This document shows positions 1 through 64,000 of a stretch of DNA of 64,000 nt, piece after piece. Position 1 is the first letter of the stretch; each line of letters opens with the position of its first letter. Below the pieces are notes generated by a model that saw nothing but the letters and a program-made list of their open reading frames with translations, was not told the DNA's origin and ran no database searches. A program made the position numbers and the translations under genes. The stretch comes from Pseudotabrizicola formosa (lineage in GTDB: Bacteria > Pseudomonadota > Alphaproteobacteria > Rhodobacterales > Rhodobacteraceae): NCBI RefSeq assembly GCF_002900965.1, contig NZ_PJOM01000002.1, positions 868,001 to 932,000 on the forward strand. Reading direction: 5' to 3'.

Positions 1-562
1 CAAAGGCCAGCCAGACCGCATTCATGATGCCGATCTGCTCCTGATCCGCGGGCCTTGTGTCATAGACCAGCTTCCAGATCACTGCCGCCCCGACAAAGGA
101 TATCGCCATCGGCATGAAGATCAGCGACTTGGCAAGATTGCCCCAGCGGATGCGGTCCGACAGTTGTGCCGCCAGCAGGCCAAAGGCGGTGGACAGCGCC
201 GGCACCACGATCAGCCAGAGCATGTTGTTGCGCAGCGCTTCCCAGAACTTCGGCTCGCCCGACATCTTGGCGTAATTGTCAAAGCCCACCCATACATAGC
301 CGCCCCCCGGCACCCTTTGGGTCAGCGACAGGCGCAATGTTTCCACCACCGGATAGGCCAGATAGACCGACAGCGCGATCAGCGCCGGGGCAAGGAACAG
401 CCAGGGCCGGATCATGTTGGCGCGGTTGATGTTGCGCCCCGCATTCGGGCCAGAGGCCGGATACAGCACCTTGTCCAGAAACAGGTTGGAAAAATAGAAA
501 TAGGCGACGCAGCCGCCGACCCCGATGACGATGGTGATCAACCCCTGAAGTGCCGGTGACAT
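1..562 (-). CDS. ABC sugar transporter permease, aglF-like (C-terminus cut by window edge)
   Basis: Inner-membrane permease of a carbohydrate ABC importer (MalF/AglF type). The start ATG is the complement of 560-562; the frame stays open to base 1, so the 3' part lies outside the window. The N-terminus (MSPALQGLITIVIGVGG) has a first membrane segment, a short periplasmic stretch (FLDKVLYPASGPN) and a second segment from about residue 50, followed by FDNYAKM and the region with further helices. It follows the binding-protein gene on the same strand by 130 bases that include a strong hairpin. The alpha-glucoside assignment is inferred from the neighbour, which resembles AglE; the permease alone says only sugar importer. 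Confidence 0.85.
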   Translation of the reverse strand, partial: MSPALQGLITIVIGVGGCVAYFYFSNLFLDKVLYPASGPNAGRNINRANMIRPWLFLAPALIALSVYLAYPVVETLRLSLTQRVPGGGYVWVGFDNYAKMSGEPKFWEALRNNMLWLIVVPALSTAFGLLAAQLSDRIRWGNLAKSLIFMPMAISFVGAAVIWKLVYDTRPADQEQIGIMNAVWLAF

Positions 563-654
563 GGCGCCTCAACCTCCCCCTTGGTGATGTCCTGATCCGT
601 GGCCGGTGTGCCCGGCTCTGCTGCGGGCCGCTGGCCCGCATGTCAGACGAAAAT

Positions 655-680
655 CCCCGGCGGCATTGCGGCCGCCGGGG
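655..680 (-). other. Intercistronic hairpin between binding protein and permease genes
   Basis: A perfect 10-bp stem (CCCCGGCGGC / GCCGCCGGGG) with a 6-base loop begins 13 bases past the stop codon of the binding-protein gene. On the minus strand it is followed by ATTTTC, a short T run. In binding-protein-dependent operons such hairpins often hold back read-through or protect the upstream mRNA so that the binding protein is made in excess. That role is inferred here; the stem itself is seen. Confidence 0.6.
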
Positions 681-692
681 TGGTGTCATCGG

Positions 693-2045
693 TTACTGCA
701 ACCCGTCCCAGGATTGCTGGATCGCATCGGCCACATCCTGTGCCGCGGCCCCGCCTGCGTAATCAACCATCCCGGTCCAGAACGACCCGGCCCCCACGCC
801 GCCGGGCATCAGATCAGACCCGTCAAAGCGGAAGGTGTCGGCTCCCAGCAGGATCTCGCCCATGCCTTTGAGCGTATCATCGGCATAAAGGTCGATGTTC
901 ACCCCGGTATGCGGCGTCAGAAAGCCGGATTGCGCCATCCAGACCTCATGCGCGGCGGGCACTTTCAGCCATTCGATAAAGGCGCGGGCCGCCGGGCTGT
1001 CCTGCGTGATGCCAAACAGCGTGCCTGCGCCCAGCACCGGCTTGCCCAGATCCTTTTCCGCATAGGCCGGGAAATAGAAGAAATCGGCGTCCAGCCCCAT
1101 TTCGGTGCCTTCAGGGAAGAAGGACGGGATGAACGAGGCCTGCCGGTGCATCATGCACTGCGGCGGCGAGGAGAACAGACCCTTGGGGCTGTCGCGGAAA
1201 TCGGTGGTGGCCACCGCCCCCCGGCCCCCGGCAACGCGGCCCTCTTCGATGAACCAGCCGAACTCCTCGATGGCGGCCACAACTTTGGGATCGTTGAACT
1301 TCAGCTCATTGCTGACCCAGGCGTCATAATCGGCGGGCGTGTTGATGCGCAGCATCATGTCTTCCACCCAGTCGGTCGCCGGCCAGCCAGTGGCACCACC
1401 CGATCCCAGACCCACGCACCATGGCGTGACCCCATCGGCCACCATCTGCTCGGTCAGGGCCTTGAGATCTTCCATGCTTTCGGGCACGGCATAGCCCGCA
1501 TCTTCAAAATTCTCGGGGCTGTACCAGACCAGAGATTTCAGATCGACCTTGTAGAAAAAGCCGAACAGGGCCGGGGTGCCATCGGGGCCGGGAAAGGTGG
1601 ACAGATCCACCCAGGACTGGCCGGCCGCATAGTTTTCCTGAAAGAACGTGGCATCGGCCTCGGTCAGCGGGGCCAGTTGCCCCAGACGCGCCAGATCGGC
1701 GGCAAGGCCCGGCTGCGGAAACACCGAGATATTCGCGGCAGAACCGGCTTCGGCATCAATCCGCACCTGGGTTTCAAAGCTGTCGGACCCGACATATTGC
1801 ACGTCCACGCCGGTGGCCGCCTCGAAATAGGCCAGCATCGACTCGACCAGCTCCTGATCCGGCCCCAGCCAGGGGCCAGCGATGGTCAGGGTCTGCCCTG
1901 CCAGATCGCCATGGGCCGCCTTGAACGCCTCATAGGACGCCCAGTTGAAGGCGCCTTCGCCGATCGGAAACTTCAGGTCTTGCGCCAGCGCGCCGCCTGC
2001 CACCATGCTCAGCGCCGCAACGCTGACGGTCATCTTCAAATTCAT
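693..2045 (-). CDS. aglE: Alpha-glucoside-type ABC transporter substrate-binding protein
   Basis: Periplasmic solute-binding protein (450 residues) for an oligosaccharide ABC importer. The start at 2045 is chosen because GGGAGGA sits 6 bases upstream and gives a classic signal peptide (MNLKMTVSVAALSMVAGGALA, cleavage near residue 21). The frame continues upstream to 2201 but that part is not signal-like. The mature start, with FPIGEGAFNW, GPWLGPDQELVES and FPQPGLAADLA, resembles what I know of rhizobial AglE. Repeated Trp and acidic residues in the middle fit a sugar site. It is first in the minus-strand operon and divergent from a LacI regulator. The substrate could also be another gluco-oligosaccharide, since the adjacent hydrolase is a beta-glucosidase. 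Confidence 0.85.
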   Translation of the reverse strand: MNLKMTVSVAALSMVAGGALAQDLKFPIGEGAFNWASYEAFKAAHGDLAGQTLTIAGPWLGPDQELVESMLAYFEAATGVDVQYVGSDSFETQVRIDAEAGSAANISVFPQPGLAADLARLGQLAPLTEADATFFQENYAAGQSWVDLSTFPGPDGTPALFGFFYKVDLKSLVWYSPENFEDAGYAVPESMEDLKALTEQMVADGVTPWCVGLGSGGATGWPATDWVEDMMLRINTPADYDAWVSNELKFNDPKVVAAIEEFGWFIEEGRVAGGRGAVATTDFRDSPKGLFSSPPQCMMHRQASFIPSFFPEGTEMGLDADFFYFPAYAEKDLGKPVLGAGTLFGITQDSPAARAFIEWLKVPAAHEVWMAQSGFLTPHTGVNIDLYADDTLKGMGEILLGADTFRFDGSDLMPGGVGAGSFWTGMVDYAGGAAAQDVADAIQQSWDGLQ

Positions 2046-2328
2046 CTGCAGTCCTCCCGGATGACCCCGCCCGTCATCGCGGGGCGATGTGCCAACAGCG
2101 GCCAGCGACGATTGCACAGAATCGCCCCAAACCGCTTTGGATAGCGCACCTTTGCCCAAGCCCTGACACCTGTCAATCAGATGTGCCTGTTGCCGATGCA
2201 AAGCGCTGGTTTTGCAGGCGCAGCATCGGACTGAAACGATTACGAAGACGACGCTTTACCTTTGACCTCACCGCCCCGGCTGTCTAAGGTCGGCCCCGAT
2301 TGAAACCGTTTTGGGTGCAACGGCCGCG
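2046..2328. promoter_or_regulatory. Divergent control region with several LacI-type operator candidates
   Basis: This 283-base region separates the aglE-like operon from the LacI gene and should carry both promoters. Candidate operators are: CCAAACCGCTTTGG at 2127-2140 (5-bp arms around CCGC); TGCAAA-N8-TTTGCA at 2197-2216, whose left half reads CAAAGCGCT; TGAAACGATTACG at 2232-2244; and TGAAACCGTTTTGG at 2301-2314, just before the regulator start. The AAA-C-G-TTT layout with a central CG is typical of LacI-family sites. Which of these is bound, and by which protein, is inference. Confidence 0.5.
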
Positions 2329-3354
2329 ATGAATCTGAAGGAACTTGCCTCCAGGCTGGGCCTCTCGCCCACCACCGTCAGCCGCGCGCTGAACGGTTAT
2401 CCAGAGGTGAATGAGGCCACGCGCGAACGCGTCATGGCTGCGGCCAAGCGCCACAACTACCACCCCAACACCCGCGCCATCCGTCTGGCCACCGGGCGCG
2501 CCATGGCGGTGGGGCATGTGATTCCGGTCGCCACACGGCATGAAATCGTCAACCCGGTGTTTGCCGATTTCATCGCCGGCGCAGGCGAAACCTACAGCCG
2601 CAATGATTACGACATGGTGCTGTCGGTTGTGCCCGATGATCAGGAGGAAGCCGCCTATCGCGGGTTGAAATCCAAGGGCAATGTCGATGGGGTCATCGTC
2701 CACGCGCCCAAGCTGAACGATCCGCGCATCGCGCTGTTGCATGACATCGGCCTGCCCTTCGTGGTGCATGGCCGCGCCACCGGGGCCACGCTGCCCTACA
2801 GCTGGCTGGATGTGAACAACCGCCGCGCCTTTCAGCGCGCCGCCGAATTCCTGCTCGACCTGGGCCATACCCGCATTGCACTGGTCAACGGGCTGGAGTT
2901 CATGGATTTCGCCATCCGCCGCCGCACCGGATATGAGGCAGCGTTGACAGCGCGCGCCCTCACGCCTGACCCGGCCCTGATGGCCTCGGATGAAATGACC
3001 GAAATCGCCGGACACCGCGCCGCGCGCCGGATGCTGGCCCTGCCGGACCGGCCCACCGCCTTTCTGGTCGCGTCGATGATCTCGGGCATGGGGGTGCGCC
3101 GCGCGCTGGAGGAGGCGGGGCTGCAGATGGGCCGCGATATCTCGGTCATCATCCATGACGATGACCTGAGCTATATGAAGAATGGCGATGATGTGCCGAT
3201 CTTCACCGCCACCCGGTCTTCGGTGCGCGAGGCCGGGCGGATGGCGGCAGAGATGCTGCTGGATCTCATCGCCAATCCGGGCCCGGTGCAGCAACGCCTG
3301 CTGGAGGCCGAGCTGATCATGGGTCAGTCCACCGGCCCCTGCCCCCGCGCCTGA
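2329..3354 (+). CDS. LacI-family transcriptional regulator of the glucoside locus
   Basis: DNA-binding repressor of 341 residues. The N-terminus MNLKELASRLGLSPTTVSRALNG is the LacI helix-turn-helix plus hinge start, and residues from about 60 form a periplasmic-binding-protein-like sensor domain (HVIPVATRHEI, GVIVHAPKLND, LDLGHTRIALVNG). The ATG at 2329 is preferred to an in-frame TTG at 2311 because LacI proteins begin directly at the helix-turn-helix. It is divergent from the transporter operon and 24 bases ahead of the beta-glucosidase, so it probably controls both and itself. The position matches AglR, but I leave the symbol blank because the effector cannot be read from the sequence. Confidence 0.88.
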   Translation: MNLKELASRLGLSPTTVSRALNGYPEVNEATRERVMAAAKRHNYHPNTRAIRLATGRAMAVGHVIPVATRHEIVNPVFADFIAGAGETYSRNDYDMVLSVVPDDQEEAAYRGLKSKGNVDGVIVHAPKLNDPRIALLHDIGLPFVVHGRATGATLPYSWLDVNNRRAFQRAAEFLLDLGHTRIALVNGLEFMDFAIRRRTGYEAALTARALTPDPALMASDEMTEIAGHRAARRMLALPDRPTAFLVASMISGMGVRRALEEAGLQMGRDISVIIHDDDLSYMKNGDDVPIFTATRSSVREAGRMAAEMLLDLIANPGPVQQRLLEAELIMGQSTGPCPRA

Positions 3355-3378
3355 CACCTCATCTGAAAGACCGCCTCC

Positions 3379-4707
3379 ATGTCCTTGTCACGCTTTGATT
3401 TTCCTGCCGGCTTTACCTTCGGGGCCGCCACTGCCGCCTATCAGATCGAAGGCTCGGGCTTCGGCGGATGCGGCCCCTGCCACTGGGACACATTCGCCGC
3501 CACCCCCGGCACTGTGGTGCGCGCCGAAGACGGGTCACGCGCCTGCGACCATTATCACCACTGGCCCGCCGACCTCGATCTGCTCCGGGCCGCGAATATG
3601 GATGCCTACCGCTTTTCCACCTCCTGGGCGCGGGTGATGCCCGATGGCGTGACGGTGAACCCCGAAGGTCTCGATTTCTATGACCGGCTGGTCGATGGCA
3701 TGCTGGCGCGCGGTCTCAGACCGTTCCAGACGCTGTATCACTGGGAACTGCCCTCGGCGCTGGCCGACACAGGCGGCTGGACCAACCGCGACACCTGCGC
3801 CCGCTTTGCCGATTTTGCGGCAACAATCACCCAACGCCTCGGCGACCGCGTGGCCAGCATCGCCACCATCAACGAGCCGTGGTGCGTGGCCTGGCTGTCG
3901 CATTTCATCGGGGCCCATGCGCCCGGCCTGCGCGACATCCGCGCCACCGCCCGCGCCATGCACCACATCCTGCTGGCCCATGGCATGGCGGTGGAGCGGC
4001 TGCGCGGGATGGGGCAGCAAAACCTCGGCATCGTGCTGAACTTCGACCATGCCGAACCTGCGACCGGCAGCGCGCAAGACCAGCAGGCCGCCGCCCGCTG
4101 GGACGGCATCTTCAACCGCTGGTTCATCGAAGGCATCACCAGACAGGCCTACCCCGACATCGTTCTGGAAGGCCTTGGCCGCCATATGCCTGACCGCTGG
4201 CAAGACGACATGCCGCTGATCGGCCAGAAACTCGACTGGCTGGGCGTGAACTACTACACCCGCCATCTGCATGCGCATGACGCCGCCGCCGCGTGGCCCC
4301 ATCTGCGCGATGTGCCCGGCCCCCTGCCGAAAACCCAGATGGGGTGGGAGATCTACCCTGACGGATTGCACCATTTCCTGACCCGGATGGCAAAAGACCA
4401 TGTCGGCGACCTGCCGATCTATGTCACCGAAAACGGCATGGCCAATGCCGATCAGATCACGGATGGCACCGTTCCCGACCAGATCCGCCAAGACTTCCTC
4501 TTCGCCCATCTCGCTGCCACCAAGCGGGCCATTGCGGACGGGGCCAATGTCAAAGGTTTCTTCTACTGGTCGCTCTTGGACAATTACGAATGGGCCGAAG
4601 GCTATGAAAAGCGCTTCGGTCTGGTGCATGTCGATTTCGACAGCTTGGCAAGAACCCCGAAAGCCTCGTATCACGCATTGGCCCGGGCCCTTGCCCGCAA
4701 CGACTAG
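3379..4707 (+). CDS. GH1 family beta-glucosidase
   Basis: Glycoside hydrolase family 1 enzyme of 442 residues, the usual length, likely splitting glucose from beta-glucosides in the cytoplasm (no signal peptide). The family signature at the N-terminus (FTFGAATAAYQIEG) is present. The acid/base Glu is at 166 in TINEPW and the nucleophile Glu at 351 in YVTENG; WYxSLxDNYEW-type residues occur as YWSLLDNYEWAEGY. It lies 24 bases after the LacI gene and 10 bases before glucokinase, so imported sugar would be hydrolysed and phosphorylated by neighbouring products. The usual alpha-glucosidase of agl loci is not seen inside the window. Confidence 0.95.
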   Translation: MSLSRFDFPAGFTFGAATAAYQIEGSGFGGCGPCHWDTFAATPGTVVRAEDGSRACDHYHHWPADLDLLRAANMDAYRFSTSWARVMPDGVTVNPEGLDFYDRLVDGMLARGLRPFQTLYHWELPSALADTGGWTNRDTCARFADFAATITQRLGDRVASIATINEPWCVAWLSHFIGAHAPGLRDIRATARAMHHILLAHGMAVERLRGMGQQNLGIVLNFDHAEPATGSAQDQQAAARWDGIFNRWFIEGITRQAYPDIVLEGLGRHMPDRWQDDMPLIGQKLDWLGVNYYTRHLHAHDAAAAWPHLRDVPGPLPKTQMGWEIYPDGLHHFLTRMAKDHVGDLPIYVTENGMANADQITDGTVPDQIRQDFLFAHLAATKRAIADGANVKGFFYWSLLDNYEWAEGYEKRFGLVHVDFDSLARTPKASYHALARALARND

Positions 4708-4717
4708 GACGCCGCCC

Positions 4718-5692
4718 ATGACCCTTTCCCTTCTTGCCGATATCGGCGGCACCAACACCCGCGTGGCCCTTGCCGATGGCGCACGGGTGCTGCCCGAGTC
4801 TGTCGCGCGCTTTGCCAATGCCGAGTATCAGGCGCGCGGCCAGGACATCGGCGATATCCTGGCCGATTACCTCAAGACCAGCGGTGAAACCGTCTCGGGC
4901 GTCTGTGTCGCCGCCGCAGGCCCGGTGCAGGACGGAGTGGCACAGATGACCAACCTGCATTGGGTGATCGACGCCGCCAAGCTGCGCGCCGCCACCGGGG
5001 CCGCCCGCACCGCCATCCTGAACGATCTGCAGGCGCAGGGTCAGGCGCTGGGCCATATCGCGCCGGAAAAGCTGCGCCCGGTCACCCAGGGCCCCAAGGC
5101 CCCGGGCGCGATGCTGGTGGTGGGCCTTGGCACCGGCGTCAACGCGGCCCCGGTCCATGGCAGCGGTGCGGCGCGCATCGTCCCGCCGTCGGAATGTGGC
5201 CATGTCAACATGCCGGTGCGCTGTGACGAAGATCTGGCCCTGATGCGCTTTGTGCAAGACCGGCTTGCCGCCCGTGGCGAGGTCGCGCATTGCGGCGTGG
5301 AAGAGGTGCTGTCGGGGCGCGGTCTGGTCACCCTGCATGCCTTTGCCGCGGCTCAGGCGCGGGTCGCGGCCGCCAGCTCATCGGCAGAGGTGTTCGACGC
5401 TCTGGAGGCCGGTGATCCCACCGCCACCCATGCGGCCAGGCTCTACACCCGCATCCTTGCCCAAACCCTGGCCGATCTGGCCCTGATCCACCTGCCCTAT
5501 GCCGGCATCTATCTGATCGGCGGCATGGCCCGCGCGATGACCCCGTATTTCGAGCCTCTTGGCCTGACCGGAGCTTTCCGCGAAACCCGCCGCGTCGACC
5601 TGCTCGAGAACGACTTCTCGATCACGGTGGTCGAGGATGACTTTGCAGCCCTCACCGGCTGCGCGGCCTTTTTGCAGGCGCAATCGGGCTGA
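4718..5692 (+). CDS. glk: Glucokinase (ROK-independent, bacterial Glk type)
   Basis: ATP-dependent glucose 6-kinase, 324 residues. The phosphate loop DIGGTNTR is at residues 8-15, the catalytic Asp is in ILNDLQA (D103), the glycine-rich GLGTGVNAA follows, and PPSECGHVN matches the glucose-binding E-x-GH region. The ATG at 4718 lies 10 bases after the beta-glucosidase stop; a longer open frame begins inside that gene but encodes an unrelated reading of it. Co-transcription with the hydrolase gives a direct glucoside-to-glucose-6-phosphate route. The gene ends 20 bases before a repeated hairpin element. Confidence 0.95.
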   Translation: MTLSLLADIGGTNTRVALADGARVLPESVARFANAEYQARGQDIGDILADYLKTSGETVSGVCVAAAGPVQDGVAQMTNLHWVIDAAKLRAATGAARTAILNDLQAQGQALGHIAPEKLRPVTQGPKAPGAMLVVGLGTGVNAAPVHGSGAARIVPPSECGHVNMPVRCDEDLALMRFVQDRLAARGEVAHCGVEEVLSGRGLVTLHAFAAAQARVAAASSSAEVFDALEAGDPTATHAARLYTRILAQTLADLALIHLPYAGIYLIGGMARAMTPYFEPLGLTGAFRETRRVDLLENDFSITVVEDDFAALTGCAAFLQAQSG

Positions 5693-5712
5693 CCCAGCCG
5701 CTGCCTGCCCGT

Positions 5713-5790
5713 ATTACCTGTTCCCAAATATCCTCGGGGGTAGGACGCCGCAGGCGTCCAAGGGGGCAGACAGCCCCCTTCGCTCTTTTC
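5713..5790. repeat. Dispersed intergenic hairpin element, copy 1
   Basis: This copy holds CTGTTCCCAAATATCC (5719-5734), then a hairpin GGACGCC-GCA-GGCGTCC (5743-5759) and a second one, AAGGGGGC-AGACA-GCCCCCTT (5760-5780), followed by CGCTCTTTTC. It lies between the convergent glk and esterase genes and could act as a two-way terminator. Related copies are at 11591, 16141, 37117 and 61398. This is the only one of the five that does not precede a start codon. Confidence 0.75.
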
Positions 5791-5825
5791 AAAAGAACAA
5801 TGCGGCCCCTCGCCGCGCCGCCAGA

Positions 5826-6485
5826 TCACCCCGGCAGGCGCGCGCGCAGGAATTGCAAGGCCACGCCCAGCCCGTCCGGGGCGATGCCATGTCCGGTGCC
5901 TTCCATCACATGGCCGAACACCTCGAACCCCGCCGCCAGCAGCGCATCGCCCGCCAGCGACATATCGGCAAAGGGCACCACCGGGTCCTGATCGCCGTGG
6001 ATCAGCAGCACCGGCGGTTTCACCCCCGCCTCTGCCGACAGCAGCTCGGGTGCCAGCAAGCGGCCCGAAATCGCCACCACCCCGGCCAGCGCAACAGCGC
6101 GGCGCGGGGTCACATGCAGGCTCATCATCGCCCCTTGGCTGAACCCGACCAGCGCCAGCGCCTCGGGGCCGATGCCCTCCTCCGCCATGATCCGGTCCAG
6201 AAACCCGTTCAGATCTTCGGCCGCGCGCAACAGCCCTGCGCGGCTGTCGGCCTCGCTCGACCCGTCAAGCCAGGGGATTGAAAACCACTGCCGGCCAAAG
6301 CCGTGGCCCGGCGTGGTCTCTGGCGCGTCGGGCGCATAAAAGACGGTACCGGGCAGATGCGGGGCCAGCGGGTCGGCCAGGCCCAGAAGATCCGCGCCAT
6401 TGGCACCATAGCCATGCACGAAGACCACCAGGCTTGTCGCGCGCCCCGGTGCCGCCCCCCGCCGTTCCGATTGCAAGTCGCGCAT
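5826..6485 (-). CDS. Alpha/beta-hydrolase, carboxylesterase/phospholipase family
   Basis: Cytoplasmic serine hydrolase of 219 residues in the short carboxylesterase (YpfH/EstB-like) family. The oxyanion loop VFVHGYGANG lies near residue 22, the nucleophile Ser116 in GFSQGA, the Asp in HGDQDPVVPF near 165-167, and the His199 in GTGHGI. The start at 6485 overlaps the stop codon of the upstream glycosylase gene by one base (TGATG), so the two are translationally coupled. Typical substrates are short-chain esters or lysophospholipids; the physiological one cannot be read here. Confidence 0.88.
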   Translation of the reverse strand: MRDLQSERRGAAPGRATSLVVFVHGYGANGADLLGLADPLAPHLPGTVFYAPDAPETTPGHGFGRQWFSIPWLDGSSEADSRAGLLRAAEDLNGFLDRIMAEEGIGPEALALVGFSQGAMMSLHVTPRRAVALAGVVAISGRLLAPELLSAEAGVKPPVLLIHGDQDPVVPFADMSLAGDALLAAGFEVFGHVMEGTGHGIAPDGLGVALQFLRARLPG

Positions 6486-7114
6486 CACATCACCCCTTCG
6501 CGTGCCTTTGCGACCCGGTAATAGGCCCAAAGCACCCGTGCCGCAACCGACCGCCACGGGCTCCACGCCTCGGCCATCGCCCGCAAGGCCTTTTCCCCCG
6601 GCCGAGCGTCCAGCCGGTACAAGATCCGCGCCGCCTCTTGCAGCGCCAGATCGCCGGGGGCAAACACATCGGCCCGCCCCAGCGCAAACATCGCATAGAT
6701 CTCGGCGGTCCATGTCCCGATGCCCGGAACCGCCACCAATGTGGCAATCACCTGATCATCCGGCACCTGGCGCAGGGCGGCAAAATCAATCCCTGCCCGC
6801 GCCAGCGCCTGCCCGTAGCGCGCCTTTTGCCGTGACAGGCCGGCGCCGCGCAGCGCCTCTTCCCCGGCATCGGCCATCGCCTGCGCCTCGGTCAACCCCG
6901 CCGCCTCCAGCCGGGCCCAGATCGCGCGCGCCGACGCGACGGAAACCTGCTGCGACACGATGGCCGACAACAGCGCGCCAAAGCCATCCGCCTGCCGCCG
7001 CAACGGCAAAGGCCCGCACAGGGCCATGGCCTGCGCCATCCGCGCATCGCGCGCGGCCAGCCACGCCGCCCCTTCGGCCACGCAGTCCTCAGTCTCGATG
7101 ATCCGTCCCACCAT
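6485..7114 (-). CDS. DNA-3-methyladenine glycosylase, AlkA type
   Basis: Base-excision repair enzyme of the HhH-GPD superfamily, 209 residues, removing alkylated purines. The helix-hairpin-helix LVAVPGIGTWTAEIYAM lies at about 126-142 and the catalytic Asp is D155 in FAPGDLAL. SQQVSVASARAIWARL (about 54-69) is the usual substrate-side helix of AlkA relatives. The ATG at 7114 is chosen because the open frame upstream loses the family match. No iron-sulfur cysteine cluster is seen, which separates it from endonuclease III and MutY. Its stop overlaps the esterase start. Confidence 0.92.
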   Translation of the reverse strand: MVGRIIETEDCVAEGAAWLAARDARMAQAMALCGPLPLRRQADGFGALLSAIVSQQVSVASARAIWARLEAAGLTEAQAMADAGEEALRGAGLSRQKARYGQALARAGIDFAALRQVPDDQVIATLVAVPGIGTWTAEIYAMFALGRADVFAPGDLALQEAARILYRLDARPGEKALRAMAEAWSPWRSVAARVLWAYYRVAKAREGVM

Positions 7115-7213
7115 CGCGTCACCCTGCCCCGCCGCGCCTGCACTGGCAACCCGGAGATTGCGCCAAATCGCCCCTTGCCCGCCCCCGCCAAACCCCCTAC
7201 CGCTTGAGCCATC

Positions 7214-8419
7214 ATGACCCAGGATGCCCTCGCCCGCCGCAATGTGTTTGTCCTCGTCGCGGCGCAGGCCGTGCTGGGGGCGCAGATGCCGATGATCTTT
7301 ACCATCGCCGGACTGGCCGGGCAAAGCCTTGCCCCCAATGCCTGCTGGGCCACCCTGCCCATCACCCTGACCGTGATCGGATCCATGCTGACCGCCACGC
7401 CGCTGTCGGCCTTCATGCAGCGCTTTGGCCGCCGGGCGGGTTTTGTCGCCGGCGCGCTTGGCGGTGCGCTTGGCGCGGCCATCGGGGCCTACGGCTTGAT
7501 GACCGGCAGTTTCGTGCTGTTCTGCCTCGGCGGGCTGTTCACCGGCATCTACATGAGCGCGCAGGGCTTTTACCGCTTTGCCGCCGCCGATACCGCATCC
7601 GACGCGTTCCGGCCCAAGGCGATTTCCTGGGTGATGGCAGGCGGCCTGCTCTCTGCCGTGCTTGGCCCGCAACTGGTCAAGGCCACGGCCGAGGCGATGG
7701 TGGTCCCTTTCCTTGCAACCTATCTGGCGGTGATCGGGCTGAACCTTGCCGGCCTGTTCCTGTTCCTTGGGTTAAGGAGTCCCAAGCCGCAGCCCCCCGC
7801 CGCCGGTGCCCCGATCGGCCGGAGCCGCGCCGAACTGATCCGCACGCCCACCATCGCAGTCGCCATGATCTGCGCCACCGTGTCCTATGCGCTGATGAAT
7901 CTGGTGATGACCTCGTCGCCGCTCGCCGTGGTCGGTTGCGGATTCGAAACCGCAGATGCCGCCGATGTCGTCACCGCCCATGTGCTGGCGATGTATGCCC
8001 CCAGCTTCATCACCGGTCATGTCATCGCCCGCTTCGGGGTGGAACGGGTGATCGCGCTTGGCCTGATCATCCTGGCCGGATCGGGGGCGGTGGCAATGTC
8101 GGGGGTCGCGCTGGAGAACTTCTTCGTGGCGTTGATCCTGCTCGGCATCGGCTGGAACTTCGGCTTCATCGGCGCCACCACCATGCTGACCTCGGCCCAA
8201 CGGCCCGAAGAGCGCGGGCGGCTGCAGGGGTTGAACGACCTGATCATCTTTGGGGGCGTCTCGGTCGCCAGCTTTGCCTCGGGCGGGTTGATGAACTGCT
8301 CGGGCGGGTCGGTGCAAGCCGGATGGCAGCTGGTCAATATGGCGATGCTGCCGTTTCTGGTGGCGGCGGGGGGCGCGCTGATCTGGCTCTGGCTGCGCCC
8401 GCCCGAGATGCGGGGCTGA
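7214..8419 (+). CDS. MFS transporter
   Basis: Major facilitator superfamily permease, 401 residues with about 12 hydrophobic segments. The loop between helices 2 and 3 carries FMQRFGRRAGF, a form of the MFS motif GxLxDRxGRR. A break near residue 195-205 (LRSPKPQPPAAGAPIGRSR) is the usual cytoplasmic loop between the two six-helix halves. It stands alone, divergent from the glycosylase gene by 99 bases, so context gives no substrate. The codon use matches its neighbours. Confidence 0.85.
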   Translation: MTQDALARRNVFVLVAAQAVLGAQMPMIFTIAGLAGQSLAPNACWATLPITLTVIGSMLTATPLSAFMQRFGRRAGFVAGALGGALGAAIGAYGLMTGSFVLFCLGGLFTGIYMSAQGFYRFAAADTASDAFRPKAISWVMAGGLLSAVLGPQLVKATAEAMVVPFLATYLAVIGLNLAGLFLFLGLRSPKPQPPAAGAPIGRSRAELIRTPTIAVAMICATVSYALMNLVMTSSPLAVVGCGFETADAADVVTAHVLAMYAPSFITGHVIARFGVERVIALGLIILAGSGAVAMSGVALENFFVALILLGIGWNFGFIGATTMLTSAQRPEERGRLQGLNDLIIFGGVSVASFASGGLMNCSGGSVQAGWQLVNMAMLPFLVAAGGALIWLWLRPPEMRG

Positions 8420-8489
8420 CAGTGCCCTTGGGCCTGGGTGGGCGCGCGCGCCGCGCCGGGATCTTTGCCAAAGGGAAACATCGCAGGGC

Positions 8490-9248
8490 TTAGAACAGCC
8501 CTGTCGTTGCCTGCCAGAGCAGGCGGCCCCGGCGGGCAAAGTCTGACAGCTGCAAGCGGCCCTCGGCCACGGCTGCGGGGTCGCGCGCCGCCTGTTTCAG
8601 CAGCCCTTCGGCCTGCCAGCCGGCCAGCAGTGCCGGGCGCAAGCCGCGCGCCACGCCGGTCTTGCGCGCCGCGTTCAGCCGGATCAGCCCGCGCAGCGCC
8701 AGCTGGCTGACCGCCTGCGGCCGGCCATCGACCAGCGGCACGCGGCCGCGCGCCGCAAGCTCGGGAATGGCGCGCAGATACTGCGCCAGGGCTGCGGCCC
8801 AGCCATAGGCCCGCACCCCCGCCTCGGCCTCCGGCCCTGCCCCCAAGGCGCAGGCCGTCAGCCACATAAGCCCGGCCCCGGTATCGTCCAGATAGGCGTC
8901 CATCGCGGCCTGATCCTCGAACGGGTCGCGGTAGATGTCCCAGCGGCGCGCCTCGATCATCCGGTCGAGCACGTCGCGCGGCAGATCCGCCGCGCGGATC
9001 AGATCATGCAAGGGCCGCGCCACCTCATGCGCGCGGGGCTTTGGTTCCGCCACCACGTCGCGCCACCATTGCAGCCGCATCTCGGCAATCATCGGCTCGG
9101 TGCTGACCCAAGGCGCGCGGGCGATTTCAAGGTTGAGCGCATAAAGCGGCAACAGCCGCGCCCGTGCGCCCCTTGGGGCGGCCAGCACGGCGGCAAAGCG
9201 ATCGGGGTCGCCGCGCTCCACAAGTGCTGCGCAGGCGTCCAGGCTCAT
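8490..9248 (-). CDS. Squalene/phytoene synthase superfamily protein, NDUFAF6-like
   Basis: Protein of 252 residues with the fold of squalene/phytoene synthases. The first Asp-rich catalytic motif of true synthases (DDxxD type) is replaced by ALNLEIARAP, and the segment EMRLQWWRDVV follows, as in mitochondrial NDUFAF6 and its alphaproteobacterial relatives, which assist complex I assembly rather than make isoprenoids. Its ATG overlaps the stop of the upstream methyltransferase gene by four bases (ATGA). No carotenoid genes are near. The complex I link is taken from the family; nothing in the neighbourhood confirms it. Confidence 0.78.
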   Translation of the reverse strand: MSLDACAALVERGDPDRFAAVLAAPRGARARLLPLYALNLEIARAPWVSTEPMIAEMRLQWWRDVVAEPKPRAHEVARPLHDLIRAADLPRDVLDRMIEARRWDIYRDPFEDQAAMDAYLDDTGAGLMWLTACALGAGPEAEAGVRAYGWAAALAQYLRAIPELAARGRVPLVDGRPQAVSQLALRGLIRLNAARKTGVARGLRPALLAGWQAEGLLKQAARDPAAVAEGRLQLSDFARRGRLLWQATTGLF

Positions 9249-9949
9249 GCCGGGCGCACCACGCTGAGGTAATAGCCGTAATCGCCGCCATGGCTGCGCC
9301 ACAACTCGATCTCGGCCTGTGTCGCATCCAGCACTTCGGTCAGGGCCGCATCCGCGCCGGGCCGCAACGCCGCTACCCGGTCCGAGAGGGGGCCGTAATA
9401 GGCCTCCCACGCCGCAACACCCAGCCAGCGCGCGCCAAGGATACGGTAGCCTGCGGCTTCGATCCGGGCGATATGGCCCGGCACATCCATCATGCCCGGA
9501 TAATCGCGGTCCCAGAATGCCCGGGCTGCCGGGGCCGGGCGCGGGGTCCGCCACAGACAGTCGGAAAACGCCACAGCGCCCTGCGGCGTCAGATGGGCGC
9601 GCCAAGCCGCCAGTGCGGCACTCACCCCGGGGCCATAGGCGGCGCCTGCCGACCAGATCAGATCATAGGCCCCGTCCGGAGCCAGCATGTCACCGACGCG
9701 CGCCACCACATCGGGCTGCTCGGCCCGGATACGGTCAATGAAGGGCGCGTGCAGGTCCAACCCTTCCAGCCGGGCGGCGGGGCGCTTTGCCCGCAAAAGC
9801 GCAAGATCCGCCCCGGGCCCGCAGCCCGCGTCCAGAATGCGCGCCCGCGCCTCGGTCCGGGCGACATCCAGCGCCCAGCCCAATGACTCTGCATCGCCCG
9901 GCGCCTCGCGCGGCAGGCCGGAATGAACGGTAAAGAACGCATCCGTCAT
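9245..9949 (-). CDS. Class I SAM-dependent methyltransferase
   Basis: Methyltransferase of 234 residues. Motif I, ILDAGCGPGADLALL, is near residue 38 and is followed by the acidic end of strand 2 (LEGLDLHAPFI) and a motif II region (APDGAYDLIWSAGAAYG). The start at 9949 overlaps the cimA stop (ATGA) and its own stop overlaps the next start, so three genes are translationally chained. The substrate is not recognisable. An FFTVHSGLPREAPG N-terminus is typical of a small family of uncharacterised bacterial methyltransferases with this layout. Confidence 0.82.
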   Translation of the reverse strand: MTDAFFTVHSGLPREAPGDAESLGWALDVARTEARARILDAGCGPGADLALLRAKRPAARLEGLDLHAPFIDRIRAEQPDVVARVGDMLAPDGAYDLIWSAGAAYGPGVSAALAAWRAHLTPQGAVAFSDCLWRTPRPAPAARAFWDRDYPGMMDVPGHIARIEAAGYRILGARWLGVAAWEAYYGPLSDRVAALRPGADAALTEVLDATQAEIELWRSHGGDYGYYLSVVRPA

Positions 9950-11580
9950 TCCGCTGCCTCCTGTGCGGGCTGGCCCAGGTCGCGGATCAGCTTCCACTGG
10001 ATCGCATCCAGAAGCGCCTCAAACGACGCATCCACGATGTTGGGGCTCACCCCCACCGTAGACCAGCGCCGGCCCTGATCATCCTCGGAATCGATGATCA
10101 CCCGTGTCACCGCCTCGGTGCCACCTTGCGTGATGCGCACCTTGAAATCGACCAGCTTCATGCTGTCGATACAGTGCTGATAGGGCCCCAGATCCTTGGC
10201 CAGCGCCTTGGCCAGCGCGTTCACCGGGCCACGATCTGTGCCGGTCTCATCCATCGATTCGGAGACCGACAGCATCTTGGCATTGCCGATCTTGACCACC
10301 ACCACCGCCTCGGACAGCGAGATCATCCGGTCATACTTGTTCTTGCGCCGCTCCACCGTCACCCGGTAGCGCTTGACCTCAAAGAACTGCGGGCATTGCC
10401 CCAGGGCGCGCCGCGCCAGCAGCTCAAAGCTGGCCTGCGCGCCGTCATAGGCATAGCCCTGATCCTCGCGCGCCTTCACCTCTTCCAGGATCTGCCCCAG
10501 CCTTGCATCCTTCGGGTCGACCACAATCCCCGCTTGCGCCAGTCGCGTGCGCAGGTTCGACTGCCCGGCCTGATTGCTCATCGGGATGATGCGCTCATTG
10601 CCGGTCACACCGGGCGGCACATGTTCATAGGTGGTGGGGTCTTTCAGGATGGCGCTCGCATGCAGCCCCGCCTTATGGGCAAAGGCACTCGCCCCCACGT
10701 AAGGCGCCGCCCGCAGCGGCACCCGGTTCAGGATGTCATCCAGCATGCGGCTGGTTTTCAGCAGCCCCGCCATGGCCTCCGGCGTGACGCCGGTGTCAAA
10801 CCGGCTGGCATAGGGCTCCTTGAGCAACAGCGTCGGGATCAGCGACACAAGGTTCGCATTGCCGCATCGCTCGCCCAGGCCATTGAGCGTGCCCTGCACC
10901 TGCCGCACCCCGGCATCCACCGCCGCCAGCGAACAGGCCACCGCCATGCCGGTATCATCATGGCAATGAATGCCCAACCGGTCACCCGGAATGCCGGAGG
11001 CGATCACCTCGGCCACCACCCGGCCCACCTCGGCCGGCAAGGTGCCGCCATTGGTGTCACACAACACAATCCAGCGCGCCCCCGCCTCAAGCGCCGCGCG
11101 CAGACAGTCCAGCGCATAGGCCGGGTTGGCGCGGTAGCCGTCAAAGAAATGCTCGGCATCAAACAACGCCTCGCGCCCCTGCGCCACCACATGCGCAACC
11201 GAGTCCGCAATCGCCGCCCGGTTTTCCTCCAGCGTGCAGCCAAGGGCCGTGGTCACATGAAACTCATGGGTCTTGCCCACCAGACAGACCGCCTTGGTGC
11301 CGGCATCCAGCACCAGCGCCAGCACATCATCATTGCCCGCCGACCGCCCGACCCGCTTGGTCATACCAAAGGCGGTCATCACCGCCCGCAGCTTGGGGGC
11401 CGCCGAGAAGAACTCCGAATCCGTCGGATTGGCCCCCGGCCAGCCGCCCTCGACATAATCCACGCCAAGCCCATCCAGCGCCCGCGCGATCATGACCTTC
11501 TCGGCCACCGAGAACTGCACCCCTTGCGTCTGCTGCCCGTCGCGCAGGGTGGTGTCGTAAAGATACAACCGCTCACGCAT
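9946..11580 (-). CDS. cimA: (R)-citramalate synthase
   Basis: Enzyme of 544 residues of the isopropylmalate/homocitrate synthase family, condensing pyruvate and acetyl-CoA to citramalate as a threonine-independent entry to isoleucine. The N-terminal TIM barrel opens with LYDTTLRDGQQTQGV and carries the metal-binding HCHDDTGMAV. The C-terminal quarter (YRVTVERRKNKYDRM, FKVRITQGGTEAVTRV) is the LeuA-type allosteric domain. The ATG at 11580 has GGAG 6 bases upstream and is preferred to the ATG at 11592. Length and the separate C-terminal domain fit CimA better than LeuA. A repeated hairpin element fills the space upstream. Confidence 0.9.
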   Translation of the reverse strand: MRERLYLYDTTLRDGQQTQGVQFSVAEKVMIARALDGLGVDYVEGGWPGANPTDSEFFSAAPKLRAVMTAFGMTKRVGRSAGNDDVLALVLDAGTKAVCLVGKTHEFHVTTALGCTLEENRAAIADSVAHVVAQGREALFDAEHFFDGYRANPAYALDCLRAALEAGARWIVLCDTNGGTLPAEVGRVVAEVIASGIPGDRLGIHCHDDTGMAVACSLAAVDAGVRQVQGTLNGLGERCGNANLVSLIPTLLLKEPYASRFDTGVTPEAMAGLLKTSRMLDDILNRVPLRAAPYVGASAFAHKAGLHASAILKDPTTYEHVPPGVTGNERIIPMSNQAGQSNLRTRLAQAGIVVDPKDARLGQILEEVKAREDQGYAYDGAQASFELLARRALGQCPQFFEVKRYRVTVERRKNKYDRMISLSEAVVVVKIGNAKMLSVSESMDETGTDRGPVNALAKALAKDLGPYQHCIDSMKLVDFKVRITQGGTEAVTRVIIDSEDDQGRRWSTVGVSPNIVDASFEALLDAIQWKLIRDLGQPAQEAAE

Positions 11581-11590
11581 GACTGGCTCC

Positions 11591-11675
11591 ATTATCTGTT
11601 CTCAAATATCCTCGGGGGGAGTCGCCGCAGGCGACGGGGGGCAGACAGCCCCCCCGAATTTTCGTAGAAAATTCG
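11591..11675. repeat. Dispersed intergenic hairpin element, copy 2
   Basis: On the minus strand this copy runs from just past the cysS stop to just before cimA: a hairpin CGAATTTTC-TAC-GAAAATTCG, then a G/C hairpin with the loop CTGTCTG, then GTCGCC-TGC-GGCGAC, then GAGGATATTTGAGAACAG. The ATATTTG box ends 22 bases before the cimA start. The element therefore occupies the whole intergenic space, acting plausibly as terminator for cysS and 5' untranslated region for cimA. Confidence 0.78.
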
Positions 11676-11676
11676 T

Positions 11677-13098
11677 TCACTTCAACGCCTCCAGCTTGGC
11701 GGGGTCAAAGTTTGGGCCAGGAATAAGTTCGATCTCTGTCTGAGACATCTGCACTTTTACACCTGCATCCGCGAGTTGAGATTTAAGCAAATCGACGGCA
11801 GAAAAATCTTTGGTCGTCTTTGCCTCAGCGCGCAGCGAAATCAGGCGTTGGGTCCAATCGTAAATCTTGGCATCCGCTGCTTTCAGGACACTCTGCATGG
11901 CCTCGAAGCGCTCAAAGGGGATCAGTCCAAGGAAGTCCAGCGTTGATACAAACTCATTCCACTCAGCCTTTCCAAGAAGTCTGTCCACTTCGACAAGTGC
12001 AAGATGAGTGTTAAGGTCATCACTCAAAGCGTCGATGACTTGAGTTGCAACTCTTGTCTTTCGTGCCACCTCAAGATCGGCGAACCGTGACCCGATCATC
12101 AGATAGTCCCGAAGCTTACTCCCCGCCGTGACAGCCTTTTCGCTCGTCCAGTCCATCGGACTGCGGTAATGCGTCATCATAAAGACATAGCGTATCTCTG
12201 CACCCGACGTGTCGTCGTCCAGCAAGTCCCGCACCGTAAAGAAGTTGCCCAAGGACTTGGACATCTTCTTGCCCTCGACCAGCAGCATCTCATTGTGCAG
12301 CCAAGTGCGCGCAAAGCCCTGCGGTTTGCCGGCCGCATCCGCCTCGCAGCCATGGGCGCAGCAGCTTTGCGCGATCTCGTTTTCATGATGCGGGAATTGC
12401 AGGTCCAGGCCCCCGCCGTGAATGTCGAAGGTCTCGCCCAGCAATTCGCGGCTCATGGCCGAGCATTCGATATGCCACCCCGGCCGGCCAAAGCCCCAGG
12501 GGCTCTCCCATCCCGGCACGCCCGGCTCTGACGGCTTCCACAGCACGAAATCCATCGGGTCTTCCTTGAACGGGGCCACCTCGACCCGGGCGCCCGCGAT
12601 CATGTCATCGACCGACCGCCCCGACAGCGCGCCATAACCCGCATAGGACCGCACCCGGAACAGCACATGACCGTTCGCCGCATAGGCATGGCCCTTGGCG
12701 ATCAGCCCATCGATCATCGCGATCATCGCGCCGATATATTCGGTCGCGCGCGGCTCATGATCGGGGCGCAGCGCTCCCAGCGCATCCATATCGGCGTGAT
12801 ACCAGCCGATCGTCTCATCGGTAATGGCGCGGATATCGCGCCCCGTCTCCGCCGCCTTGGCGTTGATCTTGTCATCCACATCCGTAAAGTTGCGCACATA
12901 GGTCACGTGCTCCGCGCCATAGACCTGCCGCAACAGCCGGTAGAGCACATCAAACACCACCACGGGCCGCGCATTGCCCAGATGCGCCCGGTCATAAACC
13001 GTCGGTCCGCAGACATACATCCGGACATTTTCCGCATCAAAGGGGACAAACTCCTCCTTGCGATGGGTCATTGAATTGGTCAGCCTGATCGTCACCAT
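11677..13098 (-). CDS. cysS: Cysteinyl-tRNA synthetase
   Basis: Class I aminoacyl-tRNA synthetase, 473 residues, charging tRNA-Cys. The HIGH-type motif HLGN is at 39-42 and KMSKS at 278-282; the zinc ligands C30, C212, H237 and E241 are visible. The ATG at 13098 follows AAAGGGGACC. Base composition changes inside the gene: from about base 12300 down to the stop (residues from about 266 to the end) hand-counted GC is near 52%, against roughly 65-70% in the first half and neighbours. The reading frame is intact and the C-terminal anticodon-binding region looks complete, so this is a mosaic rather than a broken gene. A Cys-rich leader ORF lies 91 bases upstream. Confidence 0.95.
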
Positions 13099-13189
13099 AT
13101 CCGGTCCCCTTTGCACGGCACATTCCCGGCGCGGGGTCTGGCAACGGTCCTCAATGGGGGGATGTTGACAAGCGCCGCGCGACCAAGGG

Positions 13190-13231
13190 TCAGCGGGGAA
13201 TGCAGCAGCAAATGATGCACATCTTCGTCAT
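13190..13231 (-). CDS. Putative Cys-rich leader peptide of cysS
   Basis: A 13-codon [16 protein letters not shown], with four Cys codons, three of them consecutive (TGC TGC TGC). A strong ribosome-binding site, GGAGGGGCC, sits directly before its ATG. It ends 91 bases upstream of the cysteinyl-tRNA synthetase start on the same strand. The stretch CATTCCC in its last Cys-Ile-Pro codons (13196-13202) is complementary to GGGAATG at 13121-13127, a little upstream of the cysS ribosome-binding site. A run of codons for the amino acid that the downstream enzyme charges is the hallmark of attenuation leaders. No poly-U terminator is evident, so any control would be by RNA refolding or Rho. Regulation is inferred. 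Confidence 0.6.
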
Positions 13232-13402
13232 GGCCCCTCCATAGCGCCGCGCCCGCCCCGCGCCAAGTCCTTTTCGCGCCAAACCTCTTTCGCCTCGGGC
13301 CCCCCTCGCCTCGGGCCCCCTTCCGTATCGGGCGCTTTTCGCGTCACGCCCTTTCCGCGCCTGCCCGATCCTGCCATGGTGGCGCATGACCTCAAAGGTG
13401 CC

Positions 13403-14260
13403 ATGATGCTGCGCGCAGTCTTGCTGATCCTCGCCCTGCTGGCCCCCGCCGCCAGCCTTGCCCAATCCTTGCCAGATCCGTTGTCGGACACGGTCAGCGA
13501 TTTTGCAGGCATCCTGCCGCCGGAGGTCGCGGTGCAACTGACCGATACATTGGCCGCAGGCCGGGCGGAAACCGGGGTGCAGGTGGTGCTGGTCACCATG
13601 GCCCGGATCAGCGACCATGGCGGCGCAGGCCAGCGGATCGAGGATTATGCCAAGGCGCTGTTCAACCACTGGGGCATCGGCGATGCAACGCGCGACGATG
13701 GCATCCTTCTGCTGGTCGCAGTGGAAGACCGCAGCATGCGCATCGCGCTCGGTGCAGGCTATCCGGTGATCTGGGACAATGCCGCACAGCGGGTGATCGA
13801 CAGGCATGTCCTGCCCGACTTCCGCGAGGGTGATTATATCGGCGGGCTTCAGGCCGGCATCCCCGCCACCTTCGATCTGATCGCAAGGCCCTTTGCCGCC
13901 GGGGTGACTCCCCCGCCCGACCCCGCGTCACGCTGGCAAGACCTTGCCCCCTTTGCCATTTTTGCCGCCATCGCCGCCGCGATGATCGGCCTTGCCGCCC
14001 GCCGCAGGCTGGGCGATGCGCTGGTACGCCTGCGCACATGCCCCCGCTGTGGCCGCCGCAGCCTGCGCCGCCTCCGCGAGATCCTGACCGCACCCACCGC
14101 ACAAAGCGCAGGTCAGGGCCTGACGCACACCCAGTGCAGTGCCTGCGGCTGGGACCGGACAGAGCCTGTCACCCTGCCCCGGCGCGCGGCCAGCAAAGGG
14201 TCCGGCGGTGGCTTTGGCGGTGGGTCGTCTTCCGGGGGCGGCGCAACCGGGCGCTGGTAA
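13403..14260 (+). CDS. TPM-domain protein with signal peptide and C-terminal zinc ribbon
   Basis: Exported membrane-anchored protein of about 285 residues. The ATGs at 13403 and 13406 both follow AAAGG; the second has better spacing. An N-terminal signal (LRAVLLILALLAPAASLAQ) precedes a TPM/YgcG domain (DTVSDFAGILPPEV, TGVQVVLVTM, DDGILLLVAVEDRSMRI), then one membrane helix (APFAIFAAIAAAMIGLAA), then two Cys pairs (CPRCG and CSACGW) that could bind zinc, and a Gly/Ser-rich tail. TPM proteins have been linked to membrane protein or photosystem maintenance; the specific role here is unknown. It converges on the ABC-F gene with only 3 bases between stops. Confidence 0.8.
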   Translation: MMLRAVLLILALLAPAASLAQSLPDPLSDTVSDFAGILPPEVAVQLTDTLAAGRAETGVQVVLVTMARISDHGGAGQRIEDYAKALFNHWGIGDATRDDGILLLVAVEDRSMRIALGAGYPVIWDNAAQRVIDRHVLPDFREGDYIGGLQAGIPATFDLIARPFAAGVTPPPDPASRWQDLAPFAIFAAIAAAMIGLAARRRLGDALVRLRTCPRCGRRSLRRLREILTAPTAQSAGQGLTHTQCSACGWDRTEPVTLPRRAASKGSGGGFGGGSSSGGGATGRW

Positions 14261-14263
14261 GCC

Positions 14264-16063
14264 TCAGGCCCGCTCTTCCAGCGCCAGCCATTCGGCCTCG
14301 GCGTCTTGCAGCGCGATCTGGCGCTCGGTCAGGGCTTGGGTGCCCTTCTTGAACTTGACCGGATCCTTGGAATACAGATCCGGCACCGCCAGAAATTCCT
14401 CCAGCTTCACGATCTCTGCCTCCAGCCGCGCAATCAGCGCCGGAAGATCATCCAGCCGCTTGCGTTCGGTAAAGGACAGGCCGGTGTTCTTCGATGGTCT
14501 GGGGGCGTCTTTTGGTGACGCAGCCTTGGCCGCCTTGGCCGCCGCCGCCATCACCTCGGGCCGCTGCGCCGCATAATCCGACCAGCCGCCCGGATAGGCG
14601 GTGGCCCGACCGTTGCCCTCCATCGCCACGGTCGCGGTGGCGATCCGGTCGATGAAATCGCGGTCATGGCTGACCAAAAGCACGGTGCCGTCATATTCGC
14701 CCAGCACATCTTGCAACAGATCCAGCGTTTCCACATCCAGATCATTGGTCGGCTCGTCCAGGATCAACAGGTTGGAAGGCCGCGCCATCAGCTTGGCGAG
14801 CAAGAGCCGCGCCTTCTCCCCCCCCGACAGGCTGCGCACCGGGGCCCGCACCTGCCGCTCGTCGAACAGGAAATCCTTCAGATACGCCACCACATGCTTG
14901 GGCGTGCCGCGCACCATCACCTGATCCGACGCGCCCGACACCGCCATCAGCGGGTCACCGGTCAGGTTTTCCCACAGGGTCGCATTCGGGTCCAGCTGGG
15001 CGCGGGTCTGGTCAAACACCGCAATCTCCAGATTGGTGCCCAGGATGACCGACCCCTCATCCGGGGCCACCTCCCCGGTCAGCATCTTCAAAAGCGTGGT
15101 CTTTCCCACCCCGTTCGGGCCGACAAAGGCCACCCGGTCGCCGCGCAACACCCGCAGGTCAAAGCCTTCCAGAATGGTCTTGTCGCCAAACCATTTGCCG
15201 ATGCCGCGCGCCTCGATCACCCGCTTGCCGCTGGTGGTGCCGCTCTCCATCTCCAGCGCCGCCGTGCCCTGACGGCGGATCTGGGCCCCGCGCTCCTCGC
15301 GCAAGGCGGCCAGCGCCCGCACCCGGCCCTGATTGCGCTTGCGGCGCGCCGAAATCCCCTCGACCGCCCATTTGGCTTCGGCCTTGATCTTGCGGTCCAG
15401 CTTGTGGCGGGCCTCGTCTTCCTCGGCCCAGACGGTTTCGCGCCATTCCTCGAAGCCGTCAAACCCGCTCTCGCGCCTGCGCACCTCGCCCCGGTCGATC
15501 CACAGCGTGGCCTTGGTCAGCGCCCGCAGAAACGCACGGTCATGCGAGATCAGCACAAAAGCGGTCCGGGTCGAAGACAGCTCCGCCTCCAGCCATTCGA
15601 TCGCCTGAATGTCCAGATGGTTGGTCGGCTCGTCCAAGAGCATCAGCTCCGGCGCCTCGGCCAGCAGCTTGGCCAGCGCCGCGCGCCGCCGCTCGCCCCC
15701 CGATGCGGTCGCCACCGGCGTCTCGGGGTTGAACTTCAACCCTTCCGCCACCATCGCCACCCGGTATTCCTCGCCGATCTCCAGCTTGCTGGCCGCGAAA
15801 TCGCCCAGCGTCTCGAACCCCGACAGATCCGGGTCCTGCTCCATATAGCCGACGCTCACCCCCGGCGAGACCACCCGCGTGCCCCGGTCCACCTCGACCA
15901 GCCCGGCCATCACCTTCATTAGGGTCGATTTGCCCGAGCCATTGCGCCCCACCAGCGCCACCCGGTCGCCGGGCTGAACCACCAGCGACAGGGTGTCAAA
16001 GACAGGGGCACCGCCAAAGGTGAGCGAGATATCGGAAAGCTGTAAAAGGGGTGCGCGTGCCAT
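14264..16063 (-). CDS. uup: ABC-F family ATPase, Uup-like
   Basis: Cytoplasmic ATPase of 599 residues with two ABC domains and no membrane segments. The first domain has Walker A GRNGSGKST (about 39-47), SGGERRR and LLDEPTNHLD; the second has GPNGVGKTT, SGGEKAR and ILDEPTNDLD. A charged linker rich in Arg and Lys lies between them, and the last 80 residues (ERKRLDDLPALIARLEAEIVKLEEFL) form a coiled coil, as in Uup, which acts on ribosomes or branched DNA intermediates. It is the last gene of the minus-strand run from the polyamine transporter. A copy of the repeat element lies about 80 bases upstream. Confidence 0.88.
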   Translation of the reverse strand: MARAPLLQLSDISLTFGGAPVFDTLSLVVQPGDRVALVGRNGSGKSTLMKVMAGLVEVDRGTRVVSPGVSVGYMEQDPDLSGFETLGDFAASKLEIGEEYRVAMVAEGLKFNPETPVATASGGERRRAALAKLLAEAPELMLLDEPTNHLDIQAIEWLEAELSSTRTAFVLISHDRAFLRALTKATLWIDRGEVRRRESGFDGFEEWRETVWAEEDEARHKLDRKIKAEAKWAVEGISARRKRNQGRVRALAALREERGAQIRRQGTAALEMESGTTSGKRVIEARGIGKWFGDKTILEGFDLRVLRGDRVAFVGPNGVGKTTLLKMLTGEVAPDEGSVILGTNLEIAVFDQTRAQLDPNATLWENLTGDPLMAVSGASDQVMVRGTPKHVVAYLKDFLFDERQVRAPVRSLSGGEKARLLLAKLMARPSNLLILDEPTNDLDVETLDLLQDVLGEYDGTVLLVSHDRDFIDRIATATVAMEGNGRATAYPGGWSDYAAQRPEVMAAAAKAAKAASPKDAPRPSKNTGLSFTERKRLDDLPALIARLEAEIVKLEEFLAVPDLYSKDPVKFKKGTQALTERQIALQDAEAEWLALEERA

Positions 16064-16140
16064 GCGGCGTCAGGTATGCGGCCAACCGGGCGGCGTCAAG
16101 CCACCAGTTCAAGGGCGCTCCCCCTCCCTCTCTCATCGTC

Positions 16141-16192
16141 ATTATCTGTTTTTCAAATATCCCACGGGGGTGCGGGGGTGTGAAACCCCCGC
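16141..16192. repeat. Dispersed intergenic hairpin element, copy 3 (divergent)
   Basis: This copy has CTGTTTTTCAAATATCC followed by ACGGGGG and a hairpin GCGGGGGT-GTGAA-ACCCCCGC that ends next to the sseB-like stop codon. It differs from the others by lacking the GCAGACAGC loop. On the minus strand it stands between the SseB-like gene and uup, with a further 75 bases before the uup start. Confidence 0.65.
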
Positions 16193-16981
16193 TTACACCA
16201 GCCGCGGCGGGCGCTTGGGGTCCATGCCGGGGGCAGACCCCGGACCCTTCGGCTCTTCCACCACCGGCAGATCAAAGCGCAACCCCACCCGCGCCATGGC
16301 CGCCACCGCCGGATCGGCCGAATGCAGGAAGGCCACGTCCAGCTCCCCGGCCTCGATGCCGGAAAACACCAGCGCCTCCGAGGCCGCCCGCGCCAGCGCC
16401 CCCTGCGCCCCGTCCGCCACATCCAGAAAGGCCAGCATATGCCCGCGCCGGCCGCCGCGATAGGTGACCCCCGCCAGCAGCGCCCCAGAGGCCAGCCCCG
16501 CCGCCCGCGCCAGCTTGGCGTCCAGCCCCGTCACCAGCGCCTCGGGCACGGCGGGCGCGTGGAACTGCTCGGGCAGGGCCTGCACCTCCTCTGGCCCCTC
16601 GTCCAGCGTTTCGGCCAGCCAGTCCATCGCTTCGGGCGGCAACAGCATTTCCGACCGCCCGACGCCAAGGTTGACGCCCAGCCCGATGCCCTGCCCTTTC
16701 AGCAGCCCGGCAATCACCCGGCCCGGCAGCGCTGCATAGGGCGCGATCCCCCCGGTAAAGCCGGCAAGCCGTTCTTCGCGGTCAAACACCAGCACGAAAC
16801 GCCCGTCCTGCAGATCGAAGATCTTCGGCTCCAGCGTCTCGCCCTGCGCCTCACGAGCGAGCAGCAGGAACATCTCGCCATCCGCCAGCCGTTCAAAGAA
16901 TCGCAGGCGCAGCGCCTCGTTGTCGGGGTCGGCATGAACGGCGGCATGGGCGGCGTCCAGCAGGCTTACGATTTCGGACAT
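16193..16981 (-). CDS. SseB-family protein
   Basis: Cytoplasmic protein of 262 residues with an SseB N-terminal domain: LDAAHAAVHADPDNEALRLRFFERLADGEMF, then PKIFDLQDGRFVLVFDREERLAGF and a PYAALPGR turn. The C-terminal half is less conserved and ends in a Pro/Gly-rich tail. In enteric bacteria SseB enhances serine sensitivity or sulfurtransferase activity, but no clear role is known for alphaproteobacterial members. Its start overlaps the end of the upstream UDG-like gene by 16 bases, suggesting joint translation. Confidence 0.75.
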   Translation of the reverse strand: MSEIVSLLDAAHAAVHADPDNEALRLRFFERLADGEMFLLLAREAQGETLEPKIFDLQDGRFVLVFDREERLAGFTGGIAPYAALPGRVIAGLLKGQGIGLGVNLGVGRSEMLLPPEAMDWLAETLDEGPEEVQALPEQFHAPAVPEALVTGLDAKLARAAGLASGALLAGVTYRGGRRGHMLAFLDVADGAQGALARAASEALVFSGIEAGELDVAFLHSADPAVAAMARVGLRFDLPVVEEPKGPGSAPGMDPKRPPRLV

Positions 16982-17598
16982 TCGTGGCTCTCCATCACTT
17001 CGGCAACCCGCTGGCGCAGAACCGGCAGCAGCTCTGCCTCAAACCAGGGATTGGCTTTCAGCCATCCGGTATTGCGCCAGGACGGGTGGGGCAAGGGAAA
17101 GATGCCAGCTGCGGCGTGCCTGCGCCAATCCGCCACCGTTTCGGTGACATTGCCTGTCCCCAGATGCCAGCGCATCGCCGCCCCGCCCACCAGAAGGGTC
17201 AGACGAAGAGCGGGCAGCGCCGCCACCACGCTGGCCCGCCATGTCCGCGCACAGATCATCGGCGGCGGCAGGTCAGAGCCCTTGGCGTCATAGCCGGGAA
17301 AGCAGAACGCCATCGGCACGATGGCCACCCGGGTCTGATCATAAAAATCCTGCGGTGCAAGCCCGGTCCAGTCGCGCAGACGATCCCCAGACGGATCGGT
17401 GAAGGGCTGGCCCGAGGCATGCACCCGCGCGCCGGGGGCCTGCCCCGCAATCAGCAGCCGCGCTGCGGGGCGGAACCACACCACCGGGCGGGGATGATGT
17501 GCCGTTGCGGTGGCGGCAAAGCGCGCCGCACAGATCCGGCAGGCCGCGATCTCCCCTGCTAGGCTCAGCGGAACAGCACCAGAGCTTCGGGGCTCCAA
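16966..17598 (-). CDS. Uracil-DNA glycosylase superfamily protein
   Basis: Protein of 210 residues of the UDG superfamily (family 4/5-like, COG1573). Motif A is GQAPGARVHASGQPF and motif B is HPSWRNTG near residue 170. A CRIC pair at about 20-23 plus two later Cys residues (AFCFPG, MICART) could hold an iron-sulfur cluster, but the spacing is not the textbook family 4 pattern. The only credible start is an ATG at 17598 lying inside the end of the potA-like gene (34-base overlap). It could be a uracil or xanthine repair enzyme; no catalytic test can be made by eye. Confidence 0.75.
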   Translation of the reverse strand: MEPRSSGAVPLSLAGEIAACRICAARFAATATAHHPRPVVWFRPAARLLIAGQAPGARVHASGQPFTDPSGDRLRDWTGLAPQDFYDQTRVAIVPMAFCFPGYDAKGSDLPPPMICARTWRASVVAALPALRLTLLVGGAAMRWHLGTGNVTETVADWRRHAAAGIFPLPHPSWRNTGWLKANPWFEAELLPVLRQRVAEVMESHECPKS

Positions 17599-18674
17599 GC
17601 CACGTCCACCTTGCTGCCCACATCCAGAATCGGCCGGCCCGGCGTGTTGCGCATCGACAGCCTTACCTCGACATCGGTGCCGCCAAGGTAGACATCATAA
17701 TAGGTCATGTCGCCGAAATAGATCACCTCGTCGATGATCCCGTCCACCGTGCGCTCGGTCGTGGTCTGGCCGGGGTACATCAGCGTCAGCGTCTCGGGGC
17801 GCAGACCCACCATCGGGCTGTCGCCCTGCCCGGCGGGGCATTGATCGGCACTCAGCAGCGCCCGGCCCAGACCCTTGGCCTCAATCTCGATCTGGCCCCC
17901 GGTTTCCCCCAGCACCTGCGCCGGGATGAAGTTCATCGTGCCGATGAAATCCGCCACCTTCTTGCTGTTGGGGCGGCGGTACAGGGTTTCCGGGTCGGCC
18001 AGCTGTGCGATCTCGCCCTCAAACATCACCGCAATGCGGTCTGACATCACCAGCGCCTCTTCCTGATCATGCGTCACCAGCACGAAGGTGATGCCAACCT
18101 GCCGTTGCAGCTTGATCAGTTCCACCTGCATATGCTCGCGCATTTTCTTGTCCAGCGCCGACAAAGGCTCGTCCAGCAACAGAACTTTCGGCTTCAGGAT
18201 CAGCGCGCGCGCCAAGGCCACCCGCTGCCGCTGCCCGCCCGAAAGCGCATGCGCCGCCCGGTTGCCATAGCCTTTCAGGCCCACCATCTCCAGGGCTTCT
18301 TCCACCGCGCGGGCCTTTTCGCTGGCAGAGCGCGGGTCACGCCGCAGGCCAAAACCCACATTTTCCCCCACGCTCATATGCGGGAAAATCGCATAGGACT
18401 GGAACACCATATTGGTGGGCCGCTTGTTGGCGGGCACCCGGGCCATGTCCTTGCCATCAATCAGCACCGCGCCGCCGTCGATCCCTTCAAACCCGGCAAT
18501 CGTGCGCAGCAATGTGGTCTTGCCACAGCCCGATGGCCCCAGCAGCGAGAAGAACTCCCCCGCGCGGATGGTGCCATTGATCCCGCGCAGCGCGTGATAA
18601 TCGCCGTAATACTTATGCACATCGCGGAATTCGATCATGGTCGGCTTCGGCAGGGCGGGATTGACAGCGGTCAC
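17565..18674 (-). CDS. potA: Spermidine/putrescine-type ABC transporter ATPase
   Basis: Cytoplasmic ATPase subunit of 369 residues. Walker A GPSGCGKTT, signature LSGGQRQRV, Walker B VLLLDEPLSALD and the switch HDQEEAL are in order. The C-terminal third is a TOBE regulatory domain (FGDMTYYDVYLGG). The first part (HALRGINGTIRAGEFFSLLG, VFQSYAIFPHMSVGENV) is closest to PotA-like ATPases. Its start overlaps the permease stop by 4 bases. Polyamine specificity is a family guess; related systems carry amino acids or opines. Confidence 0.88.
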   Translation of the reverse strand: MTAVNPALPKPTMIEFRDVHKYYGDYHALRGINGTIRAGEFFSLLGPSGCGKTTLLRTIAGFEGIDGGAVLIDGKDMARVPANKRPTNMVFQSYAIFPHMSVGENVGFGLRRDPRSASEKARAVEEALEMVGLKGYGNRAAHALSGGQRQRVALARALILKPKVLLLDEPLSALDKKMREHMQVELIKLQRQVGITFVLVTHDQEEALVMSDRIAVMFEGEIAQLADPETLYRRPNSKKVADFIGTMNFIPAQVLGETGGQIEIEAKGLGRALLSADQCPAGQGDSPMVGLRPETLTLMYPGQTTTERTVDGIIDEVIYFGDMTYYDVYLGGTDVEVRLSMRNTPGRPILDVGSKVDVAWSPEALVLFR

Positions 18675-19477
18675 AGAAAGCCTCCGGTATCCTTGCCGCC
18701 GGTTTTCGCGATGCCGCGCCGGCGGAAAAATTCTGCGATGGAAAGAAGGAGCACCGACACCAGCACCAGAATGGTGCCAAGCGCCAGCATGGCGGGAACC
18801 TTGGCCGGAAAGCGGAACTGGCTGTAGATATAGGACGACAGCACCGTATCCGCCCCGGCAAGGAAATAGGCGATGATGAATTCGTCCAGCGAAATGGTGA
18901 AGCAGATCAGCAGGGACGAGATGATGCCCGGCGCCACCAGCGGCAGGATGATCAGCCGGAAGGTCGATACCGGCCCCTCGCCCAGATCATAGGCCGCCTC
19001 TTCCAGGGATTTGTCCAGCGACTGAAAGGCCGAAGACAGGATCGCCACCGCAAAGGGCGTGGTGATCAGCACATGGCCCAGAATGACGGTAAAGATCGAC
19101 AAGGGCACCGAGATGGCCAGCAGAACCACCAAGAGCGACATCGCCACGATCATCTCGGGCAGCACCAAGGGCAGCATGATCAGCCCCACCAGCCCGCCCT
19201 TGCCGGGAAAGCTGTACCGGGTGCTGGCGCGTGCCCCGAACACCCCCAGCACCGTGGCGATCACGGCGGTAGAGCCCGAAATCACCAGCGAATTGCGCAA
19301 AGCCTGCCACAATTGCGCATCGGCCCACATTTCCGCAAACCAGTTGGTCGTGAACCCCGACAGCGGAAAGGCGATGATCCGGCTGTCATTGAAGGCGAAG
19401 ATCGGCAGCAAGATGATCGGCGCATAGAGAAAGATCAGATAGCCGATGGCATAGGCGCGCAAGCCCGGAGCTTTCAT
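18671..19477 (-). CDS. potC: ABC transporter permease, PotC type
   Basis: Inner-membrane permease of 268 residues with six hydrophobic segments. The ATPase-contact loop appears as SLEEAAYDLGEGPVSTFRLIILP (EAA motif). The N-terminal helix YAIGYLIFLYAPIILLPIFAFNDS and the periplasmic FTTNWFAEMWAD are typical of PotC/YdcV proteins. It follows the PotB-type permease by 9 bases and overlaps the ATPase start by 4, so the three form one operon. Confidence 0.88.
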   Translation of the reverse strand: MKAPGLRAYAIGYLIFLYAPIILLPIFAFNDSRIIAFPLSGFTTNWFAEMWADAQLWQALRNSLVISGSTAVIATVLGVFGARASTRYSFPGKGGLVGLIMLPLVLPEMIVAMSLLVVLLAISVPLSIFTVILGHVLITTPFAVAILSSAFQSLDKSLEEAAYDLGEGPVSTFRLIILPLVAPGIISSLLICFTISLDEFIIAYFLAGADTVLSSYIYSQFRFPAKVPAMLALGTILVLVSVLLLSIAEFFRRRGIAKTGGKDTGGFL

Positions 19478-19486
19478 CCCATCCCC

Positions 19487-20368
19487 CTATTTTGCCGGCC
19501 CAAGGAAGCGCCGGTTCACCAGCACAAAGGCCACCGACAGGATGGCCACGATCACCATGGCCGAGACAGCAATGGCCGACCCCAGCGGCTTGTTGTTGAT
19601 CTTGAGCATCTGCACTTCCATCAGGTTGGCAATCATCGGAAGCTTCCCGCCGCCGATCAGATCGGGCGTCACATAATCGCCGATGGTGGGAATGAACACG
19701 ATCAGCGTGGCGGCAATCACCCCGCCCATCGACAGTGGCAATGTCACCCGCCAGAAGGTGCGCAAGCGGCTTTCCCCCAGATCCTGCCCCGCCTCCAGCA
19801 GGCTGCGGTCAATCTTTTCCAGCGCCACGAAGATCGGCAATATGGCAAAGGGCGCATAGGCATGTGCCAGCGTCATCACCAGCGCCCCCACATTGTAATT
19901 GATCCAGGTCAGCGGTTCATCAATCACGCCGATGCCCAACAGGCCCGAATTGATCACCCCGTTGTAGCCCAGGATCACCTTCCACAAAAACACCCGGATC
20001 AGATAGCTGGTCCAGAACGGAATGGTGATCAGAAACAGCCAGAGCGACTTTTTCGACGGCTGCACATGAAAGCTGACGAAATAGGCGATGGGATAGGCAA
20101 TCGCCACCGTCACCACCGTCACCGACAAGGCAACGATCAACGACCGCAGCATGATCGCGCGATAGACCGGGCCGGTCCAGACCTCGATGTAATTGGCCAG
20201 GGTGAAATCCCAGGTGATCACGCCGCGCCCGCCGGTCAGCAGGGAATACAGCACCACCGTGCCAAGCGGCGCCGCCAGCAGCAGCACCGCATAAAGCGCC
20301 GTGGGGCTGATCAGCATCAGGCCGGATCGCGCCTCGGACCGGCCAAGCACGGATGTCGTTTTTGCCAT
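19487..20368 (-). CDS. potB: ABC transporter permease, PotB type
   Basis: Inner-membrane permease of 293 residues with six hydrophobic segments and an EAA loop (SLLEAGQDLGESRLRTFWRVTLP). TSYLIRVFLWKVILGYNGVIN is characteristic of PotB/YdcU permeases. It is the first gene of the transporter operon; a periplasmic binding protein gene is expected next to it but none is present upstream or downstream in this window. The region upstream (20369-20478) shows no gene and probably holds the promoter. Confidence 0.88.
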   Translation of the reverse strand: MAKTTSVLGRSEARSGLMLISPTALYAVLLLAAPLGTVVLYSLLTGGRGVITWDFTLANYIEVWTGPVYRAIMLRSLIVALSVTVVTVAIAYPIAYFVSFHVQPSKKSLWLFLITIPFWTSYLIRVFLWKVILGYNGVINSGLLGIGVIDEPLTWINYNVGALVMTLAHAYAPFAILPIFVALEKIDRSLLEAGQDLGESRLRTFWRVTLPLSMGGVIAATLIVFIPTIGDYVTPDLIGGGKLPMIANLMEVQMLKINNKPLGSAIAVSAMVIVAILSVAFVLVNRRFLGPAK

Positions 20369-20478
20369 GTCACCCCCTGTTGCCCGTCCGGATCTGACGG
20401 CATTGCTGCTGTGCCGCAGCTTTGATCAAAACTTAGTCGCAAGCGGGGAACACTGGCAAGAGCCCTTGTGCCATCACG

Positions 20479-20507
20479 AAAAAAAGCCGGGCACGCGGCC
20501 CGGCTTT
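20479..20507 (-). terminator. Rho-independent terminator of the 85-residue gene
   Basis: A 10-bp stem AAAGCCGGGC / GCCCGGCTTT with the loop ACGCG. On the minus strand it is followed by a run of T (complement of 20479-20485). It lies 24 bases past the stop of the small gene and separates that gene from the polyamine transporter operon. Confidence 0.85.
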
Positions 20508-20530
20508 GCACAAACCGAAGGCAACCGCTC

Positions 20531-20788
20531 CTAGCCCGTGATCCGTTCAATCGCAATCGCGCGCTTTTTCAGCTCATCATAGAGCGACGGCACCACCCGC
20601 AGCGAGCCGACCGCTGCGCGCAAGGCATCCGAAAGCCGTGCCTCATTCGGGGCCGCACTGGCCACCCGCCACACCATGCGGCGCGCAACGCCATCATCAT
20701 AGACGATCTCGGTCGTCCCGGCGCGCGTGCGAAAGCCCAGAAAATCCGCCCCGCCATGCGGGGCATGAAACGTGGTTTGCTGTCCCAT
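20531..20788 (-). CDS. Conserved-looking hypothetical protein, 85 residues
   Basis: Small soluble protein that I do not recognise. It begins MGQQTTFHAPHGGADFLGF and has a central beta-like stretch (TTEIVYDDGVARRMVWRV) followed by an amphipathic helix region (LSDALRAAVGSLRVVPSLYDELKKRAIAIERI). There is no signal peptide, membrane helix or Cys. Codon use is like that of its neighbours and a good terminator follows, so it is likely real and transcribed alone. Confidence 0.6.
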   Translation of the reverse strand: MGQQTTFHAPHGGADFLGFRTRAGTTEIVYDDGVARRMVWRVASAAPNEARLSDALRAAVGSLRVVPSLYDELKKRAIAIERITG

Positions 20789-21008
20789 GACGGGCCTGTC
20801 CTGTCTTTATATCTGCATGTCGTTGCATGCGTCTGCTCGTTATGTGCCTGAAATGGGGCCATGCCTTATCGGGCGTCAAGACACAGCCGCGTGAGAGCAA
20901 AACGCAAGGGTGCACCCGCCTGAAAACCGAGTCATCCCTGCAACAGCCGCCGCAAAGCGGCCATCCGCGCGCCGCAGCTTTGCCACATTCCCGCCACAAT
21001 CTGCGCGG

Positions 21009-22412
21009 TCAGACCATAAGCTCTGCCGGGGGCTGTGCCAGCAACCGGGCCAGCCGGGTGATTCCGTCACGGAACCGCTCGGTCGACACATTTCCCGCCA
21101 GCGCCACCCGCACCGCATTGGGCGCGCGGCCATGGATCAGCGCATATTCATCGGCCGAGCGGATCATCACCCCCGCACTTTCGGCATGGCTGCAAAAACT
21201 GCTTGCCCGCCAGCCAGAGGGAAGACGCAGGAAGATGAACTGCAACCCCGGTTGCCAGCTCAGGTCAAACGCCCCCAGCGCATTGACCGCAAACTGCAGG
21301 CGACGGTCCAGCTCTTCCTGCACCAGCCCGCGCAAGCGTACGGCTTCGCCCGACTGCAACAGATGCAGCACAATCGCCTCGATCGGGCGCGACAGCGCGA
21401 AAAACTGGTGCTGCGCCGTCAAGCGTCCGGTCGGACCCATGCCGGTTGGCGCCACCATATAGCCAAAGCGCAACCCCGCCGAAATGGTCTTGGACAGGCT
21501 GCCCACATGCCAGACCCGCTCGGGGGCAATGGCCCGCATCGACGGCAGGGTGGTGGTGGCCACCGAATAGCAGTCATCATCAATGATCTGCAGATCATAG
21601 CGCCGCGCAATTTCCACAATCGCCTGCCGCCGTTCCAGCCCCATGCGCACCGTGGTCGGGTTCTGCGCCTCGGTCGTCAGACACAGCACCTGCGCGCCGT
21701 GGCGGCGACAGGCCTGCTCCAGCGCCTCGGGGACAATGCCCTCGGCATCGATCTCCACCGCCATCACTTCGGCACGTGACAGGCGGGCAGCGTGGCGAAA
21801 GCCCGGATAGGCCAGTTCTTCGGTCAGCACCACCGGCCGGTCACCGCGCAGGCAGCACATGAACACAAGGTTGATCGCATTCTGCCCGCCATGCGCCAGC
21901 ACGATATCATCCGCCGTGACTGGCCCCAGCACCCGGTCAGACACCCAAGCACAGATCGCCGCGCGCAGCGGCAGTTCGGCCTGCTGGCTGGGATAGTCGA
22001 TCCAGTCGGTGTCGTCACAGCCGCCCAGCGTCAAGAGCGCGGCAGCAATGGCTGCGCCCTGCCCGACATCCGGCAGAATCGGCGCGCGCAGATCAACCTT
22101 GCCCTGCACCCGCGCCGGTTCGCGGTCCACAAACAGCTCTTGCGTCGGCCCAAGGCGCGGCGCATTGGCGGCCACAAAGGTGCCCCGGCCCACGGTCGCC
22201 GCCAGCATCCCCTCCTGCGTCGCCAGCGAATAGGCCCGCGCCACCGTGCCCGGCGTCACCTTCAATTGCCAGGCCAGCTCCCGCACCGTGGGCAATTGTG
22301 CGCCTGTTTCCAGCTCTCCGGACCGGATTGACTCGCGCAAGGCCCGGGTCAGCGCCAGATATTTGGGACCATCGTCTTCAGACAGCTTCGGCAGCCATAT
22401 TGTATCAGCCAC
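21009..22412 (-). CDS. MocR-family regulator (GntR helix-turn-helix plus aminotransferase domain)
   Basis: Regulator of about 467 residues. A GntR-type winged helix (KYLALTRALRESIRSGEL, QLPTVRELAWQLKVTPGTVARAY) is followed by a fold-type I aminotransferase-like domain with PLP features: LAHGGQNAINLVF, IDDDCYS and the Lys in GSLSKTISAGLRFGY. A GTG start at 22412 is chosen because AGAGGA lies 5-8 bases upstream; a longer frame uses TTG at 22439. MocR proteins sense PLP or an amino compound. It is divergent from a DUF1127 gene, with an inverted repeat between them. Confidence 0.88.
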   Translation of the reverse strand: MADTIWLPKLSEDDGPKYLALTRALRESIRSGELETGAQLPTVRELAWQLKVTPGTVARAYSLATQEGMLAATVGRGTFVAANAPRLGPTQELFVDREPARVQGKVDLRAPILPDVGQGAAIAAALLTLGGCDDTDWIDYPSQQAELPLRAAICAWVSDRVLGPVTADDIVLAHGGQNAINLVFMCCLRGDRPVVLTEELAYPGFRHAARLSRAEVMAVEIDAEGIVPEALEQACRRHGAQVLCLTTEAQNPTTVRMGLERRQAIVEIARRYDLQIIDDDCYSVATTTLPSMRAIAPERVWHVGSLSKTISAGLRFGYMVAPTGMGPTGRLTAQHQFFALSRPIEAIVLHLLQSGEAVRLRGLVQEELDRRLQFAVNALGAFDLSWQPGLQFIFLRLPSGWRASSFCSHAESAGVMIRSADEYALIHGRAPNAVRVALAGNVSTERFRDGITRLARLLAQPPAELMV

Positions 22413-22473
22413 AATGTTCCTCTGGCGTTGGAGACTCAACCTTTGTACCGTTATGATATGGCAGATTGCGCCA

Positions 22474-22487
22474 TTGTATCAATACAA
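22474..22487. promoter_or_regulatory. Inverted-repeat operator candidate between MocR and DUF1127 genes
   Basis: TTGTAT-CA-ATACAA is a perfect 6-bp inverted repeat in the 101-base divergent region. A related half, ATTGTATCA, occurs again at 22398-22406 around the regulator start, and TTGTACCG lies at 22443-22450. Binding by the adjacent MocR protein is inferred from position. Confidence 0.5.
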
Positions 22488-22513
22488 ATCTCATCGCTGT
22501 AAAGGAATGCGTC

Positions 22514-22726
22514 ATGTCTCCCGTCGAAACGCTGGTCTTCCGCCCCGCCTCGCTGCCGCCGCTGTCGCGGCTGGTACTGGCCGCTGCGGTCCGCGTCATG
22601 ACCTGGGAGGTACGGCGTCGCACCCGAAAGGATCTCACGCGGCTGACGCCCCACCTGCTGCGCGACATCGGCGTGGACCCGATGACGGCACAGGCCGAGG
22701 CCAACCGCCGGTTCTGGCAGGACTGA
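22514..22726 (+). CDS. DUF1127 small protein
   Basis: Protein of 70 residues ending in the DUF1127 signature (LTRLTPHLLRDIGVDPMTAQAEANRRFW) and rich in Arg. The ATG at 22514 follows AAAGGAATGCGTC; an earlier in-frame ATG at 22466 lies in the operator region. In Rhodobacter sphaeroides a protein of this family and size (CcaF1) binds RNA and affects sRNA maturation and RNA turnover. Whether this one does so is unknown. It is divergent from a MocR regulator and followed by a strong terminator, so it is a single-gene unit. Confidence 0.85.
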   Translation: MSPVETLVFRPASLPPLSRLVLAAAVRVMTWEVRRRTRKDLTRLTPHLLRDIGVDPMTAQAEANRRFWQD

Positions 22727-22758
22727 TCTTTCCGAAACTCCTGTGGTTTCCCCTGACT

Positions 22759-22786
22759 GGGCCGGATTTATCCGGCCCCTTTTTTT
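22759..22786 (+). terminator. Rho-independent terminator of the DUF1127 gene
   Basis: Stem GGGCCGGA / TCCGGCCC with a TTTA loop, followed by CTTTTTTT. It starts 32 bases after the stop codon. Confidence 0.9.
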
Positions 22787-22894
22787 GGGCGATACCCCAG
22801 GGCACAGGGCAGCAAAGGTTAAGAAATCCTGAACCTCCGCAGGTCAAGACCTTGATTCCAATAGATTCTCTATCCTGTAACACAGGGGGAATGC

Positions 22895-22923
22895 AAAAAG
22901 GCCCGCCAGAGGGGCGGGCCTTT
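22895..22923 (-). terminator. Rho-independent terminator of rplM-rpsI
   Basis: An 11-bp stem AAAGGCCCGCC / GGCGGGCCTTT (22897-22907 and 22913-22923) with a T run on the minus strand (complement of 22895-22899). It begins 18 bases after the rpsI stop. The 108 bases between this and the DUF1127 terminator hold nothing I recognise. Confidence 0.9.
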
Positions 22924-22941
22924 CCAAAACGTTCCGAAAGC

Positions 22942-23436
22942 TCAGCGCTTGGAGAACTGGAAGGATTTACGGGCTTTCGCCTTGCCATATTTCTTCCGTT
23001 CCACCACGCGGCTGTCGCGGGTCAGGAAGCCGGCGGCTTTCAGCGCGCCGCGCAGGCCGGGTTCGTACAGTTGCAGGGCCTTCGAGATGCCATGCTTCAC
23101 GGCCCCCGCCTGCCCCGACAGACCGCCGCCAACCACGGTGGCCATCACGTCGAACTGGCCTTCCACGTTTGCGATGGTGAAGGGCTGCTTCAGGATCATC
23201 TGCAGAACCGGACGGGCAAAATAGACCGCCATTTCCTTGCCGTTGACCACAACCTTGCCGGTGCCGGGCTTGACCCAGACGCGGGCAACCGCGTTCTTCC
23301 GCTTGCCGGTCGCATAGGACCGACCCAGCGCATCCCGCACAGCCACACGCGGGGCTGCCGCAGGGGCAGCAGGCGCGTCAGCATTGGTGCCGGACACGGC
23401 CGATTTCAGATCGTCGAGGGATTTGATGTCAGCCAT
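22942..23436 (-). CDS. rpsI: Ribosomal protein S9
   Basis: Small-subunit protein of 164 residues. The S9 core starts at [19 protein letters not shown], continues through [19 protein letters not shown], and ends in the invariant [17 protein letters not shown], whose C-terminal Arg contacts the P-site tRNA. About 38 residues rich in Ala and Pro precede the core, an extension common in alphaproteobacteria. It follows rplM by two bases and ends at a terminator. Confidence 0.97.
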
Positions 23437-23438
23437 GA

Positions 23439-23903
23439 TCACGCGCTCCGGGTGTTCTTGGGGTTCAGCGCGCCAACGTCGAGGACGGTGGGCTGCTGAG
23501 CTTCATGCGGATGCTCGGTCCCGGCATAGACGCGCAGATTGGTCATCTGCTGGCGGCCAAGACGGTTGCGGGTGATCATACGCTCGACGGCCTTGATCAC
23601 CACACGCTCGGGGTGATTGCCTTCCAGCACCTGCCGCGCGGTGCGCTGCTTGATGCCGCCCGGATGGCCGGTGTGCCAGTAATAGATCTTGTCGGCACGC
23701 TTGTTGCCGGTCATCTGGATCTTGTCCGCATTGATGATGATGACATTGTCACCCATATCCATATGCGGGGTAAAGGTCGGCTTGTTCTTGCCGCGCAGGA
23801 TGTTGGCGACGATCGTGGCAAGGCGGCCCAGAACGATGCCTTCGGCATCGATCAGGATCCACTTTTTCTCGATGTCCGCCGGAGTAGCGGTAAAGGTTTT
23901 CAT
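23439..23903 (-). CDS. rplM: Ribosomal protein L13
   Basis: Large-subunit protein of 154 residues, full length. The N-terminus [42 protein letters not shown] and the [12 protein letters not shown] motif are diagnostic. It is the first gene of the rplM-rpsI operon, the usual pair. A promoter candidate lies about 100 bases upstream. Confidence 0.97.
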
Positions 23904-24004
23904 CGGTGGTGTCCCATGGAGGTCAGGCAGGGGTTGCCCCCCGGTAACTCGGATGGCGGCTTATCGCGCATAGGGCGCGCTGCGTCAAGCGGTGCGGGCA
24001 ATAT

Positions 24005-24032
24005 ATAATATTGCAAAATCATAGTCTTACAA
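24005..24032 (-). promoter_or_regulatory. Sigma-70-type promoter candidate for rplM-rpsI
   Basis: On the minus strand TTGTAA (24032-24027) is separated by 16 bases from TATTAT (24010-24005) in an unusually AT-rich patch of a GC-rich genome. GCAATAT-ATA-ATATTGC also forms a short palindrome over the -10 side (23999-24015). Distance to the rplM start is about 100 bases. Confidence 0.45.
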
Positions 24033-24045
24033 AAGTGGTATTATG

Positions 24046-24807
24046 TTACCCCATTGATTCCGCCGCAATCATCCGCAACGCCCGCGCCCGTGCCGGGGGG
24101 ATGGCGGCAATTTCAACGCCTGTCAGAACATGCAGCGTATCAAGGTCACGGTCGATGACCGCATGGTCGCTGACCCAGCCGCCCATCGACAGATAGGTGC
24201 GCAGCAAGGGCGGAATCTGCGGCAGGGCCGCAAAGGGGGCCGCGGTGTCGGGCAGGCTGACACGCTCGGGCGCGCGCGGCCCGGGTCGCCAGCACTCAGG
24301 CGCGATGCGTGCGGCCAAAGCACCCAGCGCTGCGGTGTGCCGGGCCGGATCGGCCCCGGCAAAGCTGGAACAGCCAAACAGCAGCCCCACCCCGCCCGCA
24401 TCGACCAGTCGCGTCATCGCGGCCCAGGCCAGCCTCAGAATGTCTGGATCATGCCGGTCAGGCGCAAGGCAAAAGCGGCCCATTTCCAGCATCTGGGCCG
24501 GAAACCGCGCCAGCCGGGACAGGTCATAGAATTGGGCGGCATAGGATTGCGCAAGGGTGGCCCCGTCAAACATCTGCACCCGGTAGGTGGCGACCAAGGC
24601 GCCCGAAGCACGGTCCTGCACCAGCACATGTTGCGCCTGATCGTCAAAGGCATCGGCATCGCGATGGTCAGCCGCTGCGCTGCCCCGCGCCGCCCGGAAG
24701 GCAAGGTAGCGCAGCCGCTGTGCCGCCGCGACCGACTCTGCGCTCGTCGCAAGACGCACCTCGTAGAGCCCGCGCGACAAAGGTTGCATGCCGTACCCCC
24801 GACCCAT
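24046..24807 (-). CDS. Ornithine-lipid acyltransferase, OlsB-like
   Basis: GNAT-fold acyltransferase of about 253 residues, related to OlsB, which transfers a 3-hydroxyacyl group from ACP to the alpha-amino group of ornithine. [23 protein letters not shown] opens the domain and [21 protein letters not shown] is the conserved OlsB segment; [21 protein letters not shown] closes it. The ATG at 24807 is chosen for GAGGGA 6 bases upstream; the ATG at 24789 is possible. The partner acyltransferase olsA, often adjacent, is not seen here, so ornithine specificity is likely but unproven. Confidence 0.8.
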
Positions 24808-24918
24808 GACGCGTCCCTCTGGCCGTACCCTTGGCACCCGGACCCACGCCCCCTAGATATACCGATGATGCCGCAGGCTGGCATATCGGTCAGCCGCACA
24901 GAACCACAGGAGATGCGT

Positions 24919-25314
24919 ATGGACAAGGTCGTGAGATCGGATGCCGAATGGCAGGAGATGCTGTCGGAGCTTGCCTATAAGGTGACCCGCAAACATGGGA
25001 CCGAACGGGCCTTTACCCATGACAATTTCCCGAAAGAGCCGGGCACCTATCGCTGTGTGTGCTGCGATGCGCCGTTGTTCGACCAGTCGACCAAATTCGA
25101 CTCGGGCACCGGCTGGCCCAGCTTTTATGCGCCGATCAGCGCCGAGTTGGTGGGAGAGACCGAAGACCGCAGCTGGTTCATGCGGCGCACCGAGGTGCAT
25201 TGCAACCGTTGCGACGCGCATCTGGGCCATGTGTTCCCCGATGGACCTGCGCCCACCGGCCTGCGCTATTGCATGAACGGCGTGGCCCTGACCTTCGAGC
25301 CCGAAGCAGGCTGA
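24919..25314 (+). CDS. msrB: Peptide-methionine (R)-S-oxide reductase
   Basis: Repair enzyme of 131 residues that reduces Met-R-sulfoxide in proteins. [11 protein letters not shown] and [22 protein letters not shown] are family signatures; two CxxC pairs (CVCC, CNRC) bind zinc and the catalytic Cys is in LRYCMNG. AGGAG lies 6 bases before the ATG at 24919, which decides it over the ATG at 24913. No signal peptide, so it acts in the cytoplasm. Confidence 0.95.
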
Positions 25315-25338
25315 CCGGCAGGGCCGCCGAAGGCTGGT

Positions 25339-25776
25339 TCAGTCGCCCAGGAACTGTCCGGCACTGAACCGGCCGATATTGGCAAAGAGCTGGCCCAGCA
25401 CGCTCTGACCCTGAACGCTGCTTTCGGTGACCCGGCGGGACAGCGGCACGATCTGCCCGCGTTCCAGACCGAAGCGCTCGACATTCTGCAGCACGCCGCT
25501 GTCACTGAAGCTCAGGGCCACAACCTGACGGTCAATCTCTTGCGGGGCAAGCGCGCCGCGCTGTTGCCAGCGGCTTTGCACATAGAACCAGCCGGTGTCA
25601 TTCAGCAGGCCCGAGGCCGAGGGCCGCCCGACCTTGGGGGCTGCGGTGTCGCGGGTGTCCTGACCCACCACAAGCTGCGCCAGATCGGTTTCCGACGGGA
25701 CATAGCCATGATTGCGGTAGATCGGCGCACAGGCCGTCAGCGCGGCGGTCAGGCAGATCATCGCGACGATCCGCAT
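25339..25776 (-). CDS. BamE/SmpA-like outer-membrane lipoprotein
   Basis: Lipoprotein of 145 residues with a type II signal (MRIVAMICLTAALTAC) and lipobox LTAC. The BamE core follows: YRNHGYVPSETDLAQLVVGQDTRDTAAPKVGRPSASG, DTGWFYVQSRWQQ and VALSFSDSGVLQNVERFGLE. BamE stabilises the BAM complex that inserts outer-membrane beta barrels. The ATG at 25776 is chosen because it gives the signal peptide; the frame opens further upstream at 25848. It converges on msrB and is divergent from yceD. Confidence 0.85.
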   Translation of the reverse strand: MRIVAMICLTAALTACAPIYRNHGYVPSETDLAQLVVGQDTRDTAAPKVGRPSASGLLNDTGWFYVQSRWQQRGALAPQEIDRQVVALSFSDSGVLQNVERFGLERGQIVPLSRRVTESSVQGQSVLGQLFANIGRFSAGQFLGD

Positions 25777-26094
25777 CACTGGCCGCACCACAGGGCGATT
25801 GGAAATGGCCGCAGATCTGCGGTCGCGCTGTGCTGTCGTCCATGCCATCCGTCGTAATCCCTACCCAGCGTTCCTGCGCGACCCGGCCCAGACTGCACCT
25901 CTGGCCTTGCCAAGCGGGGTGTCGCCGCTTACGTGCCACAGGATCAGAAACCGTCTCCTGAGGCAAAGGCTTACAGAAGGACGCGGGCCGGTTCAAGAAT
26001 GGAACGCGCCTTGCCTGCGACCAAGGTCTGCGCCAATGCCCCGGGTTCCTTGATCCCTGCCCCCGGGTCCCTGTTCTCAGAAGGTGAGTCTGCC
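25777..26094. other. Intergenic region between bamE-like and yceD genes
   Basis: These 318 bases separate two divergent genes and should hold both promoters. They contain one perfect 14-bp palindrome, CCGCAGATCTGCGG (25809-25822), 33 bases upstream of the lipoprotein start. I see no convincing gene or RNA; overlapping open frames lack family features. Confidence 0.5.
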
Positions 26095-26694
26095 ATGAAA
26101 AAACCCAGCGCGCCCGTCTCTTTGTCCGAGACTGCCCTGCCCGCCAGCCCGCCCCCGCTCAGCCAGACGTTCCGCAGCGGTGCGCTGTCGATGCGCAAGC
26201 CGACTCGCTTTGATCTGGTGCCCGATGCCGCCACCCGCGCGGCCATTGCCGCCGATCTTGGCCTGCTCTCGGTGCCCTACCTGCGCTTCAAGGGGGAAAT
26301 CCGCCCGGCCCCCAACCGCGACTTCGTGCTGGAGGCCGACCTGTCGGCGGTGGTGGATCAGCCTTGCGTGATCTCGCTTGCGCCGGTCCGGGCCGAAATC
26401 ACCGAAACCGTGCGGCGGCGCTTTGTTTCGGATTGGGTGGACCCCACCGGCGATGAGGTGGAAATGCCCGAGGATGACACTGCCGAAGGTATCCCCGAGG
26501 TGATCGACGTGGGCGTGGTTGCGCTGGAATCGCTGGTGCTGGCCTTGCCGATGTATCCGCGTGCACCCGGGGCGGAACTGGGCGAAGTGGCCGCCACCCC
26601 GCCGGGCGCGGCACCGCTGCGCGACGAAGACCTCAAACCCTTTGCCGCACTGGCCGCGCTCAAGGACAAACTGGGCGGCGGATCTGATGCCTGA
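26095..26694 (+). CDS. yceD: YceD/DUF177 family protein
   Basis: Cytoplasmic protein of 199 residues of the DUF177 family, which is nearly always encoded just upstream of rpmF and has been tied to 23S rRNA accumulation in plants and bacteria. The domain runs from FDLVPDAATRAAIAADLGLLSV through DQPCVISLAPVRAEITETV to an acidic DPTGDEVEMPEDD and ends in DEDLKPFAALAALKDKL, a typical C-terminus. The ATG at 26095 follows AGAAGGTGAG; the open frame before it is spurious. Confidence 0.88.
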   Translation: MKKPSAPVSLSETALPASPPPLSQTFRSGALSMRKPTRFDLVPDAATRAAIAADLGLLSVPYLRFKGEIRPAPNRDFVLEADLSAVVDQPCVISLAPVRAEITETVRRRFVSDWVDPTGDEVEMPEDDTAEGIPEVIDVGVVALESLVLALPMYPRAPGAELGEVAATPPGAAPLRDEDLKPFAALAALKDKLGGGSDA

Positions 26695-26850
26695 ACGAGA
26701 CCCTGTTCAGAATGGGGCTTGCGCCCCGGCCAGATAAATGTATGTTCCGCGCCTCATTCGGGGTGTTGAAAAGCGCCCCCGGCGGCTTTGCCCGCTAGAA
26801 GAATCGTCAAGTAAAACAGGGGCATGTCCCCACTACCCAAAGGTTGCGAC

Positions 26851-27057
26851 ATGGCTGTCCCTCAGAACCGAGTCACCAAATCCAAGCGGAACATGCGTCG
26901 TGCACATGATGCGCTGGTCGCCGGGAATCCGGCCGATTGCCCGAACTGTGGCGAGCTGAAGCGCCCGCATCACGTGTGCGGTGCCTGCGGCCATTATGAC
27001 GCCCGCGAAGTCGTGGCGACCACCAAAGACGTCGACCTGGACGAGGACGCGGCGTAA
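26851..27057 (+). CDS. rpmF: Ribosomal protein L32
   Basis: Large-subunit protein of 68 residues. [20 protein letters not shown] is the invariant start, and a zinc ribbon is formed by CPNCGELK and [11 protein letters not shown] (four Cys). It opens the rpmF-plsX-fabH run, the standard order for linking ribosome and lipid synthesis genes. The 156 bases upstream contain a small GGGGC-TTGC-GCCCC hairpin (26713-26726) but no clear terminator for yceD. Confidence 0.97.
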
Positions 27058-27136
27058 GCCGCAAGGCAACGGCGCAATCAGGCCTATGGCAAGCGGACTG
27101 CAAAATCCGGCGACAGACAGGCTTGAGGGCGAGGCT

Positions 27137-28228
27137 TTGACAGTCATATCGGTCGATGCCATGGGGGGCGACAAAGGGCCGGCGGTGGTTGTCGCCGGTC
27201 TTGGTCTGTCGGCCGCCAAGCACAGCGATGTCCACTTCATCCTGCATGGCGATTCTGCCACGCTGACCCCGCTTCTGGCGGCGCAACCCGGCCTGACTGG
27301 CCGGGTCACTTTGGTTCATGCCGAGCGTGTCGTCACGATGAACGACAAGCCCAGTCAGGTCATGCGCCATGGTGCCGGCACCTCGATGTGGTCTGCGATT
27401 GACGCGGTGAAATCCGGTGACGCGCAGGCCGCGGTGTCCTGCGGCAATACCGGCGCGCTGATGGCGGTCTCGATGGTCCGGCTGCGCAAGATTGCCGGTG
27501 TGAACCGCCCTGCCATTGCCTGCCTCTGGCCAAGCCGCAATCCCGGTGGCTTCAACCTGATGCTGGACGTTGGTGCCGGGATCGAGGCCGAGGCGGAAGA
27601 CTTGTTGCAATTCGCCACCATGGGGGCCTCTTACGCCCGCAACGGGCTTGCGCTGTCGCGTCCCCGCGTCGGCCTGCTGAATGTCGGGACCGAAGAGCAC
27701 AAGGGCCGGGCCGAGCTGAAAATCGCACATGACCGCATGGTCGAGGCCGCCGATGCCGGCGGCTTTGAATTTGTCGGCTTTGTCGAGGGCGGCGATATTC
27801 CCGGCGACCGGGTTGATGTCATCGTGACCGATGGCTTTACCGGCAACATCGCGCTGAAGACCGGTGAAGGCATCGCCAAGCTGATCGCAGACTTTCTGCG
27901 TGAGGCGTTCGGGGCGGGGATCTTGTCAAAATTCGCGGCGCTTCTTGCGCTGAACTCCTTGAAACGGCTGCAAAAACGCATCGATCCGCGCCGGGTGAAC
28001 GGTGGGGTGTTTCTGGGGTTGAACGGCACGGTGGTGAAATCACACGGATCGGCCGATGAAACCGGGGTGGCGGCGGCAATCGGCTTGGCGATTCAACTGG
28101 CCCGCACTGGTTTTGTCGAACGTCTGGCGGCGCGGCTGGCCTCCACCGGCAAAAAGCTGGCAGACCGCTCCGACGAAGAAGACGTGGACGGGAAAGACGC
28201 GCCTGGGAAAGATTGGGCAACATCATGA
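27137..28228 (+). CDS. plsX: Phosphate acyltransferase PlsX
   Basis: Peripheral membrane enzyme of about 363 residues making acyl-phosphate from acyl-ACP, the first step of the PlsX/PlsY phospholipid route. The core begins [14 protein letters not shown] and includes [12 protein letters not shown] and [14 protein letters not shown]. Two starts compete: TTG at 27137 with GAGGG about 7 bases upstream, chosen here, and ATG at 27086 with a weaker site. The last 40 residues are charged ([17 protein letters not shown]) and lie beyond the enzyme core. The stop overlaps the fabH start (ATGA). Confidence 0.92.
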
Positions 28229-29196
28229 CGATACGGGCCGTTGTTGCGGGCGTGGGCCATTATCTGCCCGCCCGCGTGGTTGAAAATGCCGATCTGGAGT
28301 CTCTGGTCGAAACCAGCGATGAATGGATTCGCTCGCGCTCTGGCATTGAGCGGCGGCATTTCGCGGCAGAGGGCGAGATGACCTCACATCTGGCCAGCCA
28401 TGCCGCGCGCGCCGCTTTGGCCGACGCCGGTCTGGTGCCGGATGACATCGATGCCATCATCGTGGCCACCTCGACCCCCGATCTCACCTTTCCCTCGGTC
28501 GCCACCATGGTGCAGGCCGAATTGCAGATGACCCGGGGCTTTGCCTTCGACATTCAGGCGGTCTGCGCCGGGTTTGTCTATGCGCTGACCACCGCCAATG
28601 GCATGATCCTGTCGGGTCAGGCCAAGCGCATTCTGGTGATCGGGGCCGAAACCTTCAGCCGGTTGATGGACTGGACCGACCGCACCACCTGCGTGCTGTT
28701 CGGCGACGGCGCAGGCGCGCTGGTGCTGGAGGCACAGACCGGCACCGGCGCCCCCAGCGACCGGGGCATTCTGGCGGGCGATCTGCATTCCGATGGCCGG
28801 TTCCGCGATCTGCTCTATGTCGATGGCGGCACCAGCACCGGCACAACGGGCCATCTGCGGATGGCGGGCAAGGAAGTCTTTCGCCATGCCGTTGAAAAGC
28901 TTGCCGAAACCGCGCATGCCAGCCTGGAAAAGGCCGGTCTGACCAGCGCCGATGTCGACTGGATCGTGCCGCATCAGGCCAATATCCGCATTATCGAAGG
29001 CACCGCCAAAAAGATGCAGTTGCCGATGGAAAATGTGGTGGTCACGGTGCAGGATCACGGCAACACATCGGCCGCTTCCATCCCGCTTGCCTTGTCGGTC
29101 GGACGCGCACGCGGGCAGATCAAGCAGGGCGATCTGATCGTGACCGAGGCCATCGGCGGCGGTCTGGCCTGGGGATCGGTGGTTCTCCGCTGGTAG
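28225..29196 (+). CDS. fabH: 3-oxoacyl-ACP synthase III
   Basis: Condensing enzyme of 323 residues that starts fatty-acid synthesis from acetyl-CoA and malonyl-ACP. The triad is visible: Cys in [14 protein letters not shown], His in VPHQANIRI and Asn in [11 protein letters not shown]. The C-terminus [15 protein letters not shown] is complete. The ATG at 28225 overlaps the plsX stop by four bases, so the pair is translationally coupled. Confidence 0.96.
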
Positions 29197-29216
29197 GGCG
29201 ACTTCACCAAGCGCTT

Positions 29217-29241
29217 CAACTGTCTGATCCAACTGTCTGAT
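29217..29241. repeat. Tandem 12-bp direct repeat ahead of ihfA
   Basis: CAACTGTCTGAT occurs twice with a 13-base period (29217-29228, 29230-29241). It lies about 60 bases before the ihfA start and just upstream of TTGACT (29244-29249), a -35-like hexamer. A regulatory site is possible. Confidence 0.5.
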
Positions 29242-29299
29242 ATTGACTCGCATTTCCGGACGGCGCATCCTTTGTATCAAATGCCGGGGGGATTTGCGG

Positions 29300-29602
29300 A
29301 TGAGCGAAAAGACACTGACCCGAATGGACCTGTCGGAAGCCGTCTTCCGTGAGGTGGGTTTAAGCCGGAATGAATCGGCGCAACTGGTGGAAGCGGTGCT
29401 GCAACACATGTCTGACGCGCTTTCCGCCGGTGAGCAGGTCAAGATTTCCTCCTTTGGCACGTTTTCGGTGCGTGACAAATCGGCCCGCGTTGGCCGCAAC
29501 CCCAAGACCGGCGATGAAGTGCCGATCAGCCCGCGCCGCGTGCTGACCTTCCGGCCGTCGCATCTGATGCGCGACCGTGTGGCTGCTGGCAAAAAGAAGT
29601 AA
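29300..29602 (+). CDS. ihfA: Integration host factor alpha subunit
   Basis: DNA-bending nucleoid protein of 100 residues. [51 protein letters not shown] and the intercalating Pro in the RNPKTG arm identify the HU/IHF family; length and the N-terminus fit the alpha subunit. The ATG at 29300 follows GGGGGGA. It sits between fabH and a MerR gene, the usual alphaproteobacterial order. Confidence 0.95.
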
Positions 29603-29629
29603 TCCCATGACTGCAGGACCGCGCGGCGC

Positions 29630-30598
29630 ATGACCAAATCGCCCGACGCCTTTCGTACGATCTCGGAAGTTTCAGAGCTTCTGGACATACCGGCGCATGT
29701 GCTGCGGTTCTGGGAGAGCCGGTTTCCGCAGATCCGCCCGGTCAAGCGCGCCGGCGGGCGTCGGTATTATCGTCCGGCGGATGTGGCGCTGCTGACGGGA
29801 ATCAAGCGGCTGCTGCACGACGATGGCATCACGATTCGCGGCGTGCAGAAAATTCTGCGCGAACAAGGGGTTCGCTACGTCTCTGGCGTTGCTGACGACG
29901 GCGAAGATGACAATCTGGATGCGGTTGGGCCCCCGCCCGAAACGTCGCCCCCCCGCGCAGCGAAAACCGCAAGGATCATCCCCTTGCAGGCACCGCCGCG
30001 CGCAGAGCCTGTGGCAGGCGATGATCTGGCGGACGGCACCGATGACCTGCAAGGCGCGGGGATCAACCCGGTGGAGGAACAGGCCGATCTGGCAGAAGAC
30101 GAGCTGCCGGCAGATCTTGCCGCCACCGTGGTCGAACCGCCACCGCCCGTGATGGCCCAAAGCCGGCCCGCTCCGGCAGAGCCGCTGCCGCCTGCCAAAC
30201 CGCCCGTGCCCGAAGCCGAGGATCTGTTCTCGCGCCTGCCGATCGCCGAGCCGCCTTCCGCCAGCCCTCCGCCAGCAGATCCTGCCGCCGAGGCTCCGAT
30301 GGCGGTCTGGGCCGATGAAAGCGACCTCACGCCCGATGGGGCCGAGGATACGGCGACCACCGCCCGCACGACAGGCGCGGCCGTGGTCACGCTGCGCCCC
30401 GCCGCCGAGCCACAGGGGCCAGCAGCGGCCGCGCCGCCGCGCGCCCCGATCCAGACCGGGCCCACCCTTGCGCAACGCCTGCGGGCCGTGTCATCCGATG
30501 ATCTTGCGCCAGAGGACCGCCAGCGTCTTGCGCAGATCCGCGATCAGGCCCTGGCGCTGCGGTCACGCTTGTCCGGTCCGGTGCGGGCCCAAGGCTAA
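29630..30598 (+). CDS. MerR-family regulator with long low-complexity tail
   Basis: Regulator of 322 residues. The MerR helix-turn-helix covers about residues 8-80 ([63 protein letters not shown]). The remaining 230 residues are rich in Pro, Ala, Asp and Glu without a recognisable sensor domain, then end in a short helical stretch ([15 protein letters not shown]). No metal-binding Cys are seen. It follows ihfA by 27 bases, a conserved pairing; targets are unknown. Confidence 0.88.
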
Positions 30599-30675
30599 GC
30601 GCGCGTTTTTGGACAGGATCGTGATGCTTTCCCGCTTGTGCCGCCTGCGAATATCAGTATGTATCCCGGCATGTT

Positions 30676-30753
30676 CGGGCCGTAGCGCAGCCTGGTTAGC
30701 GCGTCCGTCTGGGGGGCGGAAGGTCGAGAGTTCGAATCTCTCCGGCCCGACCA
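30676..30753 (+). tRNA. tRNA-Pro (GGG anticodon), CCA encoded
   Basis: A full cloverleaf can be folded: acceptor CGGGCCG / CGGCCCG with discriminator A, D-arm region TAGCGCAGCCTGGTTAGCGCG, anticodon arm TCCGT-CTGGGGG-GCGGA giving GGG, and a T-arm with GTTCGAATC. CCA follows directly at 30751-30753. Confidence 0.95.
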
Positions 30754-30760
30754 TCATCAA

Positions 30761-30797
30761 AACCGCCCGCTTGGCCCTGTGCCTTGCGGGCGGTTCT
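30761..30797 (+). terminator. Terminator after tRNA-Pro
   Basis: A 10-bp stem AACCGCCCGC / GCGGGCGGTT with a 15-base loop, then CTGTTT. It begins 7 bases after the tRNA and lies between it and dcd. Confidence 0.7.
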
Positions 30798-30822
30798 GTT
30801 TAAAGCATCTGGGGGGTTCAGA

Positions 30823-31899
30823 ATGTCACTGACCGGAGTTCTTGCCGCCCAACATCTGCGCCAGATGATCGGTGATGGCGTCATCAGCGCCTCCCCCGCC
30901 ATTCTGCCCGAACAGGTACAACCCGCCAGCCTTGATCTGCGGCTTGGCACCATCGCCTACCGCGTCCGTGCGTCTTTTCTGGCCGGCAAGGGCCGCCCGG
31001 TGGCGATGCGTCTGGCCGAGTTCGAGATGCACCGGGTGGATCTGACCGCCGGGGCCGTGCTAGAAAAGGGCTGTGTCTATGTCATCCCGCTGATGGAGCG
31101 GCTGGCCCTGCCCGCCGGATTGTCTGCGGTGGCCAATGCCAAATCCTCGACCGGGCGGCTCGATCTGCTGACGCGGACGATCACCGATGGCGGCACCGAA
31201 TTCGACCGAATCCCCGATGGCTATGACGGTCCCCTTTATGCCGAGGTTTGCCCCCGCTCTTTTTCCGTGCTGGTCCGCGCCGGGCAGCGGCTCAACCAGA
31301 TCCGGTTCCGCTATGGGCAGGCGGTGCTGTCCGACGCCGATCTGACAGCGCTGCACGCGCGCGAACCGCTGGTGAGCGGCACGCCGGTGATTTCCGAAGG
31401 TCTGGGGTTTTCGGTCGATCTGCGCCCCGAAACCGGCGATCTGGTCGGCTACCGCGCCAAGCCGCACACCGGTGTGGTCGATCTGGACCGCATCGGCCAG
31501 TATCCGGCAGCGGAGTTCTGGGAGGAGATCCGCACCACAGAGGGCCGTATCATCCTCGACCCCGGGGCCTTCTACATTCTGGTGAGCCGCGAGGCGGTGA
31601 CAATTCCCCCCGATTATGCCGCTGAAATGGCCCCCTATCTGGCCATGGTCGGCGAATTCCGCGTGCATTACGCGGGCTTCTTTGACCCCGGCTTCGGCCA
31701 TGCCGCCGCCGGGGGGGCCGGGTCGCGCGGCGTGCTGGAGGTGCGCTGCCACGAGGCGCCCTTTGTGCTGGAACATGGCCAGATCGTGGGGCGTCTGGTC
31801 TATGAACGCATGGCCGAACGGCCCGATGCGCTCTATGGCGAAAAGATCGCCTCCAATTATCAGGGTCAGGGGTTGAAGCTGGCCAAGCAGTTCCGCTGA
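30823..31899 (+). CDS. dcd: dCTP deaminase, two-domain alphaproteobacterial type
   Basis: Enzyme of 358 residues converting dCTP to dUTP for thymidylate synthesis. It is about twice the length of the E. coli enzyme: the trimeric dUTPase-like fold appears twice, with the first half holding LPEQVQPASLDLRLG and AKSSTGRLDLLTR and the second half repeating the pattern near ILDPGAFYILVSREAVTIPPD and GFFDPGFGH. ATG at 30823 is used; an earlier in-frame ATG at 30784 falls in the terminator. It converges on pgm. Confidence 0.9.
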   Translation: MSLTGVLAAQHLRQMIGDGVISASPAILPEQVQPASLDLRLGTIAYRVRASFLAGKGRPVAMRLAEFEMHRVDLTAGAVLEKGCVYVIPLMERLALPAGLSAVANAKSSTGRLDLLTRTITDGGTEFDRIPDGYDGPLYAEVCPRSFSVLVRAGQRLNQIRFRYGQAVLSDADLTALHAREPLVSGTPVISEGLGFSVDLRPETGDLVGYRAKPHTGVVDLDRIGQYPAAEFWEEIRTTEGRIILDPGAFYILVSREAVTIPPDYAAEMAPYLAMVGEFRVHYAGFFDPGFGHAAAGGAGSRGVLEVRCHEAPFVLEHGQIVGRLVYERMAERPDALYGEKIASNYQGQGLKLAKQFR

Positions 31900-31936
31900 C
31901 CTTTGCAACGGCCAGCGGAACGCATTTGCGACGGAC

Positions 31937-35681
<3,745 letters not shown>

Positions 35682-35685
<4 letters not shown>

Positions 35686-37106
35686 CCGCGCACCTTGTCA
35701 TAAAGCGCGGCATAGGCGGCGGCAGAGGTTTCCCAGCCCACCGGATGGCGCATGGCATTCTTCTGCAACCGTGCCCACAACTTTGGCTGGGCATGGATCT
35801 CGACCAGCTTGGTCAGCGCCTGACCAAAGGCCAGCGCATCGGTCGGGTGAAACACCACCCCCGTCGCCACCCCAGCCGCAAGCGTGGCGGGCGTGGCCCC
35901 GATCACCGTATCGGCCAGCCCCCCCGTCGCCGCCACCACCGGAATTGTGCCATAGCGCAGCCCATACATCTGGGTCAGCCCGCAAGGTTCAAACCGCGAC
36001 GGCACCAGCACGGCATCCGCCCCGGAAAACAACTGGTGGCTCAGATCTTCGTCATAGCCGATCTTTACCGCCACCCGGCCCGGATGCTCCCCGGCCAGCC
36101 GGCGCATCGCATCCTCCATCTCCGGCTCGCCAGATCCCAGCACCACCAGCCCGCCGCCTGCCGCCACAAACTCGGGCACCACCTGCGGCAGCAGGTCAAT
36201 GCCCTTCTGGTGGGTCAACCGGCTGACCACAATGGCCAGCGGTCCGGGCACATCGATTCCGAACCCCGCGCAAAGCGCTGCCCGCGCCTGCACCTTGCCT
36301 TCGGGCGCCTTGGCACTGAACGGCACCGGCTCGCGGTCCGGCGACCAGACCCCGGTATCCACGCCGTTCAGAATGCCCGATACCCGCGCCGCACGCGCAG
36401 CGATCACCCCCTGCAACCCCATGCCGAATTCGGCCCGCATCAGCTCTGCCGCATAGGTGGGCGACACCGTGGTGATCCAGTCGGCTGTGATCAGACCCGC
36501 CTTCAGGCTGGACAAGCCGCCGTAATATTCCAACCCGTCCGAGTAGAACTGCTCTCCCGGCAGGCGCAATTCATTCAAAAGCGTCACCGAGGCCCAGCCC
36601 TGAAACGCAATGTTGTGCACGGTCATCACCGATCTGACCGCGCCCTTGCCGCGATAGGCGAGATAGGCCGGGGCAAAGCCTGCCTGCCAGTCATGGGCGT
36701 GCAGGATATCGGGCTGCCAGCCGGCAACACCGTCCTGCGCCATGCGGGCGGCCATCCAGGACAGGGCGGCAAAGCGCTGCGGATTGTCCCACCACTCGCC
36801 ACCCGGCCCGCCATAGGGCGTCCCCTCGCGGTCATAGAGATGCGGCGCATCAAGCAGCAGCAGGTCGATCCCCTCGACCTTGCCCGCATAGACCACGCCC
36901 TCCCCGCCGAACAAACCCTGCTCGGTCCAGACCGGAGTCATCTGCGCGCACAAGGGGCGCAGGGCGCGGTAGGCCGGAATCAGCACCCGCATGTCCCAGC
37001 CCACCGCCGCCAGGGCAGAAGGCAAGGCCCCCACCACATCGGCCAGCCCGCCGGTCTTGATGAACGGCACGCATTCCGATGCGACTGACAGAACCCGACC
37101 CTTCAT
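35682..37106 (-). CDS. glgA: Glycogen synthase
   Basis: ADP-glucose-dependent GT5 glycosyltransferase, 474 residues. The N-terminal ADP-glucose site VASECVPFIKTGGLADVVGALP and the C-terminal PSRFEPCGLTQMYGLRYGT are diagnostic. The ATG at 37106 follows AAGGGGGTGTG; the frame upstream enters the repeat element. It overlaps glgX by 4 bases. Confidence 0.96.
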
Positions 37107-37116
37107 CACACCCCCT

Positions 37117-37172
37117 TTATCTGTTCCCAAATATCCTCGGGGGTCCGGGGGCAGACAGCCCCCGGGGTCACC
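37117..37172. repeat. Dispersed intergenic hairpin element, copy 4
   Basis: On the minus strand it runs from just past the glgC stop: CCCCGGGG region with the hairpin CCGGGGGC-TGTCT-GCCCCCGG, then GAGGATATTTGGGAACAG and TAAAGGGGGTGTG into the glgA start. The ATATTTG box is 22 bases from that ATG, the same spacing as in copies 2 and 5. It places a terminator-like hairpin inside the glycogen operon. Confidence 0.75.
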
Positions 37173-37184
37173 CCGGGACCCGCC

Positions 37185-38456
37185 CTATGCCAACACCCGC
37201 GCCCGCGCATCCAGCATGTCCTGCGTGATCAGCACGATCCCGCTTTCCGTCCGGCGGAACCACTTGCCATCTTCCTCCGGGTCCTGTCCAACCACAAGCC
37301 CCTCGGGGATGATAACCCCCCGGTCGATCACACAATTCTTGAGCTCCACCTTGCGGTTCACGCACACCTGCGGCAGCGCCACCACATGGTCCAGCGTGCT
37401 CCACGAATGGGTGCGGCAGCCGGTGGACAGCAGCGAATTGCGCACCTCCGACCCCGAGACGATACAATCCCCCGCCACCAGCGAAGACACCGCCATGCCA
37501 CGCCGGCCTTCGGTGTCATGGATGAACTTGGCCGGCGGCAGGATTTCGGCATAGGTCCAGATCGGCCAACTGTTGTCGTACAGATCCAGCTTTGGCACGA
37601 ACTCGGTCAGGTCGATATTGGCCTGCCAGAAGGCATCGATCGTGCCCACATCGCGCCAATAGGGTTCATCCTCCAGCCCCGCCGTCACGCAAGAGTCGGC
37701 AAACTTATGCGCCACCGCCTTGCCGTTCTTCACGATCTGCGGAATGATGTCATTGCCAAAATCATGGCTGGAATTGCTGTCTTCCGCATCGCGGATCAAC
37801 AGATCACGCAGCAGATCCCAGTTGAAGACGTAAATGCCCATCGAGGCCAGTGCATTGTCGGGGTCACCCGGAATGCCGGGCGGATCGGCGGGCTTTTCCA
37901 GAAACTGGGTGATGGTCATCTGGTCATCGACATGCATCACGCCGAATGCCGTTGCTTCCATCCGCGGCACGGTCAGGCAGCCGATGGTCACATCCGCCCC
38001 CGAGGATACATGCTGTTGCAGCATCACCTCGTAATCCATCTTGTAGATATGGTCGCCCGCCAGGATGATCACATATTTGACGCCGTAATCATCCACGATA
38101 TCAATGTTCTGCGTCACCGCATCGGCGGTGCCCAGATACCATTTCGTCTCATCCACCCGCTGGCTGGCGGGCAGGATATCAAGGTATTCGTTGCGTTCGG
38201 CGCGGAAGAACCCCCAGCCGCGCTGCATGTGGCGGATCAGGCTGTGCGCCTTGTATTGCGTGGCAATCGCCATCTTGCGGATGCCGGAATTGAGCGCGTT
38301 GGACAGCGCAAAATCAATGATCCGCGTCTTGCCGCCGAAATAGACCGCCGGTTTGGCGCGGCGGTCTGTCAGTTCTTTCAACCGGCTGCCCCGGCCCCCC
38401 GCCAGAACAAATGCCATGGCCTGCGACGACAGCCTTGTATTCGGTTTCGCCTTCAT
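37185..38456 (-). CDS. glgC: Glucose-1-phosphate adenylyltransferase
   Basis: ADP-glucose pyrophosphorylase of 423 residues, the committed and usually allosteric step of glycogen synthesis. The nucleotide loop [29 protein letters not shown], the catalytic GTADAVTQN and the sugar-binding FLEKP are present, and the C-terminal part carries the left-handed beta-helix repeats. It follows glgB by 21 bases. Confidence 0.96.
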
Positions 38457-38477
38457 GATCCCTCCCCTTTGCCTGCT

Positions 38478-40658
38478 TTACGCAAGCCCCCCCTGTTTCA
38501 GATAGACCGCCGACAGCGGCGGCAATGTGACAACCGCCGACCATGGCCTGCCGTGGCACTGCACCTCCTCTGCCGTGACCCCGCCCAGATTGCCACGATT
38601 GCCGCCGCCATAGGCAACGGAATCGGTGTTCAGAAGTTCCGCCCAATCCCCGCCTGATGGCAGGCCAACGCGGTAGCGCCGATCCACCGGCGTCATGTTG
38701 ACCAAGGCCACCACGGCCGGATCCCCCTCCGCCCCCTTGCGGACCCAGGCATAGACGCTGGCCTCGGCATCATTGCTCTCGATCCACTCAAACCCTTCGG
38801 GCCTTGTGTCATTGCGGTAAAGCGCAGGGGTTTCGCGGTAGACGCGGTTCAAATCGCGCACCAAAGCCTGAATCCCGGAATGGGATGGAATTTCAAGCTG
38901 ATGCCAGTCGAGGCTCTGATTGTGGTTCCACTCCGCCCCTTGGGCAAATTCGCAGCCCATGAAGAGCAGTTTCTTGCCCGGATGCGCCCACATGAACCCG
39001 TAATAGGCGCGCAGGTTGGCAAATTTCTCTTCCCCGTCGCCCGGCATCTTGGCCAGCATGCTGCCCTTGCCATGCACCACCTCATCATGGCTGATCGGCA
39101 GGATGTAATTTTCCGACCACGCATAATGCAGGCCAAAGGTCATCTGGTGGTGGTGATATTTGCGGTGAATCGGGTCCTTTTCCATGTAGGACAGGGTGTC
39201 GTTCATCCAGCCCATGTTCCACTTGAAGCCAAAGCCCAGCCCGCCGTGGTTGACCGGGCGGCTGACCCCCGGAAAAGCGGTGCTTTCCTCGGCGATCGTC
39301 ATGATACCGGGGGATTCACCATAGGCCACCACATTCATGCGTTTGAGCATGGCGATGGCTTCGTAATTCTCGCGCCCGCCATCGCGGTTGGGCACCCATT
39401 CCCCGGCCTTGCGGCTGTAGTCGCGGTAGAGCATCGAGGCTACCGCATCCACCCGCAGCCCGTCGATGTGGAATTCCTCCAGCCAGTACAGCGCGTTGGA
39501 CACCAGATAGTTCTGCACCTCATTGCGCCCGTAATTGTAGATCAGCGTGTTCCAATCATTGTGGAACCCTTCACGCGGATCGGCATGTTCATAAAGCGGG
39601 GTGCCGTCAAACTGGCCAAGGCCATGCGCATCGGTGGGGAAATGCCCCGGCACCCAGTCAAGCAGCACGCCCAGACCCTTGCGATGCGCGGCATCAATGA
39701 AGGCACGAAATTCCGGCGGGGTGCCGTGGCGGATGGTGGGCGCAAACAGGCCCACCGGCTGATAGCCCCAGGACCCGTCAAACGGGTATTCGCTCACGGG
39801 GAGCAACTCGATATGGGTGAACCCCATATCGACTGCATAATCAACAAGTTGCTCGGCAAGCTCAAGGTAGCTCAGCATCCGGTCCCCCGGCGCACGACGC
39901 CACGAGCCCAGATGCACCTCATAGACCGAGATCGGAGCCTCGACGATGTGGCGCGCGGCCCGCGAGTCCATCCAGTCGGCGTCATGAAAGTCGCCGGAAA
40001 TTGTCCTGATAACAGAGGCATTTGCGGGCGGATGTTCAGACCCGAAGCCAACCGGATCGGCCTTGAGCGGCAAGAGCTGCCCGCCCGGGCCGCGCAATTC
40101 GTATTTGTAGGTGGCCCCTTCGCCCAGATCGGGCACGAAGGTCTCCCAGACGCCCGTGGCCCCGCGCCGCCGCATCGGGTGGCGCCGCCCGTCCCAGATG
40201 TTGAAATCCCCCACCACCGACACCCGTTCGGCATTGGGGGCCCAGACCGCGAAATGGGTGCCCTGCACCCCTTCATGCGTGATCACATGCGCGCCCAGCA
40301 CCTGCCACAGGCGCTTGTGGGTGCCCTCGCCCAGCAGGTATTCGTCCAGCTCGCCCAGCACCGGGCCAAAGCGGAACGGGTCTTCAAACTCCCATGTCGT
40401 GCCCTGCCCGCTGGCGCGCAGACGGTAGGCCGCCTTGCGCGGCAGCGTGGCGACGAAAAGCCCCTGTCCCCAATGGGTTGCAGCCGTTTGTTGACCTGCT
40501 TTCCCGGTCAGCACCCAAAGCTGATCTGCCCCCGGGACAAAGGCTGTCACCTGCCATGTTCCGTCCCGCTTATGCGGACCGAGCACCGAAAACGGGTCGC
40601 CATGCCGCCCTTCGACGATGGCAAGCGCCACGCCGTCGTCGATCAGATGTTCGGCCAT
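38478..40658 (-). CDS. glgB: 1,4-alpha-glucan branching enzyme
   Basis: GH13 enzyme of 726 residues forming alpha-1,6 branches. Two N-terminal CBM48-like modules ([31 protein letters not shown]) precede the barrel. Catalytic motifs are [17 protein letters not shown] (nucleophile Asp), [13 protein letters not shown] (acid Glu) and [15 protein letters not shown]. The ATG at 40658 is preceded by GGAGGAGACAGC; a start 15 bases earlier lacks a binding site. It follows glgP by 43 bases. Confidence 0.97.
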
Positions 40659-40701
40659 GCTGTCTCCTCCCAAAGTCAGCCCCCCCGGACCGGCCCCGGC
40701 G

Positions 40702-43095
40702 CTACAGCGCCGATGACACGTTCCAGATGTCTTTCATATAGCTGCGGATGGTGCGGTCAGAGGAGAAGAACCCCGACCGCGCTGTGTTCAGGGCCGCCAT
40801 CCTTGTCCAGTTGTCACGGTCGGCATAGGCGGTATCGACCCGCGCCTGCGCCGCGTCAAAGGCATCGAAATCGCTGGCCACAAGGAAATAGTCATGGTGC
40901 CAGACCCGGTGCACCAGATCGTGGTAGCGGTCCGGCTCTTCGGGGCTGAAGCGTCCTTCGGCAACCATTTGCAGCACATCCTGCAAGGTCTGGCTGGCCT
41001 CGATCGCCTTGCGGGCATGATCAGGGTCTTGCCGGCGCGCCATCGCCTCTTCGGTGGTCATGCCGAACAGGAAGAAGTTCTCGATCCCAACCTCTTGCAA
41101 AATCTCGACATTCGCGCCGTCGAGCGTGCCGATGGTGGGGGCGCCGTTGATCATGAACTTCATGTTGCCCGTGCCCGAGGCCTCCTTCCCGGCGGTAGAG
41201 ATCTGTTCGGACAGATCCGCCGCAGGGATAAGCCGTTCAGCCATCGACACGTTGTAATTGGCCGGATAGACCACCTTCAACAGATCACCCGTGACAGGAT
41301 CATTGTTAATGACCTGCGCCACATCATTGATAAGGCGGATGATTTCCTTGGCGACCGCATAGCCCGGGGCGGCCTTGCCACCAAAGATCTTGACCCGTGG
41401 CACCCAATTGGCCTTGGGATTTTGCCGGATTGCCTCCCAATGGCCGATGGTCTGCAGGATGTTCAACAACTGACGCTTGTATTCGTGAATCCGCTTGATC
41501 TGCACATCGAACAAGGCATCCGGGTTGACGGTGATGCCTTCATGGCTGGCCAGCCAATTCGACAGCGCCACCTTGTTCGCGCGCTTGGCTGCATCAAATT
41601 CTGCGCGGAATGCGCTGGTTTCAATAGGCTTTTCCAGATCCTTGAGCAGATCCAGATCAGCCTCCCAGTCCGAACCGATGGTATCGGTGATCAGGGTGGA
41701 CAGCGGCTTGTTGCACATCTTCAGCCAGCGACGCGGGGTCACCCCATTGGTCTGGTTCACAATCCGGTCGGGGTGCAGCGCATGCAGTTCCGGAAACAGG
41801 TTCTTCTTCACCAGATCAGAGTGCAGCGCCGAGACGCCGTTCACCTTATGGGCCATGATGAAGGCCAATTCGCCCATCCGCACCTCATGATGCTTGACGA
41901 TGCCGATGTAATGCGGACGGCCCCGGTGTTCGGTCTTGTGCCAGTGGTCGATCTGCTCGACGATCTGCATGTGGCGCGGCAGCACATTGCCGAAGGTGAA
42001 GGTGGCCCACCGCTCCAACGCTTCGGGCAGGAGCGTGTGGTTGGTATAGCCAAGGCAGTTGCGCGCCACCGGCAGCGCCTGATCGAACGGCATGCCATGC
42101 TCATCCACCAGCAGCCGCACCAGCTCTGGCCCGGCAATCGCGGGATGGGTGTCATTCATCTGGATCGCCACATGATCGGGCAGCTTGCGCAGGTCGGTCT
42201 CCGACGCAAGGAAGCGGCGCAGGATGTCTTGCAGCGCGGCGGAGGTCAGGAAAAACTCCTGCTTCAACCGCAACTCCTTGCCCTGATAGGTGGTGTCATC
42301 GGGATAAAGCACGCGTGACAGGGTGCGGGCCAACGCCTCCGGCTCAGCCGCAGCGGCGTAATCGCCGCGATTGAAGCGATCAAGGTCGAACATCGTGGTG
42401 GGCAGCGCCCCCCAAAGGCGCAGGGTGTTGGCCCATTTGCCCTGCCAGCCCACAACCGGCGTGTCATAGGCCGAGGCGACCACGGTCTCACTTGGCACCC
42501 AGACCTCGCGCCCGGCCTGCTGTTCCATATGGCCCTTGAACGGGATCACATAAGCCGCCTCGGGCCGGGTGAATTCCCACGGGTGATCCTGCTTGAGCCA
42601 GTCTTCCGGGGCTTCGACCTGACGCCCGCCTTCAAAGCGCTGGCGAAACAGCCCGTGTTCATAGCGGATGCCGTAGCCATAGGCCGGGCAGCCCAGCGTG
42701 GCCATAGATTCCATGAAACAGGCCGCCAGCCGCCCCAGACCGCCATTGCCAAGCGCGGCGTCCGGTTCATCCTCGATGATCGCGCGGAAATCCTGACCGA
42801 AACCGGCCATCGCCTCTATCGCCTGATCGCGCAGGCCCAAGTTGACGGTGGCATCTTCCAGAATCCGCCCGATCAGGAATTCCATCGACAGATAATAGAC
42901 CCGCTTGTGCCCGGTGGCCCAGGTCTTGCGGGTCGAGGCGAACCAGGGTTCGACAATCTGATCCCGGATCGCGAAAGACAGTGCCATACGCCAGTCATAG
43001 AGGCTGGCATGTTCGGCATCCTTGCCCAGCGTATAGGCCAGATGACGCAGGATATTGGCTTTCAACGAGGTCGGAGCGGAGCTGAGATCGTTCAT
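40702..43095 (-). CDS. glgP: Glycogen phosphorylase
   Basis: GT35 enzyme of 797 residues releasing glucose-1-phosphate from glycogen. [22 protein letters not shown] is the N-terminal signature and the PLP Lys lies in [15 protein letters not shown], followed by TLDGANVEI. The ATG at 43095 is chosen for the family start; ATG at 43125 is an alternative. It is first in the glgP-B-C-A-X-pgm operon, so degradation and synthesis are made from one transcript. Confidence 0.96.
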
Positions 43096-43283
43096 CGGGT
43101 TCCACAGGTTGGGGTGGCAAGACATCTGCCTGAGGCTAGACCCATGGCCGTCGGGGTCAAGCGCCCGCAGTTTGCCATTGATCTTGCCCGGGCGCGATGT
43201 CGCAGAAACTGCCTTCACAGTTACCGCAATCACCATCGGAACGCACGGATTTAAAGTGCCTTACTTTCAGATATTTAAAATTC

Positions 43284-43297
43284 TCAAAGCGCTTTGA
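43284..43297. promoter_or_regulatory. LacI-type operator candidate upstream of the glycogen operon
   Basis: TCAAAGCGCTTTGA is a perfect 14-bp palindrome with a central CG, about 190 bases upstream of glgP. The half CAAAGCGCT also occurs in the agl control region (2199-2207), and the AGCGCT centre recurs in the gap2 operator. Binding by a LacI-family carbon regulator is inferred; none is encoded next to it. Confidence 0.5.
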
Positions 43298-43442
43298 AGA
43301 CTCGCCCGTGGACAGAAAATGACACGGCCGGTGACAAACCCTTGCGACGGCCCCTGTGCCCAATCTGCGGGCAGCAGGTCTGTTTGTGCGGCAGGGGCTG
43401 TGTCACCCTGCCGGGCCTCGCGCAGTGGCCTTTGGCACTGGA

Positions 43443-43487
43443 TTGATCTGGATCAAGGCTCGTGCCGTGCCACTTGCGCAGTATTAA
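43443..43487 (+). promoter_or_regulatory. FNR-type promoter of the NsrR-like gene
   Basis: TTGAT-CTGG-ATCAA (43443-43456) is a perfect match to the FNR/FnrL consensus. TATTAA (43482-43487) could be the -10 hexamer, putting the box centre near -44 from a start around 43494, close to the class II activation position. The coding start is 71 bases downstream of the box. Confidence 0.75.
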
Positions 43488-43526
43488 CACTTATCCGGCA
43501 CATCTTTTGGCGCAGACACCCCCCAT

Positions 43527-43961
43527 ATGCGACTGACCACACGCACCAACCTCGCCATGCGCACGCTGATGTTCTGCGCCGCCAACCCGGACCGTATCGT
43601 GCGCAAGCGCGAGATCGCGCTGGCCTGCAATGCCAGCGAAAACCATCTGGCCCAGGTGATCCACTTGTTGGCCCAGACCGGCTATCTGCGCACCCTGCGC
43701 GGCCGCACCGGCGGGCTGATGCTGGGGTGCAGTGCCGCCACCATCACCGTAGGCGCAGTGTTCCGCCAGTTCGAGGCTTGCCTGCCCTTTGCCGAATGCT
43801 TTTCCAGCACTGACTGCACCTGCCCGCTGGTCGGGGCCTGCCGGCTGAAGGCCACGCTCGCCACGGCGCTGGAGGGATTCTATGCCGGGCTTGACGCGGT
43901 GACCCTGGAAGATCTGATGCGCGACAACACCGGCCTTCTCCGCTTGCTCAGCCTCGGGTAA
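43527..43961 (+). CDS. Rrf2-family iron-sulfur regulator, NsrR-like
   Basis: Regulator of 144 residues. The winged helix (LTTRTNLAMRTLMFCAANPDR, VIHLLAQTGYLRTLRGRTGGLML) is followed by the cluster region with C91, C99 and C105 (ECFSSTDCTCPLVGACRLK), which matches the three-Cys pattern of the nitric-oxide sensor NsrR. Extra Cys at 85 and 97 are nearby. A perfect FNR box upstream suggests low-oxygen expression, sensible for a NO sensor. No NO-detoxifying gene is adjacent, so other Rrf2 roles remain possible. Confidence 0.82.
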   Translation: MRLTTRTNLAMRTLMFCAANPDRIVRKREIALACNASENHLAQVIHLLAQTGYLRTLRGRTGGLMLGCSAATITVGAVFRQFEACLPFAECFSSTDCTCPLVGACRLKATLATALEGFYAGLDAVTLEDLMRDNTGLLRLLSLG

Positions 43962-43991
43962 CCTTGCTGTTTGGCACGAACCGGCGCACCC

Positions 43992-44009
43992 GTTTCCGAA
44001 ACGGAAACG
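43992..44009. promoter_or_regulatory. GTTTC/GAAAC motif upstream of a VPLPA-CTERM gene
   Basis: GTTTCCGAAACGGAAACG contains the palindrome CCGTTTC-C-GAAACGG (43990-44004) and a tandem GAAAC repeat of period 6. It is 115 bases upstream of the beta-helix protein gene. A 16-of-18 match lies at 56152-56169 upstream of another VPLPA-CTERM gene. Confidence 0.5.
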
Positions 44010-44123
44010 TCACAAAAGCTTCGCCAAGCCTGCATCTTTGCGTCACGCAAGACGATCAACCCTGCGGCGATACCGGAACCGGCTGGCGGCCTGTGCTGCA
44101 GCCAATCAAGGAGATTGCCCAGG

Positions 44124-45542
44124 ATGCGTTCGTCCGCATGTTTTACCACCGCTCTTGCCAGCACGGCACTGGTTCTGCTGGCCCTGCCCCAGGCGGGCCA
44201 TGCTGCGCCCTGCAGCTTTGGCATTGATCCGCTTGCCCCCACGGTCACCTGCGGCGCGCCGGACAGCGATCCGGTCAGTTCGGCACAAGATGGTCTGGCG
44301 GTTGTCGTCACCAGCACTGGCAGTGTGACCAGCACCAACCGCAACACCCCTCCGCTGGCCCTCGGCGGCACCACTGTCAGCGTCGTCAATGACGGCATCA
44401 TCGACAACTCTGACACCCGCAACAACACAGATGCCATCCAGGCCACCGGCAGCGGCCTGACCATCGTGAATTCGGGCAAGATATCCAGTGGCGACCGCGC
44501 CATTCACGCGCTGGACGGCTTTGGCGGCGGGCTGGTGGTGACCAACCTTGCCGATGGGGAAATCACCTCGCGCCGCCAGACCATCCGCACCGAAGGCTCG
44601 GCCCCCGGTTCGGTCGTGACCAATTACGGCACCATTTCTTCGCTGGAAGGCCGCGCTCTGCAATTGCGGGGCCAGGGCACCAGCGTAACCAATTACGGCA
44701 CGCTGATCGGCGGCGAAGAGGTGATCGAGGCGCGGGACGATTTCAGTCTGGTCAATTACGGCAGCATCAAGATCCGTGACGGGGTGGAAGATCAGGATGG
44801 CGTGCAATTCGCCTCTGGCACTGTCCTCAACCACGGTCTTATTCAGGGCAGCGACGACGGCATCGACATCGACGAAGGCACGATCACCAACACCGCGACC
44901 GGGCGCATCATCACCACCGGGTCCGGTGGCAATGGCATCGACATCGACCCGGAGTTTGACAACAGCCGCGATCCGCTCCGCCCCTCCGGCACGGTCACCA
45001 TCATCAACGCCGGTTACATCGAAGGCCCCTCGGCCATCGGCACCGACCCGGCCGCGCAGAACCGCGTGGAGGTCTACAACAGCGGCACGCTGGTTGGACG
45101 GGACAGCCCCGCCATAGCATTGGCACCGATGCAAGGCGACAGTCTGGTTTCGCTGAGCCGTGACAGCCAGGTGTTTGGCGACATCCTGTTTGGTGGTGGC
45201 AATGATGTGCTGGAAATCAAGGCGCTGAGCGCGGGCTTTTTGTTTGACGGGCAGGCCGATGGCGGCGCGGGGCAGAACACTTTGCGGCTGACCGATTACC
45301 TGCTGGCCGATATTGCCAGCTTCTCGCTTGTCGATGGTGTGGTGCAGTTTGCGCTGACCAGCGTGGCGGGCGAGACGCTGGGACGCTTCGTCAACTTCGA
45401 CACCTGGCTGCTGGGGGATGGCACCCGCTATGCCACCCGCGATCTGGCCGCCCAATTCGCGCCGGTACCGCTGCCTGCCGGCCTGCCGCTGATGCTTGCT
45501 GCGCTGGGCGGGCTGGCGCTGCTGCGCCGCCGCACAGCCTGA
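44124..45542 (+). CDS. Secreted beta-helix repeat protein with VPLPA-CTERM tail
   Basis: Exported protein of 472 residues. The signal peptide (CFTTALASTALVLLALPQAGHA) is followed by about 300 residues of short repeats of the form VxNxGxI (VVNDGIIDN, IVNSGKISSG, VTNYGTISS, VTNYGTLIGG, LVNYGSIKI, VLNHGLIQGS), as in right-handed beta helices of autotransporter passengers. There is no beta-barrel domain; instead the end is VPLPAGLPLMLAALGGLALLRRR, a VPLPA-CTERM sorting signal for an exosortase-type system. The ATG at 44124 follows AAGGAGATTGCCCAGG. Function unknown; surface or matrix protein is the family expectation. Confidence 0.82.
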   Translation: MRSSACFTTALASTALVLLALPQAGHAAPCSFGIDPLAPTVTCGAPDSDPVSSAQDGLAVVVTSTGSVTSTNRNTPPLALGGTTVSVVNDGIIDNSDTRNNTDAIQATGSGLTIVNSGKISSGDRAIHALDGFGGGLVVTNLADGEITSRRQTIRTEGSAPGSVVTNYGTISSLEGRALQLRGQGTSVTNYGTLIGGEEVIEARDDFSLVNYGSIKIRDGVEDQDGVQFASGTVLNHGLIQGSDDGIDIDEGTITNTATGRIITTGSGGNGIDIDPEFDNSRDPLRPSGTVTIINAGYIEGPSAIGTDPAAQNRVEVYNSGTLVGRDSPAIALAPMQGDSLVSLSRDSQVFGDILFGGGNDVLEIKALSAGFLFDGQADGGAGQNTLRLTDYLLADIASFSLVDGVVQFALTSVAGETLGRFVNFDTWLLGDGTRYATRDLAAQFAPVPLPAGLPLMLAALGGLALLRRRTA

Positions 45543-45604
45543 ACCTGCGCGGGCCGCATCCGGTTTGCACCGGGATTCGGCCCCTTGCCCAAGGGCGCGG
45601 CATC

Positions 45605-45635
45605 GTTAGCGCAAACATCAATGGTTTGCGCTAAC
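45605..45635. promoter_or_regulatory. Long inverted-repeat operator upstream of gap1
   Basis: GTTAGCGCAAAC and GTTTGCGCTAAC form perfect 12-bp arms around ATCAATG. It lies 85 bases before the first GAPDH start and is not followed by a T run, so an operator is likelier than a terminator for the gene upstream. The GTTAGCGC half is shared with the site ahead of gap2. Confidence 0.65.
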
Positions 45636-45719
45636 ATCATGATTGTAATGCGTTTTTGATCTTTGCACAGTGCTTTGCGCCCTGTATCTGAGCGTGGAGC
45701 ATTCAGGCAGGAGCGCGCC

Positions 45720-46721
45720 ATGACCATCACCGTCGCCATCAATGGCTTTGGCCGCATCGGGCGCTGCACTCTGGCCCATATTGCGGAATCAAACCGCAAT
45801 GATGTGCAGGTGGTGGCCATCAACGCGACCGGGCCGATTGAAACCAACGCGCATCTGTTGAAATATGACTCGGTGCATGGCCGCTTTCCCGGCGTGATCA
45901 AGGTCAGCGGCACAACGCTGGATCTGGGGCGTGGGCCGATCCGGGTGCAAAGCAGCTATGATCCGTCCGAGCTGGATTGGGACGGTGTGGATGTGGTGCT
46001 GGAATGCACGGGCAAGTTCAACGACCGTGACCGTGCCGCCGTGCACCTGACGCGGGGGGCCAAGCGGGTGCTGGTCAGCGCGCCCGCCAAGCGCGCCGAC
46101 ATGACGGTGGTCTACGGCGTCAACCACCGCGCCCTGACGCCCGACCATCACGTGGTATCCAACGGATCTTGCACCACCAATTGTCTGGCACCGCTGGCCA
46201 AGGTGCTCAATGACGCCATCGGCATCGAGTCGGGCATCATGACCACCATCCACAGCTACACCGGCGACCAGCCCACGCTGGACCGCCGCCATGCCGATCT
46301 GTACCGCGCCCGCGCGGCCAGCATGGCGATGATCCCCACCACCACCGGGGCGGCCAAGGCGCTGGGCGAAGTGTTGCCGGAACTGGCCGGAAAGCTGGAT
46401 GGCACCTCGCTGCGGGTGCCCACCCCCAATGTCAGCGCGGTAGATCTGACCTTCATCGCCGCGAAATCGGTGACGGTGGACGAGGTGAATGCGATCGTGC
46501 GCGAGGCCTGCGCCGGCTATATGGGCATGGTGATGGCCTATGATCCGGAACCCAAGGTCTCTATCGACTTCAATCACACCACGCAGTCGTCTATCTTTGC
46601 CCCGGACCAGACCCGCGTTGTTGGCCGTTCGGTGCGGGTTCTGGCCTGGTATGACAATGAATGGGGCTTTTCCTGCCGCATGGCCGATGTGGCCGGTGTG
46701 ATGGGGCGGCTGCTGCACTGA
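45720..46721 (+). CDS. Glyceraldehyde-3-phosphate dehydrogenase, GapB-like (gap1)
   Basis: GAPDH of 333 residues. The catalytic Cys is in SNGSCTTNCLAP and the C-terminus has VLAWYDNEWGFSCRM. After the second strand it reads VVAINATGPIETN, without the Asp that normally binds the NAD ribose (INDL), and the next region is ECTGKFNDRDRA. Both features resemble Bacillus GapB, which prefers NADP and works in gluconeogenesis. The coenzyme is therefore inferred. AGGAG lies 8 bases before the ATG. It is followed by a small membrane peptide gene and a second GAPDH gene. Confidence 0.92.
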   Translation: MTITVAINGFGRIGRCTLAHIAESNRNDVQVVAINATGPIETNAHLLKYDSVHGRFPGVIKVSGTTLDLGRGPIRVQSSYDPSELDWDGVDVVLECTGKFNDRDRAAVHLTRGAKRVLVSAPAKRADMTVVYGVNHRALTPDHHVVSNGSCTTNCLAPLAKVLNDAIGIESGIMTTIHSYTGDQPTLDRRHADLYRARAASMAMIPTTTGAAKALGEVLPELAGKLDGTSLRVPTPNVSAVDLTFIAAKSVTVDEVNAIVREACAGYMGMVMAYDPEPKVSIDFNHTTQSSIFAPDQTRVVGRSVRVLAWYDNEWGFSCRMADVAGVMGRLLH

Positions 46722-46748
46722 CCGGGGGAAGGTGCGCCCCGACTGGGG

Positions 46749-46898
46749 ATGAATGTGACCGACCGGATTGCCCTGAGCCTTGGCCTGATCATCATCGCGG
46801 CGGCAGGCGCGGACATTGCATGGAACGACGCCAGCGCGTTGCTGTTTCTCTCGATGAAATTCGCGGATATGGTGGAATGGTCGGCATTCTGGCGCTGA
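46749..46898 (+). CDS. Small single-pass membrane protein between the two GAPDH genes, 49 residues
   Basis: A short ORF, starting MNVTDRIALSLGLIIIAAAG, with one hydrophobic helix, then ADIAWNDASALLFLSMKFADMVEWSAFWR ending in an aromatic motif (EWSAFWR). The ATG follows ACTGGGG and lies 27 bases after the gap1 stop, so it is probably co-transcribed. I recall similar peptides of about 50 residues beside gap genes in Rhodobacterales, but this is memory and not a search. The helix and Trp-rich end suggest an inner-membrane anchor or regulator. Confidence 0.65.
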   Translation: MNVTDRIALSLGLIIIAAAGADIAWNDASALLFLSMKFADMVEWSAFWR

Positions 46899-46940
46899 AT
46901 GCGCCAGTCTGCCGTTGATTTTTGCCGCTGACTGGTGATG

Positions 46941-46950
46941 TTAGCGCTAA
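46941..46950. promoter_or_regulatory. Palindromic operator candidate upstream of gap2
   Basis: TTAGCGCTAA is a perfect 10-bp palindrome extended by G on the left (GTTAGCGCTAAAC, 46940-46952). It lies 38 bases before the gap2 start and shares GTTAGCGC with the gap1 inverted repeat. The AGCGCT centre is typical of LacI-family sites in alphaproteobacteria. Confidence 0.6.
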
Positions 46951-46987
46951 ACGTGACATGCGAGTCGCTTTTCATCAGGAGATTGCC

Positions 46988-47989
46988 ATGACGGTCAAAG
47001 TTGCCATCAACGGGTTCGGGCGCATCGGGCGCAATGTGTTGCGCGCCATCATCGAATCGGGCCGCACGGATATCGAGGTCATTGCGATCAATGATCTGGG
47101 CCCGGTTGAAACCAACGCGCATCTGCTGCGCTTCGATTCGGTGCATGGCCGCTTTCCCGGCACCGTGACCACTGGCGACGACTGGATCGACGCGGGCCGC
47201 GGCAAGATGCGGGTGACCGCCCTGCGCAACCCGGCCGATCTGCCATGGTCGGATGTCGATGTGGTGATGGAATGCACCGGCATCTTCACCAGCAAGGAAA
47301 AATGCCAGGCCCATCTGGAAAACGGCGCGAAACGCGTGCTGATCTCGGCCCCAGGTGATGGTGCAGACAAGACCATCGTCTACGGCGTGAACCATGACAC
47401 GCTGACATCGGATGATATCATCGTGTCCAACGCGTCCTGCACCACCAACTGCCTGTCGCCGGTGGCATACGTGCTGAACAACGTGATCGGCATCGAAAAA
47501 GGCATGATGACCACGATCCACAGCTACACCGGCGACCAGCCGACGCTGGATACCATGCACAAGGATCTGTACCGGGGCCGCGCCGCCGCCCTGTCGATGA
47601 TCCCCACCAGCACCGGGGCGGCCAAGGCCGTGGGACTGGTGCTGCCCGAACTGAAGGGCCGGATGGACGGCTTTGCCATCCGCGTGCCGACGCCGAATGT
47701 CTCGGTCGTTGACCTGAAGTTCATCGCCAAGCGTGAAACGTCGGTGGAGGAGATAAATGCCGCGATCAAATCGGCCGCGGATGGCAAGCTGAAGGGCATT
47801 CTGGGCTATACCGAGTACAAGAACGTCTCGTCAGACTTCAACCACGACCCGCATTCTTCGGTGTTCCATATGGATCAGACCAAGGTGATGGATGGCACGT
47901 TCTGTTCCATCCTGACCTGGTATGACAATGAATGGGGCTTTTCCAACCGGATGGCCGATACCGCAGTGGCGATGGGCAAGCTGATCTGA
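46988..47989 (+). CDS. gap: Glyceraldehyde-3-phosphate dehydrogenase, classical type (gap2)
   Basis: GAPDH of 333 residues. The NAD-type AINDLGPVETNAHLLRF keeps the Asp after the second strand; the catalytic Cys is in SNASCTTNCLSP and the C-terminus has ILTWYDNEWGFSNRM. CTGIFTSKEKCQAHL is the ordinary glycolytic form. CAGGAG lies 7 bases upstream of the ATG. It has its own operator and starts 89 bases after the small membrane gene, so it may be transcribed separately from gap1. Confidence 0.95.
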   Translation: MTVKVAINGFGRIGRNVLRAIIESGRTDIEVIAINDLGPVETNAHLLRFDSVHGRFPGTVTTGDDWIDAGRGKMRVTALRNPADLPWSDVDVVMECTGIFTSKEKCQAHLENGAKRVLISAPGDGADKTIVYGVNHDTLTSDDIIVSNASCTTNCLSPVAYVLNNVIGIEKGMMTTIHSYTGDQPTLDTMHKDLYRGRAAALSMIPTSTGAAKAVGLVLPELKGRMDGFAIRVPTPNVSVVDLKFIAKRETSVEEINAAIKSAADGKLKGILGYTEYKNVSSDFNHDPHSSVFHMDQTKVMDGTFCSILTWYDNEWGFSNRMADTAVAMGKLI

Positions 47990-48204
47990 TCCCGCACGGG
48001 CGGGCCGCGGACAAGCGGGATATCTCCACTGGGCGCAGGCAAGAAAGCTCGAGCCGCCACATAGTCGGCCCGCTCTTGCCTTGCTTGTACCCAAATCATG
48101 CATGGCAAAGACATATTGCCGGTTGAGCGAATCATCAGACGATCCTAGCGTTTTCCTTCTTTTGGTGTTTCCGGCCTGTCCGGGTTTTTGTTCATGGAGG
48201 AAAA

Positions 48205-48870
48205 ATGCGCTACGCTCTCGCCTTTACCCTTGCAACCTGTCTTGCCCCTATGGCGCAGGCAGCCCCTCTCATCCTTGATTTCAGCGGCAGCATTTGTGGT
48301 GCGGCCGCTGACACGGTTTGCGGCAACGGATCGTTCATCGGGCAGTCATACGGTGATATCGCCGGGCAGCTGGATGTCATTTATGACGGTTCGCGCGATA
48401 ATGCCGGGCTCTTTGACGTTCGTCATTGGGCTGGCGGATATGAGACCCTGCCCCATGTCGCCTATGGCGAATTTGTGGGGGGCGGTCTGTCTATTCTGTT
48501 CCAGCCGCTTGCGGGTTTTGCAGTCACTGTCTCGGGCTTTGAGATCGCACCTTATGCAAGCTCTATTTCGGATACGCTGGTGCAGGTCATCGACACCGCC
48601 GCCAACACTCTGCTGGTGAACCAGAGCTTTACACCGCTTGCCACAGGGGAAGTGACCTCGTTCAACGGGTCCTGGACCTCGGCCTCGGGCATTCAGATCA
48701 ATCTTGGCCCCGATGCCTGGAACGTGGGTATTTCCAATATCCTCTATTCGGTAGCCGCAGTCGATCCGGGAACGCCGCCCGCCGTACCGCTGCCGGCTGC
48801 GGGCTGGATGATGTTGGCCGGTGTGGGGGCGCTTGGTGCCTTGGCGCGCCGCCGCCGCACCACCGCCTGA
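48205..48870 (+). CDS. VPLPA-CTERM secreted protein, 221 residues
   Basis: Exported protein with a signal peptide (RYALAFTLATCLAPMAQA), a mid-region of beta-rich sequence (ILDFSGSICGAAADTVCGNG, GQLDVIYDGSRDN) and the tail VPLPAAGWMMLAGVGALGALARRRR. Two Cys near the N-terminus could form a disulfide. GGAGGAAAA lies directly before the ATG. Such tails are cut or anchored by exosortase-like enzymes; no such enzyme is in the window. Function of the body is unknown. Confidence 0.78.
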   Translation: MRYALAFTLATCLAPMAQAAPLILDFSGSICGAAADTVCGNGSFIGQSYGDIAGQLDVIYDGSRDNAGLFDVRHWAGGYETLPHVAYGEFVGGGLSILFQPLAGFAVTVSGFEIAPYASSISDTLVQVIDTAANTLLVNQSFTPLATGEVTSFNGSWTSASGIQINLGPDAWNVGISNILYSVAAVDPGTPPAVPLPAAGWMMLAGVGALGALARRRRTTA

Positions 48871-48941
48871 GGCGCAATGGTCCTGGCGCCCTTGCCGTGA
48901 ACGGCAGGGTGCGAGAACACGCCTGAGCTCAGGCATGTTTC

Positions 48942-48978
48942 GGGCCGGTCACGTTTTGTGACCGGCCCTCGCTTTTTA
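48942..48978 (+). terminator. Terminator after the 48205 gene
   Basis: An 11-bp stem GGGCCGGTCAC / GTGACCGGCCC with a GTTTT loop, then TCGCTTTTTATT. A separate perfect palindrome GCCTGAGCTCAGGC lies just before it (48921-48934). Confidence 0.85.
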
Positions 48979-49007
48979 TTGTCTCGGCAACGGGTTATGA
49001 GGGCGTC

Positions 49008-51569
49008 ATGGATCTGATTGTCTTCCTCGCCATCCTGTCTGGCCTGTTTCTGGCCATCGCCCTGTCCGAGCCGCTTGCGGCGCGGCTGCGGCTGCCTGTC
49101 ACCGTGATCCTCGCGGCCGTTGGCAGTGCCATCGGGGCGGCGGCGGCGTGGTTCTTCCGCACCGACATTACCGATGCGCTGAACCCGCTGGCGCTGGCGA
49201 TCCTGTCGCTGCCGATCTCTTCCGATCTGTTCATCTACATCTTCTTGCCGGTGCTGATCTTTCAGGTTTCGCTCACGCTGAACCTGCGGCGCCTGCTGGA
49301 TGACTGGGTGCCGGTGCTGGTGCTGGCGGTGGTGGCCGTAGTGGTGGCGACCTTCGTGATCGGCATGGCGCTGAAACCCTTTACCCCCCTGCCGCTGATT
49401 GCCTGTCTGCTGATCGGCGCGATTGTCTCGACCACCGATCCGTCGGCGGTGGTCAGCATCTTTCGCGCCACCCCTGCCCCGCAGCGTCTGGCCCGCATCG
49501 TCGAAGGCGAAAGCCTGCTGAATGACGCCGCCGCCATCGCCCTGACCTCGGTGTTTCTGGTCGCCGTCGCCGCGCGCGATACCGAGCCGAACATTGGCCT
49601 CGCCTTGCTGCAACTGCCCTGGCTGATCGTGGCCGGGGCCTTTGTCGGCTGGTTCGTGGGCAGGCTTGCGGTACAGGTGATGGGCTGGATGAACCCCTGG
49701 CCACTGGCGCAGGTGTCGATCAGCTTTGTCACGCCCTTTGCCACCTTCCTGCTTGCGGATCAGGTGGTTGGCGCTTCGGGCGTTGTGGCGGTGGTGGTCG
49801 CAGGCATGACGGTGAACTTTTCCGCCCCCGGCCGCATCTCGCCCCCTGCACTGGCGCAGTTGCGTGATGCCTGGTCGCTGATCGCCTATTGGGCTGGCGG
49901 GCTGATCTTTGTGCTGGCCGCCCTTCTGGTGCCGCGCGTGCTGGAGGGGTTGCGGCCCACAGATCTTGGCCTGATCCTTGTTGCGGTGATCGCAGCCTTT
50001 GTGGCCCGGGCCATCGTGCTTTATGGCATCCTGCCGCTGCTGACCTCTGCCGGGCTGTCGCCACAGGTAGACCCGCCCTACCGCATCGCCATTCTGTGGG
50101 GGGGGCTGCGCGGCGCGGTCACGCTGGCCCTGGCGCTTGCCGTTACCGAAAACCCCGGCATCTTTGTCGAAACCAAGCGGCAGGTGGGCATCGTCGCCAC
50201 CGGCTTTGTGCTCTTTACCCTGCTGGTGCAGGGCACCACGCTGCGGTGGGTGATCGGCAAGCTGGGGCTTGACCGGCTGTCGCCGCTGGACCGCGCGCTG
50301 TCGGATCAGGTGGTGGCGGTCTCCTTGCAGGAGGTGCGCGAAACCGTGGCCGAAACCGCGCGCGAGATGGACCTGACCCCTGCCATTGTCCGCGATGAGG
50401 CGGTCCGCTTTGGGGAAAGGCTCAACACGGCGGTTGAACGCGCCGATGAGGCGCGCGACATTCTGGAAAAAGACCGGGTGACGCTGGGCCTGCTGGCGCT
50501 TGCCGGCCATGAACGCGATCTGATCCTGGAGGCGTTTCAGGAAAACCTGATGTCGGCGCGGCTGGCCGACCGGATGCTGGCCGATGCCGACCGTCTGATC
50601 GAAGCCACGCTGACCCAAGGCCGCGCCGGCTATCGCGCGCAGGCGCGCCGGGCGCTGACGGCGGGGCGCACCTTGCGCACGGCGGAATGGCTGCACAACC
50701 GGTTCCGCATCAAGCTGCCGCTGGCCCGGATGACCGAAGACCGGTTCGAGGCTTTGGTGGCGCATCGGCAGATGCTACGCCAACTGACCGGCTTTATCGA
50801 AACCCGCATTTTGCGCATCCATTCGCGCCGGGTGGCGGGGCTGCTGCACGACCTGATCAAGCGCCGGATCGAGGACACCAACCGCGAGATGGAGGGGTTG
50901 CGGACCCAATTCCCCGGCTATGCCGAAGAGCTGGAACGCCGATTGATCCGGCGTCTGGTCTTGCAGCGCGAAGAGGCGGAATATGACCAGATGACCGCCG
51001 ATGGTCTGATCGGTCCGGAACTGCGCCTGTCCTTGCGCAGCCAGACCGCAGCCGAACGCGATGCCCTTGCGCTGCGCCCCCGGCTGGACCTGCGCCTGCA
51101 ACGCACCGATATCGTGCGCAGCTTTCCCCTGTTTTCCGATCTGGATCCTGCATCACTGGCGCAACTGGCCAAGCATATGAAGACGGTCTATGCCAAACCC
51201 GGCGACATCCTGATGCGCAAGGATGACAAGCCCGACAGGGTCTGGTTCATTGCCTCCGGCGCGGTCGAGGCGGAACAGGCCGGCAGCCGCTTTCTTCTGG
51301 GCCGGGGTGAAATGTTTGGCCAGCTGTCGCTGTTGCTGCGCCGGTCGCGCCGGGCGCGGGTGACCGCGATCAGCCATACCACCCTGCTGTCGCTCGAGGA
51401 ATCACGCTTTCTGGATCTGCTGCGCCGTGCGCCGCAGCTGTGCACCGCGGTGCAGACCAGCGCCGAGAAGCGCGGCGTGGCGCTGGATGCCAGCCAGCTG
51501 CCGCAGGCGGGGACTGTCGCCCTGAGCCGAACCGGTTGGTTGCGCAGGGTGACCAGCCTGGCCAGATAG
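49008..51569 (+). CDS. CPA1-type cation/proton antiporter with cyclic-nucleotide-binding domain
   Basis: Membrane protein of 853 residues. Residues 1 to about 430 form a Na+/H+ exchanger with about 12 helices; TTDPSAVVS and the transport residues in EGESLLNDAAAIAL (N172, D173) are seen. A long charged, helical cytoplasmic part follows, and at about 705-830 a cNMP-binding fold (FPLFSDLDPASLAQLAKHM, PGDILMRKDDKPDRVWFIASGAVE, GRGEMFGQLSLLLRRSRRARVTA). This order is like that of nucleotide-gated exchangers. The phosphate cassette is imperfect (GEMFGQLSLLLRRSRRA), so ligand binding is uncertain. It is transcribed alone. Confidence 0.87.
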   Translation: MDLIVFLAILSGLFLAIALSEPLAARLRLPVTVILAAVGSAIGAAAAWFFRTDITDALNPLALAILSLPISSDLFIYIFLPVLIFQVSLTLNLRRLLDDWVPVLVLAVVAVVVATFVIGMALKPFTPLPLIACLLIGAIVSTTDPSAVVSIFRATPAPQRLARIVEGESLLNDAAAIALTSVFLVAVAARDTEPNIGLALLQLPWLIVAGAFVGWFVGRLAVQVMGWMNPWPLAQVSISFVTPFATFLLADQVVGASGVVAVVVAGMTVNFSAPGRISPPALAQLRDAWSLIAYWAGGLIFVLAALLVPRVLEGLRPTDLGLILVAVIAAFVARAIVLYGILPLLTSAGLSPQVDPPYRIAILWGGLRGAVTLALALAVTENPGIFVETKRQVGIVATGFVLFTLLVQGTTLRWVIGKLGLDRLSPLDRALSDQVVAVSLQEVRETVAETAREMDLTPAIVRDEAVRFGERLNTAVERADEARDILEKDRVTLGLLALAGHERDLILEAFQENLMSARLADRMLADADRLIEATLTQGRAGYRAQARRALTAGRTLRTAEWLHNRFRIKLPLARMTEDRFEALVAHRQMLRQLTGFIETRILRIHSRRVAGLLHDLIKRRIEDTNREMEGLRTQFPGYAEELERRLIRRLVLQREEAEYDQMTADGLIGPELRLSLRSQTAAERDALALRPRLDLRLQRTDIVRSFPLFSDLDPASLAQLAKHMKTVYAKPGDILMRKDDKPDRVWFIASGAVEAEQAGSRFLLGRGEMFGQLSLLLRRSRRARVTAISHTTLLSLEESRFLDLLRRAPQLCTAVQTSAEKRGVALDASQLPQAGTVALSRTGWLRRVTSLAR

Positions 51570-51582
51570 GCCCGCGGGCAGA

Positions 51583-52083
51583 TCAGATCCGGGTGCCGAA
51601 GCGGTTGCGCAGGGCGGCATCTACCGGCGGGGTCACGAATTTCGACACATCACCCCCCAGCCGCGCGATTTCCTTGACCAGTTTGGACGCAATCGCCTGC
51701 CGCCGCGCATCGGCCATCAGGAACACCGTTTCAATGCTGGAATCCAGCGCACGGTTCATGCCGACCATCTGGAATTCATATTCAAAATCCGCAACCGCCC
51801 GCAGACCACGGACGATGACAGAGGCCCCCACATCGCGGGCGCAGTCGATCAGCAGGTTTTCAAAGGGATGCACGATGATCTCGCCCCCGGTACGGGCTGT
51901 GATGGCAGAACATTCCGCCTGCACCATGCGCACCCGGTCTTCCAGGCTGAACATCGGGCCCTTGTCACGGTTGATCGCCACCCCGATCACCAGACGGTCC
52001 ACCAGCGCCATGGCCCGCTGGATGATATCGACATGACCCAGGGTGATCGGATCAAAGGTGCCGGGATAGAGGCCGATGCGCAT
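51583..52083 (-). CDS. coaD: Phosphopantetheine adenylyltransferase
   Basis: Enzyme of 166 residues for the penultimate step of coenzyme A synthesis. The nucleotidyl motif GLYPGTFDPITLGHVDII, VIVRGLRAVADFEYEFQM and FLMADARRQAIASKLVKEIARLGGDVS are diagnostic. It converges on the antiporter gene with 13 bases between the stops. No operon partner is adjacent. Confidence 0.95.
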   Translation of the reverse strand: MRIGLYPGTFDPITLGHVDIIQRAMALVDRLVIGVAINRDKGPMFSLEDRVRMVQAECSAITARTGGEIIVHPFENLLIDCARDVGASVIVRGLRAVADFEYEFQMVGMNRALDSSIETVFLMADARRQAIASKLVKEIARLGGDVSKFVTPPVDAALRNRFGTRI

Positions 52084-52170
52084 AGGGTCTTCTTCCGCCG
52101 TTTAAACTGATGAAACGCAACAATATCGGGCAGAAGATTGCAAGCGCGAAAGAGCCGGCACGACCCTGCG

Positions 52171-52605
52171 TCAGAACCCTTTGATCATCCCCTCCAGCGC
52201 GTCCTTTTCAGCCGCAAGCTCCATCAGCCGCGCCTTGACCACATCGCCGATCGAAATCAGCCCGACCATCTGATCGCCATCCTGCACCGGCATGTGGCGG
52301 AACCGGCCTGCCGTCATCCGCTCCAGCACCGAATCCGCGCTTTCCGCCGCTTTGCAGCACTGCACCACCTTGGTCATGATCGTTTCCACCGGCTGGGTCA
52401 GGCTGGCCGCCCCGTTCTGCGCCACTTCCTTGACGATGTCGCGCTCTGACACGATGCCCAGAATGGTGTTGCCATCCTGTGTCACCACCACGGTGCCGAT
52501 CTTGCGCGCCGCCAGAATTTCAGCCACATGGCGCAGATCAGCCTCTGGCGGCACAGTGGTGACGTCGCTGCTGGCTTTCAGTTTCAGAATTTGCTGAACG
52601 ATCAT
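52171..52605 (-). CDS. Protein with two CBS domains
   Basis: Cytoplasmic protein of 144 residues made of a tandem CBS pair: first DLRHVAEILAARKIGTVVVTQDGNTILGIVSERDIVKEV, second ADSVLERMTAGRFRHMPVQDGDQMVGLISIGDVVKARL. CBS pairs bind adenosyl nucleotides and act as energy sensors. No enzyme or transporter domain is attached, so its partner is unknown. Confidence 0.9.
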   Translation of the reverse strand: MIVQQILKLKASSDVTTVPPEADLRHVAEILAARKIGTVVVTQDGNTILGIVSERDIVKEVAQNGAASLTQPVETIMTKVVQCCKAAESADSVLERMTAGRFRHMPVQDGDQMVGLISIGDVVKARLMELAAEKDALEGMIKGF

Positions 52606-52656
52606 GGCATCCTCCCTTGACGCGTCCTCAAAGCGTCCGCCGACTGTGACACTCTG

Positions 52657-53574
52657 TCAAGCATCCTGTGCGGCGACAGCTGGGCTCTGCGCCTCAAGCC
52701 GTTGAACTTCGCGGCGAATGCCCTGTGCCAACCGGTCTGCGAACCGGGCCAGCCGGGCAGAATGGGCATCCCCCTCATGCCGGATCAGCCAGAAGGCGCG
52801 GGTCAGCGACAGCTCTGCCGGCAGCACCTTTACCAGTTCCGGCGCAAAGGGCAGTGCAAAGTCATGCGCCACCCCCACGCCCGCGCCCGCGCGCAGCAGG
52901 TTCAACTGCACCGATACCGAATTCGACGCCATCGCCGGGGCCGTTGCGCCAAGGCTGGTCAGATAATCCAACTCCTTGTCAAAGATCATGTCGGCGATAT
53001 AGCCCACCACCCGATGCCCTGCCAGATCGGCCAGGGTCCGCAGCGGCGGGGCGGCGGCCAGATACTCGGGATGCGCCGCCAGATGCAGCCGGTAATCGGT
53101 CAGCTTCTGTACCGTCAACCGTCCCGCCTGTGGTCGGCTGACCCCGATGGCCAGATCCGCCTCGCGTCGTGACAGGTTGAACACCCGCGGCAGGGCCACG
53201 ATCTGCACCTCCAGCCCCGGATTTTCGTCACAGATCGCCCGGATCACCTGCGGCAGGATGTAATTTGCGCAGCCATCCGGTGCCCCCAGCCGGATCTGCC
53301 CTGACAGCCCTGCCCCCGCGCCGCCAGTGATCGCTTCCTCTGCCGCCATCAACGCGGCTTCGGCCGCTTCGGCATGCGGCACCAGACGTGCGCCTTCTTC
53401 GGTCAGCGCATAGCCCAGCGGGGATTTCAGGAACAGGCGCGCGCCTGCCCCCACCTCCAGCCGCGCCACCCGCCGCCCCACCGTGGCCGGGTCCAGCGCC
53501 AGCCGTTTGCCCGCGCCCGACAGGCTTTCCGCCCGCGCGACCGCAAGGAACACCCGCAGATCATCCCAGTCCAT
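52657..53574 (-). CDS. LysR-family regulator divergent from mmsA
   Basis: Regulator of 305 residues. The N-terminal helix-turn-helix MDWDDLRVFLAVARAESLSGAGKRLALDPATVGRRVARLE is of the LysR type, followed by a substrate-binding domain (IRLGAPDGCANYILPQV). The ATG at 53574 starts the family core; an open frame upstream overlaps the control region. It is 91 bases from mmsA in the opposite direction and is the natural candidate to control it. Confidence 0.9.
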   Translation of the reverse strand: MDWDDLRVFLAVARAESLSGAGKRLALDPATVGRRVARLEVGAGARLFLKSPLGYALTEEGARLVPHAEAAEAALMAAEEAITGGAGAGLSGQIRLGAPDGCANYILPQVIRAICDENPGLEVQIVALPRVFNLSRREADLAIGVSRPQAGRLTVQKLTDYRLHLAAHPEYLAAAPPLRTLADLAGHRVVGYIADMIFDKELDYLTSLGATAPAMASNSVSVQLNLLRAGAGVGVAHDFALPFAPELVKVLPAELSLTRAFWLIRHEGDAHSARLARFADRLAQGIRREVQRLEAQSPAVAAQDA

Positions 53575-53575
53575 A

Positions 53576-53589
53576 TTGCAATCCTGCAA
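53576..53589. promoter_or_regulatory. LysR-type binding-site candidate, lysR / mmsA
   Basis: TTGCA-ATCC-TGCAA, a perfect 5-bp inverted repeat with a T-N11-A core, overlaps the leader of the LysR gene. A related TTGTGCAA lies at 53625-53632 closer to mmsA. Autoregulation and mmsA control are inferred. Confidence 0.45.
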
Positions 53590-53665
53590 AACCTTTTTGA
53601 TATATTGCCGCTTTATCCTGCTTTTGTGCAAGGCTATCCTGCCGCCAAACCAAAGGGAGACCACG

Positions 53666-55165
53666 ATGAAAGAAATCGGTCACTGGATCAACGGCAAGCA
53701 CACCCCCGGCACCTCGGGCCGCTTTGCCGATGTCTTCAACCCCGCCACCGGCGAAGTGCAGGCCCGTGTGGCGCTTGCGACCAAGGCCGAGTTGGACAGC
53801 GCCACCGCTGATGCTGCAAAGGCGCAGGTCAAATGGGGTGCCACCAATCCGCAACGCCGCGCGCGGGTGATCATGAAGTTTGTCGAGCTTTTGCATCGCG
53901 ACATGGACAAGCTTGCCGAAGCACTGTCGTCTGAACACGGCAAGACCATTCCCGACGCCAAGGGCGATATCCAGCGCGGGCTGGAGGTGATGGAATTCTG
54001 CATCGGCGCGCCGCATCTGCTGAAAGGTGAATTCACCGACAGCGCCGGCCCCGGCATCGACATGTATTCCATGCGCCAGCCCATCGGTGTGGCCGCCGGA
54101 ATCACGCCCTTCAACTTCCCCGCCATGATCCCGATGTGGAAAATGGGCCCCGCGCTCGCCTGCGGCAACGCCTTCATCCTCAAACCATCGGAACGTGACC
54201 CGTCGGTGCCGATGATGCTGGCCGAGCTGATGCAAGAGGCCGGCCTGCCCGATGGCGTGTTGCAGGTGATCAACGGCGACAAGGACGCGGTGGATGCCAT
54301 TCTGGACAATCCGGAGATTGCGGGCGTGGGCTTTGTCGGATCGACCCCGATTGCGGAATACATCTATGGGCGCGGCTGTGCGAATGGCAAGCGGGTGCAG
54401 TGCTTTGGCGGTGCCAAGAACCACATGATCATCATGCCCGACGCCGATCTGGACCAGGCCGCCGATGCGCTGATCGGCGCAGGCTACGGCGCGGCCGGTG
54501 AGCGGTGCATGGCGATTTCGGTCGCGGTGCCGGTGGGCGATGAAACCGCTGACCGGCTGATCGAAAAGCTGATCCCCAAGATCGAAGCGCTGAAGGTTGG
54601 CCCCTATACCGCCGGCAATGATGTGGATTATGGCCCGGTGGTCACCGCCGCGGCCAAGGCCAATATCCTGAAGCTGGTGGAGTCCGGCATCGCGCAGGGC
54701 GCAAAACTGGTGGTCGATGGCCGCAACTTTAACCTGCAAGGCTATGAGGACGGCTTCTTCGTCGGCCCGCATCTGTTTGACCATGTGACCACCGACATGG
54801 ACATCTACCGCAAGGAGATTTTCGGCCCCGTCCTGTCCACCGTGCGGGCGAAAACCTATGAGGAAGCCATCGGCTATGCCATGGACCATGAATACGGCAA
54901 TGGCATCGCGCTTTACACCCGCGACGGCGACACGGCGCGCGACTTTGCGCACCGGATCAATGTGGGGATGATCGGCATCAACGTGCCGATCCCGGTGCCG
55001 CTGGCCTATCACACCTTTGGCGGCTGGAAGAAATCCTCCTTCGGCGATCTGAACCAGCACGGGCCGGATGCCTTCCGCTTTTACACGCGGACCAAGACCA
55101 TCACCTCGCGTTGGCCTTCGGGCATCAAGGAAGGGGCCAGCCTGAACTTCAAACAGATGGAGTGA
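53666..55165 (+). CDS. mmsA: Methylmalonate-semialdehyde dehydrogenase (CoA-acylating)
   Basis: Aldehyde dehydrogenase family enzyme of 499 residues making propionyl-CoA or acetyl-CoA in valine, inositol or beta-alanine breakdown. ITPFNFPAMIPMWKMGPALACGN and the catalytic Cys in GAAGERCMAISVAVPVG are MmsA-specific; WPSGIKEGASLNFKQM is a typical C-terminus. AAAGGGAGACCACG precedes the ATG at 53666. The longer open frame upstream is not protein-like. No other valine genes are near. Confidence 0.95.
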   Translation: MKEIGHWINGKHTPGTSGRFADVFNPATGEVQARVALATKAELDSATADAAKAQVKWGATNPQRRARVIMKFVELLHRDMDKLAEALSSEHGKTIPDAKGDIQRGLEVMEFCIGAPHLLKGEFTDSAGPGIDMYSMRQPIGVAAGITPFNFPAMIPMWKMGPALACGNAFILKPSERDPSVPMMLAELMQEAGLPDGVLQVINGDKDAVDAILDNPEIAGVGFVGSTPIAEYIYGRGCANGKRVQCFGGAKNHMIIMPDADLDQAADALIGAGYGAAGERCMAISVAVPVGDETADRLIEKLIPKIEALKVGPYTAGNDVDYGPVVTAAAKANILKLVESGIAQGAKLVVDGRNFNLQGYEDGFFVGPHLFDHVTTDMDIYRKEIFGPVLSTVRAKTYEEAIGYAMDHEYGNGIALYTRDGDTARDFAHRINVGMIGINVPIPVPLAYHTFGGWKKSSFGDLNQHGPDAFRFYTRTKTITSRWPSGIKEGASLNFKQME

Positions 55166-55169
55166 AGCA

Positions 55170-55199
55170 AAAAGGGGTGGTCGCAGGACCACCCCTTTT
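55170..55199. terminator. Bidirectional terminator, mmsA / VPLPA gene
   Basis: A 13-bp stem AAAAGGGGTGGTC / GACCACCCCTTTT with a GCAG loop, with T runs on either strand. It lies 4 bases after the mmsA stop and 35 bases from the stop of the convergent gene. Confidence 0.9.
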
Positions 55200-55234
55200 C
55201 CATTCCGTCATGCCCCGTGCCGGGGCGTTGCGGC

Positions 55235-55999
55235 TCAGGCGGCCTTGCGGCGACGCTTCAGCGCGGCCATGCCACCCATCGCGGTCAGCAGCAGCAACCC
55301 GCCGGCGGGCAGCGGCACTGCAGCTGGCGTTTCGATATGCGCGGCCGTCATGCCGGTGATCTTGAACGCGTCATGCTTGCCTGATGCGCCGATACCGAAG
55401 GACAGCACAGTCGGCAGATCGGAAAACGTCACCCTGCCCTCGACCACATCCGTCGTGGCATATTCGGTGCCAAGGAACAGGTCGAACATGTCGACAATGG
55501 TTTCGGACGGGGTTTCCAGAACGTAGGTGTAGTTCCAGCTTGTGCAATAGCCCCACTTGACGCTCTTGCAGGTGGTTTTTTCGATTTTGTACTTGGCCGG
55601 CACAAAGACACTGTCAAAATACGAGAAGGAAATCGAGGTGACCTGCATCGCCTTTTCAAAGACAAACATCGCCAGATCATTGGTATCGTTGCCGTCGATC
55701 CGATGATCCTTGTCCTTGCAGTTGTTGCTCTTGCCAGCCACATCGCCACAGACGCCAAGGCCTGCGCCTGCCCAGGTCCGCACCCTCGCATCACCGGCAG
55801 TCACCACATTGCTGTTGCTGTAGGTTCCGGCGCTTGCCGTGACCTTGACCGTCGGATCCTCAAGCGATGCGAAAGACAGGGTGTTTTGCCATCCGCTGGT
55901 CGAGTCCGTGAAATCAAACGTGTAGGTCGCAGCCTGCGCGGTGCCAGCAGCCATGCAGACGGTCACCGCCGCAGCGGCCACCCATTTTGTGTCAATCAT
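55235..55999 (-). CDS. VPLPA-CTERM secreted protein, 254 residues
   Basis: Exported protein: signal peptide (WVAAAAVTVCMAAGTAQA), then a beta-rich body (YTFDFTDSTSGWQNTLSFASLEDPTVKVTA) and the tail VPLPAGGLLLLTAMGGMAALKRRRK. Four Cys in the mature body (CGDVAGKSNNCKDKD, TTCKSVKWGYC) sit in two near pairs and may form disulfides. It has no recognised enzyme motif. It is separated from the next VPLPA gene by a terminator, and a GTTTC/GAAAC motif lies about 150 bases upstream. Confidence 0.78.
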   Translation of the reverse strand: MIDTKWVAAAAVTVCMAAGTAQAATYTFDFTDSTSGWQNTLSFASLEDPTVKVTASAGTYSNSNVVTAGDARVRTWAGAGLGVCGDVAGKSNNCKDKDHRIDGNDTNDLAMFVFEKAMQVTSISFSYFDSVFVPAKYKIEKTTCKSVKWGYCTSWNYTYVLETPSETIVDMFDLFLGTEYATTDVVEGRVTFSDLPTVLSFGIGASGKHDAFKITGMTAAHIETPAAVPLPAGGLLLLTAMGGMAALKRRRKAA

Positions 56000-56151
56000 T
56001 GTCAGCTCCGATACATTTCTGACTGGTTAAACGTTTCGTGACCCGACGATGCCCATTACCCCAGTCTGATCCGTGGGTCTTAAATGACATAAAGGTGATT
56101 CAAATGCTATGTTTGGCAGGTGTTTTGCGGCCCCTGGCGCGGCGACACAGT

Positions 56152-56169
56152 GTTTCTGAAACTGAAACG
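56152..56169. promoter_or_regulatory. GTTTC/GAAAC motif upstream of the 55999 gene
   Basis: GTTTCTGAAACTGAAACG matches the site at 43992-44009 in 16 of 18 positions, keeping the GTTTC-N-GAAAC palindrome and the second GAAAC. It lies 153 bases upstream of the start of the 254-residue VPLPA-CTERM gene, in the opposite orientation relative to transcription. Confidence 0.5.
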
Positions 56170-56236
56170 GCATGACAAGGCACCTGAATAGCAGCGGTCT
56201 CGGCACAGTCTCAGCACCGGGGCCAAGGCATAGGCG

Positions 56237-56269
56237 CAAAAAATAAGGCGGCCTTGAGAGGCCGCCCTT
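56237..56269 (-). terminator. Terminator after the 206-residue VPLPA gene
   Basis: Minus-strand stem GGGCGGCCT / AGGCCGCCT with a CTCA loop, followed by TATTTTTTG (complement of 56237-56245). It isolates this gene from the next one downstream. Confidence 0.8.
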
Positions 56270-56292
56270 GTCTTCATAAAATGTCTTGACCG

Positions 56293-56913
56293 TCAGCTGC
56301 GCTTGCGGCGGCGAAGCGCGGCAAGTCCACCGATCCCCGCCAGCATCAGCCATCCTGCCGCCGGCAGTGGCACCGCAGACACACCATCGCCGTACACGGC
56401 GACGGTCATATGCGACAGATCTGGTGAATTTGGGCTATTGCCCGCCTGAAAGCCGAGCGTTTTGAACGTGCCCGCAAGATCCATCGCGCTGCCAGGGCTG
56501 AGGTCGAACAGATAGACGGCATAGCCATTGGCTGCCTTGAGCGACAGGGCAAACACGGAATAGGACTTGGTCAGGTAATCAATGCTCCACGACCCGTTAT
56601 TTGTTTCGCTTGCACTGACGCTCGCGTCTTCATCCGACTTGCCGTAGATCGACCAGTCACCGATGAAACCGGCAAAGATGCCGCTGTTCAGGTTTGACAG
56701 CAGTGTTCCTTGGTTGCCGGTGTCGTTGCCGGCAAACACCCCTGCGCAATCAGATGCCGCGATCGAAGCTGGGGAAGAGTCGATCGACGTGATGATCACA
56801 TTGGTGGTGTCAAGCCCGGATGAGGTGCCGCAGGTTGCAGCGGATGCCACCGAGGCGGCAAAGGCCAGGGCCAACCCCACCCCTGCGCCCATGACGTAAG
56901 ATGTAACTCTCAA
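56293..56913 (-). CDS. VPLPA-CTERM secreted protein, 206 residues
   Basis: Exported protein: signal peptide (YVMGAGVGLALAFAASVASA), a Ser/Asn/Gly-rich body (SIDSSPASIAASDCAGVFAGNDTG, DASVSASETNNGSWSIDYLTK, FALSLKAANGYAVYLFDL) and the tail VPLPAAGWLMLAGIGGLAALRRRKR. Two Cys occur (ATCGTS, SDCAGV). The region around residues 120-150 resembles the lectin-like beta sandwich seen in many PEP-CTERM cargo proteins. Function is unknown. Confidence 0.8.
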   Translation of the reverse strand: MRVTSYVMGAGVGLALAFAASVASAATCGTSSGLDTTNVIITSIDSSPASIAASDCAGVFAGNDTGNQGTLLSNLNSGIFAGFIGDWSIYGKSDEDASVSASETNNGSWSIDYLTKSYSVFALSLKAANGYAVYLFDLSPGSAMDLAGTFKTLGFQAGNSPNSPDLSHMTVAVYGDGVSAVPLPAAGWLMLAGIGGLAALRRRKRS

Positions 56914-57266
56914 TTTCAGCCCTCCGTCTTATATGTTGATTGGCGTTCCAGTCACATTGCACCGGGCAGCCTGTGAAAATGGTCTCGTGCCTCAATTCTG
57001 CCTTGTTTGACGCCGCTTCCCTAAGCAAATCGCAAAAATACGCGCAGTTGCAAGCACGGGTTGAAAGGTCTGCGGGACCGGAAAAACAAATACACGCTAC
57101 GGTTACGAATTGTTTACATATTCGAAACCACACAGACGACGCTCAAAGCGAATCATCCCGGAACGCAGGCGCGGTTCAGCCCGCGGCGCTGCGCCAATTG
57201 CGATTGTTGCCCATCTGGAAAGGCCGGATTGGAGGCAAGCTGATCTGACCAGCAGCCGCCAAATGC
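56914..57266. other. Intergenic region upstream of the 56913 gene
   Basis: 353 bases with lower GC than the surroundings, especially 57000-57160. It should hold the promoter of the minus-strand VPLPA gene and the trailer of uvrA. I see no protein-like frame, RNA gene or clear uvrA terminator; three short plus-strand frames here lack start sites and family features. Confidence 0.5.
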
Positions 57267-60131
57267 CTATTCTGCCGCCAGTCGCCGGGGTTTGAGCATG
57301 TCTTTGAGATAGCGCCCGGTATGGCTGGCCGCGACCTTTGCCACATCTTCTGGCGTGCCTTCGGCCACCACCTGCCCGCCGCCATCGCCACCCTCGGGGC
57401 CGATGTCGATGATCCAGTCAGCGGTTTTGATGACATCAAGGTTGTGCTCGATCACCACCACGGTGTTGCCCTGCTCCACCAATTCGTGCAGCACCTCCAG
57501 CAGCTTGCGCACATCCTCGAAATGCAGACCCGTCGTCGGCTCATCGAGAATATAGAGCGTGCGGCCGGTCGCGCGGCGCGACAGTTCCTTGGACAGTTTC
57601 ACCCGCTGCGCCTCGCCACCCGACAACGTGGTCGCCTGCTGGCCGACCTTGATATAGCCAAGCCCCACCTGACACAGCGCATCCATCTTGTCGCGGATCG
57701 CGGGCACCGCCTGAAAGAACCCCAAAGCCTCTTCACATGTCATATCAAGAACGTCTGATATGCTCTTGTCTTTGAACTTTATTTCCAAAGTCTCACGGTT
57801 GTAGCGCTTGCCCTTGCAGGTTTCGCAGGTCACGTAGACATCGGGCAGGAAATTCATCTCGATCTTCAACACGCCATCGCCCTGACAGGCCTCGCACCGC
57901 CCGCCCTTGACGTTGAAGGAAAACCGCCCCGGCTGATAGCCGCGCGCCTTGGATTCCGGCAGCCCGGCAAACCAGTCACGGATCGGACCAAAGGCCCCGG
58001 TATAGGTGGCCGGGTTGCTGCGCGGCGTGCGGCCAATGGCGCGCTGGTCAATGTCGATCACCTTGTCAAGGTGTTCGAACCCGGTGATCGTCTCGCAGGG
58101 TGCCGGCGTCTCGCGCGCGCCGTTCAGCTTGCCGGCGGCGGTCTTGAACAGGGTCTCGATGGTCAGCGTCGATTTGCCCCCGCCCGACACGCCGGTGACG
58201 CAGACGAACCGGCCCAAGGGGAAGGTCACGGTGACATTTTGCAGGTTGTTGCCAGTGGCACCCACCACGGTCAGCTTCTTGCCGCTGCCCTTGCGCCGCA
58301 CCTTGGGCACCGCAATCTCGCGCGCGCCCGACAGGTATTGCCCGGTCAGGCTGGCAGGGTCCGCCGCCACCTGTGCCGGCGTGCCATGCGCAATCACCCG
58401 GCCCCCATGCACCCCGGCCCCCGGCCCGATGTCGAACACATAATCCGCCTCGCGGATCGCATCCTCGTCATGTTCGACCACCAGCACGGTATTGCCCTGA
58501 TCGCGCAGGTTTTTCAGCGTGGTCAGCAGCCGGTCATTGTCACGCTGGTGCAGCCCGATGCTGGGTTCATCCAGCACATAGAGCACGCCGGTCAGCCCCG
58601 ACCCGATCTGGCTCGCCAGCCGGATGCGTTGCGACTCGCCGCCTGACAGCGTGCCCGCATTGCGCGACAGCGTCAGGTAATTGAGCCCCACATTGACCAG
58701 AAACCCCAGCCGTTCGCGGATTTCCTTGAGGATCGCGCGTGCGATTTCATTCTTCTGCCCGGTCAGCGCCGCGGGCACGGTCTGAATCCAGTCATGCGCC
58801 TCATGGATCGACATGCGGACCACCTGCCCGATGTGCAATCCGCCGATCTTGACCGCCAGAGCCTCGGGCCGCAGGCGATAGCCGCCACAGGCACCGCAAT
58901 CGCGGTTGTTCTGAAACCGCTCCATGTCTTCGCGCGACCAGGCGGAGTCGGTCTCCTTGTAGCGGCGTTCCATATTGGGGATCACGCCTTCGAACACCCG
59001 GCGCACCTTGTAGACGCGCCCGCCCTCGTCATAGGAAAAATCAATCTCCTCGCCATGTGACCCATGCAGGAACAACTGGTGCACATGGGCGGGCAGGTCT
59101 TTCCATTTCTTCTTCTTGTCAAACTCGTAATGCCGGGCGAGCGCATCAATGGTCTGCGTAAAGTAAGGTGATTTCGACTTTGACCACGGCGCAATCGCGC
59201 CTTGCATCAGCGTCAGCCCCTGATCGGGCACCACAAGACGCTCGTCAAAGAACAGCTCTACGCCCAAACCGTCACAAACCGGACAGGCCCCGAAGGGCGC
59301 GTTGAAGGAGAACAGACGCGGCTCGATCTCGGCAATGGTAAAGCCGGAAACCGGACAGGCGAATTTCTCGGAATAGGTGGTGCGTTCGCCCTCAGCCCCC
59401 TCTTCGGCAGGGGCCGTTTCCACCACGGCGATGCCATCGGCGAGGTTCAGCGCGGTGCGGAAGCTGTCGGCAAGCCGGGTCTCCAGCCCCTCACGCACCA
59501 CGATCCGGTCCACCACCACGTCGATGTTGTGGCGGAATTTCTTGTCCAGCGTCGGCGGCTCTTCCAGCTCATAGAACGCGCCATTCACCTTGACCCGCTG
59601 AAACCCCTGCTTGCGCAGATCGAGGAACTCCTTCTTGTACTCGCCCTTGCGGTCGCGCACGATCGGGGCCAGCAGATAGGCGCGGCTGCCCTCGGGCATC
59701 GCCATCACCGCATCGACCATATCCTGCACCTGCATCGCGGTGATCGGCAGGCCGGTGGCGGGCGAATAGGGCGTGCCGACGCGGGCGAACAGCAGGCGCA
59801 GATAATCGTAGATCTCGGTCACGGTGCCGACGGTGGACCGTGGGTTCTTGCTGGTGGTCTTCTGCTCGATGGAAATCGCCGGGCTCAGGCCCGAGATGTG
59901 GTCGACATCGGGCTTGCCCATCATGTCCAGAAACTGGCGGGCATAGGCCGACAGGCTCTCGACATAGCGCCGCTGGCCTTCGGCATAAATCGTATCAAAG
60001 GCGAGCGACGATTTGCCAGACCCCGACAGCCCGGTGATCACCACCAGCTGATCACGGGGAATATCCACATCAATGTTCTTGAGGTTGTGTTCGCGCGCAC
60101 CGCGCACCTCGATGAACTTTTGTTCCGCCAT
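57267..60131 (-). CDS. uvrA: Excinuclease ABC subunit A
   Basis: DNA damage sensor ATPase of nucleotide excision repair, 954 residues. The two ABC modules ([25 protein letters not shown]) each hold inserted zinc motifs: CPVCDGLG at the first insertion, CGACGGYRL, then CEACQGDG and [27 protein letters not shown] and [15 protein letters not shown] are the two signatures. The ATG at 60131 gives the family start [19 protein letters not shown]. Note that the second P-loop reads VSGGGKST, with Gly at the position that is Ser in the first. Confidence 0.97.
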
Positions 60132-60226
60132 AGTCTCACCCCGCACTGCCGCACCACAGATAGGGGCTTTCGCGCGAGTCTCCAAGGTGAAATTAAGAAC
60201 AGATTAAGAACATGCGAAAAAGCCGC

Positions 60227-61387
60227 TCACGCCCCCCGCCCCCGCCGCCGTGCCTGCACCACATGCAGGCCAATCCCCAGGGCGCAGGCGAGTGTTGCCA
60301 CCAGCGCCAGCCCCCATGGCCCCGCACCGGTCAGCAGCGCCGCCAGCACCGGTGTGCCGGTGGTGGTGCCCAGATTGCCCAGTTGCGCGATCGCCCCCGC
60401 GGCCTGCGCCCGCGCCGTCGATGTGGCGTTCAACTCGGGGATCGCGGCAAAACTCGCGCCCTGCACGATCCCCAGCGCTGCCGCGACCCAAAGCGCCCCC
60501 AGCACCATTCCCGCTCCCTGCCCCCAGAACAGCGCCAGAACCACAATCCCCGGCACCGCCGCCAGATAGCCCCCCTGCACCACCCGCACCGCCGAGACCC
60601 GCCCCAGCAGCCAAACCCCCAGCGTCAGCGACAGCGCAATGGAAATCAGCGGCATGCCCGCCGCCGCCAATGCCCGCTGAGCCACCGGCACATCGGGCGG
60701 CACCAGCGTAAGCAGCGCAACATAAAGGAAGGTGTAGCAAAAGAACCCCAGCGCCGGGGCCGATACCCGGGGTGAGGCGTAAATTGCCGCATGCTGCGCC
60801 AGCACCCCAGACTGGGCCCCGCGCGGTGCCGCCGGGTCCCTTGGTAAGATCAGCGCCAGACACAGCGCCATCCCCGCCATCCAGCCCGCATGCGCCAGAT
60901 AGATCCCCGCCGCACCATAGGCATCGCGCAGGGGCGGCGCGGCCAGGGCCAATACCGCATAGGTCACGCCAAAGAAACTTGACCACAGTGTCATCGCCAG
61001 CCCGCGAAACCGCTCTGCCGCCAGCCCCGCAATCAGCGTCGGCCCCACCACCACAATGGCCAGATGCGAGACACCCTCGATCACCCGGCTGGCGATCATC
61101 ACCGGATAGGACAGGCCTAGCGATTGCAGCGCGCTCATCAAGGCCCCCATTGCAAGCGCGGCGACAATCGCCCGGCGCGGCCCGATCCGCGCCACGAACA
61201 GCCCCGCCGTGGTGCCGAACACCAGCCCGACGATGCCGACAATCGACACGATCAGCCCCAACGCCACCGGCGAGGCCCCGGCATATTGATCGGCCAAAGC
61301 CCCGAACAGCACCGAAATCTTGCCGAACTGCGCCGCAGCCCCCAGGCCCGCGGCCCAGATCGCCAGCACCGTCACCACAGCCCGCAT
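60227..61387 (-). CDS. MFS transporter
   Basis: Major facilitator permease of 386 residues with about 12 hydrophobic segments. GLFVARIGPRRAIVAALAMGAL is the loop 2-3 region. PRDPAAPRGAQSG around residue 190 is the central loop. The Ala/Gly-rich sequence and lack of neighbouring pathway genes leave the substrate open. It is preceded by copy 5 of the repeat element. Confidence 0.82.
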   Translation of the reverse strand: MRAVVTVLAIWAAGLGAAAQFGKISVLFGALADQYAGASPVALGLIVSIVGIVGLVFGTTAGLFVARIGPRRAIVAALAMGALMSALQSLGLSYPVMIASRVIEGVSHLAIVVVGPTLIAGLAAERFRGLAMTLWSSFFGVTYAVLALAAPPLRDAYGAAGIYLAHAGWMAGMALCLALILPRDPAAPRGAQSGVLAQHAAIYASPRVSAPALGFFCYTFLYVALLTLVPPDVPVAQRALAAAGMPLISIALSLTLGVWLLGRVSAVRVVQGGYLAAVPGIVVLALFWGQGAGMVLGALWVAAALGIVQGASFAAIPELNATSTARAQAAGAIAQLGNLGTTTGTPVLAALLTGAGPWGLALVATLACALGIGLHVVQARRRGRGA

Positions 61388-61397
61388 GACCGGCTCA

Positions 61398-61460
61398 TTT
61401 CCTGTTCACAAATATCCTCGGGGGGTGAGGCGAAGCCGAGGGGGGCGGAAAGCCCCCCTG
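61398..61460. repeat. Dispersed intergenic hairpin element, copy 5
   Basis: On the minus strand it runs from just past the lpdA stop: hairpin GGGGGGCT-TTCC-GCCCCCC, then CTCGGCTTCGCC, then GAGGATATTTGTGAACAG and GAAATGAGCCGGTC into the MFS start. The ATATTTG box is 22 bases from that ATG. The loop differs from that of copies 1, 2 and 4, but stem positions and the ATATTTG box agree. Confidence 0.7.
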
Positions 61461-61470
61461 ACGCCGCCGG

Positions 61471-62868
61471 TCACATGTGCAGCGCACGACCGTAAGCGTC
61501 CAGCACCGATTCATGCATCATCTCGGACAGGGTCGGATGCGGGAAGACCGTGTTCATCAGGTCTTCCTCGGTGGTCTCCAGCGTGCGGCCAATCACATAG
61601 CCCTGGATCAGCTCGGTCACTTCCGCACCGATCATATGCGCGCCCAGCAACTCGCCGGTCTTGGCATCAAAGATGGTCTTGATCATGCCTTCCGACTCGC
61701 CAAGCGCAATCGCCTTGCCATTGCCGATGAAGGGGAAGCGCCCGACCTTGATCTCATGCCCGGCCTCCTTGGCCTTGGCCTCGGTCATCCCCACCGATGC
61801 GATCTGCGGGTGGCAATAGGTGCAGCCGGCGATGCTGCCCGGTTTGATGGGATGCGGATGACCGCCCGCGATCAGTTCGGCCACCATCACGCCTTCATGG
61901 CTGGCCTTGTGCGCCAGCCATGGCGCGCCTGCAATGTCGCCAATGGCAAACAGGCCCGGCACCCCGGTGCGGCAATATTCATCTGTCACCACATGGGTGC
62001 GGTCGATCTTGACGCCCAAAGCCTCCAGCCCCAGGTTCTCGACATTGCCGACGATGCCGACAGCGGAAATCACCGTGTCAAACTCATGCGTCTCGATCTT
62101 TCCGCCCACCTCGATATGCGCGGTCACGCCAACACCCGGCTTGCGGTCGAGCTTTTTGACCGCCGCCTTTTCCATGATCTTCATGCCCTGCTTGATGAAC
62201 TGCTTCTTGGCAAAGGCTGCAATTTCCGCATCTTCCACCGGCAGGATGCGGTCCATCACCTCAACCACGGTGGTGTCGGACCCCAGCGTGTTGAAGAAGG
62301 ACGCAAATTCGATGCCGATGGCGCCCGACCCGATCACCAGCAGTTTTTTCGGCATGCGGCTGGCAACCAGCGCATGGCGGTAAGACCAGACCAGATCGCC
62401 ATCCGCTTCCAGCCCCGGCAATTCGCGGGCGCGCGCGCCGGTTGCGAGGATGATGTTCTTGGCCGTCAGCTCTTCGGTGCCCTTGTCGGTCTTGACAGAC
62501 ACCACACCCGGCTTTGGCAGCGTCGCCGCCCCCATGAAGACCGTGACCTTGTTCTTCTTCATCAGATGCCCGATGCCGCCCGACAGCTGCTTGGCCACCG
62601 CGCGCGACCGCGCCACCACGGCAGGCAAGTCATAACCGATCCCGTCGGCTTTGAGGCCAAATTCCTTGGCCCGCTCCATCAAATGGAACACTTCGGCACT
62701 GCGCAGCATGGCCTTGGTCGGAATGCAGCCCCAGTTCAGGCAGACGCCGCCCAGATGTTCGCGCTCGACGATTGCGACCTTCTGGCCAAGCTGGCTGGCG
62801 CGGATCGCCGCCACATAGCCGCCGGGGCCTGCGCCCACCACGATCACATCAAAGCCTGAACCTGCCAT
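61471..62868 (-). CDS. lpdA: Dihydrolipoyl dehydrogenase
   Basis: E3 flavoenzyme of 465 residues for 2-oxoacid dehydrogenase complexes. The FAD site VIVVGAGPGGYVAAIRA, redox pair GGVCLNWGCIPTKAM, NAD site LLVIGSGAIGIEFASFF and the C-terminal FPHPTLSEMMHESVLDAYGR with the active His are all there. E1 and E2 genes are not adjacent, so the complex it serves cannot be read from context. Confidence 0.96.
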   Translation of the reverse strand: MAGSGFDVIVVGAGPGGYVAAIRASQLGQKVAIVEREHLGGVCLNWGCIPTKAMLRSAEVFHLMERAKEFGLKADGIGYDLPAVVARSRAVAKQLSGGIGHLMKKNKVTVFMGAATLPKPGVVSVKTDKGTEELTAKNIILATGARARELPGLEADGDLVWSYRHALVASRMPKKLLVIGSGAIGIEFASFFNTLGSDTTVVEVMDRILPVEDAEIAAFAKKQFIKQGMKIMEKAAVKKLDRKPGVGVTAHIEVGGKIETHEFDTVISAVGIVGNVENLGLEALGVKIDRTHVVTDEYCRTGVPGLFAIGDIAGAPWLAHKASHEGVMVAELIAGGHPHPIKPGSIAGCTYCHPQIASVGMTEAKAKEAGHEIKVGRFPFIGNGKAIALGESEGMIKTIFDAKTGELLGAHMIGAEVTELIQGYVIGRTLETTEEDLMNTVFPHPTLSEMMHESVLDAYGRALHM

Positions 62869-62943
62869 TCGTCCCTCCCTGGAAAAAGTGGTTTACCCTT
62901 AAACTATTCCTGAAATTCAAGCAACGAAGCTGACGCCTGCACC

Positions 62944-63531
62944 CTATGCGTCTGACGCATGGCTGTTGCGCAGCGCGGTGACCACCGCCGCATAGGCCCC
63001 TGCGTCCAGAAAGGCCTGCTCTTGCGGCGTTGTGTCCCGCCCAAGGGCCGCGTTGCGAAACGGAAACCGGCCAAAGCGCGCGATGATGTCACGATGCGCG
63101 CGGGCATGCAGCAAAAGCTCGGCATCGCCCTCCATCCGGGTCTCCATCAGGCTGACCGCCAGATCCTGATCGGCGATGTCTTCGGAATGCTCGAACGGCA
63201 TGTAGAAAAACTGCCGTTCGGGCACCGGGGCCTGCATGTCCCAGCCCGCCTCCAGCGCGCGGCGGGCCGCAGCCCGGGCACGGGCGTCATTGGCAAAGGC
63301 CGCCGCCGTGCCGCGATGGATGTTGCGCGAAAACTGGTCGGCCACGATCAGATAGGCCAATGTGCCGACCGCGCCATCCACCCAATGCTCCAGCCCGTCA
63401 TTGCCAAGCGCCTCGGTCAAGGCGCCAAAGCGCGTGGCGCAGGCATCGTCGATCTCTTCGCTGCCCTTGTACCAGCCCTCAGAGCCGATCTCGCCCAGCC
63501 AGAAATCAAGAACCTCTATCGGATCAGACAT
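62944..63531 (-). CDS. DUF924 family protein
   Basis: Cytoplasmic protein of 195 residues of the DUF924 (TPR-like) family. The core signatures are VLDFWLGEIGSEGWYKGSEEIDDACATRFG, LILIVADQFSRN-type sequence (LAYLIVADQFSRNIHRGTA), ERQFFYMPFEHSED and HRDIIARFGRFPFRNAALGR. The ATG at 63531 is preferred to 63567. Its biochemical role is not established. Confidence 0.9.
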   Translation of the reverse strand: MSDPIEVLDFWLGEIGSEGWYKGSEEIDDACATRFGALTEALGNDGLEHWVDGAVGTLAYLIVADQFSRNIHRGTAAAFANDARARAAARRALEAGWDMQAPVPERQFFYMPFEHSEDIADQDLAVSLMETRMEGDAELLLHARAHRDIIARFGRFPFRNAALGRDTTPQEQAFLDAGAYAAVVTALRNSHASDA

Positions 63532-63582
63532 GCCGCCCCCCTGTTTTGCCTCAGCCTGACAGGCCAATCCCGGAAAGGCAAA

Positions 63583-64000
63583 TCAGTTCCGCGCCTTGAC
63601 TTGCTGCGCATCCTCGGCCTCGACCATGGCGGCGGTTTCCACCGCCACCACCGACGCTGTCGGCGAAACCGGCGTATAGCCCGAGGTGACCATCGGCGTT
63701 TCGCGGCGCTGGGTCATCCGCCAGACGGTGTAAAGCGCCAGAACCGCAAACAGAATGCCCATGAACAGAAAGAACCCTGATGGCCCGATGACGCCCATCA
63801 TCCAACCGGTGATCACCGGGCCGGAAATCGCCCCCAACCCGTTGATGAACATCAGCCCGGCCGAGGCTGCGGCCATATCGGTCTTGTCCAGATAGTCGTT
63901 CACATAGGCCAGCAGCAGCGAATAGAGCGGGTTCGACACCCCGCCACAGATCGCACCCACGCCGACCAGCACCCAGAACGGCGGATCAAAGAGCACCGGT
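63583..64000 (-). CDS. MFS transporter (N-terminus outside window)
   Basis: C-terminal part of a major facilitator permease, with the frame open to the window edge. Visible helices include FWVLVGVGAICGGVSNPLYSLLLAYV, SAGLMFINGLGAISGPVITGWMMGVIG and GFFLFMGILFAVLALYTVWRM, then a 40-residue hydrophilic tail. The NPLYSLLLAYVNDYL segment and tail resemble the YcaD-like group. Its stop lies 51 bases upstream of the DUF924 start. Confidence 0.8.
   Translation of the reverse strand, partial: PVLFDPPFWVLVGVGAICGGVSNPLYSLLLAYVNDYLDKTDMAAASAGLMFINGLGAISGPVITGWMMGVIGPSGFFLFMGILFAVLALYTVWRMTQRRETPMVTSGYTPVSPTASVVAVETAAMVEAEDAQQVKARN

Follow-up and report, generated by a model that had tools for sequence, protein, structure and literature searches.

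The stretch of DNA analysed here (the window, 64,000 nucleotides in all) carries a reading frame of 13 codons with a run of cysteine codons ahead of the gene for the enzyme that charges tRNA with cysteine. The question raised by this locus is whether the short frame controls that enzyme, and by which means. We consider it likely that the frame is the leader of Rhodobacterales cysS genes published as the uORFC-8-2 motif (PMC8632094), and that it acts as a ribosome-mediated attenuator.

A cysteine-codon leader ahead of cysS

The leader frame occupies positions 13190 to 13231 of the minus strand, with its ATG at 13231-13229 and its stop codon at 13192-13190. It ends 91 nt ahead of the ATG (13098) of cysS, the gene for cysteine--tRNA ligase (11677 to 13098, minus strand; Pfam PF01406; NCBIfam TIGR00435, 414 bits). 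The next gene on the same strand, after a gap of 84 nt, is the citramalate synthase gene cimA (9946 to 11592, minus strand; NCBIfam TIGR00977, 569.5 bits at a cut-off of 450). The gap between cysS and cimA (11593-11676) contains the inverted repeat CGAATTTTC..GAAAATTCG, then GGGGGGGCTGTCTGCCCCCC and another C-run; it has the look of a repeat and not of a U-run terminator. Codons 8-10 of the leader read TGC TGC TGC. The initial annotation had described the 13-codon frame, its distance from cysS and its Cys run, and letters and coordinates proved right; among the 208 ATG-started frames of 11-16 codons in the window, six contain at least three Cys codons and the leader alone contains at least four. 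That observation is confirmed, while two further parts of the description, a ribosome-binding site and a pairing segment, fail beyond the window (see below). A longer open frame (13190-13807, minus strand, 205 codons from its first start) has the leader as its 3' end. It lies antisense to a plus-strand gene for a TPM-domain protein (13376-14260), and we saw no support for a long protein made from it. An Rfam search at gathering scores returned a tRNA as the only match in the window and no family at the leader.

We compared 209 cysS upstream regions from Rhodobacterales, made up of the window, 79 loci of relatives, 29 further loci and 100 regions from 388 genomes with cysS; some species are present twice, and one locus (L059, same contig as L058) was dropped throughout. 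The criterion used to recognise a leader demands a Cys beyond codon 4 and gives preference to ends resembling TGCTGCATTACCCGCTGA; part of the Cys enrichment in leaders is therefore built in. It was passed by 181 of the regions, compared with 4/209 reverse strands and 17/1045 shuffled regions. One locus with only 20 nt of upstream sequence (L045) was counted as lacking the leader here and in the internal-promoter and cimA counts, and four loci that failed the criterion and have a leader by eye (L112, L157, L174, L186) were treated as leader loci in the internal-promoter count only. All 181 leaders start with ATG and 177 of them have 13-15 codons, both of which the criterion favours. They reduce to 165 distinct leaders for the promoter frequencies and to 164 for the other counts. 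Among these 164, Cys makes up 19.7% of the leader frame and 1.3% and 0.8% of the other two frames, with TGC used 429 times and TGT 14 times. The Cys codons typically are codons 9-11 in the leaders of relatives, and every distinct leader has a Cys at codon -4, -5 or -6 (the criterion itself requires a Cys after codon 4). Codons for the regulated amino acid 4-6 codons ahead of the stop are a feature of trp-type attenuators.

The number of Cys codons per leader varies from 1 to 6, with a single one in 17/164. This bears on the idea that the nascent peptide itself senses a metal or the redox state, rather than tRNA charging, an idea that draws on the Cys-rich composition, the C-terminal position of the cluster and the conserved Ile neighbours. 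A varying Cys number leaves no fixed set of ligands, and the gene behind the leader encodes the Cys charging enzyme; we therefore give peptide sensing hardly any credence.

A covariance model built from 66 relatives with the window left out (L032 was dropped from the building set A2) scored the leader of the window with 84.4 bits (E 1.2e-20); no other place in the window exceeded 15.3 bits. The model matched at E<=0.01 in 268/292 Rhodobacterales genomes, although some of the weak matches may be due to chance. The 80 best relatives of the cysS product come nearly all from named Rhodobacterales genera or from entries labelled 'Rhodobacteraceae/Rhodobacterales bacterium', and the rest are labelled only as Alphaproteobacteria. 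The leader label changed 5-6 times along the CysS tree, so that cysS manages without the leader in several lineages. In Rhodobacter viridis and R. capsulatus (L028, L050) the leader is absent, yet cimA still lies behind cysS.

Probable transcript start, exclusive stems and the tract that follows

We tabulated base frequencies at fixed distances from the A of the leader ATG. In the 165 distinct leaders, T is found in 78% at -35, followed by G in 52% at -34 and G in 60% at -33; T occupies -12 in 56%, A occupies -11 in 63%, and C stands at -1 in 91%. The corresponding elements of the putative leader promoter P1 in the window are TTGGCG (-35, 13261 to 13266, minus strand) and GCTATGG (-10, 13239 to 13245, minus strand), with TA at -12/-11 and C at -1. 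GCTA is a usual -10 sequence in Alphaproteobacteria. A consensus scan for promoters and terminators found nothing here, P1 being of a promoter type outside that scan's coverage. A Shine-Dalgarno (SD) core of 4-6 bases precedes the leader ATG in 5/164 leaders, compared with 8/164 within a control stretch and 96/164 ahead of cysS. Given the fixed distance from promoter to ATG and the lack of a conserved SD, the mRNA probably begins at, or next to, the AUG of the leader, and the upstream frame would in this sense be leaderless. The strong ribosome-binding site noted in the initial annotation is present in the window as GGAGG and, by comparison with the other leaders, is peculiar to it. A second match of the covariance model in the window's own genome (L261:578-707, 25.6 bits) has a similar promoter-to-ATG spacing. 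It was rejected as a Cys leader because it is the start of a gene beginning MNKTLHIIGGGM, perhaps another leaderless gene.

Two stems follow from the end of the leader. Stem 1 pairs an arm ending in GCGGG with the last two codons and the stop plus the base at +1. Swap tests, which used 120 leaders drawn at random from 159 or 158 and ignore kinship among them, gave z -11.7 for stem 1 with 0/2000 permutations as good, the pairing energy being -12.15 kcal/mol with own partners, -11.00 with swapped and -6.67 with shuffled ones. All four pairs of the helix formed by the stop codon and the base at +1 are present in 105/157 leaders (66.9%), compared with 46.1% after swapping. This helix occurs as UGAC/GUCR, UGAA/UUCR, UGAG/CUCR, UGAU/AUCA and UAAC/GUUA, so that all four Watson-Crick types are found at +1. 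In stem 2 the GCGGG arm pairs with a downstream GCCCGC (swap test z -7.3). Four control segment pairs gave z -1.7, -1.7, -0.3 and +2.9. Because both stems use the GCGGG arm they are mutually exclusive, and exclusive stems with a common arm, both passing swap tests, are again a trp-type feature.

The window has its own versions of both stems. The 5' arm of stem 1 (CCGCUGACC, 13188 to 13196, minus strand) covers the last codons and the stop codon and begins 5 nt past the last Cys codon; its 3' arm (GGUCG, a bulged C, GCGG; 13175 to 13184, minus strand) doubles as the 5' arm of stem 2. The resulting stem of -12 kcal/mol, taken by itself, is unexceptional in the window (z -0.97). The 3' arm of stem 2 (CCGCGC, 13129 to 13134, minus strand), located by its likeness to GCCCGC, competes with stem 1 for GCGCGG. 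Stem 2 is weak in the window, with an ensemble probability of 0.18 in the free RNA and of 0 with the leader end masked.

A different pairing had been proposed in the initial annotation, in which CATTCCC in the last leader codons would bind GGGAATG close to the start of cysS, so that a ribosome stalled on the Cys codons would free this region for translation. Both segments are present in the window (13202-13196 and 13127-13121, minus strand) and are complementary over seven pairs. The pairing is not conserved, however. We analysed 158 leaders for this purpose, as for the stem swap, masking and U-tract tests, after dropping five with a distant arm and one without a stem 2 arm. All seven pairs are found in 5/158 leaders against 4.3 expected by swapping, at least six in 29 against 30.6, and the near kin of the window (L002-L005, L013) have five or six of the seven. 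Masking the leader end changed the mean unpaired fraction of the cysS SD in ensemble folding from 0.39 to 0.42, opening it in 23% of the leaders and closing it in 12%. A wider Cys segment does pair with the region before the cysS SD somewhat better than swapped partners (z -3.5), a weak signal in favour of such a switch; overall, we regard translational control through this pairing as very unlikely. The tract after stem 1 likewise pairs with the cysS SD better than swapped (z -4.9). This signal, like that of the Cys segment, lies outside the attenuator model.

The tract after stem 1 (CGCTTGTCAACATCCCCCCAT, 13154 to 13174, minus strand) is U-rich in relatives and weak in the window. At least five T within some 8-nt window of the tract occur in 84/158 leaders, compared with 4.8% in an upstream control, and 48/158 have at least five T in an 8-nt window beginning 0-3 nt past the arm. 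The best 8-nt tract in the window holds three T, and no canonical intrinsic terminator is found in 12950-13450. We thus say that the element works like a trp-type attenuator, without counting the window copy as an established member of that class. With so poor a U-run, termination in the window would have to be weak or depend on Rho, unless a different step takes its place.

Part of the U/C-rich tract doubles as the -35 element in another promoter-like pair. TTTTCA or TTTCCA followed after 15 or 16 nt by GNTA is present in 103/185 leader loci (110 at any spacing from 11 to 19), and with a spacing of always 15 it is found just before cysS in 16/24 loci counted as lacking the leader, one of them truncated; the pair turns up in 6.8% of shuffled sequences when any spacing is allowed. 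As the pattern itself was derived by eye from these loci, the figures are descriptive. Loci without the leader that have such a pair before cysS include L051, L072, L079, L100, L134, L136, L181 and L185, among others. The apparent U-run could accordingly be mainly the -35 box of an internal cysS promoter, with stem 1 acting via pausing, Rho or RNA stability. We judge this rather unlikely, as T-richness in the 8 nt just before the internal -35 is confined to loci that have a leader (48% of 88 vs 24% of 16 without one), which indicates that a leader-specific U tract exists too, and as no second, internal promoter is recognisable in the window. Terminator tract and internal promoter thus seem to overlap in sequence.

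Isoleucine codons, cimA and leaders in other families

Besides Cys, the leaders are rich in Ile. After the start codon, Ile accounts for 27.6%, Cys for 21.3% and Thr for 16.5% of leader residues, compared with 4.1%, 0.9% and 5.5% in four proteins of the window, and Val accounts for 0.5% vs 7.6%. Much the same picture emerges from the codons before -5 (n=1263), where the criterion has no influence, with 27.0% Ile and 0.8% Val. Citramalate synthase, the product of cimA, catalyzes the first step of threonine-independent isoleucine synthesis. Its gene lies directly behind cysS in 93/93 leader loci where the sequence extends more than 900 nt beyond cysS, a set with 78 distinct peptide-gap pairs; the gaps range from -12 to 477 nt, and 18 of them are 12 nt or less or an overlap. 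Among loci counted as lacking the leader, cimA follows cysS in 7/13, one of the seven being the truncated L045. Six genomes have cimA elsewhere and carry no leader at either gene (cimA loci L211-L216; genomes of L051, L100, L081, L079, L072 and L011). The relocated cimA in L211-L216 directly follows a gene that by eye resembles an Rrf2/IscR-type regulator.

Leaders of this kind are not confined to the order. In a sample of the class, the covariance model matched at E<=0.01 in 35/289 genomes, including five from the family to which the window belongs. Fifteen loci were taken from the remaining class matches, and two of these lie just ahead of cysS, reading MSNAHTIFICPIICR and MKTAATIWCICCTIIIS. 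We then drew 84 upstream regions from 271 genomes with cysS outside the order. The choice was non-random and fell mainly on the most similar: L254 and L257 were chosen for their model matches, and G586 and G658 (L331, L324) for sharing the genus of L257. One region was too short and was dropped (L297), and L283 and L254 come from one genome. Scanning the remaining 83 regions (82 genomes, other families) for short ATG frames with at least two Cys and at least 30% Cys plus Ile returned 10 regions, against 0/83 reverse strands and 3/830 shuffles. Three hits (L274, L315, L325) were rejected by eye as out-of-frame pieces of the end of a gltX-like gene. Cys- and Ile-rich leaders before cysS remain in six genomes of four other families (L254, L257, L305, L324, L331, L338), for example MKTAATIWCICCTIIIS and MARICNQCCLIITG, and the published limit to Rhodobacterales therefore looks too narrow. 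These frames stop with TGA, TAG or TAA, and possible hairpins and a U/C-rich tract follow. In the 49 genomes outside the order with downstream sequence, cimA is found behind cysS in 6/6 with a leader vs 20/43 without (Fisher p 0.024), a comparison that is uncorrected for kinship and in which three of the six leader genomes belong to one genus.

It is quite possible, though we would not yet call it probable, that the leader reads two inputs, Cys-tRNA and Ile-tRNA, and controls a cysS-cimA operon. E. coli thrL, which reads Thr and Ile, is a leader with two amino acids. The abundance of Ile and scarcity of Val argue for a second input, also in the codons untouched by the criterion, as does the free use of both ATC and ATT for Ile at -6 to -8. 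So does the position of cimA, inside the order as well as outside it, and the absence of leaders from the genomes in which cimA has moved. Several observations weigh on the other side. At -3, Ile is nearly always ATT (155/161), which looks like a constraint on letters. Codons beginning with A are generally enriched in leaders (Thr 3.0x, Asn 2.0x), and avoidance of structure could explain part of this. Codons -7 and -8 would probably be too far upstream for the usual footprint of a stalled ribosome to reach over stem 1. On the CysS tree, the cysS-cimA order changed twice, both times in lineages without the leader, and with so few changes the link between leader and cimA inside the order is not significant (sign test p 0.5). 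The scan outside the order, moreover, itself demanded Cys plus Ile. As the leader has so far been found only ahead of cysS-cimA wherever the next gene can be read (93/93 and 6/6), control by two amino acids appears a fair reading that is as yet unproven.

A wider proposal is offered here tentatively: that a leaderless Cys and Ile gauge sets the expression of the cysS-cimA unit in Rhodobacterales and in scattered other Alphaproteobacteria, with the internal promoter providing an unregulated floor of cysS in many species. If such a gauge exists, the cysteine charging enzyme would be tied to threonine-independent isoleucine synthesis.

Proposed attenuation at cysS and comparison with known systems

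The best account of the conserved Cys-codon leader is that tRNA charging controls the charging enzyme. Comparison of the loci supports the frame with both its Cys and its Ile codons, a promoter at constant distance, stems 1 and 2 and the place of cimA after cysS, and the steps that would join these elements can be modelled as follows. RNA polymerase would start at or next to the AUG, so that no Shine-Dalgarno sequence would be needed for a ribosome to load at the 5' end. With Cys-tRNA plentiful, the ribosome would reach the stop codon and leave the leader, whereupon the last two codons and the stop would pair with the GGUCG-C-GCGG arm in stem 1, and transcription of cysS-cimA would be reduced at or just past this stem. 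With Cys-tRNA scarce, the ribosome would wait at the Cys codons 4-6 codons ahead of the stop and cover the 5' arm of stem 1, and the polymerase would continue to cysS and, if the two genes are co-transcribed, to cimA. Several of the findings above count against attenuation: the missing canonical terminator, the unexceptional stem 1 and weak stem 2 of the window, the small share of leaders with a U-run right past the arm, the leaders with one Cys, the repeated changes of the leader label on the tree, and the two pairing signals outside the model. The interpretation given in the initial annotation is partly supported, the conserved Cys leader at cysS and its charging-dependent role being the supported parts. 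It was right in kind and wrong in two details, for neither the pairing near the cysS start with the opening of its SD nor the strong ribosome-binding site holds up, and it had already been published.

If attenuation is at work here, the supply of Cys-tRNA is read directly to set the level of cysteinyl-tRNA synthetase across a large bacterial group. The details added here make three further questions testable: whether ribosomes on leaderless mRNA can act as sensors for attenuation outside mycobacteria and the trpL of rhizobia, whether a single short leader can respond to two amino acids that are unrelated, and what keeps cysS and cimA together wherever the leader occurs.

The thrL and ilv leaders of E. 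coli carry codons for two or more amino acids of their pathway and control synthesis genes via canonical terminators. Our leader resembles them in reading, as proposed, more than one amino acid, and differs from them in the type of gene controlled and of terminator.

The initial annotation knew of no described case at cysS in this group, but the leader, with the same mechanism, is already in the literature. As described there, uORFC-8-2 comprises 145 examples exclusively upstream of Rhodobacterales cysS, each with an AUG-started upstream frame and two tandem Cys codons, mostly UGC and usually codons 14-15. It has two stems, the first of which contains the Cys codons, and a U-run taken as a terminator; charging-dependent read-through was proposed (PMC8632094, RNA Biol. 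2021). The window leader agrees with this motif in gene, order, AUG-started frame, tandem UGC and the proposal of ribosome-mediated attenuation. Two stems are supported here as well, with stem 1 of the window beginning past the last Cys codon. The leader may differ in the position of the Cys codons, which are 8-10 in the window, and in the U-run, reported there and weak in the window; it differs in its distribution, exclusive to Rhodobacterales there and extending here to six genomes of four other families. The uORFC-8-2 section of PMC8632094 is silent on Ile codons and cimA as well as on leaderless starts and internal promoters, and our search of the open-licence literature found no other paper with the uORFC-8-2 name or a cysS leader. 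As far as that literature reaches, four points look new: the probable leaderless start, the Ile codons along with cimA, an internal promoter, and leaders in families beyond Rhodobacterales.

Polycysteine upstream frames translated from leaderless mRNA are described for mycobacteria, where they exert Cys-responsive control of the downstream operon (Canestrari 2020, as cited in PMC9031893; PMC4633059). The passages concerned describe a leaderless short frame with a Cys-codon run near its stop, as in our leader. They place it ahead of cysteine-metabolism genes in Actinobacteria, and no kinship between the two is shown; a further account notes no conserved terminator hairpin in Mycobacterium (PMC1262725). 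Another precedent for a leaderless start is trpL of Sinorhizobium meliloti, reported as a 14-codon leader frame with the RNA beginning at its ATG (PMC7298713). That system differs from ours in its Trp codons, in its gene, trpE(G), and in a terminator that releases an sRNA; it shares with the cysS leader an alphaproteobacterial leader frame and, probably, an RNA start at the ATG.
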